47,402 bases of DNA from Oscillospiraceae bacterium (GTDB lineage Bacteria; Bacillota; Clostridia; Oscillospirales; Oscillospiraceae): positions 1 to 47,402 of the forward strand of contig CADBCV010000008.1 of NCBI GenBank assembly GCA_902793285.1, in the 5' to 3' direction. Below, piece by piece: positions 1-47,402 of this stretch. Below the pieces are notes generated by a model that ran no database searches, was not told where the DNA came from, and worked only from the letters and a program-made list of their open reading frames with translations. Position 1 is the stretch's first letter; every line of letters starts with the position of its first letter. A program made the position numbers and the translations under genes.

Positions 1-47
1 GCGTCGCGGTACAAGCGTATCACGCTGTGCAAATGTTCCCCTGTCAC

Positions 48-164
48 CGTAGGGGAGGGGCTTGCCCCTCCCGCGCGGGGGAACCGATGTTTTAGCTCTG
101 CGCCCGGGCGAATGCGCAAAACCGACACCGTGCCGCCGGGCGGTCGGGGACGCCCGCCCCTACG
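48..164. repeat. CGTAGGGG-type dyad repeat
   Basis: The segment opens with CGTAGGGGAGGGGCTTGCCC and closes with CCCCTACG, so its ends are inverted copies of each other. The same ends recur at 4235-4346, 9751-9900 and 32433-32580. No convincing gene lies in bases 1-290; the reading frames here only translate the repeat. A short CTCCCTTTCGCAAAGGGAG hairpin follows at about 178-197 and recurs near 37010-37030. The element is probably a non-autonomous interspersed repeat; mobility is not shown by the sequence. Confidence 0.6.
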
Positions 165-291
165 GATTCCCGCTGACCTCCCTTTCGCAAAGGGAGCTTA
201 GAACGCAAGGTGGCGATCCGGGCGTCGGCCCGTGAGCCGGCGGTCCGGCGAAGGCGCAGCACGGCGCAAAGGGTGACGCACCGCGACAAAA

Positions 292-330
292 AACCTCCAT
301 CCCGCATGCAGGGATGGAGGTTCTTTTTCT
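292..330. terminator. Bidirectional intrinsic terminator
   Basis: A perfect 12-bp stem (292-303 with 311-322) encloses a 7-base loop. It is followed by TTCTTTTT on the plus strand and by a run of six T on the minus strand, so it can stop transcription both ways. It lies about 75 bases past the stop codon of the pilin gene on the minus strand. Confidence 0.85.
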
Positions 331-405
331 GTTTGGTCCGGGAAATGTGCCGCCCTCTCCCTTTCCCGGAGAGGAGGGACGGCGAAGGTTTATTCAGGTT
401 AGGGA

Positions 406-834
406 TCAGCCGCCAGTAGAAGCTGGAGCAGCAGATACTGCCGTAATAGCGCCATTCGCATCATACGTGAATGTCACAGTATAAGTATTAGCTGTCCCGC
501 CCATTGCTTCCGGAGCGGTGAACGGGAGTTCTTTTTCAAGATCGTTAAAGCCAGCCTGAACGCCTTTCGACTTAACGCCAGACACAGCCACAGAGGTGAT
601 AGCGCCGCTGGCGTTCTTAGCAACAACGGCATTGCCGCCGCTACTACCAGTCAGATAAGCAGCCTGAGCCTCAGCATAAGCGGAACGCAGATTAGAAACC
701 GTGACCGCATCTCTGCTCTTCTCGAGCTGGCTGGTGAAAACGGGGATGGCGATGGCGACGAGGACGGCGATGATCGCAACGACGATCAGCAGCTCGGCCA
801 GGGTAAAGCCTTTGTTGTTCTTCTTCAAAATCAT
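406..834 (-). CDS. Type IV pilin-like prepilin
   Basis: This is a 142-residue protein with a class III signal, GFTLAELLIVV, near the N terminus. Prepilin peptidase would cut after Gly9, leaving Phe as first mature residue and Glu at mature position 5. A hydrophobic helix of about 20 residues follows, then a short variable domain rich in Ala, Gly and Thr. The reading frame is open further upstream, but the start at 834 is preceded by AAGGAGGATA at ideal spacing, so the longer form is rejected. The size fits a small major pilin or a ComGC-like pseudopilin. No pilus ATPase, platform protein or prepilin peptidase gene is visible in the window, so the machinery must be encoded elsewhere. The exact pilus type is unknown. 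Confidence 0.88.
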   Translation of the reverse strand: MILKKNNKGFTLAELLIVVAIIAVLVAIAIPVFTSQLEKSRDAVTVSNLRSAYAEAQAAYLTGSSGGNAVVAKNASGAITSVAVSGVKSKGVQAGFNDLEKELPFTAPEAMGGTANTYTVTFTYDANGAITAVSAAPASTGG

Positions 835-958
835 TATCCTCCTTTTATTATATTCGGGAAATATGTGCAGGTTTTGCCCCGCGGGGGAACTTCCGCGGGA
901 CATATATTTCGCGGCTACCGGGAATAGCCTTTGAAACCGGGATGGGAAGGGTTTTAAA

Positions 959-1128
959 GCCTTCCCCTTGAGGGGAAGGTGGCTCGCCCCGATCCCCCGC
1001 GAGGGGCGAGACGGATGAGGTGGAGCCGGGTACAACTGTCCGGCATCGTGCAAGAGATAAGACTGACACCTCATCAGTCACGGCGCGGCCGGACACGCGC
1101 CGTGACAGCTTCCCCTCAAGGGGAAGCC
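959..1128. repeat. CTTCCCCTTGAGGGGAAG dyad element
   Basis: The segment begins and ends with self-complementary CTTCCCCT(T/C)(G/A)AGGGGAAG blocks at 961-978 and 1109-1126. Inside, GATGAGGTG near 1013 is mirrored by CACCTCATC near 1068, so the whole element can fold into a nested hairpin. It sits upstream of the pilin gene. It is probably a non-autonomous interspersed repeat. Confidence 0.55.
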
Positions 1129-1260
1129 TCGGGACGCGCTTTTGCTTGCTATATCATATTATACCACAGGTGCTTCTGGAAAGCAATAACAAAACTGATT
1201 GTTTTTTACAATTTGTAATCTTTTTGTTTCCACACAGCAGGGGGTTTTTGCCGCAACAGG

Positions 1261-1380
1261 TGTCATTCTGAGGAGCTTCGCGACGAAGAATCCCGTGCCT
1301 GTTGCAACCAAGCATGGGATCCTTCGCTGACGCTCAGGATGACAGCGGTCGTGGGATCCTGCGCATCGCTCAGGATGACA
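1261..1380. repeat. TGTCATTCTGAG-type repeat
   Basis: The segment starts with TGTCATTCTGAG and GAAGAATCCC and ends with two copies of GGATCCT..GCTCAGGATGACA (ending at 1344 and 1380), so the right arm is tandemly repeated. Related copies lie at 6392-6466, 9529-9664, 38274-38422 and 45324-45408. A second small hairpin, CCTCCCTC-aga-GAGGGAGG, follows at 1415-1433. Apart from these repeats I see nothing in 1129-1457. Confidence 0.65.
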
Positions 1381-1457
1381 GCACAGGTGGCATTGCGGGG
1401 GACGCCGGATGCCACCTCCCTCAGAGAGGGAGGCTTTAAAACGGAGGGTGGAGGGAC

Positions 1458-1480
1458 GGGGGCGGCCGAAAGCCGCCCCC
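1458..1480. terminator. GC-rich hairpin after the flavoprotein gene
   Basis: A perfect 9-bp stem GGGGGCGGC/GCCGCCCCC with a CGAAA loop lies 10 bases beyond the stop codon of the 1491-4106 gene. There is no U-tract on the minus-strand side, so termination is plausible but not certain. Confidence 0.45.
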
Positions 1481-1490
1481 GGTGGGTTTC

Positions 1491-4106
1491 TTATTTCTTG
1501 GCCTCCGCCATTTTGCGGATCTCGATGCGCTTTTTGCGCCCCTCGATAAAGACGGGCAGCTCCTTCGGGCGATCGAAGTAATCGATGCTCTCGATGAAGG
1601 TGCGCTTGCGGAGGTGGATGGCGTCAAACTTGCATCTTGTGGTGCACACGCCGCAGCCGAGGCACTTGTTGGGATCGACGAAGGACGCGCCGCAGCCGAG
1701 GCAGCGGGCCGTCTCCTGCTTCATCTGCTCCTCGGTAAAGGTCCGGCGGTCATCCTTGAAGCTGCGGGCCTTGCTCTCATCCCGGCCGGGGACCTGGCGG
1801 GGGGCGGCGTCATAGTCGCGCTTCACGGTGTCAAAGTCCACGTTCTCCTTGTCGAAGGCGCGGTAGGTGAGCCTGTCGCGCCCGATGGTGAGACTCTGCC
1901 CGGGCTGGACATAGCGGTGGATGGAGATGGCCGCCTGCTTGCCCTGGGCGATGGCGTCGATGGCAAACTTGGGGCCGGTGTACACGTCGCCGCCGGCGAA
2001 GACATCCGGCTGGGCGGTCTGGTAGGTGACCGCATCCGCGAGGACGCGGCCCTTCTCATCGCACTTGACTTCGCCGAGATCCAGCGCGCCGAGGTCGATG
2101 CGCTGGCCGACCGCGGCGAGGATCGCGTCGCAGCGGAGGTGCTTGTCCCCCTCGCAGATGAGACCCGCGACCTTGCCGTTCTTGCCCTCGATCTCGACGG
2201 GCTTATGCTCGAAGAGGAACTTCACGCCCTCCTCCTTCGCCTCCTGGACCTCGATGGGATCTGCGGGCATATCGCTCTCCTTCCGGCGGTAGGCGACGGT
2301 GACCTGCGCGCCGAGGCGGACGGCGGTGCGGGCCACGTCCATCGCGACGTTGCCGCCGCCGATGACGACGACCTTTTTGCCGATGGCGGGCTGGGCGCCG
2401 GCGTTGACCTCGCGCAGGAAATCGACGCCGCCCCAGACGCCCTTGAGCTCCTCGCCCGGGATGCCGAGGGGGGCGGACTTCTGCGCGCCGACGGCGAGAT
2501 AAAACGCGTCAAAGCCCTGGGCGCGCAGCTCGTCGAGCGTGACGTCCCTGCCGACCTCGACACCGCAGCGGAAGATCACGCCGAGCTCCTTCAGAACGTC
2601 GATCTCGGCGTCGAGGACGGTCTTCTCGAGGCGGAAGTTCGGGATGCCGTAGCGGAGCATACCGCCGGGCTGGTCGTTTTTATCGAAGACGGTGACCTTG
2701 TAGTTGTCCGCCGCGAGGAAGTAGGCGCAGCTCAGGCCCGCGGGGCCCGCGCCGATGACGGCGATCTTCTTGTCGCTGAAGTCATAGAGCTTCTTCGGGA
2801 CAAAGCGGGTGTCGCGCTCGAGCTCGCGGTCGGCGATGAAGCGCTTGACCTCGTCGATGGCGACGGCGCGGTCAATGTCGCCGCGGGTGCAGACATCCTC
2901 GCACTTGCGGTTGCAGATGCGGCCGCAGACGGCGGGGAGGGGGTTTTCCTTCTTGATGAGCTCCAGCGCCTCGAGATACCTGCCCTGGGCGGCGAGCTTG
3001 AGATAGCCCTGGACGGCGATGTGCGCGGGACACGCGGTCTTGCAGGGGGCTGTCCCCTCGGGCGCGATGTACTCGCGGTTGGTGCGGTGCTCGGGGTTCC
3101 AGTGCTCCGGCGTCCACTCGATATCGTCGGGCAGGTCCATGGGCTTATGTTCGATGGGCGTTTTGGCGCAGAGCTTCTGGCCCATCTGGATGGCGTTATT
3201 CGCGCAGCGGTCGGTGCACTGGCCGCAGGCGACGCACTTTTCCTTGTCGATCTCCGCGACATAGTTGCTGCGGGAGGTGCCGGGGGTGTTGTAATACTGG
3301 CTCACCCCGAGGGCGAGGCAGCTTTCGGGCATACAGTTGCAGATGGCGAAGGTCTCGCCCTGGTGGAGCGTCGTGATCTGGTGGACGCAGCCGCGCTCGT
3401 CGCACTTTTTGACGAGGGCCTTGGCCTCCTCCACGGTGCAGGGGCGGCCCTTGCAGGAGCGGTTGAACATGTCGCCCACATGGCCCATGAAGATGCACAG
3501 CCCCTCGTCGAGGTCGCCGCTGCCCTCGCCCATCATCTTGCGCACGCGGCGGCACTGGCAGGGCGTGATGCTGAGATGGCCGTCGTTATCCTCGATATAC
3601 TTGCTGACAAGCTCGTTGTCGATGGCGGTGGTGCCGGCGGGGATGGCGCTCTCGATGGGGATGACGCGCATGATGCCCGCGCCCATGGGGGTGTTCGGCG
3701 CGTGCTCGATCTGGCTTGTGGTGGCGTGCTGGTGGAAGGCGTAGGCGATTTCGGGGTGCTGGAGGCAGAACTTTTCGTTAATAAGCAGGAACTCAAAGAT
3801 GCCGGGGGTGTAGGGCGGCAGAAGATAGATCTCCAGCCCCACCTTGGGGACCACGACCTGCACCACAAGGCCGATATCGAAGATCTCGTGCAGGACTTCC
3901 CGGGTGCGCTTGACGCTCATTTTCGCCTTGCGGGCGATGATGGGGACGAAGGCCGGCTTCATATCGGTCAGGGCCAGCATAACGGTGATCTGCTCGTCCG
4001 TGATCCACTGCTCGAAGACCTTGTACTCCGCGCAGTCGGGCGTGATTTTGTAGTGCCCGCCGTTGATTTTCTCGCACAGCTTGATCAGATTCTCTCTGAC
4101 TGCCAA
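1491..4106 (-). CDS. Multidomain 4Fe-4S / FAD-dependent NAD(P) oxidoreductase (GltD-like)
   Basis: This 871-residue cytoplasmic protein has several modules. Residues 1-95 look like a winged-helix fold, and 180-300 hold many cysteines ending in a ferredoxin motif CVACGQCTDRC (291-301). Residues 355-430 match the N-terminal 4Fe-4S domain of glutamate synthase small subunit (cysteines 355, 359, 394, 398, 402, 406). Two dinucleotide folds follow: GAGPAGLSC at 452 for FAD and GGGNVAMD at 583 for NAD(P)H. The tail carries CLGCG (802-806) and CLGCGVCTTRC (815-825). Such proteins move electrons between NAD(P)H and an unidentified partner; no GltB subunit is nearby. The start is TTG, chosen because AGGAGG lies 7 bases upstream. 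Substrate is unknown. Confidence 0.88.
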   Translation of the reverse strand: MAVRENLIKLCEKINGGHYKITPDCAEYKVFEQWITDEQITVMLALTDMKPAFVPIIARKAKMSVKRTREVLHEIFDIGLVVQVVVPKVGLEIYLLPPYTPGIFEFLLINEKFCLQHPEIAYAFHQHATTSQIEHAPNTPMGAGIMRVIPIESAIPAGTTAIDNELVSKYIEDNDGHLSITPCQCRRVRKMMGEGSGDLDEGLCIFMGHVGDMFNRSCKGRPCTVEEAKALVKKCDERGCVHQITTLHQGETFAICNCMPESCLALGVSQYYNTPGTSRSNYVAEIDKEKCVACGQCTDRCANNAIQMGQKLCAKTPIEHKPMDLPDDIEWTPEHWNPEHRTNREYIAPEGTAPCKTACPAHIAVQGYLKLAAQGRYLEALELIKKENPLPAVCGRICNRKCEDVCTRGDIDRAVAIDEVKRFIADRELERDTRFVPKKLYDFSDKKIAVIGAGPAGLSCAYFLAADNYKVTVFDKNDQPGGMLRYGIPNFRLEKTVLDAEIDVLKELGVIFRCGVEVGRDVTLDELRAQGFDAFYLAVGAQKSAPLGIPGEELKGVWGGVDFLREVNAGAQPAIGKKVVVIGGGNVAMDVARTAVRLGAQVTVAYRRKESDMPADPIEVQEAKEEGVKFLFEHKPVEIEGKNGKVAGLICEGDKHLRCDAILAAVGQRIDLGALDLGEVKCDEKGRVLADAVTYQTAQPDVFAGGDVYTGPKFAIDAIAQGKQAAISIHRYVQPGQSLTIGRDRLTYRAFDKENVDFDTVKRDYDAAPRQVPGRDESKARSFKDDRRTFTEEQMKQETARCLGCGASFVDPNKCLGCGVCTTRCKFDAIHLRKRTFIESIDYFDRPKELPVFIEGRKKRIEIRKMAEAKK

Positions 4107-4174
4107 AGGTGTTCCCTCCTAAAAATATAATAAGACCAAGGGTCTGATCGGACAGAATGCTTCCTCCGTGTTTC

Positions 4175-4203
4175 AGTTTATTCGCTTTCCTTATAAAAGT
4201 CAA
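4175..4203 (-). promoter_or_regulatory. Promoter of the flavoprotein gene
   Basis: On the minus strand, TTGACT and TAAACT are separated by exactly 17 bases. Transcription would start near 4168, giving a leader of about 60 bases before the TTG start at 4106. Confidence 0.7.
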
Positions 4204-4234
4204 GGAAAGTGTGGAAAAAACGCATGTTCCACCA

Positions 4235-4346
4235 TAGGGGCGGATATCATCCGCCCGGCAGAACGATGTCGGTTTTACGGATTCGCCCGGGCGCAAAGCA
4301 GGAACGCTCGTTCCCCCGCGCGGGCGGCTGATAGCCGCCCCTACGG
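4235..4346. repeat. TAGGGGCGG-type dyad repeat
   Basis: TAGGGGCGG at the left end is mirrored by CCGCCCCTA at the right end. The interior is GC-rich and carries no gene. It lies between the flavoprotein promoter and the S24-like gene. Confidence 0.55.
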
Positions 4347-4385
4347 ATACAAACCAGGATTTTCATGCGTAAGCCGTGATAAAGC

Positions 4386-4736
4386 TCACGGGTAAAATGG
4401 CATGGGGAGGGGCTTTTTCAAAACCACCCGGCCGAGGCAGAGGCAGGCGGTCTTCTCCTTCGGGCCGAGGGCGAGATTGTCCCGCTCCCGCTTTGGGTTT
4501 GCGCACAGGAGATGGAGCGTGCCCGCGCTGTCCACGCACCACTGGCGGCAGAGGACGCGGCCCCGGACCCAGAAAACGCCGGGCTGGAGCTCCTCGGGCG
4601 TCTCGCTCCGGTCCACATAGACGCACTCCCCTTTTTTGAGCCAGGGCTCCATGCAGTCGTCCTCGAGCCGCAGGCAGAAGTCCGCCGCCGGGGGTATGCT
4701 TTTCGTGCGCGCAAGAAAGCTGTAGTCCTCGGTCAT
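4386..4736 (-). CDS. S24-like (LexA/CI C-terminal domain) protein with altered catalytic residues
   Basis: This 116-residue protein resembles the S24 peptidase domain of LexA and phage repressors: the stretch FCLRLEDDCMEPWLKKGECV (20-39) aligns with the usual F-L-V-GDSM-P-I-GD-V pattern. The nucleophile Ser of GDSM is Cys28 here, and the Lys position of the dyad appears as Arg64 in VLCRQW. There is no DNA-binding domain. Self-cleavage is therefore doubtful, and the protein may only keep the fold for dimerisation or peptide binding. The start is supported by GAGGTGAGGAC just upstream. It is divergent from plsC. Its role is not known. Confidence 0.7.
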   Translation of the reverse strand: MTEDYSFLARTKSIPPAADFCLRLEDDCMEPWLKKGECVYVDRSETPEELQPGVFWVRGRVLCRQWCVDSAGTLHLLCANPKRERDNLALGPKEKTACLCLGRVVLKKPLPMPFYP

Positions 4737-4753
4737 GTCCTCACCTCGCCCCC

Positions 4754-4782
4754 AGCATACAGGAGCTTTCCCCCGGGGTCAA
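4754..4782 (-). promoter_or_regulatory. Promoter of the S24-like gene
   Basis: On the minus strand, TTGACC is followed after 17 bases by TATGCT. The start would be 5-10 bases downstream, just ahead of the ribosome site. It lies back to back with the plsC promoter. Confidence 0.65.
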
Positions 4783-4792
4783 GAAGAATTCC

Positions 4793-4820
4793 TTGAATTT
4801 TCCCCGGGAGGGGCTATAAT
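4793..4820 (+). promoter_or_regulatory. plsC promoter
   Basis: TTGAAT is followed after 16 bases by a consensus TATAAT. The gene starts 30 bases later behind GGGAGG. Confidence 0.75.
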
Positions 4821-4849
4821 GGGGAAAAAGCTACGTTGGGAGGATTCCT

Positions 4850-5650
4850 ATGATTCTTGTCGTCTTCTGTATTCTCTCCGTCCTCGCGGGGCTTCTGTCG
4901 TCCGCGGCGGGGCTTGGCCCCTGGCAGAGCGCGCTGGTGTTTCTCGGCGCGTTTCTGGGGCTCAACCTCTTGTATGTGATCTTCTGGTACTGCGTGGCCG
5001 GCACGGTGGACCGGAAAAAGCCGCTTGAGAAGATCCGCCCCATCTACTCTGACGGCTGCATCTCCGTCGCGGGGTGGCTCTGCGCCTGGGCAGGCGTGCG
5101 CACCGCGGTGAACGGAGCCGAGAAGCTGCCGCAGGAGGGCAGGTTCCTGCTCGTGTGCAACCACCGCTCCATGTTCGACCCCATCGTGACGGAGTATGTG
5201 CTGCGCAAATACCGCCTCGCCTTCATCACGAAGCCCTCAAATCTCGAGATCCCCGGCATCAGCAAGCTCGCGGTGGGCTCGGGCTTTCTCGCCATCGACC
5301 GCGAGAACGACCGCGAGGCGCTCAAGACCATTTTGAAGGCCGCGGATTTTCTCAAAAAGGATCTCTGCAACATGGCCGTCTACCCCGAGGGGACGCGCAG
5401 CAAGACCGGGGAGCTCGGCCCCTTCCACGCGGGCAGCTTCAAGATCGCCCAGCGCGGCAATGTGCCCGTCGTCATCGCCGCCATCCGCGGCACTGAGGAG
5501 GTGCACCGGCACTTCCCCTTCCGCCCGACGCGCGTCGCGCTCGACATTCTGGACGTGATCCCCGCCGAGCGTGTCAAGGCCATGAGCACGCAGGAGCTCT
5601 CCGCTTACAGCCGGGAGCTGATCGAGCGGGATCTGGAGGGCGCGGCATGA
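4850..5650 (+). CDS. plsC: 1-acyl-sn-glycerol-3-phosphate acyltransferase
   Basis: The 266-residue product belongs to the PlsC family, which acylates lysophosphatidic acid to phosphatidic acid at the inner membrane face. Two hydrophobic segments lie at about 1-20 and 27-50. The catalytic HX4D motif is H105 to D110 (NHRSMFD) and the second family block is PEGTRSK at 179-185. The start codon follows GGGAGG at normal spacing. The stop overlaps the next gene by four bases (ATGA), so the two are translationally coupled. Pairing with a FabG-like reductase suggests a small lipid-synthesis operon. Confidence 0.93.
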   Translation: MILVVFCILSVLAGLLSSAAGLGPWQSALVFLGAFLGLNLLYVIFWYCVAGTVDRKKPLEKIRPIYSDGCISVAGWLCAWAGVRTAVNGAEKLPQEGRFLLVCNHRSMFDPIVTEYVLRKYRLAFITKPSNLEIPGISKLAVGSGFLAIDRENDREALKTILKAADFLKKDLCNMAVYPEGTRSKTGELGPFHAGSFKIAQRGNVPVVIAAIRGTEEVHRHFPFRPTRVALDILDVIPAERVKAMSTQELSAYSRELIERDLEGAA

Positions 5651-6378
5651 GACGGGTCGCCCTTGTGACAGGCTCCTCCCGCGGGATAGGCCGTGCCTGC
5701 GCCGAAGCGCTGAGCGCGGAAGGCTTCGCCGTCTGTCTCAACTGCGTGGAGCGCGAGGATCTCGCCGCCGCGCTCTGCGATGAGCTCCGCCAACGCGGCG
5801 GGGACGCCATCTGGGTCCGGGCGGACGTGGCCGATCCCGACGCCGTGCGGGAGATGGTTTCGCGCGCGGAACGGGAGCTCGGCAAAATCACGCTGCTTGT
5901 CAATAACGCCGGCATCGCGAGGCAGCAGCTTTTTCAGGACATTGACCGCGCCACCTGGGACAGGGTCTTTGCCGTGAATCTCGGCGGGTGCTACAACACG
6001 ATCCAGGCGGTGCTGCCCAATATGCTGCACGAGCACGCGGGCTGCATCATCAATATGAGCTCCATCTGGGGCAGGCACGGCGCGTCCTGCGAGGTCACGT
6101 ACTCCGCCACAAAGCACGCCATCATCGGGCTCACGCGCTCTCTCGCCGCGGAGCTTGCCCCCAGCGGCATCCGCGTCAACGCCGTGGCCCCCGGCGTCAT
6201 CGACACCGACATGGTGCAGGTCCTCGGGCAGGAGACGCTCGGGATGCTGGCTGACGAGATCCCCCTCGGGCGCCTCGGCCGGTCGGAGGAGATCGCCCGC
6301 GCGGTGCTGTACCTCGCCGGGGCGGAGTATGTCACGGGCCAGGTCCTCCACGTGGACGGCGGGTTCCCGATCATATAA
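5647..6378 (+). CDS. SDR-family 3-oxoacyl-ACP reductase-like protein (FabG-like)
   Basis: The 243-residue protein is a classical short-chain dehydrogenase. It shows the cofactor loop TGSSRGIG near residue 9, NNAG, a catalytic Ser in NMSSIWG, the YSATK pair (Y-x3-K) and the family C-terminal block YVTGQVLHVDGG. The arrangement fits NADPH-dependent reduction of 3-oxoacyl-ACP. It begins inside the plsC stop codon, so both are probably co-transcribed. Because FabG paralogues take many substrates, the acyl-ACP role rests on the plsC neighbour and on overall similarity. No other fatty-acid synthesis gene is close. Confidence 0.85.
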   Translation: MRRVALVTGSSRGIGRACAEALSAEGFAVCLNCVEREDLAAALCDELRQRGGDAIWVRADVADPDAVREMVSRAERELGKITLLVNNAGIARQQLFQDIDRATWDRVFAVNLGGCYNTIQAVLPNMLHEHAGCIINMSSIWGRHGASCEVTYSATKHAIIGLTRSLAAELAPSGIRVNAVAPGVIDTDMVQVLGQETLGMLADEIPLGRLGRSEEIARAVLYLAGAEYVTGQVLHVDGGFPII

Positions 6379-6391
6379 AAGAAAGTCAGAC

Positions 6392-6466
6392 TGTCATTCT
6401 GAGCGAAGCGAAGAATCCCCCGGTATTGCAGGCTTTCCGGGATTCTTCGCTGCGCTCAGAATGACA
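6392..6466. repeat. Palindromic TGTCATTCTGAG repeat at a convergent junction
   Basis: A 75-bp dyad with left arm TGTCATTCTGAGCGAAGCG and right arm CGCTGCGCTCAGAATGACA fills the gap between the SDR gene and the convergent regulator gene. A T-rich stretch follows on the plus side (ATTTTTATTTTG). It could end transcription from both sides. Confidence 0.75.
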
Positions 6467-6469
6467 TTT

Positions 6470-7195
6470 TTATTTTGCCTGCTTCCGGTACTCGCTCGGG
6501 AGCATGTGGTAGCGCTCGCGGAAGGCGGCGGAGAAGCGGCTGGGGCTGTCATAGCCCACGGCGGCGGCCACCTCGCCCACGCTCAGGTTCCCCTCGCGCA
6601 AGAGCTCCGCCGCGCGCTCCATGCGGTGCTCCTTCATGTGGGAGGCGAGAGAGTCCCCGTACACCGCCTTGAACACCGCCTTGAGCGTGGTGGGGTTCAT
6701 GAGGCAGCGGCGCGAAAGCTCCTCAATGGTGGGGCGCTCTTCCGGGTGCTGCAGGAGCTCATCGTGCATCCGGCGGACGGTCGCGGCCTGCTCGGGCGTG
6801 AAGGCCGTGCGCTCCCGCTCCTCCTCCCCGTACTCCGGGCAGGAGATCTCCATGGTCTTCTCGATGACGCTGTGCAGGAGCTTCACGGTGGGCGTGTCGG
6901 CCGCGCGGTAGCAGACCTCCTTCCCCTCCCGGCGGCTCAGGATGAGGCCCGCGTCTTTTAGTAAGCGCAGGTGGTGCGATACCGCCGGGCTCGAGAGCCC
7001 CGTGAGGGCGGAGATGTTCAAAACGCACTCCTCACAGTGGCACAAAAGCCAGAAGATGCGCACACGGCTCCCGTCGTCCAGAAGCTGAAAAATTTCCGCC
7101 ACGGTGTCAAAGCCGCCGCCCCTTTCAAGGGCGCTTTTCAAAATCGCGGCCCGGCGGATGTTCCCGTGGTTGTGGGGCATGAGTTCAGGATTCAT
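6470..7195 (-). CDS. Metal-sensing ArsR-type regulator fused to an AraC-type DNA-binding domain
   Basis: The 241-residue protein has two DNA-binding modules. Residues 30-115 are an ArsR/SmtB winged helix: the recognition part reads LTGLSSPAVSHHLRLLKDAG, and the preceding helix carries Cys52, Cys54 and Cys57, as in the alpha-3 metal site of CadC-like sensors. Residues 155-238 are a double helix-turn-helix of the AraC type, ending in the family pattern VGYDSPSRFSAAFRERY. The frame is open upstream, but the start at 7195 has GGAGG five bases before it. It is divergent from the HMA protein and ATPase and very likely controls them, releasing DNA on binding Zn, Cd or a similar ion. The metal is not identified. 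Confidence 0.85.
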   Translation of the reverse strand: MNPELMPHNHGNIRRAAILKSALERGGGFDTVAEIFQLLDDGSRVRIFWLLCHCEECVLNISALTGLSSPAVSHHLRLLKDAGLILSRREGKEVCYRAADTPTVKLLHSVIEKTMEISCPEYGEEERERTAFTPEQAATVRRMHDELLQHPEERPTIEELSRRCLMNPTTLKAVFKAVYGDSLASHMKEHRMERAAELLREGNLSVGEVAAAVGYDSPSRFSAAFRERYHMLPSEYRKQAK

Positions 7196-7261
7196 GTTCG
7201 CCTCCGATGCGCCCGTTTGGCAATGCTTTTCTCCCTTTCGGCAGGGATCGCGCCCCGGGCG

Positions 7262-7299
7262 TTGACTTTTTCTCACGCTGAGGATTATACTCCGCTCAG
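7262..7299 (+). promoter_or_regulatory. Promoter and candidate operator of the metal-efflux genes
   Basis: TTGACT (7262-7267) and TATACT (7286-7291) are 18 bases apart. CTGAG at 7278-7282 and CTCAG at 7295-7299 form a dyad centred on the -10 box, a likely binding site for the divergent ArsR-type regulator. A second dyad, ATTAA(8)TTAAT at 7304-7321, lies just downstream. Confidence 0.6.
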
Positions 7300-7341
7300 A
7301 AAGATTAAACAAGCGCTTAATTGAAACGGAGGAACAGCACC

Positions 7342-7560
7342 ATGAAAAAGAGCTATAAAATCGAAGTGGACTGCGCAAACTGCGCCAATCTCATGGAGCA
7401 GGCCGCGAAGAAGACCCCCGGCGTGAAGGACGCGGTGGTGAGCTTTATGGCGCTCAAGATGACGGTGGAGTTTGCCGACGGGGCCGAGCCCGCCGCCGTG
7501 ATGAAGGACGTACTGAAGGCGTGCCGCAAGGTGGAGCCCGACTGCGAGATCTTCATGTAA
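7342..7560 (+). CDS. Free-standing heavy-metal-associated (HMA) domain protein
   Basis: The 72-residue protein is a single ferredoxin-like HMA domain. Its metal loop is DCANCANL with the CxxC pair Cys11 and Cys14. A TTG-started form beginning at 7321 is possible, but the ATG at 7342 has GGAGG (7328-7332) at a suitable distance. The ATPase 75 bases downstream lacks an N-terminal HMA domain, so this protein probably serves as its separate metal chaperone or regulatory domain. It is expected in the cytoplasm. Metal specificity cannot be read from the sequence. Confidence 0.88.
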   Translation: MKKSYKIEVDCANCANLMEQAAKKTPGVKDAVVSFMALKMTVEFADGAEPAAVMKDVLKACRKVEPDCEIFM

Positions 7561-7634
7561 AATCTGCGCCTCCCCCCGCCGCCCGCGGCGATCCGGGGGC
7601 GCTTACTTTTTCACGTTTTTTGGAGTGAAAGGCT

Positions 7635-9506
7635 ATGAACAGAAAGCAGAAAAAGGTCCTGTACCGCATCCTGATCTCGGCGGCGCTGCTCGCGCTGGCA
7701 AACGCGCTGCCCCTCCCCTTCTGGGCGTCCTGCGCGCTGTACGCCGCGTCCTATCTCACCATCGGCTGGGACATCCTGCGCAAGGCGGCGCTCGGCATCG
7801 CGCACCGGCAGGTGTTTGACGAAAACTTCCTCATGGCGGTGGCGACCCTCGGCGCGATCGCCCTCGCCGTCGCAGACCGGAGCGGGGACTTCAGCGAGGC
7901 CGTGGCCGTCATGCTCTTCTACCAGATCGGCGAGCTCTTCCAGGGCATCGCCGTCGGCAAGAGCCGGCGCAGCATCGCCGCCCTCATGGATATCCGCCCG
8001 GACAGCGCGAATCTTGAGACGGCGGACGGCATTGAGGAGGTCGATCCCGAAAAGGTCCCGGTCGGGAGCGTCATCGTCGTGCAGCCCGGGGAGCGCATCC
8101 CCATCGACGGCGTGGTCCTCGAGGGGAGCTCCGGCCTCGACACCGCGGCCCTCACCGGCGAGAGCGTTCCCCGGGATGTGACCGCCGGGGACGAGGTCGT
8201 GAGCGGCTGCATCAATTTGAGCGGCGTTCTGCGCGTGCAGACCACGCGGGCGTTCGGCGAGTCCACCGTGAGCAAGATTTTGGAGCTTGTGGAAAACTCC
8301 AGCGCGCACAAGTCAAAATCCGAAAACTTCATCTCCAAGTTTGCGCGCATCTACACCCCCGCCGTCTGCTATAGCGCCCTCGCCCTCGCGCTGCTGCCGC
8401 CCGCTGTGCGGCTCGCATTGGGGCTGGCCCCGGCCTTCGGCACCTGGGCGTACCGTGCGCTCACCTTTCTTGTGATAAGCTGCCCCTGCGCGCTCGTGAT
8501 CTCCATCCCGCTGAGCTTCTTCGCGGGTCTCGGCGGGGCGAGCCGGGAGGGCATCCTCATCAAGGGCTCAAACTATCTTGAGACGCTCTCCAAGGTCAAG
8601 ACCGTGGTGTTTGACAAGACCGGCACCATCACAAAGGGCGTCTTCGAGGTAAGCGGCGTGCACCACCACGAGGGGCGCGACGAGGAGCTCATCGAGTACG
8701 CGGCGCTTGCCGAGTGCGCCTCCTCCCACCCCATCAGCCAGAGCCTGCGCCGCTACTACGGACGGGAGCCCGACCGCAGCCGCGTGCGGGACATTGAGGA
8801 GATCAGCGGCCACGGCGTCACCGCCACGGTGGACGAGGTCGCGGTCGCGGCCGGGAACGACAAGCTCATGCGCAGGCTCGGCGTGGAGTACATCCCCTGC
8901 CGCAGCGCCGGGACCGTGATCCATGTGGCGCTCGACGGCAAGTACGCGGGGCACATCCTCATCTCCGACGTGGAGAAGGAGGATATCGGCGAGGCCCTCC
9001 GGGCCCTGCGCGAGGCGGGCGTGGAGAAGACCGTGATGCTCACGGGCGACGTGGAGAGCGCGGCAAAACAGGTGGCGGAGCATGTGGGCGTGGACGAGTA
9101 CCACAGTGAGCTCCTGCCCGGCGACAAGGTGGAGAAGGTGGAGGCCCTGCTGCGCGAGCTCGGCACGGGCAAGCTCGCCTTTGTGGGGGACGGCATCAAC
9201 GACGCGCCCGTCCTCTCCCGCGCAGACATCGGCATCGCGATGGGGGCCATGGGCTCCGACGCCGCGATCGAGGCCGCCGACGTGGTGCTCATGGACGACG
9301 ATCCCATGAAGATCGCAAGGGCCATCAAAATCTCCCGCAAGTGCCTCCGGATCGTGTACGAGAACATCGTGTTCGCCATCGCGGTGAAGCTCGTCTGCCT
9401 CCTCCTCGGGGCGCTCGGTCTTGCCGGGATGTGGGCCGCCATCTTCGCCGACGTGGGCGTGATGGTCCTCGCGGTGCTCAACGCCATGCGCGCACTCCGG
9501 GCATAG
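7635..9506 (+). CDS. Heavy-metal translocating P1B-type ATPase (Zn/Cd type)
   Basis: The 623-residue membrane protein has the full P-type ATPase core: TGES at 174-177, the membrane motif CPC at 283-285, the phosphorylation site DKTGT at 327-331, a SHP motif in the nucleotide domain and GDGINDAPVL near the hinge. The SCPCALVISIPL form of the membrane motif is typical of ZntA/CadA pumps. It would use ATP to export Zn, Cd, Co or Pb. It starts directly with a membrane helix and has no N-terminal metal-binding domain; that module is encoded separately at 7342-7560. Regulation is probably by the divergent ArsR-AraC fusion. Confidence 0.92.
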   Translation: MNRKQKKVLYRILISAALLALANALPLPFWASCALYAASYLTIGWDILRKAALGIAHRQVFDENFLMAVATLGAIALAVADRSGDFSEAVAVMLFYQIGELFQGIAVGKSRRSIAALMDIRPDSANLETADGIEEVDPEKVPVGSVIVVQPGERIPIDGVVLEGSSGLDTAALTGESVPRDVTAGDEVVSGCINLSGVLRVQTTRAFGESTVSKILELVENSSAHKSKSENFISKFARIYTPAVCYSALALALLPPAVRLALGLAPAFGTWAYRALTFLVISCPCALVISIPLSFFAGLGGASREGILIKGSNYLETLSKVKTVVFDKTGTITKGVFEVSGVHHHEGRDEELIEYAALAECASSHPISQSLRRYYGREPDRSRVRDIEEISGHGVTATVDEVAVAAGNDKLMRRLGVEYIPCRSAGTVIHVALDGKYAGHILISDVEKEDIGEALRALREAGVEKTVMLTGDVESAAKQVAEHVGVDEYHSELLPGDKVEKVEALLRELGTGKLAFVGDGINDAPVLSRADIGIAMGAMGSDAAIEAADVVLMDDDPMKIARAIKISRKCLRIVYENIVFAIAVKLVCLLLGALGLAGMWAAIFADVGVMVLAVLNAMRALRA

Positions 9507-9528
9507 GGAAAATTTGATTTTAATTTTT

Positions 9529-9664
9529 CCTGTCATCCTCCTAAAGGGCATAGAGCTTCTAAGCGGCAAGCCGCTAAGAATCTCTAATGTTCGCGAAGCG
9601 AAGGATCCCGTGGTTGGCTGCATCAGGGACGGGATTCTTCGTCGCGTTGCTCCTCAGAATGACA
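9529..9664. repeat. TGTCAT-type repeat after the ATPase gene
   Basis: TGTCATCCTCC at the left and CCTCAGAATGACA at the right are inverted. An inner hairpin, CTTCTAAGCGGC-aag-CCGCTAAGAA, and the GAAGGATCCC/GGGATTCTTC pair are nested inside. It is related to the elements at 1261 and 6392. Confidence 0.6.
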
Positions 9665-9750
9665 TGCAGGTTTGGGACGATCCCCTGATCGACCCGAAAA
9701 CCTGTGATACGGTACAGGTGTACCCTGATGCGCAAATGTTCCCATACCGC

Positions 9751-9900
9751 CGTAGGGGAGGGGCTTGCCCCTCCCGTGCGGTGAACGATCTCAATGCGCA
9801 AAAAATGTACGGCGATTTCGTAAAGACCTGCGATTTCGCCGTACATTTATTCTTATAATAGTACCGTGTGCCGCCGGGCGGGGCGAGCCCCGCCCCTACG
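9751..9900. repeat. Composite repeat with CGTAGGGG ends and inner 44-bp hairpin
   Basis: The ends CGTAGGGGAGGGGCTTGCCC and GGGGCGAGCCCCGCCCCTACG are inverted. In the middle, 9804-9847 is a 44-bp hairpin built on AATGTACGGCGA and TCGCCGTACATT. The same architecture and near-identical length (148 bp) occur at 32433-32580. It lies between the convergent ATPase and J-domain genes. Confidence 0.7.
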
Positions 9901-9954
9901 GTGCCGGAGGGACTTTTTTCACAGCCCCACACTCATGATCGGATAAATTCAGCC

Positions 9955-10620
9955 TCAGCAGCAGAAGATCAGCGGCAGGCCGCAGCGCCCGCCGGTGCAG
10001 AGGGACGCCGCGCAGAGCCCGAGCCAGAGGGGATTGAGGTTTACGGACCTTGCGTAGCTGCCGGTATAGTTGTCGTAGAAATCCCCGCCGCTTTGAAGCT
10101 GCTCCAGGAGGCGGCGGTACTCGGCGTTGTCCGGCTCGAGCGCGACAGCCTTCTTCGCCTGCTCCAGCGCCGCCACCTTGTTGCCGAGGTACATGTTCGC
10201 CCCCGCGGAGAGATAGAACCACTTGCCGTCCCGCTCGCTCTCCGGCACGCCGGAGAGGGCGTTGAGAGCCTCGCGGTACATGCCGTTTCGGATGTAGTTG
10301 ACGGCGGCGGTGTACTCGCTGCGCTCGGTCTGCCTCGATTGCGCGCCGTAACCTGCCCAGTCGGTCCAGCCGCCGTAGCCGTACTGCTGATAGGCGCCCG
10401 CCTGCCCGCCGTAGCCCGCGTAGGAGGCGCTGCCGGGGGTGTTGCCGCTTTTGATCTGGTCGTAGGCGGCGTTGACGTCGTTCATCTTTTTGGCCGCCTC
10501 CGCATCGCCGGGGTGCAGATCGGGGTGGTACTTTTTAATCAGGTCGCGGTAGGCTTTTTTGACCTCCTCATCGGAGGCGTCCGGGGCCACGCCCAGTACT
10601 TTATACGGATCCTGAACCAT
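9955..10620 (-). CDS. J-domain protein with TPR-like region
   Basis: The 221-residue protein starts with a J domain (residues 4-60) containing the essential HPD at 32-34, so it should stimulate a DnaK-type ATPase. A Tyr/Gly/Gln-rich linker spans about 65-95, then a helical region (100-170) resembles a TPR pair (SAGANMYLGNKVAALEQAKK). The tail ends with a hydrophobic, cysteine-rich GRCGLPLIFCC that might anchor or bind metal. It lacks the zinc and substrate domains of true DnaJ. It overlaps the upstream DUF5685 gene by 20 bases, showing a common operon. The client is unknown. Confidence 0.85.
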   Translation of the reverse strand: MVQDPYKVLGVAPDASDEEVKKAYRDLIKKYHPDLHPGDAEAAKKMNDVNAAYDQIKSGNTPGSASYAGYGGQAGAYQQYGYGGWTDWAGYGAQSRQTERSEYTAAVNYIRNGMYREALNALSGVPESERDGKWFYLSAGANMYLGNKVAALEQAKKAVALEPDNAEYRRLLEQLQSGGDFYDNYTGSYARSVNLNPLWLGLCAASLCTGGRCGLPLIFCC

Positions 10621-11446
10621 CTTCGGACCCCTCTCCCTTATATTTCTGATTGAATGCCGACCAGAGGCCGACGCAGAGAATGTTTTTCATAAGCCCTGTA
10701 TCGTTGACCAGGGGGAGCCTGTCAAACCAGTAGACGCATTCGCCAAGCTGCATACGCAGGATATCGCGGAAGCGCTCTCCGTTTCCCTTCTCGCCCGCGA
10801 GATTCAGAAAGGGATTGTAGCGCCCGCGCGCGGCATCCTCGTCGAGGTCCATCGCGGCGTCCAGAAGATAGAGGAAGCGGCCGAGCGCGTCCCCCATGTG
10901 ACGCAGCGTCTCACTCCAGCGGTCCTCCCGCCAGACGAAAATCTCCCGCATCATTCGGCCGAAGCAGGCTGCCGCGGCATCCGGGTCCAAACGCCCCGCA
11001 GCTTCGATCTCCGCAAGATCATTGAGGGCCTTTTCGATCGCGGCGCACTGGCGGGGGCAGCGCTCTTTCACCGCGTCATAGCCCGCCCTGAGGGTCTTGG
11101 CCTCGGCCAGGGCTGTGAGATTTTTGTCGTCCTTCCAGTCGTCCAGGCACTTGAGATAGGCGAGGGCGACGTTCATATTGGCGGCGTAGTCGGACACGGC
11201 GCTCATGACAAAGCGCTCATGCCCCAGGGGATGGCGCATACAGCCGCTCTCGCCGGACTCCTCCTCCGGCTCATAGAGGGAGGAGAGCAGGAGCACCAGA
11301 AAGCTCATGTCATAGTTGAGCGTAAGTCTCGCCGGCTGGCCGAAGCAGCGCTTCAGACTCCGGCAGAGGCCGCAGTAGACGGCCCGATAGCGCTGAAGCT
11401 CCGTCTCCTCCAGCACGTTCCCGGCCGCGACAAGATAACCGAACAT
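10601..11446 (-). CDS. DUF5685 family protein
   Basis: The 281-residue protein matches the DUF5685 family of Clostridia, recognisable from the opening MFGYLVAAGN and the CGLCRSLKRCFG and LTLNYDMSFLVLLLSSLYEP blocks. It is mostly helical and rich in Cys near the start (C25, C28, C34). The family has no known function. Its gene overlaps the J-domain gene and is 9 bases from the zinc-ribbon membrane protein gene, so the three form one operon and may act together. Confidence 0.8.
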   Translation of the reverse strand: MFGYLVAAGNVLEETELQRYRAVYCGLCRSLKRCFGQPARLTLNYDMSFLVLLLSSLYEPEEESGESGCMRHPLGHERFVMSAVSDYAANMNVALAYLKCLDDWKDDKNLTALAEAKTLRAGYDAVKERCPRQCAAIEKALNDLAEIEAAGRLDPDAAAACFGRMMREIFVWREDRWSETLRHMGDALGRFLYLLDAAMDLDEDAARGRYNPFLNLAGEKGNGERFRDILRMQLGECVYWFDRLPLVNDTGLMKNILCVGLWSAFNQKYKGEGSEDGSGSV

Positions 11447-11455
11447 CGCGTAAAC

Positions 11456-11860
11456 TCAGCTCTTTCCCGTGAAGGTGTTGCCGCACTTGCGGCAGACGAT
11501 TTTGATTTTCCCGTGCCCGCGCGGGACGCGCAGCGTAGTCTTGCAGGCGGGGCAGGTATAAAACTTATAGTCCTTGCGCTGCACCCACTTCTCCCGGCGC
11601 AGCTTCAGCGTGGCGCGCAGCCTGTAATACAGGCGCAGGAATTTGCCGTTTTCCTCCCGCCGGCGGGCGACATTGCGCGAGAACATGCGAAAATACACAT
11701 AGCCCAGCAGCGCAAGCACCGCCCCATAGAGGCAGCGGCTGGCGGTCCCCCGCACAAGGGCGGCCGCGAAGAGCAGCGCCGCGTCTACGCCGAAGAGGAA
11801 CAGATTCAGTTGATCGTTGCCGTTTCTGCCGACCATGAAACGCGCCAGTTTTTCTCTCAT
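11456..11860 (-). CDS. Membrane protein with C-terminal zinc ribbon
   Basis: The 134-residue protein has two predicted membrane helices (about 18-40 and 43-60), a basic arginine-rich stretch (65-90) and a zinc ribbon: CPAC at about 103-106 and CRKCG near 123-127. The charged region and the ribbon would face the cytoplasm. No clear ribosome site precedes the start, so the N terminus is less sure. It is first in the operon with DUF5685 and the J-domain protein. It is not a family I can name. Confidence 0.7.
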   Translation of the reverse strand: MREKLARFMVGRNGNDQLNLFLFGVDAALLFAAALVRGTASRCLYGAVLALLGYVYFRMFSRNVARRREENGKFLRLYYRLRATLKLRREKWVQRKDYKFYTCPACKTTLRVPRGHGKIKIVCRKCGNTFTGKS

Positions 11861-11899
11861 GATGCAAGCCGTCGCTTTCTACGTAGTTTTAACAGAGTC

Positions 11900-11928
11900 A
11901 CTATACCACACTCCCGGTGGAATATATC
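11900..11928 (-). promoter_or_regulatory. Promoter of the zinc-ribbon/DUF5685/J-domain operon
   Basis: On the minus strand, TATAGT is a good -10 box. GATATA lies 17 bases upstream and TTGATA 19 bases upstream; either could act as a weak -35. Confidence 0.5.
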
Positions 11929-11961
11929 AAAAAAATGTAAAATTTCTTTTCACGGCTTTCC

Positions 11962-11990
11962 TTGCAAAAGCGGCGGGGCGCGTGTAAACT
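11962..11990 (+). promoter_or_regulatory. truA promoter
   Basis: TTGCAA and TAAACT are separated by exactly 17 bases, with the start codon 28 bases further on. Confidence 0.7.
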
Positions 11991-12017
11991 GACGCTGAAC
12001 AACAATTGGGGGAACAC

Positions 12018-12758
12018 ATGATGCGTAACTTTAAGCTGACGCTCTGCTACGACGGGGGCCGCTACCGGGGCTGGCAGCGGCAGGGCAACACGGAAAACAC
12101 CATCCAGGCCAAAATGGAGGCGATCCTCTCCCGCCTGCTCGGGCAGGAGATCGAGCTCGCCGCCTCCGGGCGCACCGACGCGGGCGTCCACGCGCGCTGC
12201 CAGGTCTGCTCCTTCCGGGCGGAGACGGAGGAGAGCGCTGATTTTCTGCTTGGCGAGCTGCGCAGATATCTCCCGGAGGATATCGGGGCCCTCGCCCTCG
12301 AGGAGGCGCCCGAGCGCTTTCACGCGCGCCTGAGCTGCCGGGAGAAGACCTATCTCTACCGCGTCTGGAACAGCGCCCAGCCGAATGTGTTTGAGCGCAA
12401 ATATCTCCATGTCTTCCCGGAGGCGCTGGATCTTGACGCTATGCACGAGGCGGCGGCGCTTCTCCTCGGGGAGCACGATTTCTCCGCCTTCTGCACAAAT
12501 CCCCGGATGAAAAAGTCCGCCGTGCGGCGCCTGACGGAGATCCGCATCGAGCGCGCGGGCGGGGAGCTGCGCCTTTTCTATACCGGCGGCGGCTTTCTCT
12601 ACAACATGGTGCGCATCATGACGGGGACGCTCCTGGAGGTCGGCGCCGGGCGGCGGAGCGCGGAGAGCGTGCGCGCGGCGCTCGAGAGCCGTGACCGGGC
12701 GCAGGCGGGTCCCACCGCCCCGGCGCAGGGGCTCATTCTGTGGGATGTGCGCTATTGA
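12018..12758 (+). CDS. truA: tRNA pseudouridine synthase A
   Basis: The 246-residue enzyme converts uridines 38-40 of the tRNA anticodon arm to pseudouridine. The family motif GRTDAGVHA carries the catalytic Asp54, and the segments CYDGGRYRGWQRQ and GGGFLYNMVRIMTGTL are typical of TruA. Length matches the family. An upstream TTG is in frame, but GGGGG lies 5 bases before the ATG at 12018 (8 before a second ATG at 12021), so the ATG pair is preferred. The gene stands alone behind its own promoter. Confidence 0.95.
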   Translation: MMRNFKLTLCYDGGRYRGWQRQGNTENTIQAKMEAILSRLLGQEIELAASGRTDAGVHARCQVCSFRAETEESADFLLGELRRYLPEDIGALALEEAPERFHARLSCREKTYLYRVWNSAQPNVFERKYLHVFPEALDLDAMHEAAALLLGEHDFSAFCTNPRMKKSAVRRLTEIRIERAGGELRLFYTGGGFLYNMVRIMTGTLLEVGAGRRSAESVRAALESRDRAQAGPTAPAQGLILWDVRY

Positions 12759-12806
12759 CAGGCAGGTTTTGGCCGGATTTTTGTACTGTTTTCGGCAGAA
12801 TGAGCA

Positions 12807-12835
12807 TTGACACCCCCGTCGAATCCTGCTAAAAT
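12807..12835 (+). promoter_or_regulatory. Strong promoter of the pot leader RNA
   Basis: A consensus TTGACA and TAAAAT are spaced exactly 17 bases apart. Transcription should begin close to 12842. No coding sequence follows for 340 bases, so this promoter drives a long leader or a separate RNA. Confidence 0.85.
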
Positions 12836-12841
12836 AAGGCA

Positions 12842-12999
12842 TCTCAATTGGATACACCGAGTTTATCCGAAGCAAGATATCGACCGCCCTCCTGGGGCTA
12901 AGGCCATACGGACAGCCGGGTCGGATGCCGAAGAACCGCGGAAGGCGGCGGCAACTTCTGTTGCCTTATTGATTGAGTTAAAAGCTCAAGTTTTATAGT
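12842..12999 (+). ncRNA. Candidate structured RNA / riboswitch-like leader upstream of potABCD
   Basis: The predicted transcript folds extensively. Seen pairings are GGATA/TATCC near 12850-12870, GCCC/GGGC near 12885-12900, CGACC/GGTCG closing that region, and a perfect GGCAAC-ttct-GTTGCC hairpin at 12950-12965. CTCAAT at 12843-12848 can pair with ATTGAG at 12972-12977 and close the whole fold. The same ATTGAG strand can instead pair with CTCAA at 12985-12989, forming a hairpin followed by GTTTTATAGTTTTG. Mutually exclusive pairing of this sort is typical of riboswitches. I do not recognise a known RNA class. It may be a stand-alone small RNA rather than a leader. Confidence 0.55.
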
Positions 13000-13137
13000 T
13001 TTGTAAAAGCATACAAATCTGTGAAATGGTCAATAAGAGTAGTAAAAGTGTTCTTTGCTATATAGACTCTTAACTTCCATTGAGGGCGGGGCCCCATGCG
13101 TAGGGTTCCGTGGGCGTTTTACGTCCTGCCGTTTACA

Positions 13138-13170
13138 GCAGCTGTGCTTTTGCACGGCTGCTTTTTGTTT
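13138..13170 (+). terminator. Intrinsic terminator in the potA leader
   Basis: A 10-bp stem, GCAGCTGTGC with GCACGGCTGC (one G-U pair), has a UUUU loop and a TTTTTGTTT tail. It ends only 13 bases before the potA start, so read-through must be controlled. A smaller hairpin, GGGCG-ttta-CGTCC type, lies just upstream at about 13112-13126. Confidence 0.85.
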
Positions 13171-13183
13171 GGGGGGCTGGGAT

Positions 13184-14332
13184 ATGAAAAAAATCGTGGA
13201 AATCAAAAACATCACAAAATCCTTTGACGGCGAGGTCGTGCTGGACAACATCAATCTCGACATCTACGACAACGAATTTATCACGCTGCTCGGCCCTTCC
13301 GGCTGCGGCAAGACGACGCTCCTGCGCATCATCGGCGGCTTTGAGACGCCGGATCAGGGCGATGTCATCTTCATGGGGGAAAACATCAACGGCCTGCCGC
13401 CCCACAAGCGCAACGTGAACACCGTCTTTCAGCGCTATGCCCTCTTCCCGCATTTGAACGTGTTTGAAAACGTGGCCTTCTCCCTGCGGGAAAAGAAGGT
13501 CCCGAAGGCGGAGATCCAGAAGGCCGTGACGGAGATGCTGTCGCTGGTAGCACTCAAGGGCTTTGAAAAACGCGCTGTGACAAGTCTCTCCGGCGGGCAG
13601 CAGCAGCGCGTCGCCATCGCGCGGGCGCTTGTAAACCAGCCCAAGGTCCTCCTGCTGGACGAGCCGCTCTCCGCGCTCGACCTGAAGCTCCGCAAGGACA
13701 TGCAGGTGGAGCTCAAGAACATCCAGAAGGCCACCGGCATCACCTTCATCTTCGTCACCCACGACCAGGAGGAGGCCCTGTCCATGTCCGACACCGTGGT
13801 CGTCATGACCGAGGGGCACATCCAGCAGATCGGCACCCCCGTGGATATCTACAACGAGCCGCAGAACGCCTTCGTCGCGGACTTCATCGGGGAGAGCAAT
13901 ATCCTCGACGGCGTGATGCTGGAGGACTACAGGGTCCGCTTCTCCGGCCATACCTTCCAGTGCCTGGACAAGGACTTCGGCGCGCGCGAGGCGGTGGACG
14001 TCGTGGTCCGGCCTGAGGATGTGGACATTGTGCCCGAGGAGAAGGGCCACCTGCGCGGGGTGGTGACCTCGGTCACCTTCCTCGGCGTGCACTATGAGAT
14101 CATTGTGGACATCGGCGGCTTCAAGTGGATGATCCAGACCACGGACTTTCATGATGTGGGCGAGCAGATCGGCCTGTTCATTGAGCCGGACGCCATCCAC
14201 GTCATGAAGAAATCCAAATTCTCCGGCATGTTCGGCGACTACTCCTCCTTCTCCGATGAGATGGACGAGATCGGCGAGGTCGACCTGGAGGAGCTTGAGG
14301 AGCTCGAGGCGGAAGGCGGGGCCGGGACATGA
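13184..14332 (+). CDS. potA: Spermidine/putrescine ABC transporter ATPase
   Basis: The 382-residue protein powers polyamine import. Walker A is GPSGCGKTT (37-45), the signature LSGGQQQR, Walker B VLLLDEP, and a TOBE domain occupies the C-terminal third, as usual for PotA. The tail is very acidic ([14 protein letters not shown]), an addition to the standard length. The frame is open upstream, but only the ATG at 13184 follows the terminator and a GGGGGG ribosome site. It overlaps potB by four bases. Expression is probably governed by the leader with its terminator at 13138-13170. Confidence 0.93.
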
Positions 14333-15198
14333 ACAGGAAGACCCGCTCCCTCATCCAGCGCATGACGCTCACGCCCTACTCGGTCTGGGCGGCGCTCTTT
14401 ATCGTGGTGCCGCTGATCTTCGTGGCGTACTACGCCTTTACCGATTCCGCCTTTCACTTCACCTTTGACAATATCGCCCGCTTCTTCACCGCGACCTCCC
14501 GCATTGACGACGGGGAGAGCGTGCGCGAGGTGCGCACCTATCTCGTGATCTTCTGGCGCTCCTTAAAGCTCGCGCTCGTGTCCACGTTCATCTGCCTTTT
14601 GACAGGCTACCCGCTCGCCTACATCATGGCGCGGGCCAACAAACGCACGCAGAACATCCTGCTCACGCTCATCATGATCCCCATGTGGATGAACTTTCTC
14701 ATCCGCACCTACGCCTGGATGACCATCCTGCAGGACACCGGCATCCTCAACGGCTTCCTCTCCGCCCTGCATCTGGGGCGCGTGCACATCATCGGCACGG
14801 AGGCCGCCGTCGTCATCGGCATGGTTTATGACTACTTCCCCTATATGGTCCTGCCGATCTATTCCGTGATGGCAAAGCTCGACGGGAAGCTCCTGGAGGC
14901 GGCAAGCGATCTGGGCTGCCCGGGCCTGAGCGTCCTGCGCCGCGTGATCTGGCCGCTGAGTCTGCCGGGGGTCCTCTCCGGCGTCACCATGGTGCTCATC
15001 CCCTCGATCAGCACCTTCTACATCTCCCAAAAGCTCGGCAACGGCAAGTTCTTCCTGATCGGCGACGCGATCGAGGGCCAGTACGTGGCAAACAACCTCC
15101 ACTTCGCCGCGGCCATCGCCTTTATCCTCATGGTGATCCTGCTTGTGTGCATGGGTCTCATGCAGAAGCTCACCAACCGAAAGATTATCGTCGCATAA
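14329..15198 (+). CDS. potB: Spermidine/putrescine ABC transporter permease PotB
   Basis: The 289-residue membrane protein has six hydrophobic segments and the inner-membrane permease loop [20 protein letters not shown], which docks to PotA. It belongs to the binding-protein-dependent permease family; an initial helix (17-38) is followed by a periplasm-side loop, as in PotB. The start overlaps the potA stop (ATGA), so translation is coupled. It forms the channel with PotC. Confidence 0.92.
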
Positions 15199-15211
15199 GG
15201 AGGGGGATACT

Positions 15212-16033
15212 ATGAAACGTGCATCGAAAATCTACACCGCGCTCGTCATGGTCTTCCTCTTTGCGCCCATCGCGATCCTGCTGGTCTTCTCCTTCAACCG
15301 GGCGAAAAGTCTCTCGGTCTTCTCCGGCTTCTCCCTCTACTGGTACCGGGAGCTCTTCCGGGATTTGGAGACGCTGCGGGCCGTGCGCAACACGCTCCTG
15401 CTCGCGGTGTCGGCGGCGCTCATCTCCACCGTGATGGGCACGGCCGCCGCTGTCGGCATCAACCGGCTGCGCAGCAAGGTCCTGCGCACCGCGATGGACA
15501 GCGTCACGAACATCCCCATGATCAACCCCGACATCATCACCGGCATCTCCCTGATGCTCATGTTCGTGTTCGTGGGCCGGCTCTTCGGCGCGGCGACAAG
15601 TCTGAGCTTCTGGACCATGCTCATCGCGCACATCACCTTCTGCCTGCCCTATGTGATCCTGCAGGTGCTGCCGAAGCTGCAGCAGATGGACAAGGCCCTG
15701 CCCGAGGCCGCGATGGATCTCGGCTGCACGCCGTTTCGCGCGTTTCTCAAGGCAGAGCTGCCGGAGATCATGCCCGGCGTCGTCACCGGGATGATCATGG
15801 CCTTCACCCTGTCGCTGGACGATTTCGTCATCAGCTACTTCACCTCCGGCAACGGCTTCCAGACGCTGCCCATCCGCATCTACAACATGACCAAGAAAAC
15901 CGTCACCCCGAAGATGTACGCCCTTGCGACCATCATCTTCTTTGTGATCCTGACGCTGCTGCTCATCTCCAACCTCTATGACGAGGAGAGCGTGCAAAAG
16001 CGCCGGGAGGCCAAGGCCGCAAAGCAAAAATAA
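15212..16033 (+). CDS. potC: Spermidine/putrescine ABC transporter permease PotC
   Basis: The 273-residue permease partner of PotB has six membrane helices and the docking loop EAAMDLGCTPFRAFLKAELP. The ATG at 15212 is preceded by AAGGAGGGGG; the longer frame starting upstream overlaps potB and has no ribosome site. Motifs in VVTGMIMAFTLSLDDFVISYF are typical of PotC. It lies 13 bases after potB and 49 bases before potD. Confidence 0.92.
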   Translation: MKRASKIYTALVMVFLFAPIAILLVFSFNRAKSLSVFSGFSLYWYRELFRDLETLRAVRNTLLLAVSAALISTVMGTAAAVGINRLRSKVLRTAMDSVTNIPMINPDIITGISLMLMFVFVGRLFGAATSLSFWTMLIAHITFCLPYVILQVLPKLQQMDKALPEAAMDLGCTPFRAFLKAELPEIMPGVVTGMIMAFTLSLDDFVISYFTSGNGFQTLPIRIYNMTKKTVTPKMYALATIIFFVILTLLLISNLYDEESVQKRREAKAAKQK

Positions 16034-16082
16034 GTGATTATAAAACCGCGTTTCGCAAATGAATCAACAAGGAGGATACAAC

Positions 16083-17195
16083 ATGAAAAGAACCCTCGCG
16101 CTGCTTGCAGCCCTCGTGCTGCTCTGCTCCGTCGCCCTCGCGGGCTGCGGCGGCGCATCCAAGACCCTGACGCTGAATGTCTACAACTGGGGCGAGTATA
16201 TCTCCGACGGGTCGGAGGATTCCTTCGACACCATCAAGGAGTTTGAAAAATGGTATGAGCAGACCTACAAGCAGAAGCTCAAGGTCAACTACACTACCTT
16301 TGCAAGCAACGAGGATATGTACGCCAAGCTCTCCAGCGGCGCTGTGAGCTTCGACGTGGTCATCCCCTCCGACTACATGATCGCCCGGATGCGCGACGAG
16401 AACATGCTGCTGGAGCTGGACTTCAAGAACATCCCGAACTATGAGAACATCAGCGAGAGCTTCCGCGGCCTCTACTACGACCCCGACGACAAGTACACCG
16501 TGCCCTATACCTACGGCGTGATCGGCGTCATCTACAACGCCAACGCCGTGGACGAGGCGGACGCGGGCGGCTGGGACCTCCTGTGGAACGAGAAGTACAA
16601 GGGCAACATCCTCCAGTTCAATAACTCCCGCGACGCCTTCGGCACCGCCCAGTACAAGCTGGGGCTCGATGTCAACGACCCTGACCGCGCCGCCTGGGAC
16701 AAGGCCCTCGCCGAGCTCAAGAAGCAGGCTCCTCTGGTCAAGAGCTATGTGATGGATGAGATCTACAACATGATGGAGTCCGGCGAGGCCGCCATCGGCG
16801 CCTACTACGCCGGCGACTACTTCACCATGCTCGACGCCCAGGCCGACGGCGTGGATCTCCGCTTCTACTACCCTGAGCGCACCAACTATTTTGTCGACGC
16901 CATGTGCATCCCCTCCTGCTGCCAAAACAAGGAGCTTGCGGAGATCTTCATCAACTACATGCTCTCCCCCGAGCCCGCCATCGCAAACGCCGAGTTTATC
17001 TACTACGCCTCCCCGAACGAGCTTGTTTACACCGACGAGGACTATATCGACGAGATGGGCGAGGAGGCCATGGAGATCCTCTATCCCGCCATCGACGATT
17101 TCGGCAGGCTCTACAACGAGTATGCCTATCGCAGCCTGGATCAGGCGACCCTGGACTATATCAACACCCTCTGGGAGACCCTGAAGATCAACTGA
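16083..17195 (+). CDS. potD: Spermidine/putrescine-binding lipoprotein
   Basis: The 370-residue protein is the extracellular polyamine receptor. Its N terminus is a lipoprotein signal with the lipobox LAGC, so it is tethered to the outer face of the membrane. The mature part begins with the PotD/PotF pattern LNVYNWGEYIS and includes SFDVVIPSDYMIARM. The chosen ATG follows AAGGAGGATACAAC. It is last in the operon and is followed by a hairpin at 17295-17345. Confidence 0.94.
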   Translation: MKRTLALLAALVLLCSVALAGCGGASKTLTLNVYNWGEYISDGSEDSFDTIKEFEKWYEQTYKQKLKVNYTTFASNEDMYAKLSSGAVSFDVVIPSDYMIARMRDENMLLELDFKNIPNYENISESFRGLYYDPDDKYTVPYTYGVIGVIYNANAVDEADAGGWDLLWNEKYKGNILQFNNSRDAFGTAQYKLGLDVNDPDRAAWDKALAELKKQAPLVKSYVMDEIYNMMESGEAAIGAYYAGDYFTMLDAQADGVDLRFYYPERTNYFVDAMCIPSCCQNKELAEIFINYMLSPEPAIANAEFIYYASPNELVYTDEDYIDEMGEEAMEILYPAIDDFGRLYNEYAYRSLDQATLDYINTLWETLKIN

Positions 17196-17294
17196 CGGGG
17201 GCTGCGCAAGCAGCCTCTCCGCATCGGAAATGTGTGTTCCGCAGGGGCCGATCCCCTGATCGGCCCGCGCGGTACAGCGGATCGACCCAGAAAA

Positions 17295-17346
17295 GCCCCG
17301 GGCGAAAACGTACACGCTACGAATTTGCCCGGGGCCTCTCTGTTTT
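17295..17346 (+). terminator. Terminator of the pot operon
   Basis: GCCCCGGGC (17295-17303) pairs perfectly with GCCCGGGGC (17327-17335); the loop is 23 bases and the tail CTCTCTGTTTTT is T-rich. The remainder of 17196-17440 holds GC-rich repeat fragments and no gene. Confidence 0.65.
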
Positions 17347-17440
17347 TATGTTTTCTCAGCCGGGCCGATGAGGGTGTACCCCCCCCCGCGGGTGCATCGG
17401 CCCCTGCGGTGATGCGGGGACGCTTGCGCATTGCGGGGAC

Positions 17441-17467
17441 AAAAAAGCACCCTCGTGAGAGGGTGCT
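17441..17467 (-). terminator. Terminator of the tRNA cluster
   Basis: On the minus strand, AGCACCCTC pairs with GAGGGTGCT around a 4-base loop and is followed by TTTTTT. It lies immediately after the tRNA-Cys 3' end. Confidence 0.9.
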
Positions 17468-17471
17468 CTGT

Positions 17472-17545
17472 TGGAGGCGCCACCCGGACTTGAACCGGGG
17501 GTCAGGGATTTGCAGTCCCGTGCCTTACCACTTGGCTATGGCGCC
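17472..17545 (-). tRNA. tRNA-Cys(GCA)
   Basis: The minus strand folds as a cloverleaf with acceptor GGCGCCA/TGGCGCC, anticodon GCA in the loop of GGGACTGCAAATCCC, a GGTTCAAGTCC T-arm and an encoded CCA end. It is the last of four tRNA genes in the same direction. Confidence 0.95.
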
Positions 17546-17587
17546 ATATAAGATTTGCGGACGCGGAGGCGTCCGCAAATCTTTTGC

Positions 17588-17663
17588 TGGAGCGGCTTAC
17601 GAGGCTCGAACTCGCTACCTCCACCTTGGCAAGGTGGCGCTCTACCGGATGAGCTAAAGCCGC
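17588..17663 (-). tRNA. tRNA-Gly(GCC)
   Basis: The minus strand gives a cloverleaf starting GCGGCTTTAGCTC, with anticodon GCC in CACCTTGCCAAGGTG, T-arm GAGTTCGAGCCTC and an encoded CCA. Confidence 0.95.
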
Positions 17664-17666
17664 GGA

Positions 17667-17742
<76 letters not shown>

Positions 17743-17765
17743 AAATCCTGTGAAGGGAAGGGGCA

Positions 17766-17842
17766 TGGTGGGAACAACTGGACTCGAACCAGTGACCCCC
17801 TGCTTGTAAGGCAGGTGCTCTAACCAGCTGAGCTATGCTCCC
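17766..17842 (-). tRNA. tRNA-Val(TAC)
   Basis: The minus strand gives a cloverleaf starting GGGAGCATAGCTCAG, with anticodon TAC in CCTGCCTTACAAGCAGG, T-arm CTGGTTCGAGTCCAG and an encoded CCA. It is the first gene of the tRNA cluster. Confidence 0.95.
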
Positions 17843-17858
17843 TCGTCACAGCTTGGTA

Positions 17859-17887
17859 ATCATACTAAATATTCCGGGATTTGTCAA
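17859..17887 (-). promoter_or_regulatory. Promoter of the tRNA cluster, inside the end of hslO
   Basis: On the minus strand, TTGACA (rc of 17882-17887) and TATGAT (rc of 17859-17864) are 17 bases apart. The -35 box overlaps the last codons and stop of hslO (17884-17886). tRNA-Val begins 17 bases past the -10 box. Confidence 0.8.
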
Positions 17888-18780
17888 GGGGCATTTTCGG
17901 ATTTTTTATTTTTCTCCGCAAGAATTTCGCGCAGCGCATCCGGCGAGAAGGCATACACCCGGTCGCAGAACTGGCAGGAGACCGTGATGTCCTCCCCTGC
18001 CGCGATCATCTCCTCCAGCTCCCCGGCGTCGATGACCGTGAGGGCGGACTCCACCCGCGCCCTGTCGCAGTAGCAGCGGTACTCCACCGGATACTCGCCG
18101 ACGGTGTGCCAGTCAAAGCCCTTCAAAACCTGCTCAAAGATTGCGTCCGCCCCGTCCTCGTCCAGGATCGTGGTGAGCTGGTCCATGAGCAGGATGTTCT
18201 CCTCCAGCTTTTCGATGAGCGCCTCCTCGGCCCCGGGCATGAGCTGCACGAGAAAGCCGCCGGCCGCGCGGATGGTGCGGTCTGTGTCCACCAGGACGCC
18301 GAGGGCGCAGGCGGAGGGGACCTGCTCGCTCTCCAGGAGATAGGCGGTAAGATCCTCCGCGATCTCCCCGCTCTGTAGCTCCACAGAGCCGATATAGGGC
18401 TCGCGCAGGCCGATGTCGCGGCTGACCGTGAGCATCCCGTCACGCCCGACGGCGCCGCCCACATTGAGCTTGCCGTCGGCTCTGAGGGGCAGGTCCACAC
18501 GCGGGTTTTCCACATAGCCGCGCACGTTGCCTTCATGATCCGAGACGGCCACGACGCTCCCGATGGGGCCGCCGCCGTTTATACGGATGGTGAGGCTCGC
18601 CCGCTCCTCCTTCATGGCCTGGCCGAGAAGGGACGCCCCGCAGAGGGTCCTGCCGAGGGCGGCGCAGGCCGTGGGGCTCAGGTCGTGGATCTGCCGTGCC
18701 CTCTCCACTGTGTCCCGGGCGGTGATGACCGCCATTTTGACAAAGCCGTCCGCCGCTGTCGCTCTGATGATTTTATCCAT
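17884..18780 (-). CDS. hslO: Redox-regulated chaperone Hsp33
   Basis: The 298-residue cytoplasmic chaperone becomes active under oxidative stress. Its zinc/redox switch is intact: Cys236 and Cys238 (CYC) and Cys269 and Cys272 (CQFC). The N-terminal domain shows the family pattern MTIRINGGGPIGSVVAVSDHEGNVRGYV-like region at about 62-90. It lies two bases after the methyltransferase gene, in one operon with yerC. The tRNA-cluster promoter overlaps its stop codon. Confidence 0.95.
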   Translation of the reverse strand: MDKIIRATAADGFVKMAVITARDTVERARQIHDLSPTACAALGRTLCGASLLGQAMKEERASLTIRINGGGPIGSVVAVSDHEGNVRGYVENPRVDLPLRADGKLNVGGAVGRDGMLTVSRDIGLREPYIGSVELQSGEIAEDLTAYLLESEQVPSACALGVLVDTDRTIRAAGGFLVQLMPGAEEALIEKLEENILLMDQLTTILDEDGADAIFEQVLKGFDWHTVGEYPVEYRCYCDRARVESALTVIDAGELEEMIAAGEDITVSCQFCDRVYAFSPDALREILAEKNKKSENAP

Positions 18781-18782
18781 GT

Positions 18783-19508
18783 TTATCGCCTTTCCGCAAT
18801 GATATAAAGTCTGCCCGCGTCCCCCTGCGGCCCGTCCCGGCGCAGGCGGATGCCGCCGAAGCCCGCCGCCTCCAGGGCCGTCTGCAGGGCCTCGGGCGCG
18901 TGGGCGTATTCGACATGCTCCTCCCCCCGGCGCTCCCAGAGACGGCCCCGGCGGGTGAAGAGATCCATGCCGTAGACGAGCGCGCCGGCGTCCGCGTCAA
19001 AGTCCGCGCGCCAGAGACAGAGGACATCCTCCCGCTCGTCCACGAAGACCTGGCCGTCGAGAGAGCGGAGAAACTCGGGCGTACGCACGTCAAAGAGGAG
19101 AAGCCCCCCGGGGCGCACGAAGAGGCGGAGTCTGCCAAAAACTTCCCCCAGGGTATCGAGCGGGATATAGTTAAACCCGTCGAGACAGCAGACAGCGGCG
19201 TCCACCGTGCCGTAGAGATCCAGCTCCTCCGCCGCCTGGCAGAGAAAGAGAGGGCGCACGCGGCATTCTTCCTGCTTTGCCTGCGCCTGCATGAGCATCT
19301 CTACCGAGCGGTCCGCCGCGATCATCTCATACCCGCGGCGCGCAAGCTCCCAGGTCATGGAGCCCGTGCCGCAGCAGAGATCCAGCAGGAGGCGAAACTC
19401 CCCGCCGTCGGCCTTGAATTCCTCCTCATAGAGATCCGCGATGGCGCTGTAGGGCACATCCCCCGTGAGACTGTCGTACCAGGGGGCGAGAGCGTCGTAG
19501 CAGCTCAC
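18783..19508 (-). CDS. Class I SAM-dependent methyltransferase
   Basis: The 241-residue protein has a Rossmann-type methyltransferase fold. The SAM loop is LLDLCCGTGSMT (41-52), followed by the acidic residue of IAADRS and a later DGFNYI segment. The opening, YDALAPWYDSLTGDVPY, is common to a large clostridial subfamily usually found near yerC and hslO. The start is GTG and overlaps the yerC stop by four bases (GTGA). The substrate is unknown. Confidence 0.85.
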   Translation of the reverse strand: MSCYDALAPWYDSLTGDVPYSAIADLYEEEFKADGGEFRLLLDLCCGTGSMTWELARRGYEMIAADRSVEMLMQAQAKQEECRVRPLFLCQAAEELDLYGTVDAAVCCLDGFNYIPLDTLGEVFGRLRLFVRPGGLLLFDVRTPEFLRSLDGQVFVDEREDVLCLWRADFDADAGALVYGMDLFTRRGRLWERRGEEHVEYAHAPEALQTALEAAGFGGIRLRRDGPQGDAGRLYIIAERR

Positions 19509-19801
19509 GAATCCTTCTCCCGCAGGCGGTCAAACACCACGGCGTAGCCGCCCTTGCCGTACTGCAGGGAGCGGTTGACGCGGCTGATGGTCGCGCTGGA
19601 GGCGCCGGTCTGGGCGAGGATGTCGTTATAGATCATCCCGTCGTTAAGACAGGCGGCCACCTGATAGCGCTGCTCCATGGCCATGAGCTCCGACACGGTG
19701 CAGAGATCGTCAAAAAAGCGCATACACTCGTCCATCGTCTCCAGCTTCAAAATCGCCTCATACAGCTTTTCGTTGCGGGGCTTCCGGATATGCTTGTTCA
19801 T
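19505..19801 (-). CDS. YerC/YecD family TrpR-related regulator
   Basis: The 98-residue protein belongs to the TrpR-like YerC family, a helical DNA-binding fold. The recognition part reads YNDILAQTGASSATISRVNRSLQYG. The frame is open upstream, but the ATG at 19801 follows GGAGGTGGAC, so the shorter form is chosen. It leads the operon with a methyltransferase and hslO. In related bacteria this family is a putative regulator of unclear target. Confidence 0.88.
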   Translation of the reverse strand: MNKHIRKPRNEKLYEAILKLETMDECMRFFDDLCTVSELMAMEQRYQVAACLNDGMIYNDILAQTGASSATISRVNRSLQYGKGGYAVVFDRLREKDS

Positions 19802-19849
19802 GTCCACCTCCGGCCGCCAGAAACTGGCAGCATTTTCTATTCGCTTCAC

Positions 19850-19878
19850 ACTTTACATCATTACACTGAAAAAGTAAA
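19850..19878 (-). promoter_or_regulatory. yerC operon promoter
   Basis: On the minus strand, TTTACT and TAAAGT are spaced by 17 bases. The transcript would start near 19843, about 40 bases before the yerC start. Confidence 0.65.
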
Positions 19879-19922
19879 GGGGCTTTTGTGAAGTTCACCA
19901 AAAATTCAACATCGCGGAAAGC

Positions 19923-19963
19923 ACGAAATCCGAAACCGCCTCCGCAGGGAGGGGTTCGGATTT
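19923..19963. terminator. Hairpin after the methionine-rich gene
   Basis: ACGAAATCCGAA on the left pairs with TTCGGATTTCGT on the right around a GC-rich loop with its own small stem. It lies about 50 bases past the end of the 20015-20404 gene on the minus strand; the U-tract is weak. Confidence 0.5.
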
Positions 19964-20014
19964 CGTCGGGATAAGATTGCGGCACAGCGCCCCTGCCGAG
20001 AGGTCAGCCGGGAC

Positions 20015-20404
20015 TCAGGCCTGCTTCTGGCCGGTATAGGCGTCAAACACCATGTCCAGAACCTTCTGCAGACCCTCCAGGGCCTTGGGCGAGGCCTCCA
20101 TTTGCAGGAGCTTCTGCAAATCCAGTCCCGGCAGATTAAGGCCGGGGATAGACGCGTCCTTCTGCCGGGCATTTGCGGCGTTCATGGCGTTCATGCCCAT
20201 GCTGAACATCCACTGCTGCATCATCTGCAGCATTTGCATCATCTGCATCATCTGCGAGAAGGGCAGCATCCAGACATTCATCTGCCAGGGGCTGAAGCCC
20301 TGCATCGGGAAGGGGAAGCCGGGGGCGCTCTGCTGGTCCGTGTCTGTGCCCGCGTTCATATCCGGCATCTGGAAAGGCGTATTGAAAGCGTTAAACATCG
20401 TCAT
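20015..20404 (-). CDS. Methionine-rich protein of unknown function
   Basis: This 129-residue protein holds 20 methionines (15.5%), most of them in residues 34-74, where the run QMMQMMQMLQMMQQWMFSMG reads as one amphipathic Met/Gln helix. The first 35 residues are Phe, Pro and Asn-rich; residues 84-125 form a second helical part (LQKLLQMEASPKALEGLQKVL). No signal peptide or membrane helix is evident. It starts 7 bases after the adenylate-forming enzyme gene with GAGGAG close before the ATG, so the two are one operon and probably partners. I do not recognise the family. Met clusters can bind hydrophobic surfaces, as in SRP54, or soft metals; neither is shown. Confidence 0.75.
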   Translation of the reverse strand: MTMFNAFNTPFQMPDMNAGTDTDQQSAPGFPFPMQGFSPWQMNVWMLPFSQMMQMMQMLQMMQQWMFSMGMNAMNAANARQKDASIPGLNLPGLDLQKLLQMEASPKALEGLQKVLDMVFDAYTGQKQA

Positions 20405-20411
20405 AGACTCC

Positions 20412-23027
20412 TCAACTCTCGAAATAATAGGTGATCCTCTTCTGACCGTACAGAAGTCCCTGCATATCCATCACGGTCTGCATCAGCTCCGGGGGCACCT
20501 GCATGGGCTTTTTCTCCTTCCCGGCGCCCTTGGGATCAGGCCGGGCAAAGCGCACGCAGCCGGGATTTGCTTTCGCGGGCGCGGGATTGAAAAGGTCGAA
20601 GACATGGAAGGCGGAGCCGGTTCCCATTCCCTCGGGCAGGGTGCCGCCGGTGATGCTGTTGAGCTGCTCGGCAAGCTCCGCACGGATCTCGCGGATCTCC
20701 CCGCCCTCGCGGACGGGAACGATGTTATAGGCCTTGCCCTGAAGCCGCTCCCGGGTGACGCGGTGGATATCCAGCTTGCCGTTGGAGTTGAGGGGAATCT
20801 CGTCCACAAGCACAAACTGGGTAGGCAGATTGGTCCCGCGCGAAGCCGCACCCTGCGCAAACACCGCGCTGAGCGCCCGGTGGACGGTTTCGCAGGCGCC
20901 ATCCTTTCTATCGGGCACCACATACAGTACCGGCACCGTGTCATGGATGCGTTTGTCCAGCACGGGCACCACCGCGCACTGTTTGATGCCGGGCTGCGCG
21001 GCCATCTGTACCTCTACAAAGCCCGGGTCAAAGCGCACGCCCTCGTTATTGACAAAATAGCGGTCGGCCCTGCCGTCGTAGGAGAGGCTGCCGTCCTCGT
21101 TCACATGCACGAGATCGTTGGTGCAGATGAAGTCCCGCCCGTCGATCTCCGTAAAGTCAAACAGCTTTTCTCCGTCCAGCGTATTTTCGCAGTGCGAGTC
21201 CGAGGTTATGTACAAAATGCCGGTGCGCACGCCCTCGTCCACCCGGTAGAAGCGCTGATCGTTCTCATCCTGGATGCGGAAGCAGTCCTGCGGCTCCGCA
21301 AAGCCCAGAACATCGCTGTCAAGCGTGTCGGGAGCCAGGATCTGTACCGCGCCGCACTCGGACATCCCGTAGCCCCGGACGATGGCGCCGCGATAGCCGT
21401 GCCGCTGCGCAAACTCCTTATACTGCTTCATTTTCTCACGGGGCACATAGGACCCGCCGCAGGAGAAAATATCCAGCGAGGAGAAGTCCATGTGCTCGTC
21501 ATCCTCATTCTCCAGCCATTTGTCCAGCATAAAGCCTGAGGTGAAGATCATATTCAGCTTGTAATAGCCCACAGCGCGCACGAATTTGGGGTGCAGGAAG
21601 CCAAAGAACGTCAGCACCACGGTGTTTCCCGCGCACAGATTGGCATTTGTGACAGCCCCCAGGCAGAGGAAAGAGCTGAAATCAAAGCTGGGCGCCACGC
21701 GGATTTTTTTGCCGTGCCCGCCGATCAGTGCGTCTTTCTTTGAGACTTGATAATAAACTGTCGCTGCCGCGTTCACAGCGCGGTTTGAATAGGGCAGCGG
21801 CTTGCGCGTCCCCTTTATGGAGCCGGAGGTATGCGTGATGACGGCGATGTGATTCTCTTTATATTCGCCGTAGACGATGGGCGCGCGCTCGTACCGTTTC
21901 AGAAGATCCCCCATGAAAACGGTGCCGTCCATCCGCCGAAGCGCGTGATGGTTGAATTCATCAAACACCAGCTCCGCAGGTCCGATGCACGGGCCGCCGA
22001 GCCGCGTGTGCAGCAGGATCACGTTGCGAAGGCCAAGCTCCTCCCGCGCCGCTTGGATCTCCTCCCACAGCGCAGGCATTACCATCATGTCCGTGATGAC
22101 AAGGTCGGTGATGCCGAATTCCGGGATCGCCTTGTAAAATTCCGGATTGAGCGCCCCGGCGGGGACAACGGCCACCGTGCCGCCCAGGGAGAGCGGCAGA
22201 TGCACCTGGTCGATCAGGCCGTAGACATTGCTCAGATCTACGATCAGGCCGCTCACCGGCGATTCCATCAGGGGAGACAGCTCCTCCAGCTTTGCCAGGC
22301 CGGAAACCGCCGCGTTAAACGCCCTGTCCGAGAGCACGACCGGCTTCCCCACGCCGCCGGTCGTGCCGGAGGTGTGCAGGATGAAGGCGGTGTCGCTGCT
22401 GTCCCGGGGGGCAAAATAAGCGGGCTCTTCCCCATAGGTGCTCAAAAGCGTATCCATGCAGACGGGCGCGCACCAGCCTTTTGCGTTCCGGTACTTAGCC
22501 TCCTGCGCAGCCCCCAGCATGGGGTGCACCGCGCAGCCGCCCATGGGCACATGCAGATAGATCACATTTCGCAGCCCGAGCTCCTCTCTGCGCATAATCA
22601 GGGCGCTGAGCAGATTCGGCTGTGCAAAATCATCGGTGAAGATAAAGTCTGTCAGCTTCTCATCCCGGATGGTCTGCATGACCCTGTTCGGATTGAAGGC
22701 GCTGTAGGCGGCCATGACGGAGACCGCCGCGCCGGTCATGTTCAGCCCGTAGACGGCGAAAATGACCTCCACACAGTCAGAGCCCAGAATGCCCACGCGG
22801 GCCCCCTGCCGCTCAGTCATGCCAAGGGCGGTAAACACGGCGGCATAGCGCTCCCACTGGTGAAACAGAGAGCCATATGTATAATTGCATCGCCCGTCCC
22901 GTACGGCGACCCGGTTCAAGTCGCGCAGATCGGCGCTGTTCAGGGCCCGGAGATAGCTCCACGCCTTTTGATTCTGTCTGATTCTCAGCCCTGCGCGCCT
23001 GGGCGCGGAGCTGCCTGCTGCTTCCAT
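20412..23027 (-). CDS. Adenylate-forming (ANL/AMP-binding) enzyme with internal duplication
   Basis: The 871-residue protein is an AMP-forming acyl or aryl ligase by motif: A3 loop HTSGTTGGVGKP (218-229), A5 YGMSE (553-557), A7 NDLV (637-640), A8 DGRADRYF (651-658) and A10 NGKLD with the catalytic Lys (749-753). Unlike ordinary ANL enzymes of 500-650 residues, a 181-residue unit is present twice: REELGLRNVI occurs at 147 and 328, and a second A3-like loop HTSGSIKGTRKP starts at 399. A tail of about 100 residues after A10 may carry a further helix. The start follows GGGAGG. Substrate is unknown, no carrier protein or thioesterase is adjacent, and the only partner is the methionine-rich protein. 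Confidence 0.82.
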   Translation of the reverse strand: MEAAGSSAPRRAGLRIRQNQKAWSYLRALNSADLRDLNRVAVRDGRCNYTYGSLFHQWERYAAVFTALGMTERQGARVGILGSDCVEVIFAVYGLNMTGAAVSVMAAYSAFNPNRVMQTIRDEKLTDFIFTDDFAQPNLLSALIMRREELGLRNVIYLHVPMGGCAVHPMLGAAQEAKYRNAKGWCAPVCMDTLLSTYGEEPAYFAPRDSSDTAFILHTSGTTGGVGKPVVLSDRAFNAAVSGLAKLEELSPLMESPVSGLIVDLSNVYGLIDQVHLPLSLGGTVAVVPAGALNPEFYKAIPEFGITDLVITDMMVMPALWEEIQAAREELGLRNVILLHTRLGGPCIGPAELVFDEFNHHALRRMDGTVFMGDLLKRYERAPIVYGEYKENHIAVITHTSGSIKGTRKPLPYSNRAVNAAATVYYQVSKKDALIGGHGKKIRVAPSFDFSSFLCLGAVTNANLCAGNTVVLTFFGFLHPKFVRAVGYYKLNMIFTSGFMLDKWLENEDDEHMDFSSLDIFSCGGSYVPREKMKQYKEFAQRHGYRGAIVRGYGMSECGAVQILAPDTLDSDVLGFAEPQDCFRIQDENDQRFYRVDEGVRTGILYITSDSHCENTLDGEKLFDFTEIDGRDFICTNDLVHVNEDGSLSYDGRADRYFVNNEGVRFDPGFVEVQMAAQPGIKQCAVVPVLDKRIHDTVPVLYVVPDRKDGACETVHRALSAVFAQGAASRGTNLPTQFVLVDEIPLNSNGKLDIHRVTRERLQGKAYNIVPVREGGEIREIRAELAEQLNSITGGTLPEGMGTGSAFHVFDLFNPAPAKANPGCVRFARPDPKGAGKEKKPMQVPPELMQTVMDMQGLLYGQKRITYYFES

Positions 23028-23187
23028 AAGCGGAGCCTCCCGTCACTCTTCGTTCATCTGTCCGGCCAGTTTGATCCATATCTATTTTTTGAGCTTGGAA
23101 ACAAGATGTATTTTTTGCTTTTTTGTTTTCCCGTTTATGGTTTTTCCCATGTTTTCAGAAAATTCAACAAACGGCGGGGAATCCCAC

Positions 23188-23216
23188 TTGCGGTTTTTCC
23201 TGCGGCATACTATAAT
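23188..23216 (+). promoter_or_regulatory. nfeD-SPFH promoter
   Basis: TTGCGG and a perfect TATAAT are spaced by 17 bases; the nfeD start follows 49 bases later. The rest of 23028-23187 holds no gene. Confidence 0.75.
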
Positions 23217-23264
23217 GTCTGTGTATAGACAAAGCCGGGGATTTCCCCGCGGGAAGGAGGAGCC

Positions 23265-23741
23265 ATGAACATTGGCGGAAACGGACTGGGTATGCCCGCG
23301 CTGTGGCTTGCCGCGACGGTGGTGCTGCTCATTGTGGAGGGCCTCGCGCCGGGGCTGGTTTCGATCTGGTTTGCGCTGGGGTCCTTTGCCGCGCTGATCG
23401 CGGCGGTGCTGGGCGCGCCGATCTGGCTGCAGGCGGTGTGGTTTTTTGTCGTGTCGATCGTGACGCTGCTGCTCACGCGGCCCCTTGCGAAAAAATACGT
23501 CAACGGCCGCGCCGTCCCGACGAATGCCGACATGGTCCTCGGCCAGGACTGCGTGGTGACAGAGGCGATCGACAACGTCCTCGGCACCGGCGCGGTGTCG
23601 GTCGGCGGCAAGATTTGGACCGCGCGCATGGCCCCGCGCGACGGGAAGGCCCCCAAGGGCGCCGTCCTGCGGGTAATGCGCATTGAAGGCGTCAAACTCA
23701 TCGTTGAGGAAAAATCTGATAAACTGGAGGGTACAACATGA
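23265..23741 (+). CDS. NfeD family membrane protein
   Basis: The 158-residue protein has three or so hydrophobic segments (about 12-32, 35-52, 55-72) and a C-terminal OB-like beta domain (about 85-150), as in short NfeD proteins. These work with SPFH proteins in membrane microdomains. The start follows AAGGAGGAG. It overlaps the next gene by four bases (ATGA), so the classic NfeD/SPFH pair is intact. Confidence 0.88.
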   Translation: MNIGGNGLGMPALWLAATVVLLIVEGLAPGLVSIWFALGSFAALIAAVLGAPIWLQAVWFFVVSIVTLLLTRPLAKKYVNGRAVPTNADMVLGQDCVVTEAIDNVLGTGAVSVGGKIWTARMAPRDGKAPKGAVLRVMRIEGVKLIVEEKSDKLEGTT

Positions 23742-24631
23742 ATTCTGTCATTCTCTTCGCCGTGATCCTGCTGCTCGTCATCATCATCGCCGTGCGCTGC
23801 ATCCGCATCGTACAGCAGGCGCGCGCCTACGTGATCGAATTTCTCGGCGCGTACAAGACCACCTGGAATGTCGGCATCCACTTTAAGCTCCCCTTCGTGG
23901 AGCGGATCGCAAAGGTCGTCTCGCTCAAGGAGCAGGTGGCGGACTTCCCGCCCCAGCCTGTCATCACGAAGGACAACGTCACCATGCAGATCGACACCGT
24001 CGTCTACTTCCAGATCACCGATCCCCGCCTCTACACCTACGGCATCGAGCAGCCCATGCTCGCCATTGAAAATCTCTCCGCCACGACGCTGAGAAACATC
24101 ATCGGCGACCTGGAGCTCGACCAGTGCCTCACGAGCCGCGACATCATCAACTCCAAGATGCGCTCCATCCTGGACGAGGCCACCGACCCCTGGGGCATCA
24201 AGGTCAACCGCGTGGAGCTCAAGAACATCCTGCCGCCCAAGGAGATCCAGAACGCCATGGAAAAGCAGATGAAGGCCGAGCGCGAGCGGCGTGAGTCCAT
24301 CCTGCGCGCCGAGGGCGAAAAGCGCGCCGCCATCCTGGAGGCCGAGGGCGAGAAGGAATCCGCCATTCTCCGGGCCGACGCCAAGAAGCAGCAGCAGATC
24401 CTCGAGGCCGAGGGCCAGGCCGAGGCCATCCTCAAGGTCCAGACCGCGACCGCCGAGGGCATCCGCCTCATCAACGAGGCCGCGCCCTCCGACGCCGTCA
24501 TCAAGCTCAAGGCCATGGAGGCGTTCTCCAGCGCCGCAAACGGCCAGGCCACCAAGATCATCATCCCGAGTGAGATCCAGGGCGTCGCGGGCCTCGCGGC
24601 GGGGCTTCTGGAATCCGTGAAGGAGAAGTAA
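23738..24631 (+). CDS. SPFH/Band 7 (stomatin-like) protein
   Basis: The 297-residue protein has an N-terminal membrane helix (3-20), an SPFH domain (about 25-185; ARAYVIEFLGAYKTTWNVG start) and a long Ala/Glu-rich coiled coil (185-250) with repeats of AEGEKRAAILEAEGEKESAIL type. It resembles stomatin and QmcA. It would oligomerise on the inner face of the membrane and organise lipid or protease partners. It is coupled to nfeD and followed by a hairpin terminator at 24649. Confidence 0.92.
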   Translation: MNSVILFAVILLLVIIIAVRCIRIVQQARAYVIEFLGAYKTTWNVGIHFKLPFVERIAKVVSLKEQVADFPPQPVITKDNVTMQIDTVVYFQITDPRLYTYGIEQPMLAIENLSATTLRNIIGDLELDQCLTSRDIINSKMRSILDEATDPWGIKVNRVELKNILPPKEIQNAMEKQMKAERERRESILRAEGEKRAAILEAEGEKESAILRADAKKQQQILEAEGQAEAILKVQTATAEGIRLINEAAPSDAVIKLKAMEAFSSAANGQATKIIIPSEIQGVAGLAAGLLESVKEK

Positions 24632-24648
24632 ACCCCATAAATATACCG

Positions 24649-24677
24649 GACCGGCGGCCCACCCCGCCGGTCTTTTG
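24649..24677 (+). terminator. Intrinsic terminator after the SPFH gene
   Basis: GACCGGCGG pairs perfectly with CCGCCGGTC and is followed by TTTTG. It ends about 20 bases before the next start, so the kinase gene may depend on read-through. Confidence 0.7.
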
Positions 24678-24694
24678 ACGGAAGGAAAAAAGCT

Positions 24695-25969
24695 ATGACA
24701 GTGAACGAATCAGCCCGCGCGTTTTTGGAAAAGCACGGCATGGCGCCCGAGAGCGTCGATCCCGATGTGTGCATCTACCGGATGCTGGCCGAGATGCGCA
24801 GCGGCCTTCAGGGGGGCGCCTGCTCCATGGACATGATCCCCACCTATCTCTCCAATGACGGGGAACTCCACCCCGGCGTCAGCGCCGCCGTGATCGACGC
24901 GGGCGGCACCAATTTCCGCAGCGCCCTTGTGCGCTTCGAGCCCACCGGCTGCACGGTCTCCGACATGATCAAGCGCAAGATGCCCGGCACCGAGGCCCCC
25001 TGCACCTGGGAGGAGTTCATCCGCTTCACGGCGGATGCCATCGAGCCGCTCATGGACCGGGCGGACGCGATCGGCTTCTGCTTCTCCTACGCCGCAGCCA
25101 TCACCCCGGAGATGGACGGGCGCGTCATCACCATCGACAAGGAGGTCGTCGTCACCGGCTGCGAGGGGCAGCTCATCGGCGCGTCCCTCCTCGCGGAGCT
25201 TGCGCGCCGCGGCATTGAAGGCAAGCGCATCGTCATCCTCAACGACACCGTGGCGGTGCTGCTCGGCATGGCGGCGGGGCTTGACAAAAGTAAATACGGC
25301 GGCTTCATCGGCCAGGTCAGCGGTACGGGCACCAACACCTGCGTGTCGCTCCCGGTCTCGGCCATCGGCAAGCTCGGCCTTGAGGGCGAGCGCGGCATGA
25401 TCATCAACCTCGAATCCGGCAAGTACGACGGCATCAAGGGCGGCGATTTTGACCGCCTGCTCGACGAGCGGAGCCACAACCCCGGCCAGAAGCACTTTGA
25501 GAAGCTGACCGCCGGCGTATACCTCGGCGAGATTTGCCACCTGATGCTGAACGCCGCCGCCGAGGAGGGACTTTTGAGCGCGGAGTGCGCCGCAAAGGTG
25601 CGGGAGCTGCCGGTCTTCGACTCCGCCGTGATTGACGCCTGGGCCTGCGGCGAGGGCTTCGACATCCTCGGCGGGAACGAGGAGGACCACAGCTTTGCCC
25701 AGACCCTGAGCCTTGCGCTCTTCCACCGCTCGGCCCGGTGCATGTGCGTGAACCTTCTGGCGCTTGCGGAGCTCATCGGCGGGCGCGAAAAGCCCATCTG
25801 TATGCTGGCGGAGGGCTCCCTTGTGCAGAAGGGGCGCTGCTACCGCCCGGAGCTCGAGCGGCTTTTGCAGCTCTACGGCACGGAAAAGCGCGGCATCGCC
25901 TTTGAGCTGCATGTGGGGCAGGAGACGACGCTGCCCGGCTCCGCCGCCGCGGCGCTCTTAAACACATAA
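24695..25969 (+). CDS. Hexokinase-family sugar kinase
   Basis: The 424-residue protein resembles the eukaryote-type hexokinase family rather than bacterial ROK glucokinases. Phosphate loop 1 is IDAGGTNFRSALV (about 66-78), the LNDTVAVLLGMAAG segment carries the catalytic Asp, and GTGTNTC plus ESGKYDGIKGGDFDR follow. It would phosphorylate a hexose with ATP in the cytoplasm. Which sugar is not clear. The ATG follows GGAAGGAAAAAAGCT. Confidence 0.82.
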   Translation: MTVNESARAFLEKHGMAPESVDPDVCIYRMLAEMRSGLQGGACSMDMIPTYLSNDGELHPGVSAAVIDAGGTNFRSALVRFEPTGCTVSDMIKRKMPGTEAPCTWEEFIRFTADAIEPLMDRADAIGFCFSYAAAITPEMDGRVITIDKEVVVTGCEGQLIGASLLAELARRGIEGKRIVILNDTVAVLLGMAAGLDKSKYGGFIGQVSGTGTNTCVSLPVSAIGKLGLEGERGMIINLESGKYDGIKGGDFDRLLDERSHNPGQKHFEKLTAGVYLGEICHLMLNAAAEEGLLSAECAAKVRELPVFDSAVIDAWACGEGFDILGGNEEDHSFAQTLSLALFHRSARCMCVNLLALAELIGGREKPICMLAEGSLVQKGRCYRPELERLLQLYGTEKRGIAFELHVGQETTLPGSAAAALLNT

Positions 25970-25981
25970 TGATTAAATAAC

Positions 25982-26010
25982 TTGTGTTTGTATAAAATAC
26001 ATGCTATAAT
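25982..26010 (+). promoter_or_regulatory. Promoter of the small exporter gene
   Basis: TTGTGT is followed after 17 bases by TATAAT, with an extended TG at 26002-26003. The start codon is 38 bases downstream. Confidence 0.75.
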
Positions 26011-26048
26011 GCCCCAGGTTTGACCAAATACGTAACGGAGTTGTCCCT

Positions 26049-26531
26049 ATGATCGACTGGCTGACCGGCACCGACGCCGGCAAGATATGCGCGACCTTCT
26101 TTCTCTCCATGCTCCCGGTGGGCGAGCTGCGCATCGGGCTTCCCTATGGGATCGCGCTGGGGCTGGAATATCCGCTGGCACTGATGGCGGCGCTGCTCGG
26201 CAACATGGTCCCGGTGCCCTTCATCATCGTGTACATCAAGCGCATTTTCGAATGGATGCGCCGGCATCTGCCGCGGCTCGACGCGCTGGTCACAAAGCTC
26301 GAGGACCGCGCAAACTTCAAGGGCGAAACCGTGCAGAAGTACGGCCCCTGGGGGCTTCTGCTCTTCGTGGCGATCCCGCTCCCGGGCACCGGCGCCTGGA
26401 CGGGGGCGCTCATTGCGGCGCTGCTGGATCTGCGCACCTCCAAAGCCGTGCCGGTCATCATGCTGGGCGTGTGCATCGCGGCGGCGATCATGACCCTTGT
26501 CACCTACGGCGTGATCCATATTGTGCTGTGA
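26049..26531 (+). CDS. Small multidrug export family (COG2426) membrane protein
   Basis: The 160-residue protein belongs to the Sm_multidrug_ex family, with four to five hydrophobic segments and the characteristic ELRIGLPYGIALGL and AIPLPGTGAWTGALIAALL blocks. The family name is historical and the transported substrate is not established. It has its own promoter and a strong hairpin follows. Confidence 0.85.
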   Translation: MIDWLTGTDAGKICATFFLSMLPVGELRIGLPYGIALGLEYPLALMAALLGNMVPVPFIIVYIKRIFEWMRRHLPRLDALVTKLEDRANFKGETVQKYGPWGLLLFVAIPLPGTGAWTGALIAALLDLRTSKAVPVIMLGVCIAAAIMTLVTYGVIHIVL

Positions 26532-26561
26532 TCGAAAAATGGGGCCGTGAAAAAAGACTCA

Positions 26562-26620
26562 GCCTTCGGCGAATTCGTACATTGCTATGTACCTTTTCGC
26601 CGAAGGCGTTCTTATTATTT
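26562..26620. terminator. Strong hairpin at a convergent junction
   Basis: GCCTTCGGCGAA (26562-26573) pairs perfectly with TTCGCCGAAGGC (26596-26607); GTACAT/ATGTAC forms an inner stem. A T-rich tail follows on the plus strand. A half copy of the CGTAGGGG repeat (GCGGGGCGTCC..CCCCCTACG) follows at 26634-26661 before recG. Confidence 0.8.
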
Positions 26621-26695
26621 CAGGCTATACCGCGCGGGGCGTCCGGGAGGCCGCCCCCTACGATGTCCATTGACTTTCTTCAAAGCCATTTTTAT

Positions 26696-28747
26696 TTAAT
26701 TGAAGCTGTCGGCGTTCATCTTCAGCATCCGCTCCACACTCTCGCGCAGGGGCGCGTGCTCAGGGGCCTTGAGCTCCGGGTCCGCGGCGAGAAGAAGCGC
26801 CGCCTCCTGCTGGGCGCGCTGCATCACGTTCACATCCGCGCCGAGGTCCGCCACGTGCATCTCCGGCAGGCCGTGCTGGCGGGAGCCGAAGAAATCGCCG
26901 GGGCCGCGCAGGCGCAGGTCCTCCTCGGAGATCTTGAAGCCGTCGTTGGTCTTGGTCATGATACTGAGGCGCGCGCGGTTTTCCTCCCCGTCGTTGTCAG
27001 AGACGAGGATGCACCAGCTCTTGTGCCTGCCCCGCCCCACGCGGCCGCGGAGCTGGTGGAGCTGGCTGAGGCCGAAGCGCTCGGCATTCTCCACGACGAT
27101 GAGGGCCGCGTTCGGCACATCGACGCCCACCTCAATGACCGTCGTGGCGACGAGGATATCCGTCTCCCCCGCGACCATGGAGGCCATGACCGCCTCCTTG
27201 TCCCTGGCCTTCATCTTCCCGTGGACGCACGCGACACGCAGATCCGGGAACTCCCGGCGCAGCTCCTCCGCGTGCTCCTCGGCACTCTTGAGCTTTTGGG
27301 GCAGCTCGTCGTTTTCCTCCACCATGGGGCAGACCACGAAGACCTGCCGCCCCTCCCCCACGAGCTTTCGGATGAAGCCGTTGAGCCGGGCGCGGTAGCT
27401 CTCATCCACGGCGAAGGTGTCCACCTTCCGGCGGCCGGGCGGCAGCTCGTCGATGACGGAGACGTCGAGATCGCCGTAGATGATGAGGGCGAGGGTGCGC
27501 GGGATGGGTGTCGCCGACATGACGAGCACGTGGGGCTTCTGCCCTTTGCCGATCAGAGCGGAGCGCTGCCCCACGCCGAAGCGGTGCTGCTCATCCGTGA
27601 CCACAAGGCCGAGTCTATCATATTCCACATCCTGGCTGAAGAGGGCGTGGGTGCCGATGACGAGGTCGAGCCCCCCCGTTTTGAGCTGCTCCTTCACAAG
27701 GCGTTTCTCTTTGGCCGTCATGGAGCCGGTGAGCTTCCCGATACGCAAACCGAAGGGGCCGAGAAGCTCCGTCAGCGTGTGAAGGTGCTGTTCCGCCAGG
27801 ATCTCCGTCGGCGCCATGAAAGCCGAGAGACAGCCGTTTTGCGCCGCGTACCAGATGAGGGCCGCCGCGACCAGGGTCTTGCCGCTGCCCACGTCGCCCT
27901 GTACAAGGCGGTTCATGACCGCGCCGGAGCGCATGTCCCTGAGCCCGTCCTCCACCGCGCGGCGCTGGGCCCCGGTGGGTTCAAAGGGCATGGCCGCCCA
28001 GAATTCTGCAAGGTCGCCCCGGGACATGAGAAGCCCGCTCTCTCTCGCGCGCTCCCCGCGTATCCGGCCGAGGGCGCAGGCAAGGATGAAAAGCTCCTCA
28101 AAAATAAGCCTGCGGCGCGCAAGCTCCAGCGCCTCAAAGTCCGCCGGGAAGTGGATGTTTTCAAAGGCGTAGCCCGTCTGGGCGAGGCCGCAGCGCTCCC
28201 GCACCGCATGGGGCAGGACGTCCGGCAGCTCGTCGAGACAGGCGTCGAGCCCCTGGCGCACCGCCTGCAGCATGGTCCGCTGGTTGAGACCATTTGCGAC
28301 GCGGTAAACCGGGATGATGCGCCCGGTGACCCGCCGCTCTCCCCCGGCCTTCTCATAGACCGGGTTTACCATGCTGCGCCGCGCGCCGTTAGCCTCGATC
28401 CGGCCAAAGAAGACATAGCTCTCCCCGCGCTCAAGGTTGTCCTTGGCGTAGGGCTGGTTAAAGAAGGTGATGTCCAGCACGGCGCTCTCGTCCACGGCGC
28501 GCAGCTTCACAAGGTCGAGCCCCCGGCGCACCCGGGTAAGGCGCGGCGTATCCGCGACCATGGCCTCCACGCAGACGGTCTCCCCCTCCGCGGTGAGGGC
28601 GATGGGCTTTGTCTCGCTGCGATCCTCGTATTTTCTGGGAAAAAAAGAAACAAGGTCGCGCAGAGAAAAGACGCCGAGCTTATGGAGCGCCTGCGCCTTT
28701 TTCTCTCCGATCCCCTTGATGTATCGAACGTCGGTATTCAGATCCAT
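26696..28747 (-). CDS. recG: ATP-dependent DNA helicase RecG
   Basis: The 683-residue enzyme reverses stalled replication forks and branch-migrates Holliday junctions. It has the N-terminal wedge domain with helix-hairpin start YIKGIGEKKAQALHKLG, Walker A GDVGSGKT, a DEQHRFGV box in the DEAH position, and the late helicase motifs including QLRGRVGRGRHKSWC. A GTG six bases upstream is in frame, but the ATG at 28747 has GGAG at proper distance. It lies two bases after the apbE stop, so it is coupled to that gene. Confidence 0.96.
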   Translation of the reverse strand: MDLNTDVRYIKGIGEKKAQALHKLGVFSLRDLVSFFPRKYEDRSETKPIALTAEGETVCVEAMVADTPRLTRVRRGLDLVKLRAVDESAVLDITFFNQPYAKDNLERGESYVFFGRIEANGARRSMVNPVYEKAGGERRVTGRIIPVYRVANGLNQRTMLQAVRQGLDACLDELPDVLPHAVRERCGLAQTGYAFENIHFPADFEALELARRRLIFEELFILACALGRIRGERARESGLLMSRGDLAEFWAAMPFEPTGAQRRAVEDGLRDMRSGAVMNRLVQGDVGSGKTLVAAALIWYAAQNGCLSAFMAPTEILAEQHLHTLTELLGPFGLRIGKLTGSMTAKEKRLVKEQLKTGGLDLVIGTHALFSQDVEYDRLGLVVTDEQHRFGVGQRSALIGKGQKPHVLVMSATPIPRTLALIIYGDLDVSVIDELPPGRRKVDTFAVDESYRARLNGFIRKLVGEGRQVFVVCPMVEENDELPQKLKSAEEHAEELRREFPDLRVACVHGKMKARDKEAVMASMVAGETDILVATTVIEVGVDVPNAALIVVENAERFGLSQLHQLRGRVGRGRHKSWCILVSDNDGEENRARLSIMTKTNDGFKISEEDLRLRGPGDFFGSRQHGLPEMHVADLGADVNVMQRAQQEAALLLAADPELKAPEHAPLRESVERMLKMNADSFN

Positions 28748-28749
28748 AC

Positions 28750-29808
28750 TCACTCCACGTAGCGAAGCGTATAGTTATTGTTCGTGAGGGTGAACTTTTC
28801 AATGAGGCCCTTGGTGCAGATGATCTCATTTTCGTTGTTGATGAGGACCATGTCGAAGGGGGTATCCTTCGTGCCGTACTGCCGCCAGTAGTTGAGGGCC
28901 TTGCTCTGCCCGAGGACGAACATGGCGGTGGAGAGGCAGTCGGAGAGGGTGCCGTCGGCACAGACGATGGTGACGGATTTGAGGGTGTTGTTGATGGGCC
29001 TGCCGTTTTCGGGGTTAATGAGGTGGTGGTAGGTCTTGCCGTTCTGGATGAAAAAGCGCTGATAGGTGCCGGAGGTGACCACCGCGGTCTCCCCCACGGA
29101 GAGGACGCCCACATAGCTTGCGGTGTTGTTCGGGTCCTGCACGGCGACATTCCAGAAGGACCCGTCCGGCTTGAGTCCGAGTGTCTGGACATTGCCGCCG
29201 AGGGAGACGATCCCGCTCGTCACGCCGACGTTGCGCATGGCCTGGATCGCGTTCTCGGCCGCGCAGCCCTTGGCCACCGCGCCGAAGCTGAGCGCGGTCC
29301 CCTCCGGGAAGGAAACGGCGTAGGAGCCGGAGCTCGGAAAGCTCGTGAGGGTCATCTTGTCGAAGGACTTGCGCGCGAGATCCTCCCACAGCTCCTCATC
29401 CGTCGGGACATAATAGCGCCCGCTGTCAAAGCCCCAGCGCTGGATCACGGGATAGATCGTGAGATCAAGAGCGCCGCCGCTCTGCTTATACACCGTCTGG
29501 GCGGTAGAGAGCATGGTCGCCACCTGGCCGGAGACGGAGACGTTTGCGCCGTTTGCGTGGTTGATGGCGTAGGTGGTGCTGGTCTCGATGTCGGGGTCGA
29601 GCATGTCGTTCATGGACTGGATCACACTCTGCGCCGCGGTGAGGCCGCGCTCGGCATTCTTGCCGTAGGCCGTGAGCGTCATGACGGTGTCCATGGCGAA
29701 GACCTGCCGCTGGCTCATCTTCGTCTCCCCGCAGCCGGCGAGGGGCAGCACCATTGCAAGGCACAGGCAGGCGATCAGGATTCTATGGGTCAAAGTGAGC
29801 TTTTTCAT
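28750..29808 (-). CDS. apbE: FAD:protein FMN transferase lipoprotein
   Basis: The 352-residue protein attaches FMN covalently to threonines of target flavoproteins such as RnfG and RnfD or extracellular reductases. It begins with a lipoprotein signal ending LAGC, followed by FAMDTVMTLTAYG. Later family blocks include GGALDLTIYPVIQRWGF, FGAVAKGCAA, SLGGNVQTLG and TYHHLINPENGRPI. The chosen start has GAGAGGG upstream; the longer frame runs through the divergent tRNA-Arg. No Rnf operon or obvious target is in the window. Confidence 0.93.
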   Translation of the reverse strand: MKKLTLTHRILIACLCLAMVLPLAGCGETKMSQRQVFAMDTVMTLTAYGKNAERGLTAAQSVIQSMNDMLDPDIETSTTYAINHANGANVSVSGQVATMLSTAQTVYKQSGGALDLTIYPVIQRWGFDSGRYYVPTDEELWEDLARKSFDKMTLTSFPSSGSYAVSFPEGTALSFGAVAKGCAAENAIQAMRNVGVTSGIVSLGGNVQTLGLKPDGSFWNVAVQDPNNTASYVGVLSVGETAVVTSGTYQRFFIQNGKTYHHLINPENGRPINNTLKSVTIVCADGTLSDCLSTAMFVLGQSKALNYWRQYGTKDTPFDMVLINNENEIICTKGLIEKFTLTNNNYTLRYVE

Positions 29809-29862
29809 CGTTGCAACCCTCTCGGTGTCGAAAGATTTCTCGGGCAAAGTGCAAATCAGCTC

Positions 29863-29891
29863 TTGCCATTGCCCGGAAAGTTTGCTATAAT
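29863..29891 (+). promoter_or_regulatory. tRNA-Arg promoter
   Basis: TTGCCA and TATAAT are separated by 17 bases, with an extended TG before the -10 box. The tRNA starts 86 bases downstream. It faces away from apbE. Confidence 0.7.
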
Positions 29892-29976
29892 ACCCTTTGC
29901 CCCAAGGCAGAGCCGGGGATTTTCGGGTATCTGGATTATACCAGAAATCGCGGCTCTTGTAAATACGGGCGCATAC

Positions 29977-30053
29977 GCGGCTGTAGCTCAGCTGGATAGA
30001 GTGCCAGACTCCGACTCTGGAGGTCGTGGGTTCGAATCCCGTCAGCCGTACCA
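29977..30053 (+). tRNA. tRNA-Arg(CCG)
   Basis: The sequence folds as a cloverleaf: acceptor GCGGCTG with CAGCCGT (first pair G-U), D-arm AGCTCAGCTGGATAGAG, anticodon CCG in CCAGACTCCGACTCTGG, T-arm GTGGGTTCGAATCCC and an encoded CCA. Confidence 0.95.
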
Positions 30054-30139
30054 ACGTCAGAAGAAGCCTGCTGCATTCCGCTTCCCCGGTTTCCGTAAGA
30101 GCCGGGAAAGCTCCATATCCGCAGTCTCCTTCTTCCTTT

Positions 30140-30179
30140 CCGAAACGGAGATCTCACGGGGGATCTCCGTTTCGGTTTT
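30140..30179 (+). terminator. tRNA-Arg terminator, copy 1
   Basis: CCGAAACGGAGATC (30140-30153) pairs perfectly with GATCTCCGTTTCGG (30162-30175), then TTTT. Confidence 0.85.
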
Positions 30180-30298
30180 ACGGGGGTTGCGTCCGTTATG
30201 AACACTCGGACCATGTCAGAAGAAGCCTGCTGCATTCCGTTTCCCCGGTTTGCGTAAGTGCCGGGAAAGCTCCACATCCACAGTCTCCTTCTTCCTTT

Positions 30299-30339
30299 CC
30301 AAAACGGAGGACTCACGGGGGTCCTCCGTTTTGGTTTTA
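30299..30339 (+). terminator. tRNA-Arg terminator, copy 2
   Basis: CCAAAACGGAGGAC (30299-30312) pairs perfectly with GTCCTCCGTTTTGG (30321-30334), then TTTTAC. Differences from copy 1 are matched on both arms, so pairing is preserved. Confidence 0.85.
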
Positions 30340-30401
30340 CGGGGGCGGACTGGGTATAGAAAGAGCTGTCTCGTTTTGAGGCAGCCCCTTTTGTTATCTT
30401 G

Positions 30402-31511
30402 TTATACGGTTTTTGCGTTCAGGAGCGCCTCGACCTGGGCGCGCTTTTCGTAGAGGACACAGCCGCCCTCGTGGTCGTCGAGGAGGATATCGCCGCTGCG
30501 AAGCGCGGTGAAGAGCGGCGAGTGCATCGCCTCCCGCAGGGAGGTATTTTTGATGTTCACGTCCGAATAGGGCGAGAAGGGGCAGGGCTCCGCCCCGCCG
30601 TGGGAGTTGATGTGGAAGAAGCCGCGCCCGGCCGCGACGCAGCCGCCCGAGCTCTTCTCATCGCCGGGGAAGGATATGTACACCATCTCGGGATGCTCGG
30701 CCCGGAGCCTTGCGATCTCGCGGCGCAAGTATTCGCGATCTTCATCCCCGGGGGCGAGCTCCCGGCTCTCCGCCGTGACGGGCACAAACTCCACAAAGAT
30801 CACGGCCTTGCAGCCCCGGTCCGAGAGCTTCTTCAAAAAGGCGTCGGAGCTGACCTCTTTCAAATTCTGCGTCGTCACCGTGACGGAGGCTCCGAAGATG
30901 AGGCCGCGGCGGTCAAACTCATCCATATTGCGGATGAGGCTTTCATACACGCCCTTGCCGCGCCGCGCGTCGGTGATCTCCTTCTCCCCCTCGATGCTCA
31001 TGATGGGGACGAGGTTGCGGCAGCGGTCGAAGAGCTCAAAATAGCGCCTGTCGATGAAGGTGCCGTTTGTGAAGATGGGGAAGAGGATGTTCGGCTTTTT
31101 GCCGGCGGCCTCGATGATGTCCCGGCGGAGCATCGGCTCGCCGCCCGCGAGGAGGATGAAGCTGATGCCGAGCTCGTCCGCCTCGTCAAAAATACGGAGC
31201 CACTCGGCGTCCGTGAGCTGCTCGACCGGGGCGGCGTCCACGGTGGCGTTGTTGCAGCGGGAATAGCAGCCGGCGCAGTGGAGGTTGCACTGGCTCGTGA
31301 TGCTCGCGATGAGGAAGGGCGGGATATGCTCGCCGCTCTCCTCGGCCTCACGGCGCTTTCTGGAGGCCGCTTTGCTCGCCGCGGCGAATTTCAGCATGAA
31401 GGCCGTCTCACGCGGGTCCTTGAAGGTCGCCCTCAGCGCGTCGGTCACGACGTTCTCCACGCCCTTTGTCACATAGGCCTGCAGGTCAAAGTTTTCATCG
31501 ATCCGGCTCAT
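30402..31511 (-). CDS. Radical SAM protein
   Basis: The 369-residue enzyme binds a 4Fe-4S cluster through CNLHCAGC (about 75-82) and SAM through the GGEP motif (ILLAGGEPMLRRDI). The tail contains further cysteines: GGCVAAGRG, GAEPCPFSPY and GGCVLYEKR, in a SPASM-like arrangement that could hold another cluster. The start follows AGGAGG at good spacing. A gene for a 55-residue cysteine-containing peptide lies 37 bases upstream, so they share a promoter. Enzymes of this type modify peptides or mature other enzymes; the substrate here is unknown. Confidence 0.85.
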   Translation of the reverse strand: MSRIDENFDLQAYVTKGVENVVTDALRATFKDPRETAFMLKFAAASKAASRKRREAEESGEHIPPFLIASITSQCNLHCAGCYSRCNNATVDAAPVEQLTDAEWLRIFDEADELGISFILLAGGEPMLRRDIIEAAGKKPNILFPIFTNGTFIDRRYFELFDRCRNLVPIMSIEGEKEITDARRGKGVYESLIRNMDEFDRRGLIFGASVTVTTQNLKEVSSDAFLKKLSDRGCKAVIFVEFVPVTAESRELAPGDEDREYLRREIARLRAEHPEMVYISFPGDEKSSGGCVAAGRGFFHINSHGGAEPCPFSPYSDVNIKNTSLREAMHSPLFTALRSGDILLDDHEGGCVLYEKRAQVEALLNAKTV

Positions 31512-31548
31512 GTCACGATCCTCCTGTTATAGAGATGAACACGCCCGG

Positions 31549-31716
31549 TCAGCGGGATTTGCAGCCGAAGCACTTCTTGTGCCATTCCGGGGCCTCGGGC
31601 ATGTCGATCCCGGTGAGGGCGGCGGCGAGCACACGGCGGTGGATGATGAGAAACACGCCGCAGCAGACGGCGAGACAGCGGATGCAGGTGTTGACGGCTT
31701 TCTTGATTTTATACAT
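31549..31716 (-). CDS. 55-residue cysteine-containing small protein
   Basis: The small gene starts with ATG behind AAGGAGAG and ends in TGA. Its product begins MYKIKKAVNTCIRC, has a hydrophobic stretch CLAVCCGVFLII (residues 14-25), then a basic HRR and a tail WHKKCFGCKSR. Six cysteines form CxxC (11, 14), CC (18, 19) and CxxC (49, 52). It has its own good promoter (31800-31828) and is followed at 37 bases by the radical SAM gene. It could be a small membrane protein, or a substrate or partner of the radical SAM enzyme. I do not recognise a family. Confidence 0.75.
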   Translation of the reverse strand: MYKIKKAVNTCIRCLAVCCGVFLIIHRRVLAAALTGIDMPEAPEWHKKCFGCKSR

Positions 31717-31799
31717 GATATGCGACTCTCCTTCCAGAATACGCCTCCCCCGGGAGGCGGGCGGCGTCCTTCCGCCGCGAATTATATTTTACGCAATAT

Positions 31800-31828
31800 A
31801 ATTTAACTCAATATATCTGAGATGTCAA
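31800..31828 (-). promoter_or_regulatory. Promoter of the small protein / radical SAM operon
   Basis: On the minus strand, consensus TTGACA is followed after exactly 17 bases by TAAATT. The leader of about 75 bases contains a CGCCTCCC/GGGAGGCG hairpin near 31742-31759. Confidence 0.75.
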
Positions 31829-31903
31829 GAGAAAATTTTTTCTGGCATTTTGACGCTCTTCGCGGTATGATCGGATCAGACTTGATTGCGGGAGGGTTTC
31901 GCT

Positions 31904-32380
31904 ATGTTTCGTCCCATGCTGCGAAGCAGACAGCAGATTTCTGAGCAGGAGTGCATCGACATTCTGAAAAACGAGCCGCGGGGCGTCCTGTCCGTCCTGG
32001 GAGATGAGGGCTACCCCTACGGCGTGCCCATCAACCAGTATTACTGCGAGGCGGACGGGAAGCTCTACTTCCACGGCGGGAAGCGGGGCCACCGGATCGA
32101 CGCGGTAAAACGCTGCGACAAGGCCAGCTTCTGCGTATATGACCGGGGCTTCCGTCGGGAGGGCGAGTGGGCCCTGAACATCCGCAGCGTGATCGTGTTC
32201 GGGCGCATCGAGATCATTGAGGACCCCGCGAAGATCGAAGAGATCTGCCGCCTTTTGAGCTATAAGTTCACAAATGACGAGGCGTACATCGCCCACGAGA
32301 TCCGGAAGTCCGGGCCGGGGACGCTCCTGCTTGCCCTGACGCCGGAGCACATGACGGGAAGGCTCGTAAACGAGGCGTGA
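31904..32380 (+). CDS. Pyridoxamine 5'-phosphate oxidase-like flavin-binding protein
   Basis: The 158-residue protein belongs to the PNPOx-like split-barrel family (COG3467, related to NimA). It shows ECIDILKNEPRGVLSVLGDEGYPYGVPINQYY at the start, the KLYFHGGKRGHRIDAVKRCDKASFCVYD region that binds FMN phosphate, and a normal length for this group. It probably uses FMN or F420-like cofactor to reduce small substrates; the real substrate is unknown. The ATG at 31904 is chosen because GGGAGGG lies before it. It stands alone, divergent from the radical SAM operon. Confidence 0.85.
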   Translation: MFRPMLRSRQQISEQECIDILKNEPRGVLSVLGDEGYPYGVPINQYYCEADGKLYFHGGKRGHRIDAVKRCDKASFCVYDRGFRREGEWALNIRSVIVFGRIEIIEDPAKIEEICRLLSYKFTNDEAYIAHEIRKSGPGTLLLALTPEHMTGRLVNEA

Positions 32381-32432
32381 ACGAGAGACAAAAGGGCGCG
32401 CTGCACAATGGGTAAGCGTAATGCTTTTTGAT

Positions 32433-32580
32433 CGTAGGGGAGGGGCTTGCCCCTCCCGCGCGCGGAAATGCTGCAAATCGCAGAAATGTGCGGCGATCTC
32501 GTAAATCGTTCCGATTTCGCCGTACGTTGCTTTTTCATGGTTATCTTGTACCGCCGGGAGGGGCAAGCCCCTCCCCTACG
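32433..32580. repeat. Composite repeat with CGTAGGGG ends and inner 44-bp hairpin
   Basis: CGTAGGGGAGGGGCTTGCCC is mirrored by GGGGCAAGCCCCTCCCCTACG. The inner hairpin occupies 32485-32528. Its structure matches 9751-9900, and like that one it separates two convergent genes (PNPOx-like and hydroxyacid dehydrogenase). Confidence 0.7.
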
Positions 32581-32636
32581 CCGTTTATGGCCGGATTTTA
32601 CAAGAAGCGAGTTTTGCAGCGGCCCCTTTTACCGTT

Positions 32637-33602
32637 TTATTTTGCGTTCACCACGTTGATGGGGGCGCCGTTCAAGAACGCCTCGAGGTTCTGCGCCGAG
32701 ATATCCAGGATGCGGGCGCGGGCCTCCCTGGGCGCCCAGCTGATGTGCGGGGTGATGAAGCAGTTTTTCGCGCGCAGGAGCGGGTTGTCGCCCCGGATGG
32801 GCTCCGTGGACACCACGTCGAGCCCCGCGGCGTAGACCTTGCCGCTGTTGAGGGCGTCGGCCAGGTCCTGCTCCACAATGAGCGGGCCGCGGCTGTTGTT
32901 GATGAGGATGACACCGTCCTTCATTTTGGCGATGGTGTCCCGGTTGATGATCCCCTCGGTCGAGGGGAAGAGCGGGCAGTGCAGGGCGATGACGTCCGAC
33001 TCGCGCAGGAGCGTGTCCAGATCCGTGTATGACGCGATGGCGCGGCCGGCCTCCGTCTCCCGGCTGCCGGTGGCGAGAATGCGCATCCCCATGGCTTTGG
33101 CGATGCGGCCGGTGGTCTGGCCGATCCTGCCGAAGCCGATGATGCCCATGGTCTTGCCGGCAAGCTCGATGAGGGGATAGTCCCAGAAGGTCCAGTCCGG
33201 CGCGCTCTCCCAGCGGCCGGCGTGCACCGCCTCGGAGTGGTGCGCCACGCGCGAGCAGATCTCCAGCAGAAGGGCGATGGCAAACTGGCCCACCGCCTCC
33301 GTCCCGTAGGTGGGGACATTGGAGACGGGGATGCCCTTCTCCGCGGCGTACTGCACATCCACCACGTTGTAGCCCGTGGCGAGGACGGAGATATATTTTA
33401 TCTTCGGGCAGGCGTCGAGGATCTCGCGCGTGATGGGGCACTTGTTGGTAATGACGATCTCCGCGTCCCCGATGCGCCGGATGATCTCGGAGGGGGTTCG
33501 CGGCGTGCGGTCATAGACGGTGAAGTCGCCGAATTTCTCAAGCGCCGCCCAGCTCAGATCGCCGGGATTTTCGGTAAAGCCGTCCAGAACTGTGATTTTC
33601 AT
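32637..33602 (-). CDS. D-2-hydroxyacid dehydrogenase (glycerate dehydrogenase-like)
   Basis: The 321-residue NAD(P)-dependent enzyme interconverts a 2-oxoacid and a D-2-hydroxyacid. The Rossmann loop is GIIGFGRIGQTTGRIAKA; the catalytic Arg lies in NNSRGPLI, the Glu in the D-V-x-x-x-E segment (LDVVSTEPI), and the His in ITPHISWA. The best match by layout is the glycerate dehydrogenase / hydroxypyruvate reductase group. The start follows AAGGAG. The gene is a single unit. Confidence 0.88.
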   Translation of the reverse strand: MKITVLDGFTENPGDLSWAALEKFGDFTVYDRTPRTPSEIIRRIGDAEIVITNKCPITREILDACPKIKYISVLATGYNVVDVQYAAEKGIPVSNVPTYGTEAVGQFAIALLLEICSRVAHHSEAVHAGRWESAPDWTFWDYPLIELAGKTMGIIGFGRIGQTTGRIAKAMGMRILATGSRETEAGRAIASYTDLDTLLRESDVIALHCPLFPSTEGIINRDTIAKMKDGVILINNSRGPLIVEQDLADALNSGKVYAAGLDVVSTEPIRGDNPLLRAKNCFITPHISWAPREARARILDISAQNLEAFLNGAPINVVNAK

Positions 33603-33813
33603 GGCTCTCGCTCCTTTATATATTCTCTGTCGTGTTCATAGTATCTGTCGTTTTGTTCGGGCAATGCATAATCAGTGTGCCGCTGTTTATCTCCACTTAT
33701 ATACTATTTCCGGCAAAAACGCAAGGGAGGAGACTATGCCCACGCCGGGTTCCGCTTATGAATCCTTCCGAAATTCCGCCTTTTCTCCCCCTGTTCTTTG
33801 TCGGTTTTCGCCC

Positions 33814-33843
33814 TTGACAAAGGGCGCGGCCGGATGGTACACT
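33814..33843 (+). promoter_or_regulatory. Promoter of the Met T-box leader
   Basis: TTGACA is followed after 18 bases by TACACT. Transcription would start near 33850. In 33603-33813 I see no confident gene; a 65-codon frame at 33736 is listed among the rejected items. Confidence 0.65.
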
Positions 33844-33849
33844 ACATGC

Positions 33850-34126
33850 AACAAGTGCATAACACCTGAACATGGCGATGAAGAGAAGAGTAGTCCGTCT
33901 GAAGCCTTCGCAGAGAGTCCCGGGAGCTGAAAAGGGACAGGACAGGGGCGGATGAACATGGTCTCGGAGCCGCGGGCGTGAGGGTTTCCCCCAAGCGCGC
34001 GACGGGTACTCCCGTTACAGAGGATGCGCGTGTCGGCGCGCTTTGAGGCAGCGGTTTCCGCTGTGAAGCAAGGTGGTACCACGAGATGATTATCCCGTCC
34101 TTACAGTTTTTGTAAGGGCGTTTTTT
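33850..34126 (+). promoter_or_regulatory. Methionine T-box leader
   Basis: This leader senses uncharged tRNA-Met. Stem I carries GAAGAGTAGTCC (AGTAG element) near 33881, and the specifier loop reads GAACATGG, making the codon ATG (33958-33960). The T-box proper, AAGGTGGTACCACG, lies at 34070-34083. It is followed by the terminator CGTCCTTAC/GTAAGGGCG with TTTTTT (34096-34126). When tRNA-Met is uncharged, it pairs with the T-box, prevents the terminator and switches on metNIQ. Confidence 0.93.
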
Positions 34127-34140
34127 GTTGGAGAAATACG

Positions 34141-35220
34141 ATGATCGAACTTGAGGCTTTGAACAAATCCTTCGGCGCGAAGGACAGCGCGGTGCGCGCG
34201 GTGGACCATGTGTCCCTGCAGGTAAACGAGGGGGACATCTATGGCATCGTCGGCTACTCCGGGGCCGGCAAGAGCACGCTTGTGCGCTGCATCAACCTGC
34301 TGGAGCTGCCGGATTCCGGCACGATCCGGGTGGCGGGCTTCGGCGCGGTCAGCTTTGAAAACGGGCGGGCCTTTTTCCAGAACGACAGCGGTGCGCGCGA
34401 GGCGCTCACGGAAAAGCGGCTCAAGCTCCTGCGGCGGGACATGGGCATGATCTTCCAGCACTTTAACCTCTTGGACCGCAGCACGGTCTTCGATAACATT
34501 GCCTACCCCTTAAAACACAGCGGCATGGGCAAGGCGCAGATCAGGGCGCGGGTCCTGGAGCTTCTGGAGCTTGTGGACCTTCGCGAGAAGATCAACGCCT
34601 ACCCCTCGGAGCTCTCCGGCGGACAGAAGCAGCGCGTCGCGATCGCAAGGGCGCTGGCCAACAACCCCCGCATCCTCCTGTCGGACGAGGCGACCTCCGC
34701 TCTCGACCCCGACGCGACGGAGTCGATCCTGCACCTTTTAAAGGAGCTCAACCGCAAGCTCAATCTCACCATCGTCCTCATTACGCACGAGATGGCGGTG
34801 GTCAAGGCGATCTGCAGCAAGGTGGCCGTGATGGAAAACGGCCGCGTTGTGGAGCAGGGCGAGGTATACAAGGTCTTCTCCGAGCCGCAGGCCACCATCA
34901 CCCGCAAGTTTGTGGACAGCTCCTCCGGTCTCGGGCGCATCAACAAGCTCATTGACGAGCACGCGAACGTCATCAGCGGCGGCGGCACCCTCATCCGCCT
35001 GACCTACAACAAGGACTGCGTGGGCGACGCCCTCATCTCCGAGGTTTCCCGCCGCTATGGCGTGAACATGAACATCCTCCTCGGCAGCCTTGAAATCCTG
35101 CAGGGCAGCCCTCTCGGCGGGCTCATCGTGCTGGTGGAGGGCGAGATGGACGCACGGCGCGAGGCGATCCGCTATCTGTGCGAGAAGAACGTGATTGTGG
35201 AGGTGATCGAGCATGGCTGA
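34141..35220 (+). CDS. metN: Methionine ABC transporter ATPase
   Basis: The 359-residue protein energises methionine import. Walker A is GYSGAGKST (38-46), the signature LSGGQKQR, Walker B ILLSDEATSALD, and the C-terminal NIL domain (about 275-355) is the regulatory methionine-binding module of MetN. It follows the T-box terminator by 14 bases. It overlaps metI by 8 bases. Confidence 0.95.
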   Translation: MIELEALNKSFGAKDSAVRAVDHVSLQVNEGDIYGIVGYSGAGKSTLVRCINLLELPDSGTIRVAGFGAVSFENGRAFFQNDSGAREALTEKRLKLLRRDMGMIFQHFNLLDRSTVFDNIAYPLKHSGMGKAQIRARVLELLELVDLREKINAYPSELSGGQKQRVAIARALANNPRILLSDEATSALDPDATESILHLLKELNRKLNLTIVLITHEMAVVKAICSKVAVMENGRVVEQGEVYKVFSEPQATITRKFVDSSSGLGRINKLIDEHANVISGGGTLIRLTYNKDCVGDALISEVSRRYGVNMNILLGSLEILQGSPLGGLIVLVEGEMDARREAIRYLCEKNVIVEVIEHG

Positions 35221-35926
35221 GTGGCTGGCGAGTATCATGCCGAATGTGGTGGACTACAGCGGCAAATTCTGGTCGAGCTGTCTTGCCACGGGGCAGATGT
35301 TCCTCATCGCGGGCGGCTTCACGCTCGTCTTCGGCAGCATTTTCGGGGTGCTGCTCACGGTGACGAAAAAGGGCGGCATCATGGAAAACGCCCTGGTCTA
35401 CGGCCTTGTGAACACGCTGACCAATGTGTTCCGCTCCATCCCCTTTGTGATTCTGCTGATCTTTCTCATCCCGCTCACGCGCATGATCGTGGGCACGGCG
35501 ATCGGCGTCAAGGGCGCCATCGTGCCGCTGGTGTTCGGTGCTGTCCCCTTCTTTACGCGCCAGGTGGAGGCCGCGCTCGCAAACGTCGCCCCTGGGAAGG
35601 TGGAGGCCGCCGCCGCGATGGGAAGCGGCAAGGTCGGCATCATCTTCCGCGTCTATCTGCATGAGGCCGTGCCCGATCTCATCCGCGCCGTCACCATCAC
35701 GGCCATCAGCCTCATCGGCCTGACCACTATGGCGGGCGCGGTCGGGGCCGGCGGCATCGGCAGCTTCGCCATCAACTACGGGCAGAATCTCCACCACCAG
35801 GACATCGTGAACGTGTGCGTGCTGGTGCTGCTGGTATTCGTGTCCCTGATTCAGGGTCTCGGCAACTCCCTGGCCCGCCGCACCACCAACCGCAGTCTGT
35901 TCCGCCGCAAGGCCGAAACAAAATAA
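35213..35926 (+). CDS. metI: Methionine ABC transporter permease
   Basis: The 237-residue permease has five to six membrane helices, with the MetN-docking loop EAAAAMGSGKVGIIFRVYLHEAVP (about 123-146). Family blocks NVFRSIPFVILLIFLIPLTR and TTMAGAVGAGGIG are clear. The start overlaps the end of metN. It forms a homodimeric channel with MetN. Confidence 0.94.
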   Translation: MAEWLASIMPNVVDYSGKFWSSCLATGQMFLIAGGFTLVFGSIFGVLLTVTKKGGIMENALVYGLVNTLTNVFRSIPFVILLIFLIPLTRMIVGTAIGVKGAIVPLVFGAVPFFTRQVEAALANVAPGKVEAAAAMGSGKVGIIFRVYLHEAVPDLIRAVTITAISLIGLTTMAGAVGAGGIGSFAINYGQNLHHQDIVNVCVLVLLVFVSLIQGLGNSLARRTTNRSLFRRKAETK

Positions 35927-35964
35927 ATCGCGCATCCCATGTAAATTTGAAAGGAGATCATACC

Positions 35965-36885
35965 ATGTCTAAGAAAGTTCTCACGCTGGTAAGCACCCTT
36001 CTGCTGGTCGCGCTGCTGGCCTCCCTCTCCCCCGCCGCCTTCGCGGCGAGCGATATCCTCATCGGCATCCCCGACGACGCCACGAACGGCGGCCGCGCCA
36101 TCAAGCTGCTCGAGTCCGTCGGCCTCATCGAAGTCAACCCCGACGCCGGCTGGACGCCCGAGCTCAAGGACGTCACGAAGTATCTCTACAACATTGAGAT
36201 CATGCCCACCCAGGCCAACACCCTGCCCGCCACGCTCGACGACTTCGGCGCCTCCACCATCAACGGCACCTACGCCATCCCGACGGGCCTTGTCCCCTCG
36301 AAGGACGGCCTCGCCATCGAGTCCCAGGCCGGCGCCACCACCGAGGACGGCAACCCCTTCGTGAACGTGGTCGTGGCCCGCAGCGCCGACAAGGACAATC
36401 CCCTCTACGCCTCCATCCAGTCCGCCTTCCAGTCCGACATCGTGGGCCAGTACCTGATCGCAAAGTACAACGAGGCCTTCATCCCCGCCTTTGACTATGC
36501 CGACACCGACAAGACCAATGAAGAGCTCCTCGCCCTCATCGACGGCTACAAGGCCGACAAGGCCGGCAAGACCGTGGTGAAGGTCGGCGTCTGCGGCGCG
36601 TCCAACGACCACTGGAAGGCCGTCCAGTACGTCCTCGACCAGGCCGGGGCCGACATCTACATCGAGCTTGTGGAGTTTGACGCCTACAACCTGCCGAACG
36701 AGGCTCTCAATAGCGGCGACATCGACCTCAACTCCTTCCAGCACAAGGCCTATCTCGCCAAGGAGGTCGACTCCCAGGGCTACGAGATCGAGACCATCTT
36801 CGACACGCTCATGGCCCCGCTCACCCTCTACTCCAAGAAGTTTGACTCCGTCGACGCGCTGAAGGCCGCCGCCGGGACCAAGTAA
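35965..36885 (+). CDS. metQ: MetQ-family methionine-binding protein with circularly permuted lobes
   Basis: The 306-residue protein is MetQ-like but its two halves are in reversed order. After a signal peptide, residues 29-177 carry what is normally the second half: IPDDATNGGRAIKLLESVGL, then STINGTYAIPTGL and VVVARSADKDNP. Residues 203-306 carry what is normally the first half: VVKVGVCGAS, IELVEFDAYNLPNEAL, GDIDLNSFQHKAYL, TLYSKKFDSVDALK. Joining the end (KAAAGTK) to residue 29 (SDILIGIPDD) would restore the usual order. The signal ends in AFAAS with no lipobox Cys, so it is either secreted or held by its N-terminal helix. AAAGGAGATCATACC precedes the start. Context (T-box, metNI) supports methionine binding. 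Confidence 0.88.
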   Translation: MSKKVLTLVSTLLLVALLASLSPAAFAASDILIGIPDDATNGGRAIKLLESVGLIEVNPDAGWTPELKDVTKYLYNIEIMPTQANTLPATLDDFGASTINGTYAIPTGLVPSKDGLAIESQAGATTEDGNPFVNVVVARSADKDNPLYASIQSAFQSDIVGQYLIAKYNEAFIPAFDYADTDKTNEELLALIDGYKADKAGKTVVKVGVCGASNDHWKAVQYVLDQAGADIYIELVEFDAYNLPNEALNSGDIDLNSFQHKAYLAKEVDSQGYEIETIFDTLMAPLTLYSKKFDSVDALKAAAGTK

Positions 36886-36900
36886 GACGATACCGAATCA

Positions 36901-36924
36901 CGGGAGGGGTCTGCACCCCTCCCG
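36901..36924 (+). terminator. Hairpin after metQ
   Basis: CGGGAGGGGT and ACCCCTCCCG pair perfectly around CTGC. The following TTGGGTTATAT has few consecutive Ts, so it may be a partial terminator, letting some transcripts reach the amidohydrolase gene. Confidence 0.6.
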
Positions 36925-37062
36925 TTGGGTTATATCATCTGAAAAGCATCCGCGGCAAAGGGGTCGATGGATCGGACAGTCGATCCCTCAGTCAGCCTGG
37001 CGGCTGACAGCTCCCTTTCGCAAAGGGAGCTTGAAAGGTTTATTCAGAAAGAGGAGATCACC

Positions 37063-38268
37063 ATGACCGAAACACAGAAGGCCCTGTATGAGGCGGTGCT
37101 GCGGGATCACGCATATGTGGTTTCGCTCCGCCGCGCGTTTCATCAGCACCCGGAGCTTGCCCGGGAGGAGTTTGAGACCCAGGCCATGATCGAGCGGGAG
37201 CTTGACGGGCTGGGCCTTTCCCACAGGCGGATCGCGGAGACCGGCGTTCTTGCCGAGATCACGGGCGCCGCTGAAGCGGAGGGCACGCCGCGCTGCATCG
37301 TCCTCCGGGCGGATATCGACGCGCTGCCGATCACCGAAGAAAACGGCGCACCCTACAAAAGTCTCACCCCCGGGAAGATGCACGCCTGCGGGCACGACGC
37401 GCACAACGCAGCCCTCATCGGGGCGGCGCGGGTCCTTGCGGCAAACCGGCATCTCTTTTCCGGCAAGGTGATCCTCGCCTGGCAGCCGGGGGAGGAGGTC
37501 GGCTTCGGCGCGCGGCCCATCGTGCGAAGCGGCGCCATCGACGAGGCGGGCCGCAGCTTCGGCGTACACATGGCCTCAAACCTCCCCGTCGGCTCGGCGG
37601 CGCTGGTCCCGGGGCCCAACAACGCGAGCGTCGACTGGTTCTGCATCCGGGTACACGGGCTTGCGGCCCATGTCTCCACGCCGGAGCGCGGGGTGGACGC
37701 CGCCTACATCGCGAGTCAGATCGTCGTGGCGGCCCAGGCCCTCATCACCCGGCGCACAAGCCCCATGGACAACGTGCTCATCGGCATCGGGAAGATCACG
37801 GCGGGCACCGCCTACAACATTGTCGCCCAGGAGGCGGAGCTGGAGGGCACGATCCGCGTGCTCACGCCGGAGCTCAGAAAGGCCACGAAGGAGCGGCTCG
37901 AGGCGCTGGCCGTGCAGACGGCGGCGCTCTACGGCGGGACGGCGGAAGTGGAGTGGAAGGACTTTACCTCCCCGCTTCTGAACGATCCCACGGCGACCGC
38001 CGAGGCGCAGAAGACCGCCGTCGCCCTCTTCGGGGAGGAGCATGTGATCCGCGCACGCGAGCCCGCCCTCGGCGGGGACGACTTTGCCGAGTTCATCCTC
38101 CGCGTCCCCGGGGTTTACGCCTATATCGGCTCATCCAATCCCGAAAAGCCCGACACCTGCGTGGCCCACCACAACGACCATTTCGACATCGACGAGGCCG
38201 CCCTCACCGTCGCGGCGGCGCTCTACGCCTGCTACGCGGCGGACTACTTAAACGGCGCGGTGGGGTAA
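37063..38268 (+). CDS. M20-family amidohydrolase (N-acyl-amino-acid hydrolase type)
   Basis: The 401-residue metallohydrolase is of the M20D type, which cleaves acyl groups from amino acids. Metal-binding and catalytic blocks are RADIDALPITEE, MHACGHDAHNA, AWQPGEEVG, FGVHMASNLPVG, and GGDDFAEF near the end. The frame is open upstream, but GAGGAG precedes the ATG at 37063. Placement 178 bases after metQ suggests it may release methionine or a related amino acid from an acylated form, though a separate role is possible. Confidence 0.88.
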   Translation: MTETQKALYEAVLRDHAYVVSLRRAFHQHPELAREEFETQAMIERELDGLGLSHRRIAETGVLAEITGAAEAEGTPRCIVLRADIDALPITEENGAPYKSLTPGKMHACGHDAHNAALIGAARVLAANRHLFSGKVILAWQPGEEVGFGARPIVRSGAIDEAGRSFGVHMASNLPVGSAALVPGPNNASVDWFCIRVHGLAAHVSTPERGVDAAYIASQIVVAAQALITRRTSPMDNVLIGIGKITAGTAYNIVAQEAELEGTIRVLTPELRKATKERLEALAVQTAALYGGTAEVEWKDFTSPLLNDPTATAEAQKTAVALFGEEHVIRAREPALGGDDFAEFILRVPGVYAYIGSSNPEKPDTCVAHHNDHFDIDEAALTVAAALYACYAADYLNGAVG

Positions 38269-38273
38269 AAAAT

Positions 38274-38422
38274 GGCGCGTTGCAAAATGCTTTCACCCTG
38301 TCATTCCGAACCAGTGACCGATGTCACTGGTGTGGGAATCCGTTCTCTTTTCCTGGGGAAACGGATTGCCACGACCAGTTTGCGAACTGGTCTCGCAATG
38401 ACAGCGCATTTTGCAACGCGCC
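38274..38422. repeat. 149-bp element with 17-bp perfect inverted ends
   Basis: GGCGCGTTGCAAAATGC (38274-38290) and GCATTTTGCAACGCGCC (38406-38422) are perfect inverted copies. Inside lies a TGTCATTCCGA..TCGCAATGACA dyad (from 38299 to 38403) with GACCAGTTTGCGAACTGGTC and CCAGTGACCGATGTCACTGG hairpins. It fills the whole gap between two convergent genes. Confidence 0.8.
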
Positions 38423-38437
38423 CTTTGCTATATCGCT

Positions 38438-39556
38438 TCAATCCCGGAACTGCTCGCGCACGGCGAGGATTTTGTCGTGGGCCGCGGCGAAGGCGTCCAC
38501 CACCCGGGGGTCGAACTGGGTGCCGCGGCCGTTTAAGATCTCGCGGCAGGCGTCCTCCTCCCGCCAGGCGTCCTTGTAGCTGCGCCTGCTGGTGAGAGCG
38601 TCGTACACGTCCGCCACCGCGACGATGCGCCCCTCAAGGCTGATCTCGTCCCCTTGGAGGCCCGCGGGGTAGCCCTTGCCGTCGTAGCGCTCATGGTGCT
38701 GGAGGGCGATGGTGCGCGACAGCTGCATCTCCTCCCCCTCCACGTTCTCCAGGAGCTGCCCGCCCATGGTGGTGTGGGTCTTGATCGTTGCGTACTCCGC
38801 GTCCGTGAGCTTGCCGGGCTTTTCCAGGATCTCCGAGGGGATGAGGAGCTTGCCGACATCGTGCATGGTGGACGCGATGCGCACAGCCTCCACCTCCTCC
38901 GCGCCGAGGCCGAGCGCTTCGGCGATGACCCGGGAGTACTCCGAGACGCGCTTGATGTGCTGCCCGGTCTGGCCGGATTTGTTCTCGGTGATCTCCGCGA
39001 AGGAGAGGATCATCTCCTCCTGGATGCGGTTCGTCTCATCGGCCCGCTCCTGGATATAGCCGCCGTACTCCATCACGTAGGAGAAGAGCATCACGATCGA
39101 AAAGGCGATGCCCGCGACGATGGGGTTATAAAACAGCATCAGCAGAAGCGTATAGGCCCGGTGGCGCATCTGCCGCGCGGCCTTCACATCGAGGGGTCTG
39201 TCCCCCTCGGCGAGGTATTTCATCATGCGGGCAAATATCCTGAGCATGATGAAGAGCGACACGTACATGATAAACAGCACCGCGCAGCCGATGGCCGCCT
39301 GGTACTTCTCCGGCATGGTGTCGATCCCCGCGAAGCGCTTGAGGAAGTTAAAGAGGAAGTTGTTGTTGAGCCGCGGCCCGATATACTGCGCGGCTTTGGG
39401 GCTGTAGAGGACCGCCACCGTGAGGGCCGCCTGCCCCAGTGTCATGGCGCCGAGGATGATCTCGGAGATGAGGCAGATGATATAGTTCGTCCGCCCGCCG
39501 CGCTTGATGCGCCGGCGGGTTTTTTCAAGCGCGCCGCTTGTCTTCGTCGTTGTCAT
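38438..39556 (-). CDS. Membrane-anchored HD-GYP domain phosphohydrolase
   Basis: The 372-residue protein has about four membrane helices in residues 23-165 and a cytoplasmic HD-GYP domain (about 175-365). The metal-binding HD is in MHDVGKLLIP and the GYP part in HHERYDGKGYPAG, both intact. HD-GYP enzymes hydrolyse cyclic di-GMP or related cyclic dinucleotides. The N-terminal part has no named sensor domain. It follows the aminotransferase gene by 10 bases and shares its promoter. Confidence 0.88.
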   Translation of the reverse strand: MTTTKTSGALEKTRRRIKRGGRTNYIICLISEIILGAMTLGQAALTVAVLYSPKAAQYIGPRLNNNFLFNFLKRFAGIDTMPEKYQAAIGCAVLFIMYVSLFIMLRIFARMMKYLAEGDRPLDVKAARQMRHRAYTLLLMLFYNPIVAGIAFSIVMLFSYVMEYGGYIQERADETNRIQEEMILSFAEITENKSGQTGQHIKRVSEYSRVIAEALGLGAEEVEAVRIASTMHDVGKLLIPSEILEKPGKLTDAEYATIKTHTTMGGQLLENVEGEEMQLSRTIALQHHERYDGKGYPAGLQGDEISLEGRIVAVADVYDALTSRRSYKDAWREEDACREILNGRGTQFDPRVVDAFAAAHDKILAVREQFRD

Positions 39557-39566
39557 CTCTTCCCCG

Positions 39567-40760
39567 TCAGAGCGCCGCGCGGTATTCCTCGATGAGCTTG
39601 CGGAACACGGGCAGGGCGCGCACGATCACGTCCCGGCTCACGCAGTAGGCGAGGCGCACGTATCCCGGCGTGCCGAAGCTGTCCCCGGGCACGACGAGGA
39701 GGTTTTCCTTCATGGCGCGGCGGCAGAATGCCTCCGCGTCCGGCTCCGGCGTCTTCATGAAGAGGTAGAAGGCCCCGTCCGGGTGGACGCAGGTGTAGCC
39801 CATGTCCGTGAGGGCGCCGTACAGGAGGTCGCGGTTTCCCTTGTAGATGGAGATATCGCTTGTCGCGCCGAGGCAGTCCACCGCCACGCGCTGCCACATG
39901 CTGGAGACGCAGATGTAGCCGAAGGCGCGGATGACCGCGACGGCCGCGGAATAGATATCCTCATAGTCGTCCAGCTCCGGCGGCAGGGCCATGAAGCCCA
40001 CGCGCTCCCCCGGCAGGGACATGGATTTGCTGAAGGAATAGCAGTAGATGGTGTTTTTGTAGATGGACGGGAGGAAGACGACCTCCTGCCCGTCGTAGAC
40101 GAGATCGCGGTACGGCTCGTCCGCGAGGATGTAGATGGGGTGGCCGTACTCCCGCTGCTTGCGCTCGAGAAGGGCGGCGAGACCCTCAAGCCCCTCGCGC
40201 CGGAGGACGACGCCGGAGGGATTGTTGGGGGAGTTCATGATGAGGAGCATGGTGTCCTCGGTCAGGGCCCGCTCCGCCGCCTCGAGATCGAGCTGGAAGG
40301 TGTAGGGGTCCGTGGGGCACTCCGTGAGCGTGGAGCCCACGGCCTCGGCATAGTACTTATAGTCCATGAAATAGGGCGTGAAGGTCATGGCCCGCCCGCC
40401 GCCGGAGAGCAGCACCCGCGTCATGACCGCAAGGCAGGTGGAGGTGCCGCAGGTGATGATGATGTCCCGGGCGCGGTAGGGCATCCCAAAGCTGCGCGTG
40501 AGATACTGCGCCGTCTTCTCCCGCACGTCGGGAAAGCCGATGGCGGGGGCGTAGGTGTGGAGCTTTGCCGGAGGGATCTCCGCCCTGAGCTTCTCCATCG
40601 TCTCAAACACGCACGCCGGCGGGTCGATGCTCGGGGAGCCGATGGTGAAGTTATACACATGGTCCTCGCCCACGATTTTTGCCTGTTCGGCGCCGTACTC
40701 CGCGATCTCGCGGATGATGTTGCCGCTGCGGCCCCATGCCGCCAGCTTTTGATCGATCAT
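39567..40760 (-). CDS. PLP-dependent class I/II aminotransferase
   Basis: The 397-residue enzyme belongs to aminotransferase fold type I. It shows the aspartate-aminotransferase-like NSPNNPSG, ADEPYRDLVYDG and the cofactor lysine in SFSKSMSLPGERVGF; the conserved C-terminal Arg lies in YVRLAYC. The amino donor and acceptor cannot be told. A GTG nine bases upstream is in frame, but the ATG at 40760 sits 8 bases after AAGGAG. It leads the operon with the HD-GYP gene. Confidence 0.9.
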   Translation of the reverse strand: MIDQKLAAWGRSGNIIREIAEYGAEQAKIVGEDHVYNFTIGSPSIDPPACVFETMEKLRAEIPPAKLHTYAPAIGFPDVREKTAQYLTRSFGMPYRARDIIITCGTSTCLAVMTRVLLSGGGRAMTFTPYFMDYKYYAEAVGSTLTECPTDPYTFQLDLEAAERALTEDTMLLIMNSPNNPSGVVLRREGLEGLAALLERKQREYGHPIYILADEPYRDLVYDGQEVVFLPSIYKNTIYCYSFSKSMSLPGERVGFMALPPELDDYEDIYSAAVAVIRAFGYICVSSMWQRVAVDCLGATSDISIYKGNRDLLYGALTDMGYTCVHPDGAFYLFMKTPEPDAEAFCRRAMKENLLVVPGDSFGTPGYVRLAYCVSRDVIVRALPVFRKLIEEYRAAL

Positions 40761-40810
40761 GGCTGTCACTCCTTTTGTATGTCCGCACTGGGGTTATCAG
40801 GTTTCAAACC

Positions 40811-40839
40811 ATTATAATGGAACGCGGCGTGCTTGACAA
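40811..40839 (-). promoter_or_regulatory. Promoter of the aminotransferase/HD-GYP operon
   Basis: On the minus strand, TTGTCA and TATAAT are separated by exactly 17 bases. Confidence 0.8.
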
Positions 40840-40863
40840 GCCCCCGCTTTTTGCAAACAGTGC

Positions 40864-40899
40864 TTGCAATCCTATTAACCTTTGCGTATAATAGGTTAA
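40864..40899 (+). promoter_or_regulatory. Promoter and likely operator of the Rrf2 regulator
   Basis: TTGCAA (40864-40869) and TATAAT (40887-40892) have a 17-base spacer. TTAACC at 40875-40880 and GGTTAA at 40894-40899 form a dyad embracing the -10 box, consistent with autoregulation. Confidence 0.7.
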
Positions 40900-40931
40900 A
40901 ATAGATCATTCATTCTCAGGAGGGCAGCACC

Positions 40932-41363
40932 ATGATGATTTCTACCCGCGGGCGCTATGCGCTGCGCATTCTTGTGGACCTGGCCGAGCACCAGGCGGAG
41001 GGCTACATCACGCTCAAGGAGGTGGCCGAACGGCAGGAGATCTCCGAAAAATATCTGGAGAGCATTGCGAAGGATCTGGTGCGCGGCCACTTTCTGGAGG
41101 GGCTGCGCGGCAAGGGCGGCGGCTACCGGCTCGACCGGCCGGCGGAGGAGATCAACGTCCTGGATGTCCTGCAGCGCACGGAGGGGCCGCTTGTGCCGGT
41201 GGCCTGTCTGGAGCCGGAAAGCGCCGCCTGCCCCCGGGCCTCCGTCTGCCGCACCCTGCCCCTGTGGGAGGGGCTCGAGCGCGTGGTGAGCGAGTATCTC
41301 GGCGGCTACACGGTACAGGATCTCCTCCGCGCAGACGGCGACGGCTTTGACTACATCATCTGA
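40932..41363 (+). CDS. Rrf2 family transcriptional regulator
   Basis: The 143-residue protein has the Rrf2 winged helix: MISTRGRYALRILVDLAEH, the recognition helix ISEKYLESIAKDLV and the wing LRGKGGGYRL. Three cysteines, Cys92, Cys100 and Cys106, sit where IscR-type proteins bind a 2Fe-2S cluster. It may thus sense iron-sulfur status, redox or cysteine supply. No isc or suf genes are adjacent. The ATG follows CAGGAGGGCAGCACC. Confidence 0.9.
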   Translation: MMISTRGRYALRILVDLAEHQAEGYITLKEVAERQEISEKYLESIAKDLVRGHFLEGLRGKGGGYRLDRPAEEINVLDVLQRTEGPLVPVACLEPESAACPRASVCRTLPLWEGLERVVSEYLGGYTVQDLLRADGDGFDYII

Positions 41364-41388
41364 CCCGGGGAATTTACAACTTGTTTGC

Positions 41389-41417
41389 TTTACACCGCGC
41401 CGCCAAAATGGTATAGT
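41389..41417 (+). promoter_or_regulatory. Promoter of the DUF975 gene
   Basis: TTTACA and TATAGT are separated by 17 bases; AAAGGAGG and the GTG start follow. Confidence 0.7.
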
Positions 41418-41464
41418 CTTACTGTCAATACCATTCGCAACGGAATTCTTAAAGGAGGCGCGCT

Positions 41465-42199
41465 GTGACAATGGACAGAGCTGCACTCAAATCCAGGGCG
41501 CGGGAGGTCATTGCGACATCCAATCCGCGCGCAGTCAGCGTCGGGCTTGTGTACCTCATCATCACGATCATTCTCTCGGCCCTCGCCTCGCGGGTGATGA
41601 GCGTCAATATCAGCGAGAGCGAGGCCATGAATTACCTGCGCTACGCCTCGGCCGGGAACTACGAATACGCCCTGCAGTATGCCGAGACCATGCAGCCGCC
41701 CCCTGCCGCCCTCGCCATCAACGCGCTTTTGAATCTTCTGGCGGGCGTCGTCGGGGCGGGCTTTGTGCTCTTCCTGCTCAACACGATCCGAAACCGCGAG
41801 CCCTGCTACGGAAACCTCTTTGACGGCTTCTCCCTCTGGTGGAAGATCATCCTGCTGGATCTGCTGGAGAGCCTTCTGATCGGCCTCTGGGCCATGCTCT
41901 TCATCGTGCCGGGCTTCATCGCCTATTATCGCTACTCCCAGGCCCTCTACATTCTGCTGGACGATCCCGCGAAGTCCCCCGTCCAGTGTCTGCGGGAATC
42001 CAGGCAGATGATGGCGGGGCATAAAAAAGAGCTCTTCCTGCTGGATCTGAGCATGATCGGCTGGTTTCTGCTGGGCTTCATCCCCTATCTCGGCTATGCC
42101 GCGCAGGTGTGGACGGTGCCCTATATCGGCATGGTGAAGGCCCTGTACTACGAAAACCTCCTCGGCAGCAATGTCTGGAGCTACACCCCGGATTATTGA
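41465..42199 (+). CDS. DUF975 family membrane protein
   Basis: The 244-residue protein has about five hydrophobic segments and the DUF975 features: the short cytoplasmic start MDRAALKSRAREVI and the ILLDDPAKSPVQCLRESRQMMAGHKKELFLLDLS region. The family is common in Firmicutes with no assigned function. The start is GTG at 41465, six bases after GGAGG; an ATG two codons later is too far from it. It is a single gene with its own promoter. Confidence 0.85.
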   Translation: MTMDRAALKSRAREVIATSNPRAVSVGLVYLIITIILSALASRVMSVNISESEAMNYLRYASAGNYEYALQYAETMQPPPAALAINALLNLLAGVVGAGFVLFLLNTIRNREPCYGNLFDGFSLWWKIILLDLLESLLIGLWAMLFIVPGFIAYYRYSQALYILLDDPAKSPVQCLRESRQMMAGHKKELFLLDLSMIGWFLLGFIPYLGYAAQVWTVPYIGMVKALYYENLLGSNVWSYTPDY

Positions 42200-42288
42200 G
42201 CGCATAAAAAGGGGCTGCGGCCCCCTCCCAAGATATCATAGGGGAGGGGCTTGCCCCTCACGGCAGCATGGTGTAACCATTGAAAAGC

Positions 42289-42332
42289 AATGTACGGCGA
42301 AATCGTAATCATTTTACGAAATCGCCGTACTT
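42289..42332. repeat. 44-bp AATGTACGGCGAAATCG hairpin
   Basis: A near-perfect hairpin: AATGTACGGCGAAATCGTAA on the left and TTTACGAAATCGCCGTAC on the right, with T-rich DNA after it. A half copy of the CGTAGGGG repeat precedes it at about 42238-42262. A further AT-rich dyad, CCTTAATA..TATTAAGG, lies at about 42412-42438. The 42200-42491 gap between convergent genes has no gene. Confidence 0.75.
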
Positions 42333-42491
42333 TTTTCATGCCGATTTATACGCTTGTTGATGCGTCCAAAACCCGCTTCATTTTGGAACATCAACTCTAT
42401 ATCACATCGCTCCTTAATATTATAGCATCTTATTAAGGATTGGTATTACGGTGCCGGGGGGGGCCTTTTTTCGGCCGTTTTTTGCCCGGTC

Positions 42492-45281
42492 TTATTCCGT
42501 GGCGTCAAAGGCATAGCCGTTTTTCTGCGCGAAGAACTCCGCATAGCTGCCGCTCCTGCCGAGGATGGTGAGGCCGTCCACGCCGGAGAAGGCGTCGCCT
42601 GCGATGCCGGTCGTGGCCTCGGGGATGTAGACGTACCGGAGATTCGGGCAGTCTGCAAACGCGCGGGCGCCGATCGAGGTGGTCTTGTCCGACAGCTTGA
42701 CATAGCTGAATGCGCCGCCCGCGAAGGCCTCGGCGTCAATGGTCGTGAGCGCCGCCGGGAGGACGAAGTCGGGCCCTGCCCACACGGCGTAGAGGGTCAC
42801 ATTGCCGGAGGGCGTGTAGCTTCCGGTGACGCCGGAGGCTGCACCGCTGCTCGTTGCCCAGCCCTTGAAGATGAAGCCGGAGCGTGTCGGGGTCGGGAGC
42901 TCGATCTCTTGTGTTGTCGTGATGCTGTTCCATTGCGCGTAGAGATCCAGGGAAGCACGTGCCTTATAGCTGTCGCCGGGCTGATAGGTTCTGCCGCTGC
43001 CGTCCGCCTCGGTATTCCAGCTTGTAAAGGTGTAGCTGGTCGTGCGTTCCGCGTCAAAAGCCGCCGGGCTGACACTGCCGCCGTTTGCGTTGAGCTTTAT
43101 GGTAAAGCTGCCGAGATAGATGTCTTTACGTGTGGGGATTGCTGTGGACACCGTATGTGTGTTTCCGTATGTTACTGATTTTATGTTGTACGACCCTGTG
43201 CCGTCATTTTTGTAATAAACGATTTTACACATAATGATTTCCCAGGCTGCGTACAGCTTTACATCTCCAGTCGGTGTATAACTGCCCGTTATACGGTTCT
43301 GTGATGCGTTATACCAACCTTTGAAATCAAATCCTTCCTTCGTTGGGGTGGGCAGGGTGACCGCCTGGACTGTGGTGCTGCTGTCCCACTGGGCATAGAG
43401 GATAACGGAGGAGTTAGCTGTATAGTCTGCCCCGGGGGCATAGCTTGTGCCGCTGCCGTCCGCTGCCGTGTTCCAGCCTTTGAAGATGTAGCTTGTCGTG
43501 TACGGCGCGGTGAGCGAATTGACACTTACCGTGCCGCCATTTGCGCTGAGGGTCACGGTGTAGCTGCCGCTAGTTCCGCTGCGGCCCGGCTCACTGCCCG
43601 AGAGTGTGAGACTTACATCCTTCGTCTTGATCTGTCCCGCCGGAGCACCGCTGCCGCCGTTTGCGTCAAAGGTGACGGTGTAGGTAGTTGCGGTACCGGA
43701 GGTTTTGAAAGATTTTACCTCGGAGCGATATGACTGCCCATTCCGGGAGATCACTTCAAACTGGTAATAATATGTTGTACCGGCTTGTAAGGCAGGAGTG
43801 ACGACATCCTGACCGGTCTTGAAGTCGGCCCAGATGTTTACATTCGGGTAATTATTGTTCAGAATCGTATCGGTAAACGTGTTGATTCCTGATTTTAATT
43901 GAACCTTGCTGAGCTGGCTGCTGCTCGGCCCAAGGTAAAGGTTCCAATAATCAGGCTTGTTATCGCTTGCGTAGCTAAGGGTGGAATACAAAATTGCGGT
44001 GTCTTTATTGACGGTTGTCGCCGCGCTTCCGGTCGCATCTCCGTCTTTTGCGCATACATTGCTGAAGGACATGGGAGTCAGTGCTGCGGGGCTGCCCGTC
44101 GTAAAGGACTTAACCTCGGAATGCACATACTGATTGTTTCCGTATTTCACCCAGAAGCGGTAATAATATGTCGTATTTGCTTGCAGCGGATTACTCTGGG
44201 CGTCCTTTACAAAATTAAATGATACGTTGCACCCAGTCCCGGATGAGCTGATAACCTGCTTGCCGGAGTCATCAAAAATTACGCATGGCAGGTTGCTGCT
44301 TGAGGTACCGCAGTCAACGCCCCATTGTGTAGGCTGATAGTTGCCAAAATGGATAAAGCCGTTAAGTGTGGCATTGTTCGCGGTAACACTGGCGGCATCA
44401 TAGGCTGTGACCGTGAGGTAGGGACTGGGAGGCGTGTAAGCGGGTCGAATGATAACGATTTTTGAACGGGGATACTTGTTGCCGTTACCATCAGCGCAAT
44501 AAGCTGTGGGCGTATGTTGATAAACTTGAGTCGTTTGGGCGCTCATTGAGGGGTACACATTGCCTCCAACAGAATAAAAATAATTATTATCTTTGGTAAT
44601 AATTTCAATATGACTCCCATTATAAACAATGATATCGCCCTTTTTGGGATCTTCACCTTCTTCGATTACTCTGGCACCAAAGTCTTGCAGCAATGCTTGA
44701 CCAAGTCCCCATGCATATGTTATTCCATAGTAATCACCTTTACTATTTTTATATGTTTTACTCCAAGATGAAGAAGGAAAAACCGTTCCACCGAGGCCAA
44801 CACGCTCTGCTACGGCAACAATAAAGCGAGCACACCAGTCTGTACTAGGTAATCCTAGGTTTGGTCCCGTCTTTCCAACTTGAGCTGTGGCACACGCGAT
44901 AAGTTGCTCTTCGAGAGTCCCATCTGCATTCCAATTATTCCAACCACTTGCCTCATACGTGGCAACGTCTTCCAGTAAAAGTGCTGAGTCGATGAGGGTT
45001 TTCGCAGTCTGTCCCCCATCTTGCTCTTTCTGCGGGACGCCGAGGGCGTCGTCCCCTACGGACTCATCGGACGGGTTCGCCCCTTGGTCGCCGCCTGTGC
45101 TGGATTCAGCCGCCTCCGGGACGCCGAGGGCGTCGTCCCCTGCGACTTCCTCGATCCCCGGGAGATTGAGGGCTTCGTCCCCCGCAAGCTCGATGCCGTC
45201 ATCGGCAAAGGCGGCGGGGAACATGCCGAGTGCCATTGTCAGGCACAGCAGCAGGGCCAGAATCTTTTTCATGTTTTTCAT
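42492..45281 (-). CDS. Large secreted surface protein: CHAP amidase, InlB-type repeats, LRR_5 end
   Basis: The 929-residue protein begins with a signal peptide (cut after FPAAFA). An acidic linker (27-95) contains repeated GDDALGVP units. A CHAP-like cell-wall hydrolase domain follows (about 120-285), with the probable catalytic Cys150 in TDWCARF and His224 in GSHIEII. Two beta-rich segments (300-540) each end in TYYYRF or TYYYQFEV repeats. Then come four Listeria-Bacteroides (InlB B) repeats of the TFKGWNT..LYAQW kind (540-830), and a C-terminal leucine-rich BspA-type unit. No LPxTG anchor is seen. AGGAGG precedes the chosen ATG. The CHAP-coding part is visibly more AT-rich than its neighbours, which suggests transfer. 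Confidence 0.82.
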   Translation of the reverse strand: MKNMKKILALLLCLTMALGMFPAAFADDGIELAGDEALNLPGIEEVAGDDALGVPEAAESSTGGDQGANPSDESVGDDALGVPQKEQDGGQTAKTLIDSALLLEDVATYEASGWNNWNADGTLEEQLIACATAQVGKTGPNLGLPSTDWCARFIVAVAERVGLGGTVFPSSSWSKTYKNSKGDYYGITYAWGLGQALLQDFGARVIEEGEDPKKGDIIVYNGSHIEIITKDNNYFYSVGGNVYPSMSAQTTQVYQHTPTAYCADGNGNKYPRSKIVIIRPAYTPPSPYLTVTAYDAASVTANNATLNGFIHFGNYQPTQWGVDCGTSSSNLPCVIFDDSGKQVISSSGTGCNVSFNFVKDAQSNPLQANTTYYYRFWVKYGNNQYVHSEVKSFTTGSPAALTPMSFSNVCAKDGDATGSAATTVNKDTAILYSTLSYASDNKPDYWNLYLGPSSSQLSKVQLKSGINTFTDTILNNNYPNVNIWADFKTGQDVVTPALQAGTTYYYQFEVISRNGQSYRSEVKSFKTSGTATTYTVTFDANGGSGAPAGQIKTKDVSLTLSGSEPGRSGTSGSYTVTLSANGGTVSVNSLTAPYTTSYIFKGWNTAADGSGTSYAPGADYTANSSVILYAQWDSSTTVQAVTLPTPTKEGFDFKGWYNASQNRITGSYTPTGDVKLYAAWEIIMCKIVYYKNDGTGSYNIKSVTYGNTHTVSTAIPTRKDIYLGSFTIKLNANGGSVSPAAFDAERTTSYTFTSWNTEADGSGRTYQPGDSYKARASLDLYAQWNSITTTQEIELPTPTRSGFIFKGWATSSGAASGVTGSYTPSGNVTLYAVWAGPDFVLPAALTTIDAEAFAGGAFSYVKLSDKTTSIGARAFADCPNLRYVYIPEATTGIAGDAFSGVDGLTILGRSGSYAEFFAQKNGYAFDATE

Positions 45282-45323
45282 ACGCCTCCTCAATTCGTTG
45301 TCTTTTTGCAACTATTCAGTCTC

Positions 45324-45408
45324 TGTCATTCTGAGGAACGAAGCGACGAAGAATCCTGTCGATTTTCGCGCTTTTCCGGGGGATCCTTCACTTACGTTCA
45401 GGATGACA
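45324..45408. repeat. TGTCATTCTGAG-type repeat in the surface protein leader
   Basis: TGTCATTCTGAGGAACGAAG at the left is mirrored by ACGTTCAGGATGACA at the right. It lies between the promoter at 45494 and the surface protein start, so it would be transcribed as part of the mRNA leader. Confidence 0.65.
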
Positions 45409-45493
45409 TGGCATAACTGAACGGTTGCGTCTTTTTGAAGTTATGTTCTTTTCTTCTTTGGATTTCATTTTCTCCTATAACATACCACTTTGG

Positions 45494-45522
45494 ATTATAA
45501 CATTTATTTTTTGTCAATACAA
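45494..45522 (-). promoter_or_regulatory. Promoter of the surface protein gene
   Basis: On the minus strand, TTGTAT and a consensus TATAAT have a 17-base spacer. The leader to the start at 45281 would be about 205 bases. Direct repeats ACAAGTATT (45519-45527 and 45532-45540) overlap the -35 box. Confidence 0.7.
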
Positions 45523-45593
45523 GTATTACCAACAAGTATTTTTCTACTACTGTGGCTATGAAACCTTTTAGAATTTCACTGAGGTGATTTCTA

Positions 45594-45905
45594 ATGACGG
45601 AAAAATTTGTGCGGGATCGCATTACGCAGCTTCGCATGAAGAAGGGTGTTTCGGAATATCAGATGAGCTATGACCTGGGACACAGCCGCGGGTATATCTA
45701 CAACATCTCCTCCGGCAAGGTGCTCCCGCCGTTGAAGGAGCTGTTTTCGATCTGTGATTATTTCGGCATCACGCCGCAGCAGTTTTTTGACGAATCCACC
45801 CAGACCCCCGAGCTGATCCAGAAGGCCGTCGAAGGGATGCGGCAGCTCAGCGAGAGCGACATCATCATGCTGCTCGGCTTTATCGACCGCTTAAAGCGCG
45901 GATGA
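45594..45905 (+). CDS. XRE-family helix-turn-helix regulator
   Basis: The 103-residue protein has an N-terminal XRE-type helix-turn-helix (about 8-65: RITQLRMKKGVSEYQMSYDLGHSRGYIYNISSG) and a helical tail. No sensor domain is attached. It is divergent from the surface protein gene, and repeated ACAAGTATT sites lie between the two starts, so it is a good candidate to regulate that gene and itself. The ATG follows GAGGTGATTTCTA. Confidence 0.85.
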   Translation: MTEKFVRDRITQLRMKKGVSEYQMSYDLGHSRGYIYNISSGKVLPPLKELFSICDYFGITPQQFFDESTQTPELIQKAVEGMRQLSESDIIMLLGFIDRLKRG

Positions 45906-45965
45906 GGGCTTCGTCCCCTGCAAGCTCAATGCCGTCCTCGGCATTGACGGCGGGGATAAGGGGCA
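45902..45965 (-). pseudogene. Remnant of a surface-protein signal region
   Basis: Read on the minus strand this segment encodes PAVNAEDGIELAGDEAL, closely matching PAAFADDGIELAGDEAL at the signal peptide junction of the 42492-45281 protein. The DNA is also similar over about 50 bases to 45173-45220. No start codon, ribosome site or continuation is seen, so it appears to be a broken fragment of a paralogue. Confidence 0.6.
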
Positions 45966-46013
45966 GGCGCCTCGCGATACGCTGTTTGTTTTATGGGATG
46001 CCAGTTTAAAAGC

Positions 46014-46057
46014 AATGTACGGCGAAATCGTAGCATTCTACGAAATCGCCGTACATT
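46014..46057. repeat. 44-bp AATGTACGGCGAAATCG hairpin
   Basis: AATGTACGGCGAAATCGTAG pairs fully with CTACGAAATCGCCGTACATT around a CATT loop. It lies between the convergent XRE and zinc-ribbon genes; a half copy of the CGTAGGGG repeat follows at about 46084-46110. Confidence 0.8.
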
Positions 46058-46141
46058 TTTGCGATTTTTATTATTTCTGTGCGCGGAAGGGGCAAGCCCC
46101 CCACGCCGTAAGACCGGCTTTTTCTGCGGTCCCTTTGTGCC

Positions 46142-46948
46142 TCAGAACACGGAGACCGTGGCTTCGGCGCTGGTTTTGGTGATGCCGGTTGCGTCCGTGA
46201 TGACGCAGCGGTAGGTGCCGCTCGCCGCGGGCTTGATGCCGTTTGCCCAGAGGATGGAGGTATAGGTGTTCTCGTTCCGGTCGAAGCTGTTCTCGAGACG
46301 CAGGCCGTACTGGTCGTTCGTGGTGGCGTCGCCGGTGAAGACGACGGACACCCAGCCGCCGGTGGACTCATTGTACTTCTGCCAGTCGAAGGAGGTGTTC
46401 ACGCTGAGGTTCCCCTTGGCGTTGACGATGAACATGCGGTTATACTTGTCCGCCTCCACGGGGCCGGTGAGGGGGGTGATGTCCTTCGTGATGGCGATGG
46501 ACTGGCTTGCGAGCTGATTGTACGCCTCCGCCTGTACGCGGGAGAGCGTATCGTCCAGCTCATAGAGGCGGTCATTGACGGCGTTGACGGCGTTTCTAAC
46601 CTCCGAGACGCTGCCGGTGAGGACGCGGTTCTGCTCCCGGATGGCGGAGCGAAGACTCAGGATGCTGACAAGGCAGGCGAGGGAGAGCACGCAGGCCACC
46701 GCCGCGACGAGCAGCGAGGTCATGGAGCCGGGCAGGTTCAAAGGCTTTGCCGCTTTGCGGGCCTCGGGATAGACGGGGTTTTCGTCGAAATAATCCTGCC
46801 CGTCGTCCGGGTCGGCCGGGGCGCCGGCGGGATCGGCGTCAGGCAGATCGGCGGAGCCCGTCTCCGCATAGGCGTCCGTCAGGCTGCCGCAGAAGGGGCA
46901 GACCTTCAAATCGTCGTCAATTGCTTTGCCGCAATTCAAACAGATCAT
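46142..46948 (-). CDS. Zinc-ribbon membrane protein with coiled coil and Ig-like C-terminal domain
   Basis: The 268-residue protein starts with a zinc ribbon (CLNCG at 3-7 and CPFCG near 17-21), followed by an acidic, Pro/Asp-rich linker (25-65). One membrane helix (about 75-100, SLLVAAVACVLSLACLVSILSL) leads into a coiled coil (105-150) and an outer beta domain whose last part (SGTYRCVITDATGITKTSAEATVSVF) is Ig-like. It thus spans the membrane with the ribbon inside. The ATG at 46948 is chosen since AAAGGTG lies six bases before. Function is unknown. Confidence 0.75.
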   Translation of the reverse strand: MICLNCGKAIDDDLKVCPFCGSLTDAYAETGSADLPDADPAGAPADPDDGQDYFDENPVYPEARKAAKPLNLPGSMTSLLVAAVACVLSLACLVSILSLRSAIREQNRVLTGSVSEVRNAVNAVNDRLYELDDTLSRVQAEAYNQLASQSIAITKDITPLTGPVEADKYNRMFIVNAKGNLSVNTSFDWQKYNESTGGWVSVVFTGDATTNDQYGLRLENSFDRNENTYTSILWANGIKPAASGTYRCVITDATGITKTSAEATVSVF

Positions 46949-47214
46949 ATGCAACACCTTTCTTTGACAAAAAATCGAAATAGTTCACACATTTGCAGCG
47001 CAGAGTTTCCCCCGGCGCCTGCTGTATTTTACCACATGTTTGCATATCCGTCAATGATTTCGCGGGTTTTGAGGGTAGTTTCAGGCCTTTGGGCCCCACT
47101 CAGCCCCGGAAAATCCCGGTGAACGCGGGGGACTCTCCCCCACCGGCGTCGAATTTTATCGATTTTTCACGGAAGCATATCCGGCATCGGATAATATTTT
47201 CTGGACAAAACAAG

Positions 47215-47402
<188 letters not shown>

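Follow-up and report, generated by a model that had tools for sequence, protein, structure and literature searches.

Natural circular permutations are known mostly from comparisons of distant homologs. For the glycine betaine-binding protein OpuAC, too, a swapped domain order has been described. OpuAC resembles the protein presented here in overall fold and in the order of its lobes, but it binds another ligand and shares only 11% identity. Among the binding proteins of ABC importers, TpMglB-2 (Tp0684) is a natural circularly permuted glucose-binding protein, designated 'Type Ic' (PMC4990184), and it is the only natural permuted binding protein that we noticed among the literature matches listed. 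It likewise comes from treponemes and Gram-positive gut bacteria. However, it has a Type I sugar-binding fold, a class which its description sets apart from that of MetQ, and it is permuted inside the N lobe with the addition of a fourth crossover; the accessible text mentions neither in-place changes between orthologs nor re-linearisation (PMC4990184). The circular permutations of DNA methyltransferases and of saposin/swaposin are explained by duplication, with intermediates reported for the methyltransferases (PMC3320104). These are not binding proteins, and the part of that source available to us mentions no orthologs of different order within one conserved operon. A literature search covering mainly openly accessible papers found no permuted MetQ/NlpA; the one match obtained for MetQ was a review of imaging reporters.

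The protein described here is encoded in a stretch of 47,402 nucleotides from an Oscillospiraceae bacterium, the whole of which is called the window below. With ordinary MetQ/NlpA proteins (PF03180; E. coli MetQ, 4yah and 6cvl) it shares two homologous halves, the binding Asn and metNI neighbours; it differs from them by swapped halves, an extra linker and the absence of a lipobox.

A circularly permuted MetQ in a metNI operon

The open reading frame P0001 (35965-36885, + strand), read directly from the sequence, encodes 306 residues. Its match to PF03180 (175.7 bits, above the curated cut-off of 27) comes in two pieces and in reverse order, residues 33-176 corresponding to profile positions 100-236 and residues 205-302 to positions 1-97. 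P0001 thus fails to give a collinear match and, since the pieces are swapped, it is a permuted relative of MetQ/NlpA and not a standard member of the family. When the halves were scanned apart the E-values were 2.6e-28 for the C half and 4.5e-23 for the N half, and the same two swapped stretches were seen in the three alignments shown between P0001 and MetQ-family structures of the PDB. The circular permutation that the first-pass annotation had proposed is confirmed by both kinds of alignment.

The C half of MetQ, placed first, occupies 36049..36495 (+; residues 29-177, profile 100-236) and the N half, placed last, 36571..36882 (+; residues 203-306, profile 1-97). The break lies, as had also been proposed, at the ordinary junction of the two halves, a point where these are only 1-2 residues apart in 76/76 ordinary N-C MetQs measured. 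The linker, which as proposed connects the former C terminus with the former N terminus, spans 36496..36570 (+; residues 178-202 with the bounds of the first-pass annotation); between the profile ends there are 26-30 residues in the 41 C-N reading frames of the clade defined below. An AF2 model predicts a helix at linker residues 185-193. The closed ring of the fold would be unchanged, with the opening alone being different and the linker closing the old termini. P0001 stays below the cut-offs of the NCBIfam MetQ/NlpA models NF008285 (151.2 bits; cut-off 374), TIGR00363 (132.2; 228.85) and NF007364 (112.3; 487). This shortfall is caused by divergence and not by the order alone, because the relative L148, which has the ordinary N-C order, also misses them (177.3, 152.5 and 126.9 bits, respectively).

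The setting is that of a metNIQ operon. Upstream of metQ lie a T-box leader (33869..34105, +; Rfam RF00230, 103 bits, gathering cut-off 93), metN for an ATPase with a NIL domain (34141..35220, +; PF00005, PF09383) and metI for the permease (35213..35926, +; PF00528), in agreement with the original description of the locus. The best NCBIfam matches of the two proteins, TIGR02314 ABC_MetN (359.9 bits) and the MetI model NF008049 (188.2 bits), are under the respective cut-offs of 499.7 and 212. Within the T-box, the ATG at 33958-33960 (+) is a candidate Met specifier; it is invariant in 8/8 aligned T-boxes (the window and seven permuted-metQ loci), preceded by C or G, and we infer that it is the specifier codon. 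T-box control is not general across these metQ loci, since the gathering cut-off was passed in 7 of the 17 scanned (7/12 C-N, 0/3 of a third order described below, 0/2 N-C). An immediately upstream metI is found, after removal of repeats, in 29/32 C-N, 3/3 third-order and 7/7 N-C loci; in the C-N loci L057, L058 and L182 metQ precedes metN. The downstream operon gene encodes an M20 amidohydrolase (37063..38268, +; PF01546, PF07687, and TIGR01891 over its cut-off). It is present at the same position in many relatives and is distant or absent in some: in the Solobacterium/Erysipelotrichaceae loci, as in L057 and L058, the neighbour is 24-28% identical, and no match was obtained at L059. Elsewhere in the window, positions 12881-12931 match SpF59_sRNA (RF02440), an Rfam family of sRNA described for Streptococcus, with 65.4 bits against a cut-off of 37.2.

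Three orders of the MetQ halves among close relatives

Related loci were found in 36 public genome contigs, of which 28 have the C-N order of the window MetQ, 5 the N-C order and 3 a third order. The organisms named in their titles are Oscillospiraceae/Ruminococcaceae, Solobacterium/Erysipelotrichaceae, Lachnospiraceae and other Bacillota, with spirochaetes among the N-C loci; the named permuted records are MAGs or 'uncultured' assemblies. The genome of the window is itself MAG-like (79.5% complete, 57 contigs), which could raise the suspicion that a normal metQ had its halves misjoined during assembly or binning of one MAG. Such an artefact has next to no probability, given the same order and linker in the 28 C-N contigs, a contig of 411 kb among them, and the five comparisons usable for dN/dS, in which each half and the linker stay below 1 (the signal peptide rises to 1.09 in one). 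For the clade as a whole, the recurrence in separate assemblies refutes an assembly error and, together with the E-values, excludes chance as the source of the swapped order. The permuted MetQ does not stand alone; the form is conserved across a clade, and two other orders occur among its close relatives.

We refer to proteins with more than 50% identity to the window MetQ with halves reordered as clade A. It comprises 41 C-N, 18 N-C and 3 c2-N-c1 distinct reading frames (34, 16 and 3 clusters at 97%). In the genus of the window a C-N gene of the window type was present in 11 of 61 genomes (its own included), and two carried a different C-N gene, assigned to clade B below. A phylum sample of 398 genomes gave a match in 213, with the C-N order in at least three (G000, G351 and G603). 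Three family samples searched at a cut-off of 1e-40 yielded 6/295 genomes (2 C-N, 2 N-C, 2 third order), 5/299 (4 C-N, 1 ordinary N-C) and 15/244 (10 C-N, 1 clade-A N-C, 4 ordinary N-C). In the family to which the spirochaete locus L064 belongs, 165/195 genomes matched, and 15 of these, including that of the query, carry genes 73-100% identical to the N-C query L064. A plasmid collection gave 420 matching records, all below 60% identity, and each of the ten rows listed joins two pieces.

In the third order, found in L061, L065 and L067, the final portion of the C half leads, and the opening lies in all three just after the strand carrying the binding Asn. The two C pieces sum to about one C half, with a profile overlap of at most 7 positions (in L065). 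The third-order MetQ of L061 (3836-4000) carries an Ala/Glu/Pro-rich tether following its lipobox.

Two pairs of orthologous loci show where the order differs. L176 (C-N) and L177 (N-C) align collinearly over 1327-4882/4-3618 (74.6% DNA identity) and 5736-9964/4521-8754 (72.9%), and between these flanks two metQ blocks of 76.6% and 79.8% identity are exchanged. Likewise, L061 (third order) and L038 (C-N) have flanks of 79.7% and 77.6% identity and exchanged metQ blocks of 83.6% and 88.6%. In both pairs the operon on either side of metQ keeps its order (73-80% DNA identity), and only the body of metQ is permuted. The metQ blocks of orthologs differing in order share 73-85% protein identity, and the signal peptides remain first and are recognisably homologous by blastp (47% between L146 and L148, 51% between L061 and L009). 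The order would thus have been changed in place, with neither the signal peptide nor the flanking genes moving.

Number, route and direction of the changes

For the trees, the halves were set in one order and aligned to profiles built here, with clade A dereplicated at 93%. The careful MetQ tree of 58 rows (44 from clade A and 14 ordinary N-C) requires six order changes. One might imagine that the protein was permuted only once and that Treponema and others have simply kept the original N-C order: most MetQs here are N-C, and the C-terminal tail discussed below may have been present in clade A earlier and have eased the permutation. But AU tests reject a single clade for the permuted rows taken together (p 8.2e-5), as they do for the N-C rows of clade A (p 0.0033), for the rows of the third order (p 3.4e-5) and for the C-N rows by themselves (p 1.6e-5); in addition, the pair L146/L148 differs in order, the third order arose twice and clade B is separate. 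We consider a single event highly improbable, and a single origin of the permutation is rejected by the AU tests. The tree of MetN and MetI (38 rows), from which MetQ was left out, also has the orders scattered: L176 pairs with L177 (100/100), L061 is nested among C-N rows, monophyly of the permuted operons is rejected (p 4.2e-5), and seven changes are counted with clade B labelled apart. Transfer of operons or weak branches may change these counts, since Treponema, L178, L179, L065 and L067 are placed differently in the two trees and the MetN+MetI tree is rooted on two very distant clade-B operons.

Clade B consists of six C-N rows (L015, L016, L017, L101, L129 and L130) with metQ upstream of metN and metI. 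In a quick tree it forms a group (SH-aLRT 99) that sits among ordinary MetQs, and its union with clade A as a single clade is rejected (p 0.010). The two clades were opened at the same hinge site and differ in their linkers, which measure 26-30 residues in clade A and 19 in clade B. Clade B is best read as an independent permuted C-N MetQ, separate from clade A.

As to the route, the new orders may have arisen by tandem duplication and trimming, the simplest path being one in which the mature part was fused to its own tandem copy and then trimmed. Fused in-frame tandem MetQs (N-C-N-C) behind one signal peptide do occur in L029 (565 aa reading frame) and L031 (528 aa), with copies 94.7% and 97.7% identical; they come from two genomes of the same genus and fall among the ordinary MetQs. 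In L134 and L131, adjacent ordinary metQ genes are open frames parted by a single in-frame stop codon. Within clade-A genes we saw no partial repeats or partial-duplicate intermediates, and no remnant of a C half was present in three frames between the stop codon and the M20 gene in L061, L065 and L067. In L065 and L067 some tblastn alignments appeared to continue beyond the stop codon; reading of the three frames showed that these are not remnants. Fission and fusion, by which separate N and C genes would have been joined in different orders, is a recognised route of permutation (PMC3320104), but it is very unlikely here, the signal peptide and flanks being unmoved in two ortholog pairs. Moreover, no separate intact gene for either half is found in the classified loci, which do not amount to a survey for split genes and include one L038 gene cut by the end of the stretch.

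The direction of the changes inside clade A is left unfixed by parsimony, as N-C and C-N roots cost the same six changes on the MetQ tree as read; it therefore rests on the scars left in the proteins. The 76 ordinary N-C MetQs, besides their short junction, all have a tail of at most 10 residues after the profile. All 18 clade-A N-C proteins have a junction of 4-14 residues and a tail of 23-26, and in the pair L146/L148 the tail of the N-C protein aligns with the permuted linker, the blastp alignment running through. Because ordinary N-C MetQs have neither feature, this suggests that the clade-A N-C forms are re-linearised permutants, with the long junction and tail as scars, although these could instead be ancestral insertions. 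If, on the other hand, the ancestor of clade A was a long-tailed N-C protein, several independent permutations without any reversal would suffice: the equal count of changes from an N-C root allows it, and clade B shows that there was more than one origin. We regard this as possible but unlikely, since the long junction is what is expected of re-opened permutants and the tail resembles the permuted linker. A bolder reading, held with moderate confidence, is that the MetQ of this clade behaves as a ring opened at three places, whose opening has shifted in place six times or more, with scarred returns to the ordinary order among these shifts; one orthologous gene would then have evolved reversibly in its topology. 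The swapped order would be the older one in clade A and its N-C forms mostly re-linearised.

Lipobox and probable function of the permuted protein

The signal peptide of the permuted MetQ (35965..36048, +) contains no cysteine and ends in a signal peptidase I-like site, A-F-A, so the lipobox noted as missing from the outset is indeed absent. With start codons set by a script rule, 17/27 dereplicated clade-A C-N proteins pass the strict lipobox pattern, two more have a near-lipobox by eye (L160, L161) and 8/27, the window included, have no cysteine in the signal peptide. The pattern is passed by 3/3 third-order and 4/14 clade-A N-C proteins; in clade B a lipobox-like cysteine is visible by eye in 5/6 proteins, three of which pass the script pattern. 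The ordinary N-C MetQ of the same genome (G000:C15, L001) also has a signal peptidase I-like site and no lipobox. Loss of the lipobox is therefore a separate change, independent of the permutation; the window copy would additionally have shifted from a lipoprotein to the signal peptidase I type. A loss of the lipidation machinery is not the cause, as the genome has matches above cut-off to both the Lgt and the LspA family. In N. meningitidis, it is lipidated MetQ that stimulates MetNI most, and secreted, unlipidated MetQ has little effect on MetNI ATPase, according to the portion of the report available (PMC8416018). In light of that result, the lipobox-less form of the window is harder to explain.

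Asn134 of P0001 (36364-36366, +) aligns with the methionine-binding N229 of E. coli MetQ (4yah, 6cvl) and is invariant in 27/27 aligned proteins. The protein could nevertheless have ceased to serve MetNI and have taken another ligand or role, as the genome has an ordinary metQ on contig C15 with neighbours that by eye are metN- and metI-like, and P0001 shares at most 41% identity with MetQ structures among the matches listed. The operon shared with metN and metI, the T-box with its invariant ATG and the invariant binding Asn make this quite unlikely. Judged from these sequence features, P0001 is most likely a working MetNI binding protein under a Met T-box. It would be exported, bind methionine and dock on MetNI like ordinary MetQ, with the T-box raising expression of the operon when tRNA-Met is uncharged. 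Overall, we consider it highly probable that P0001 is a natural circular permutant of MetQ which serves MetNI, that its order was changed in place and that the swapped order is the older one in clade A.

A single-piece reading of profile matches can hide a permutation: Pfam gives P0001 as one family match, and only the two matched stretches reveal the swap. Orthologs that differ in order within syntenic operons make the steps of a permutation, the linker that it needs and the sites at which a two-lobed protein can be opened directly accessible to study.
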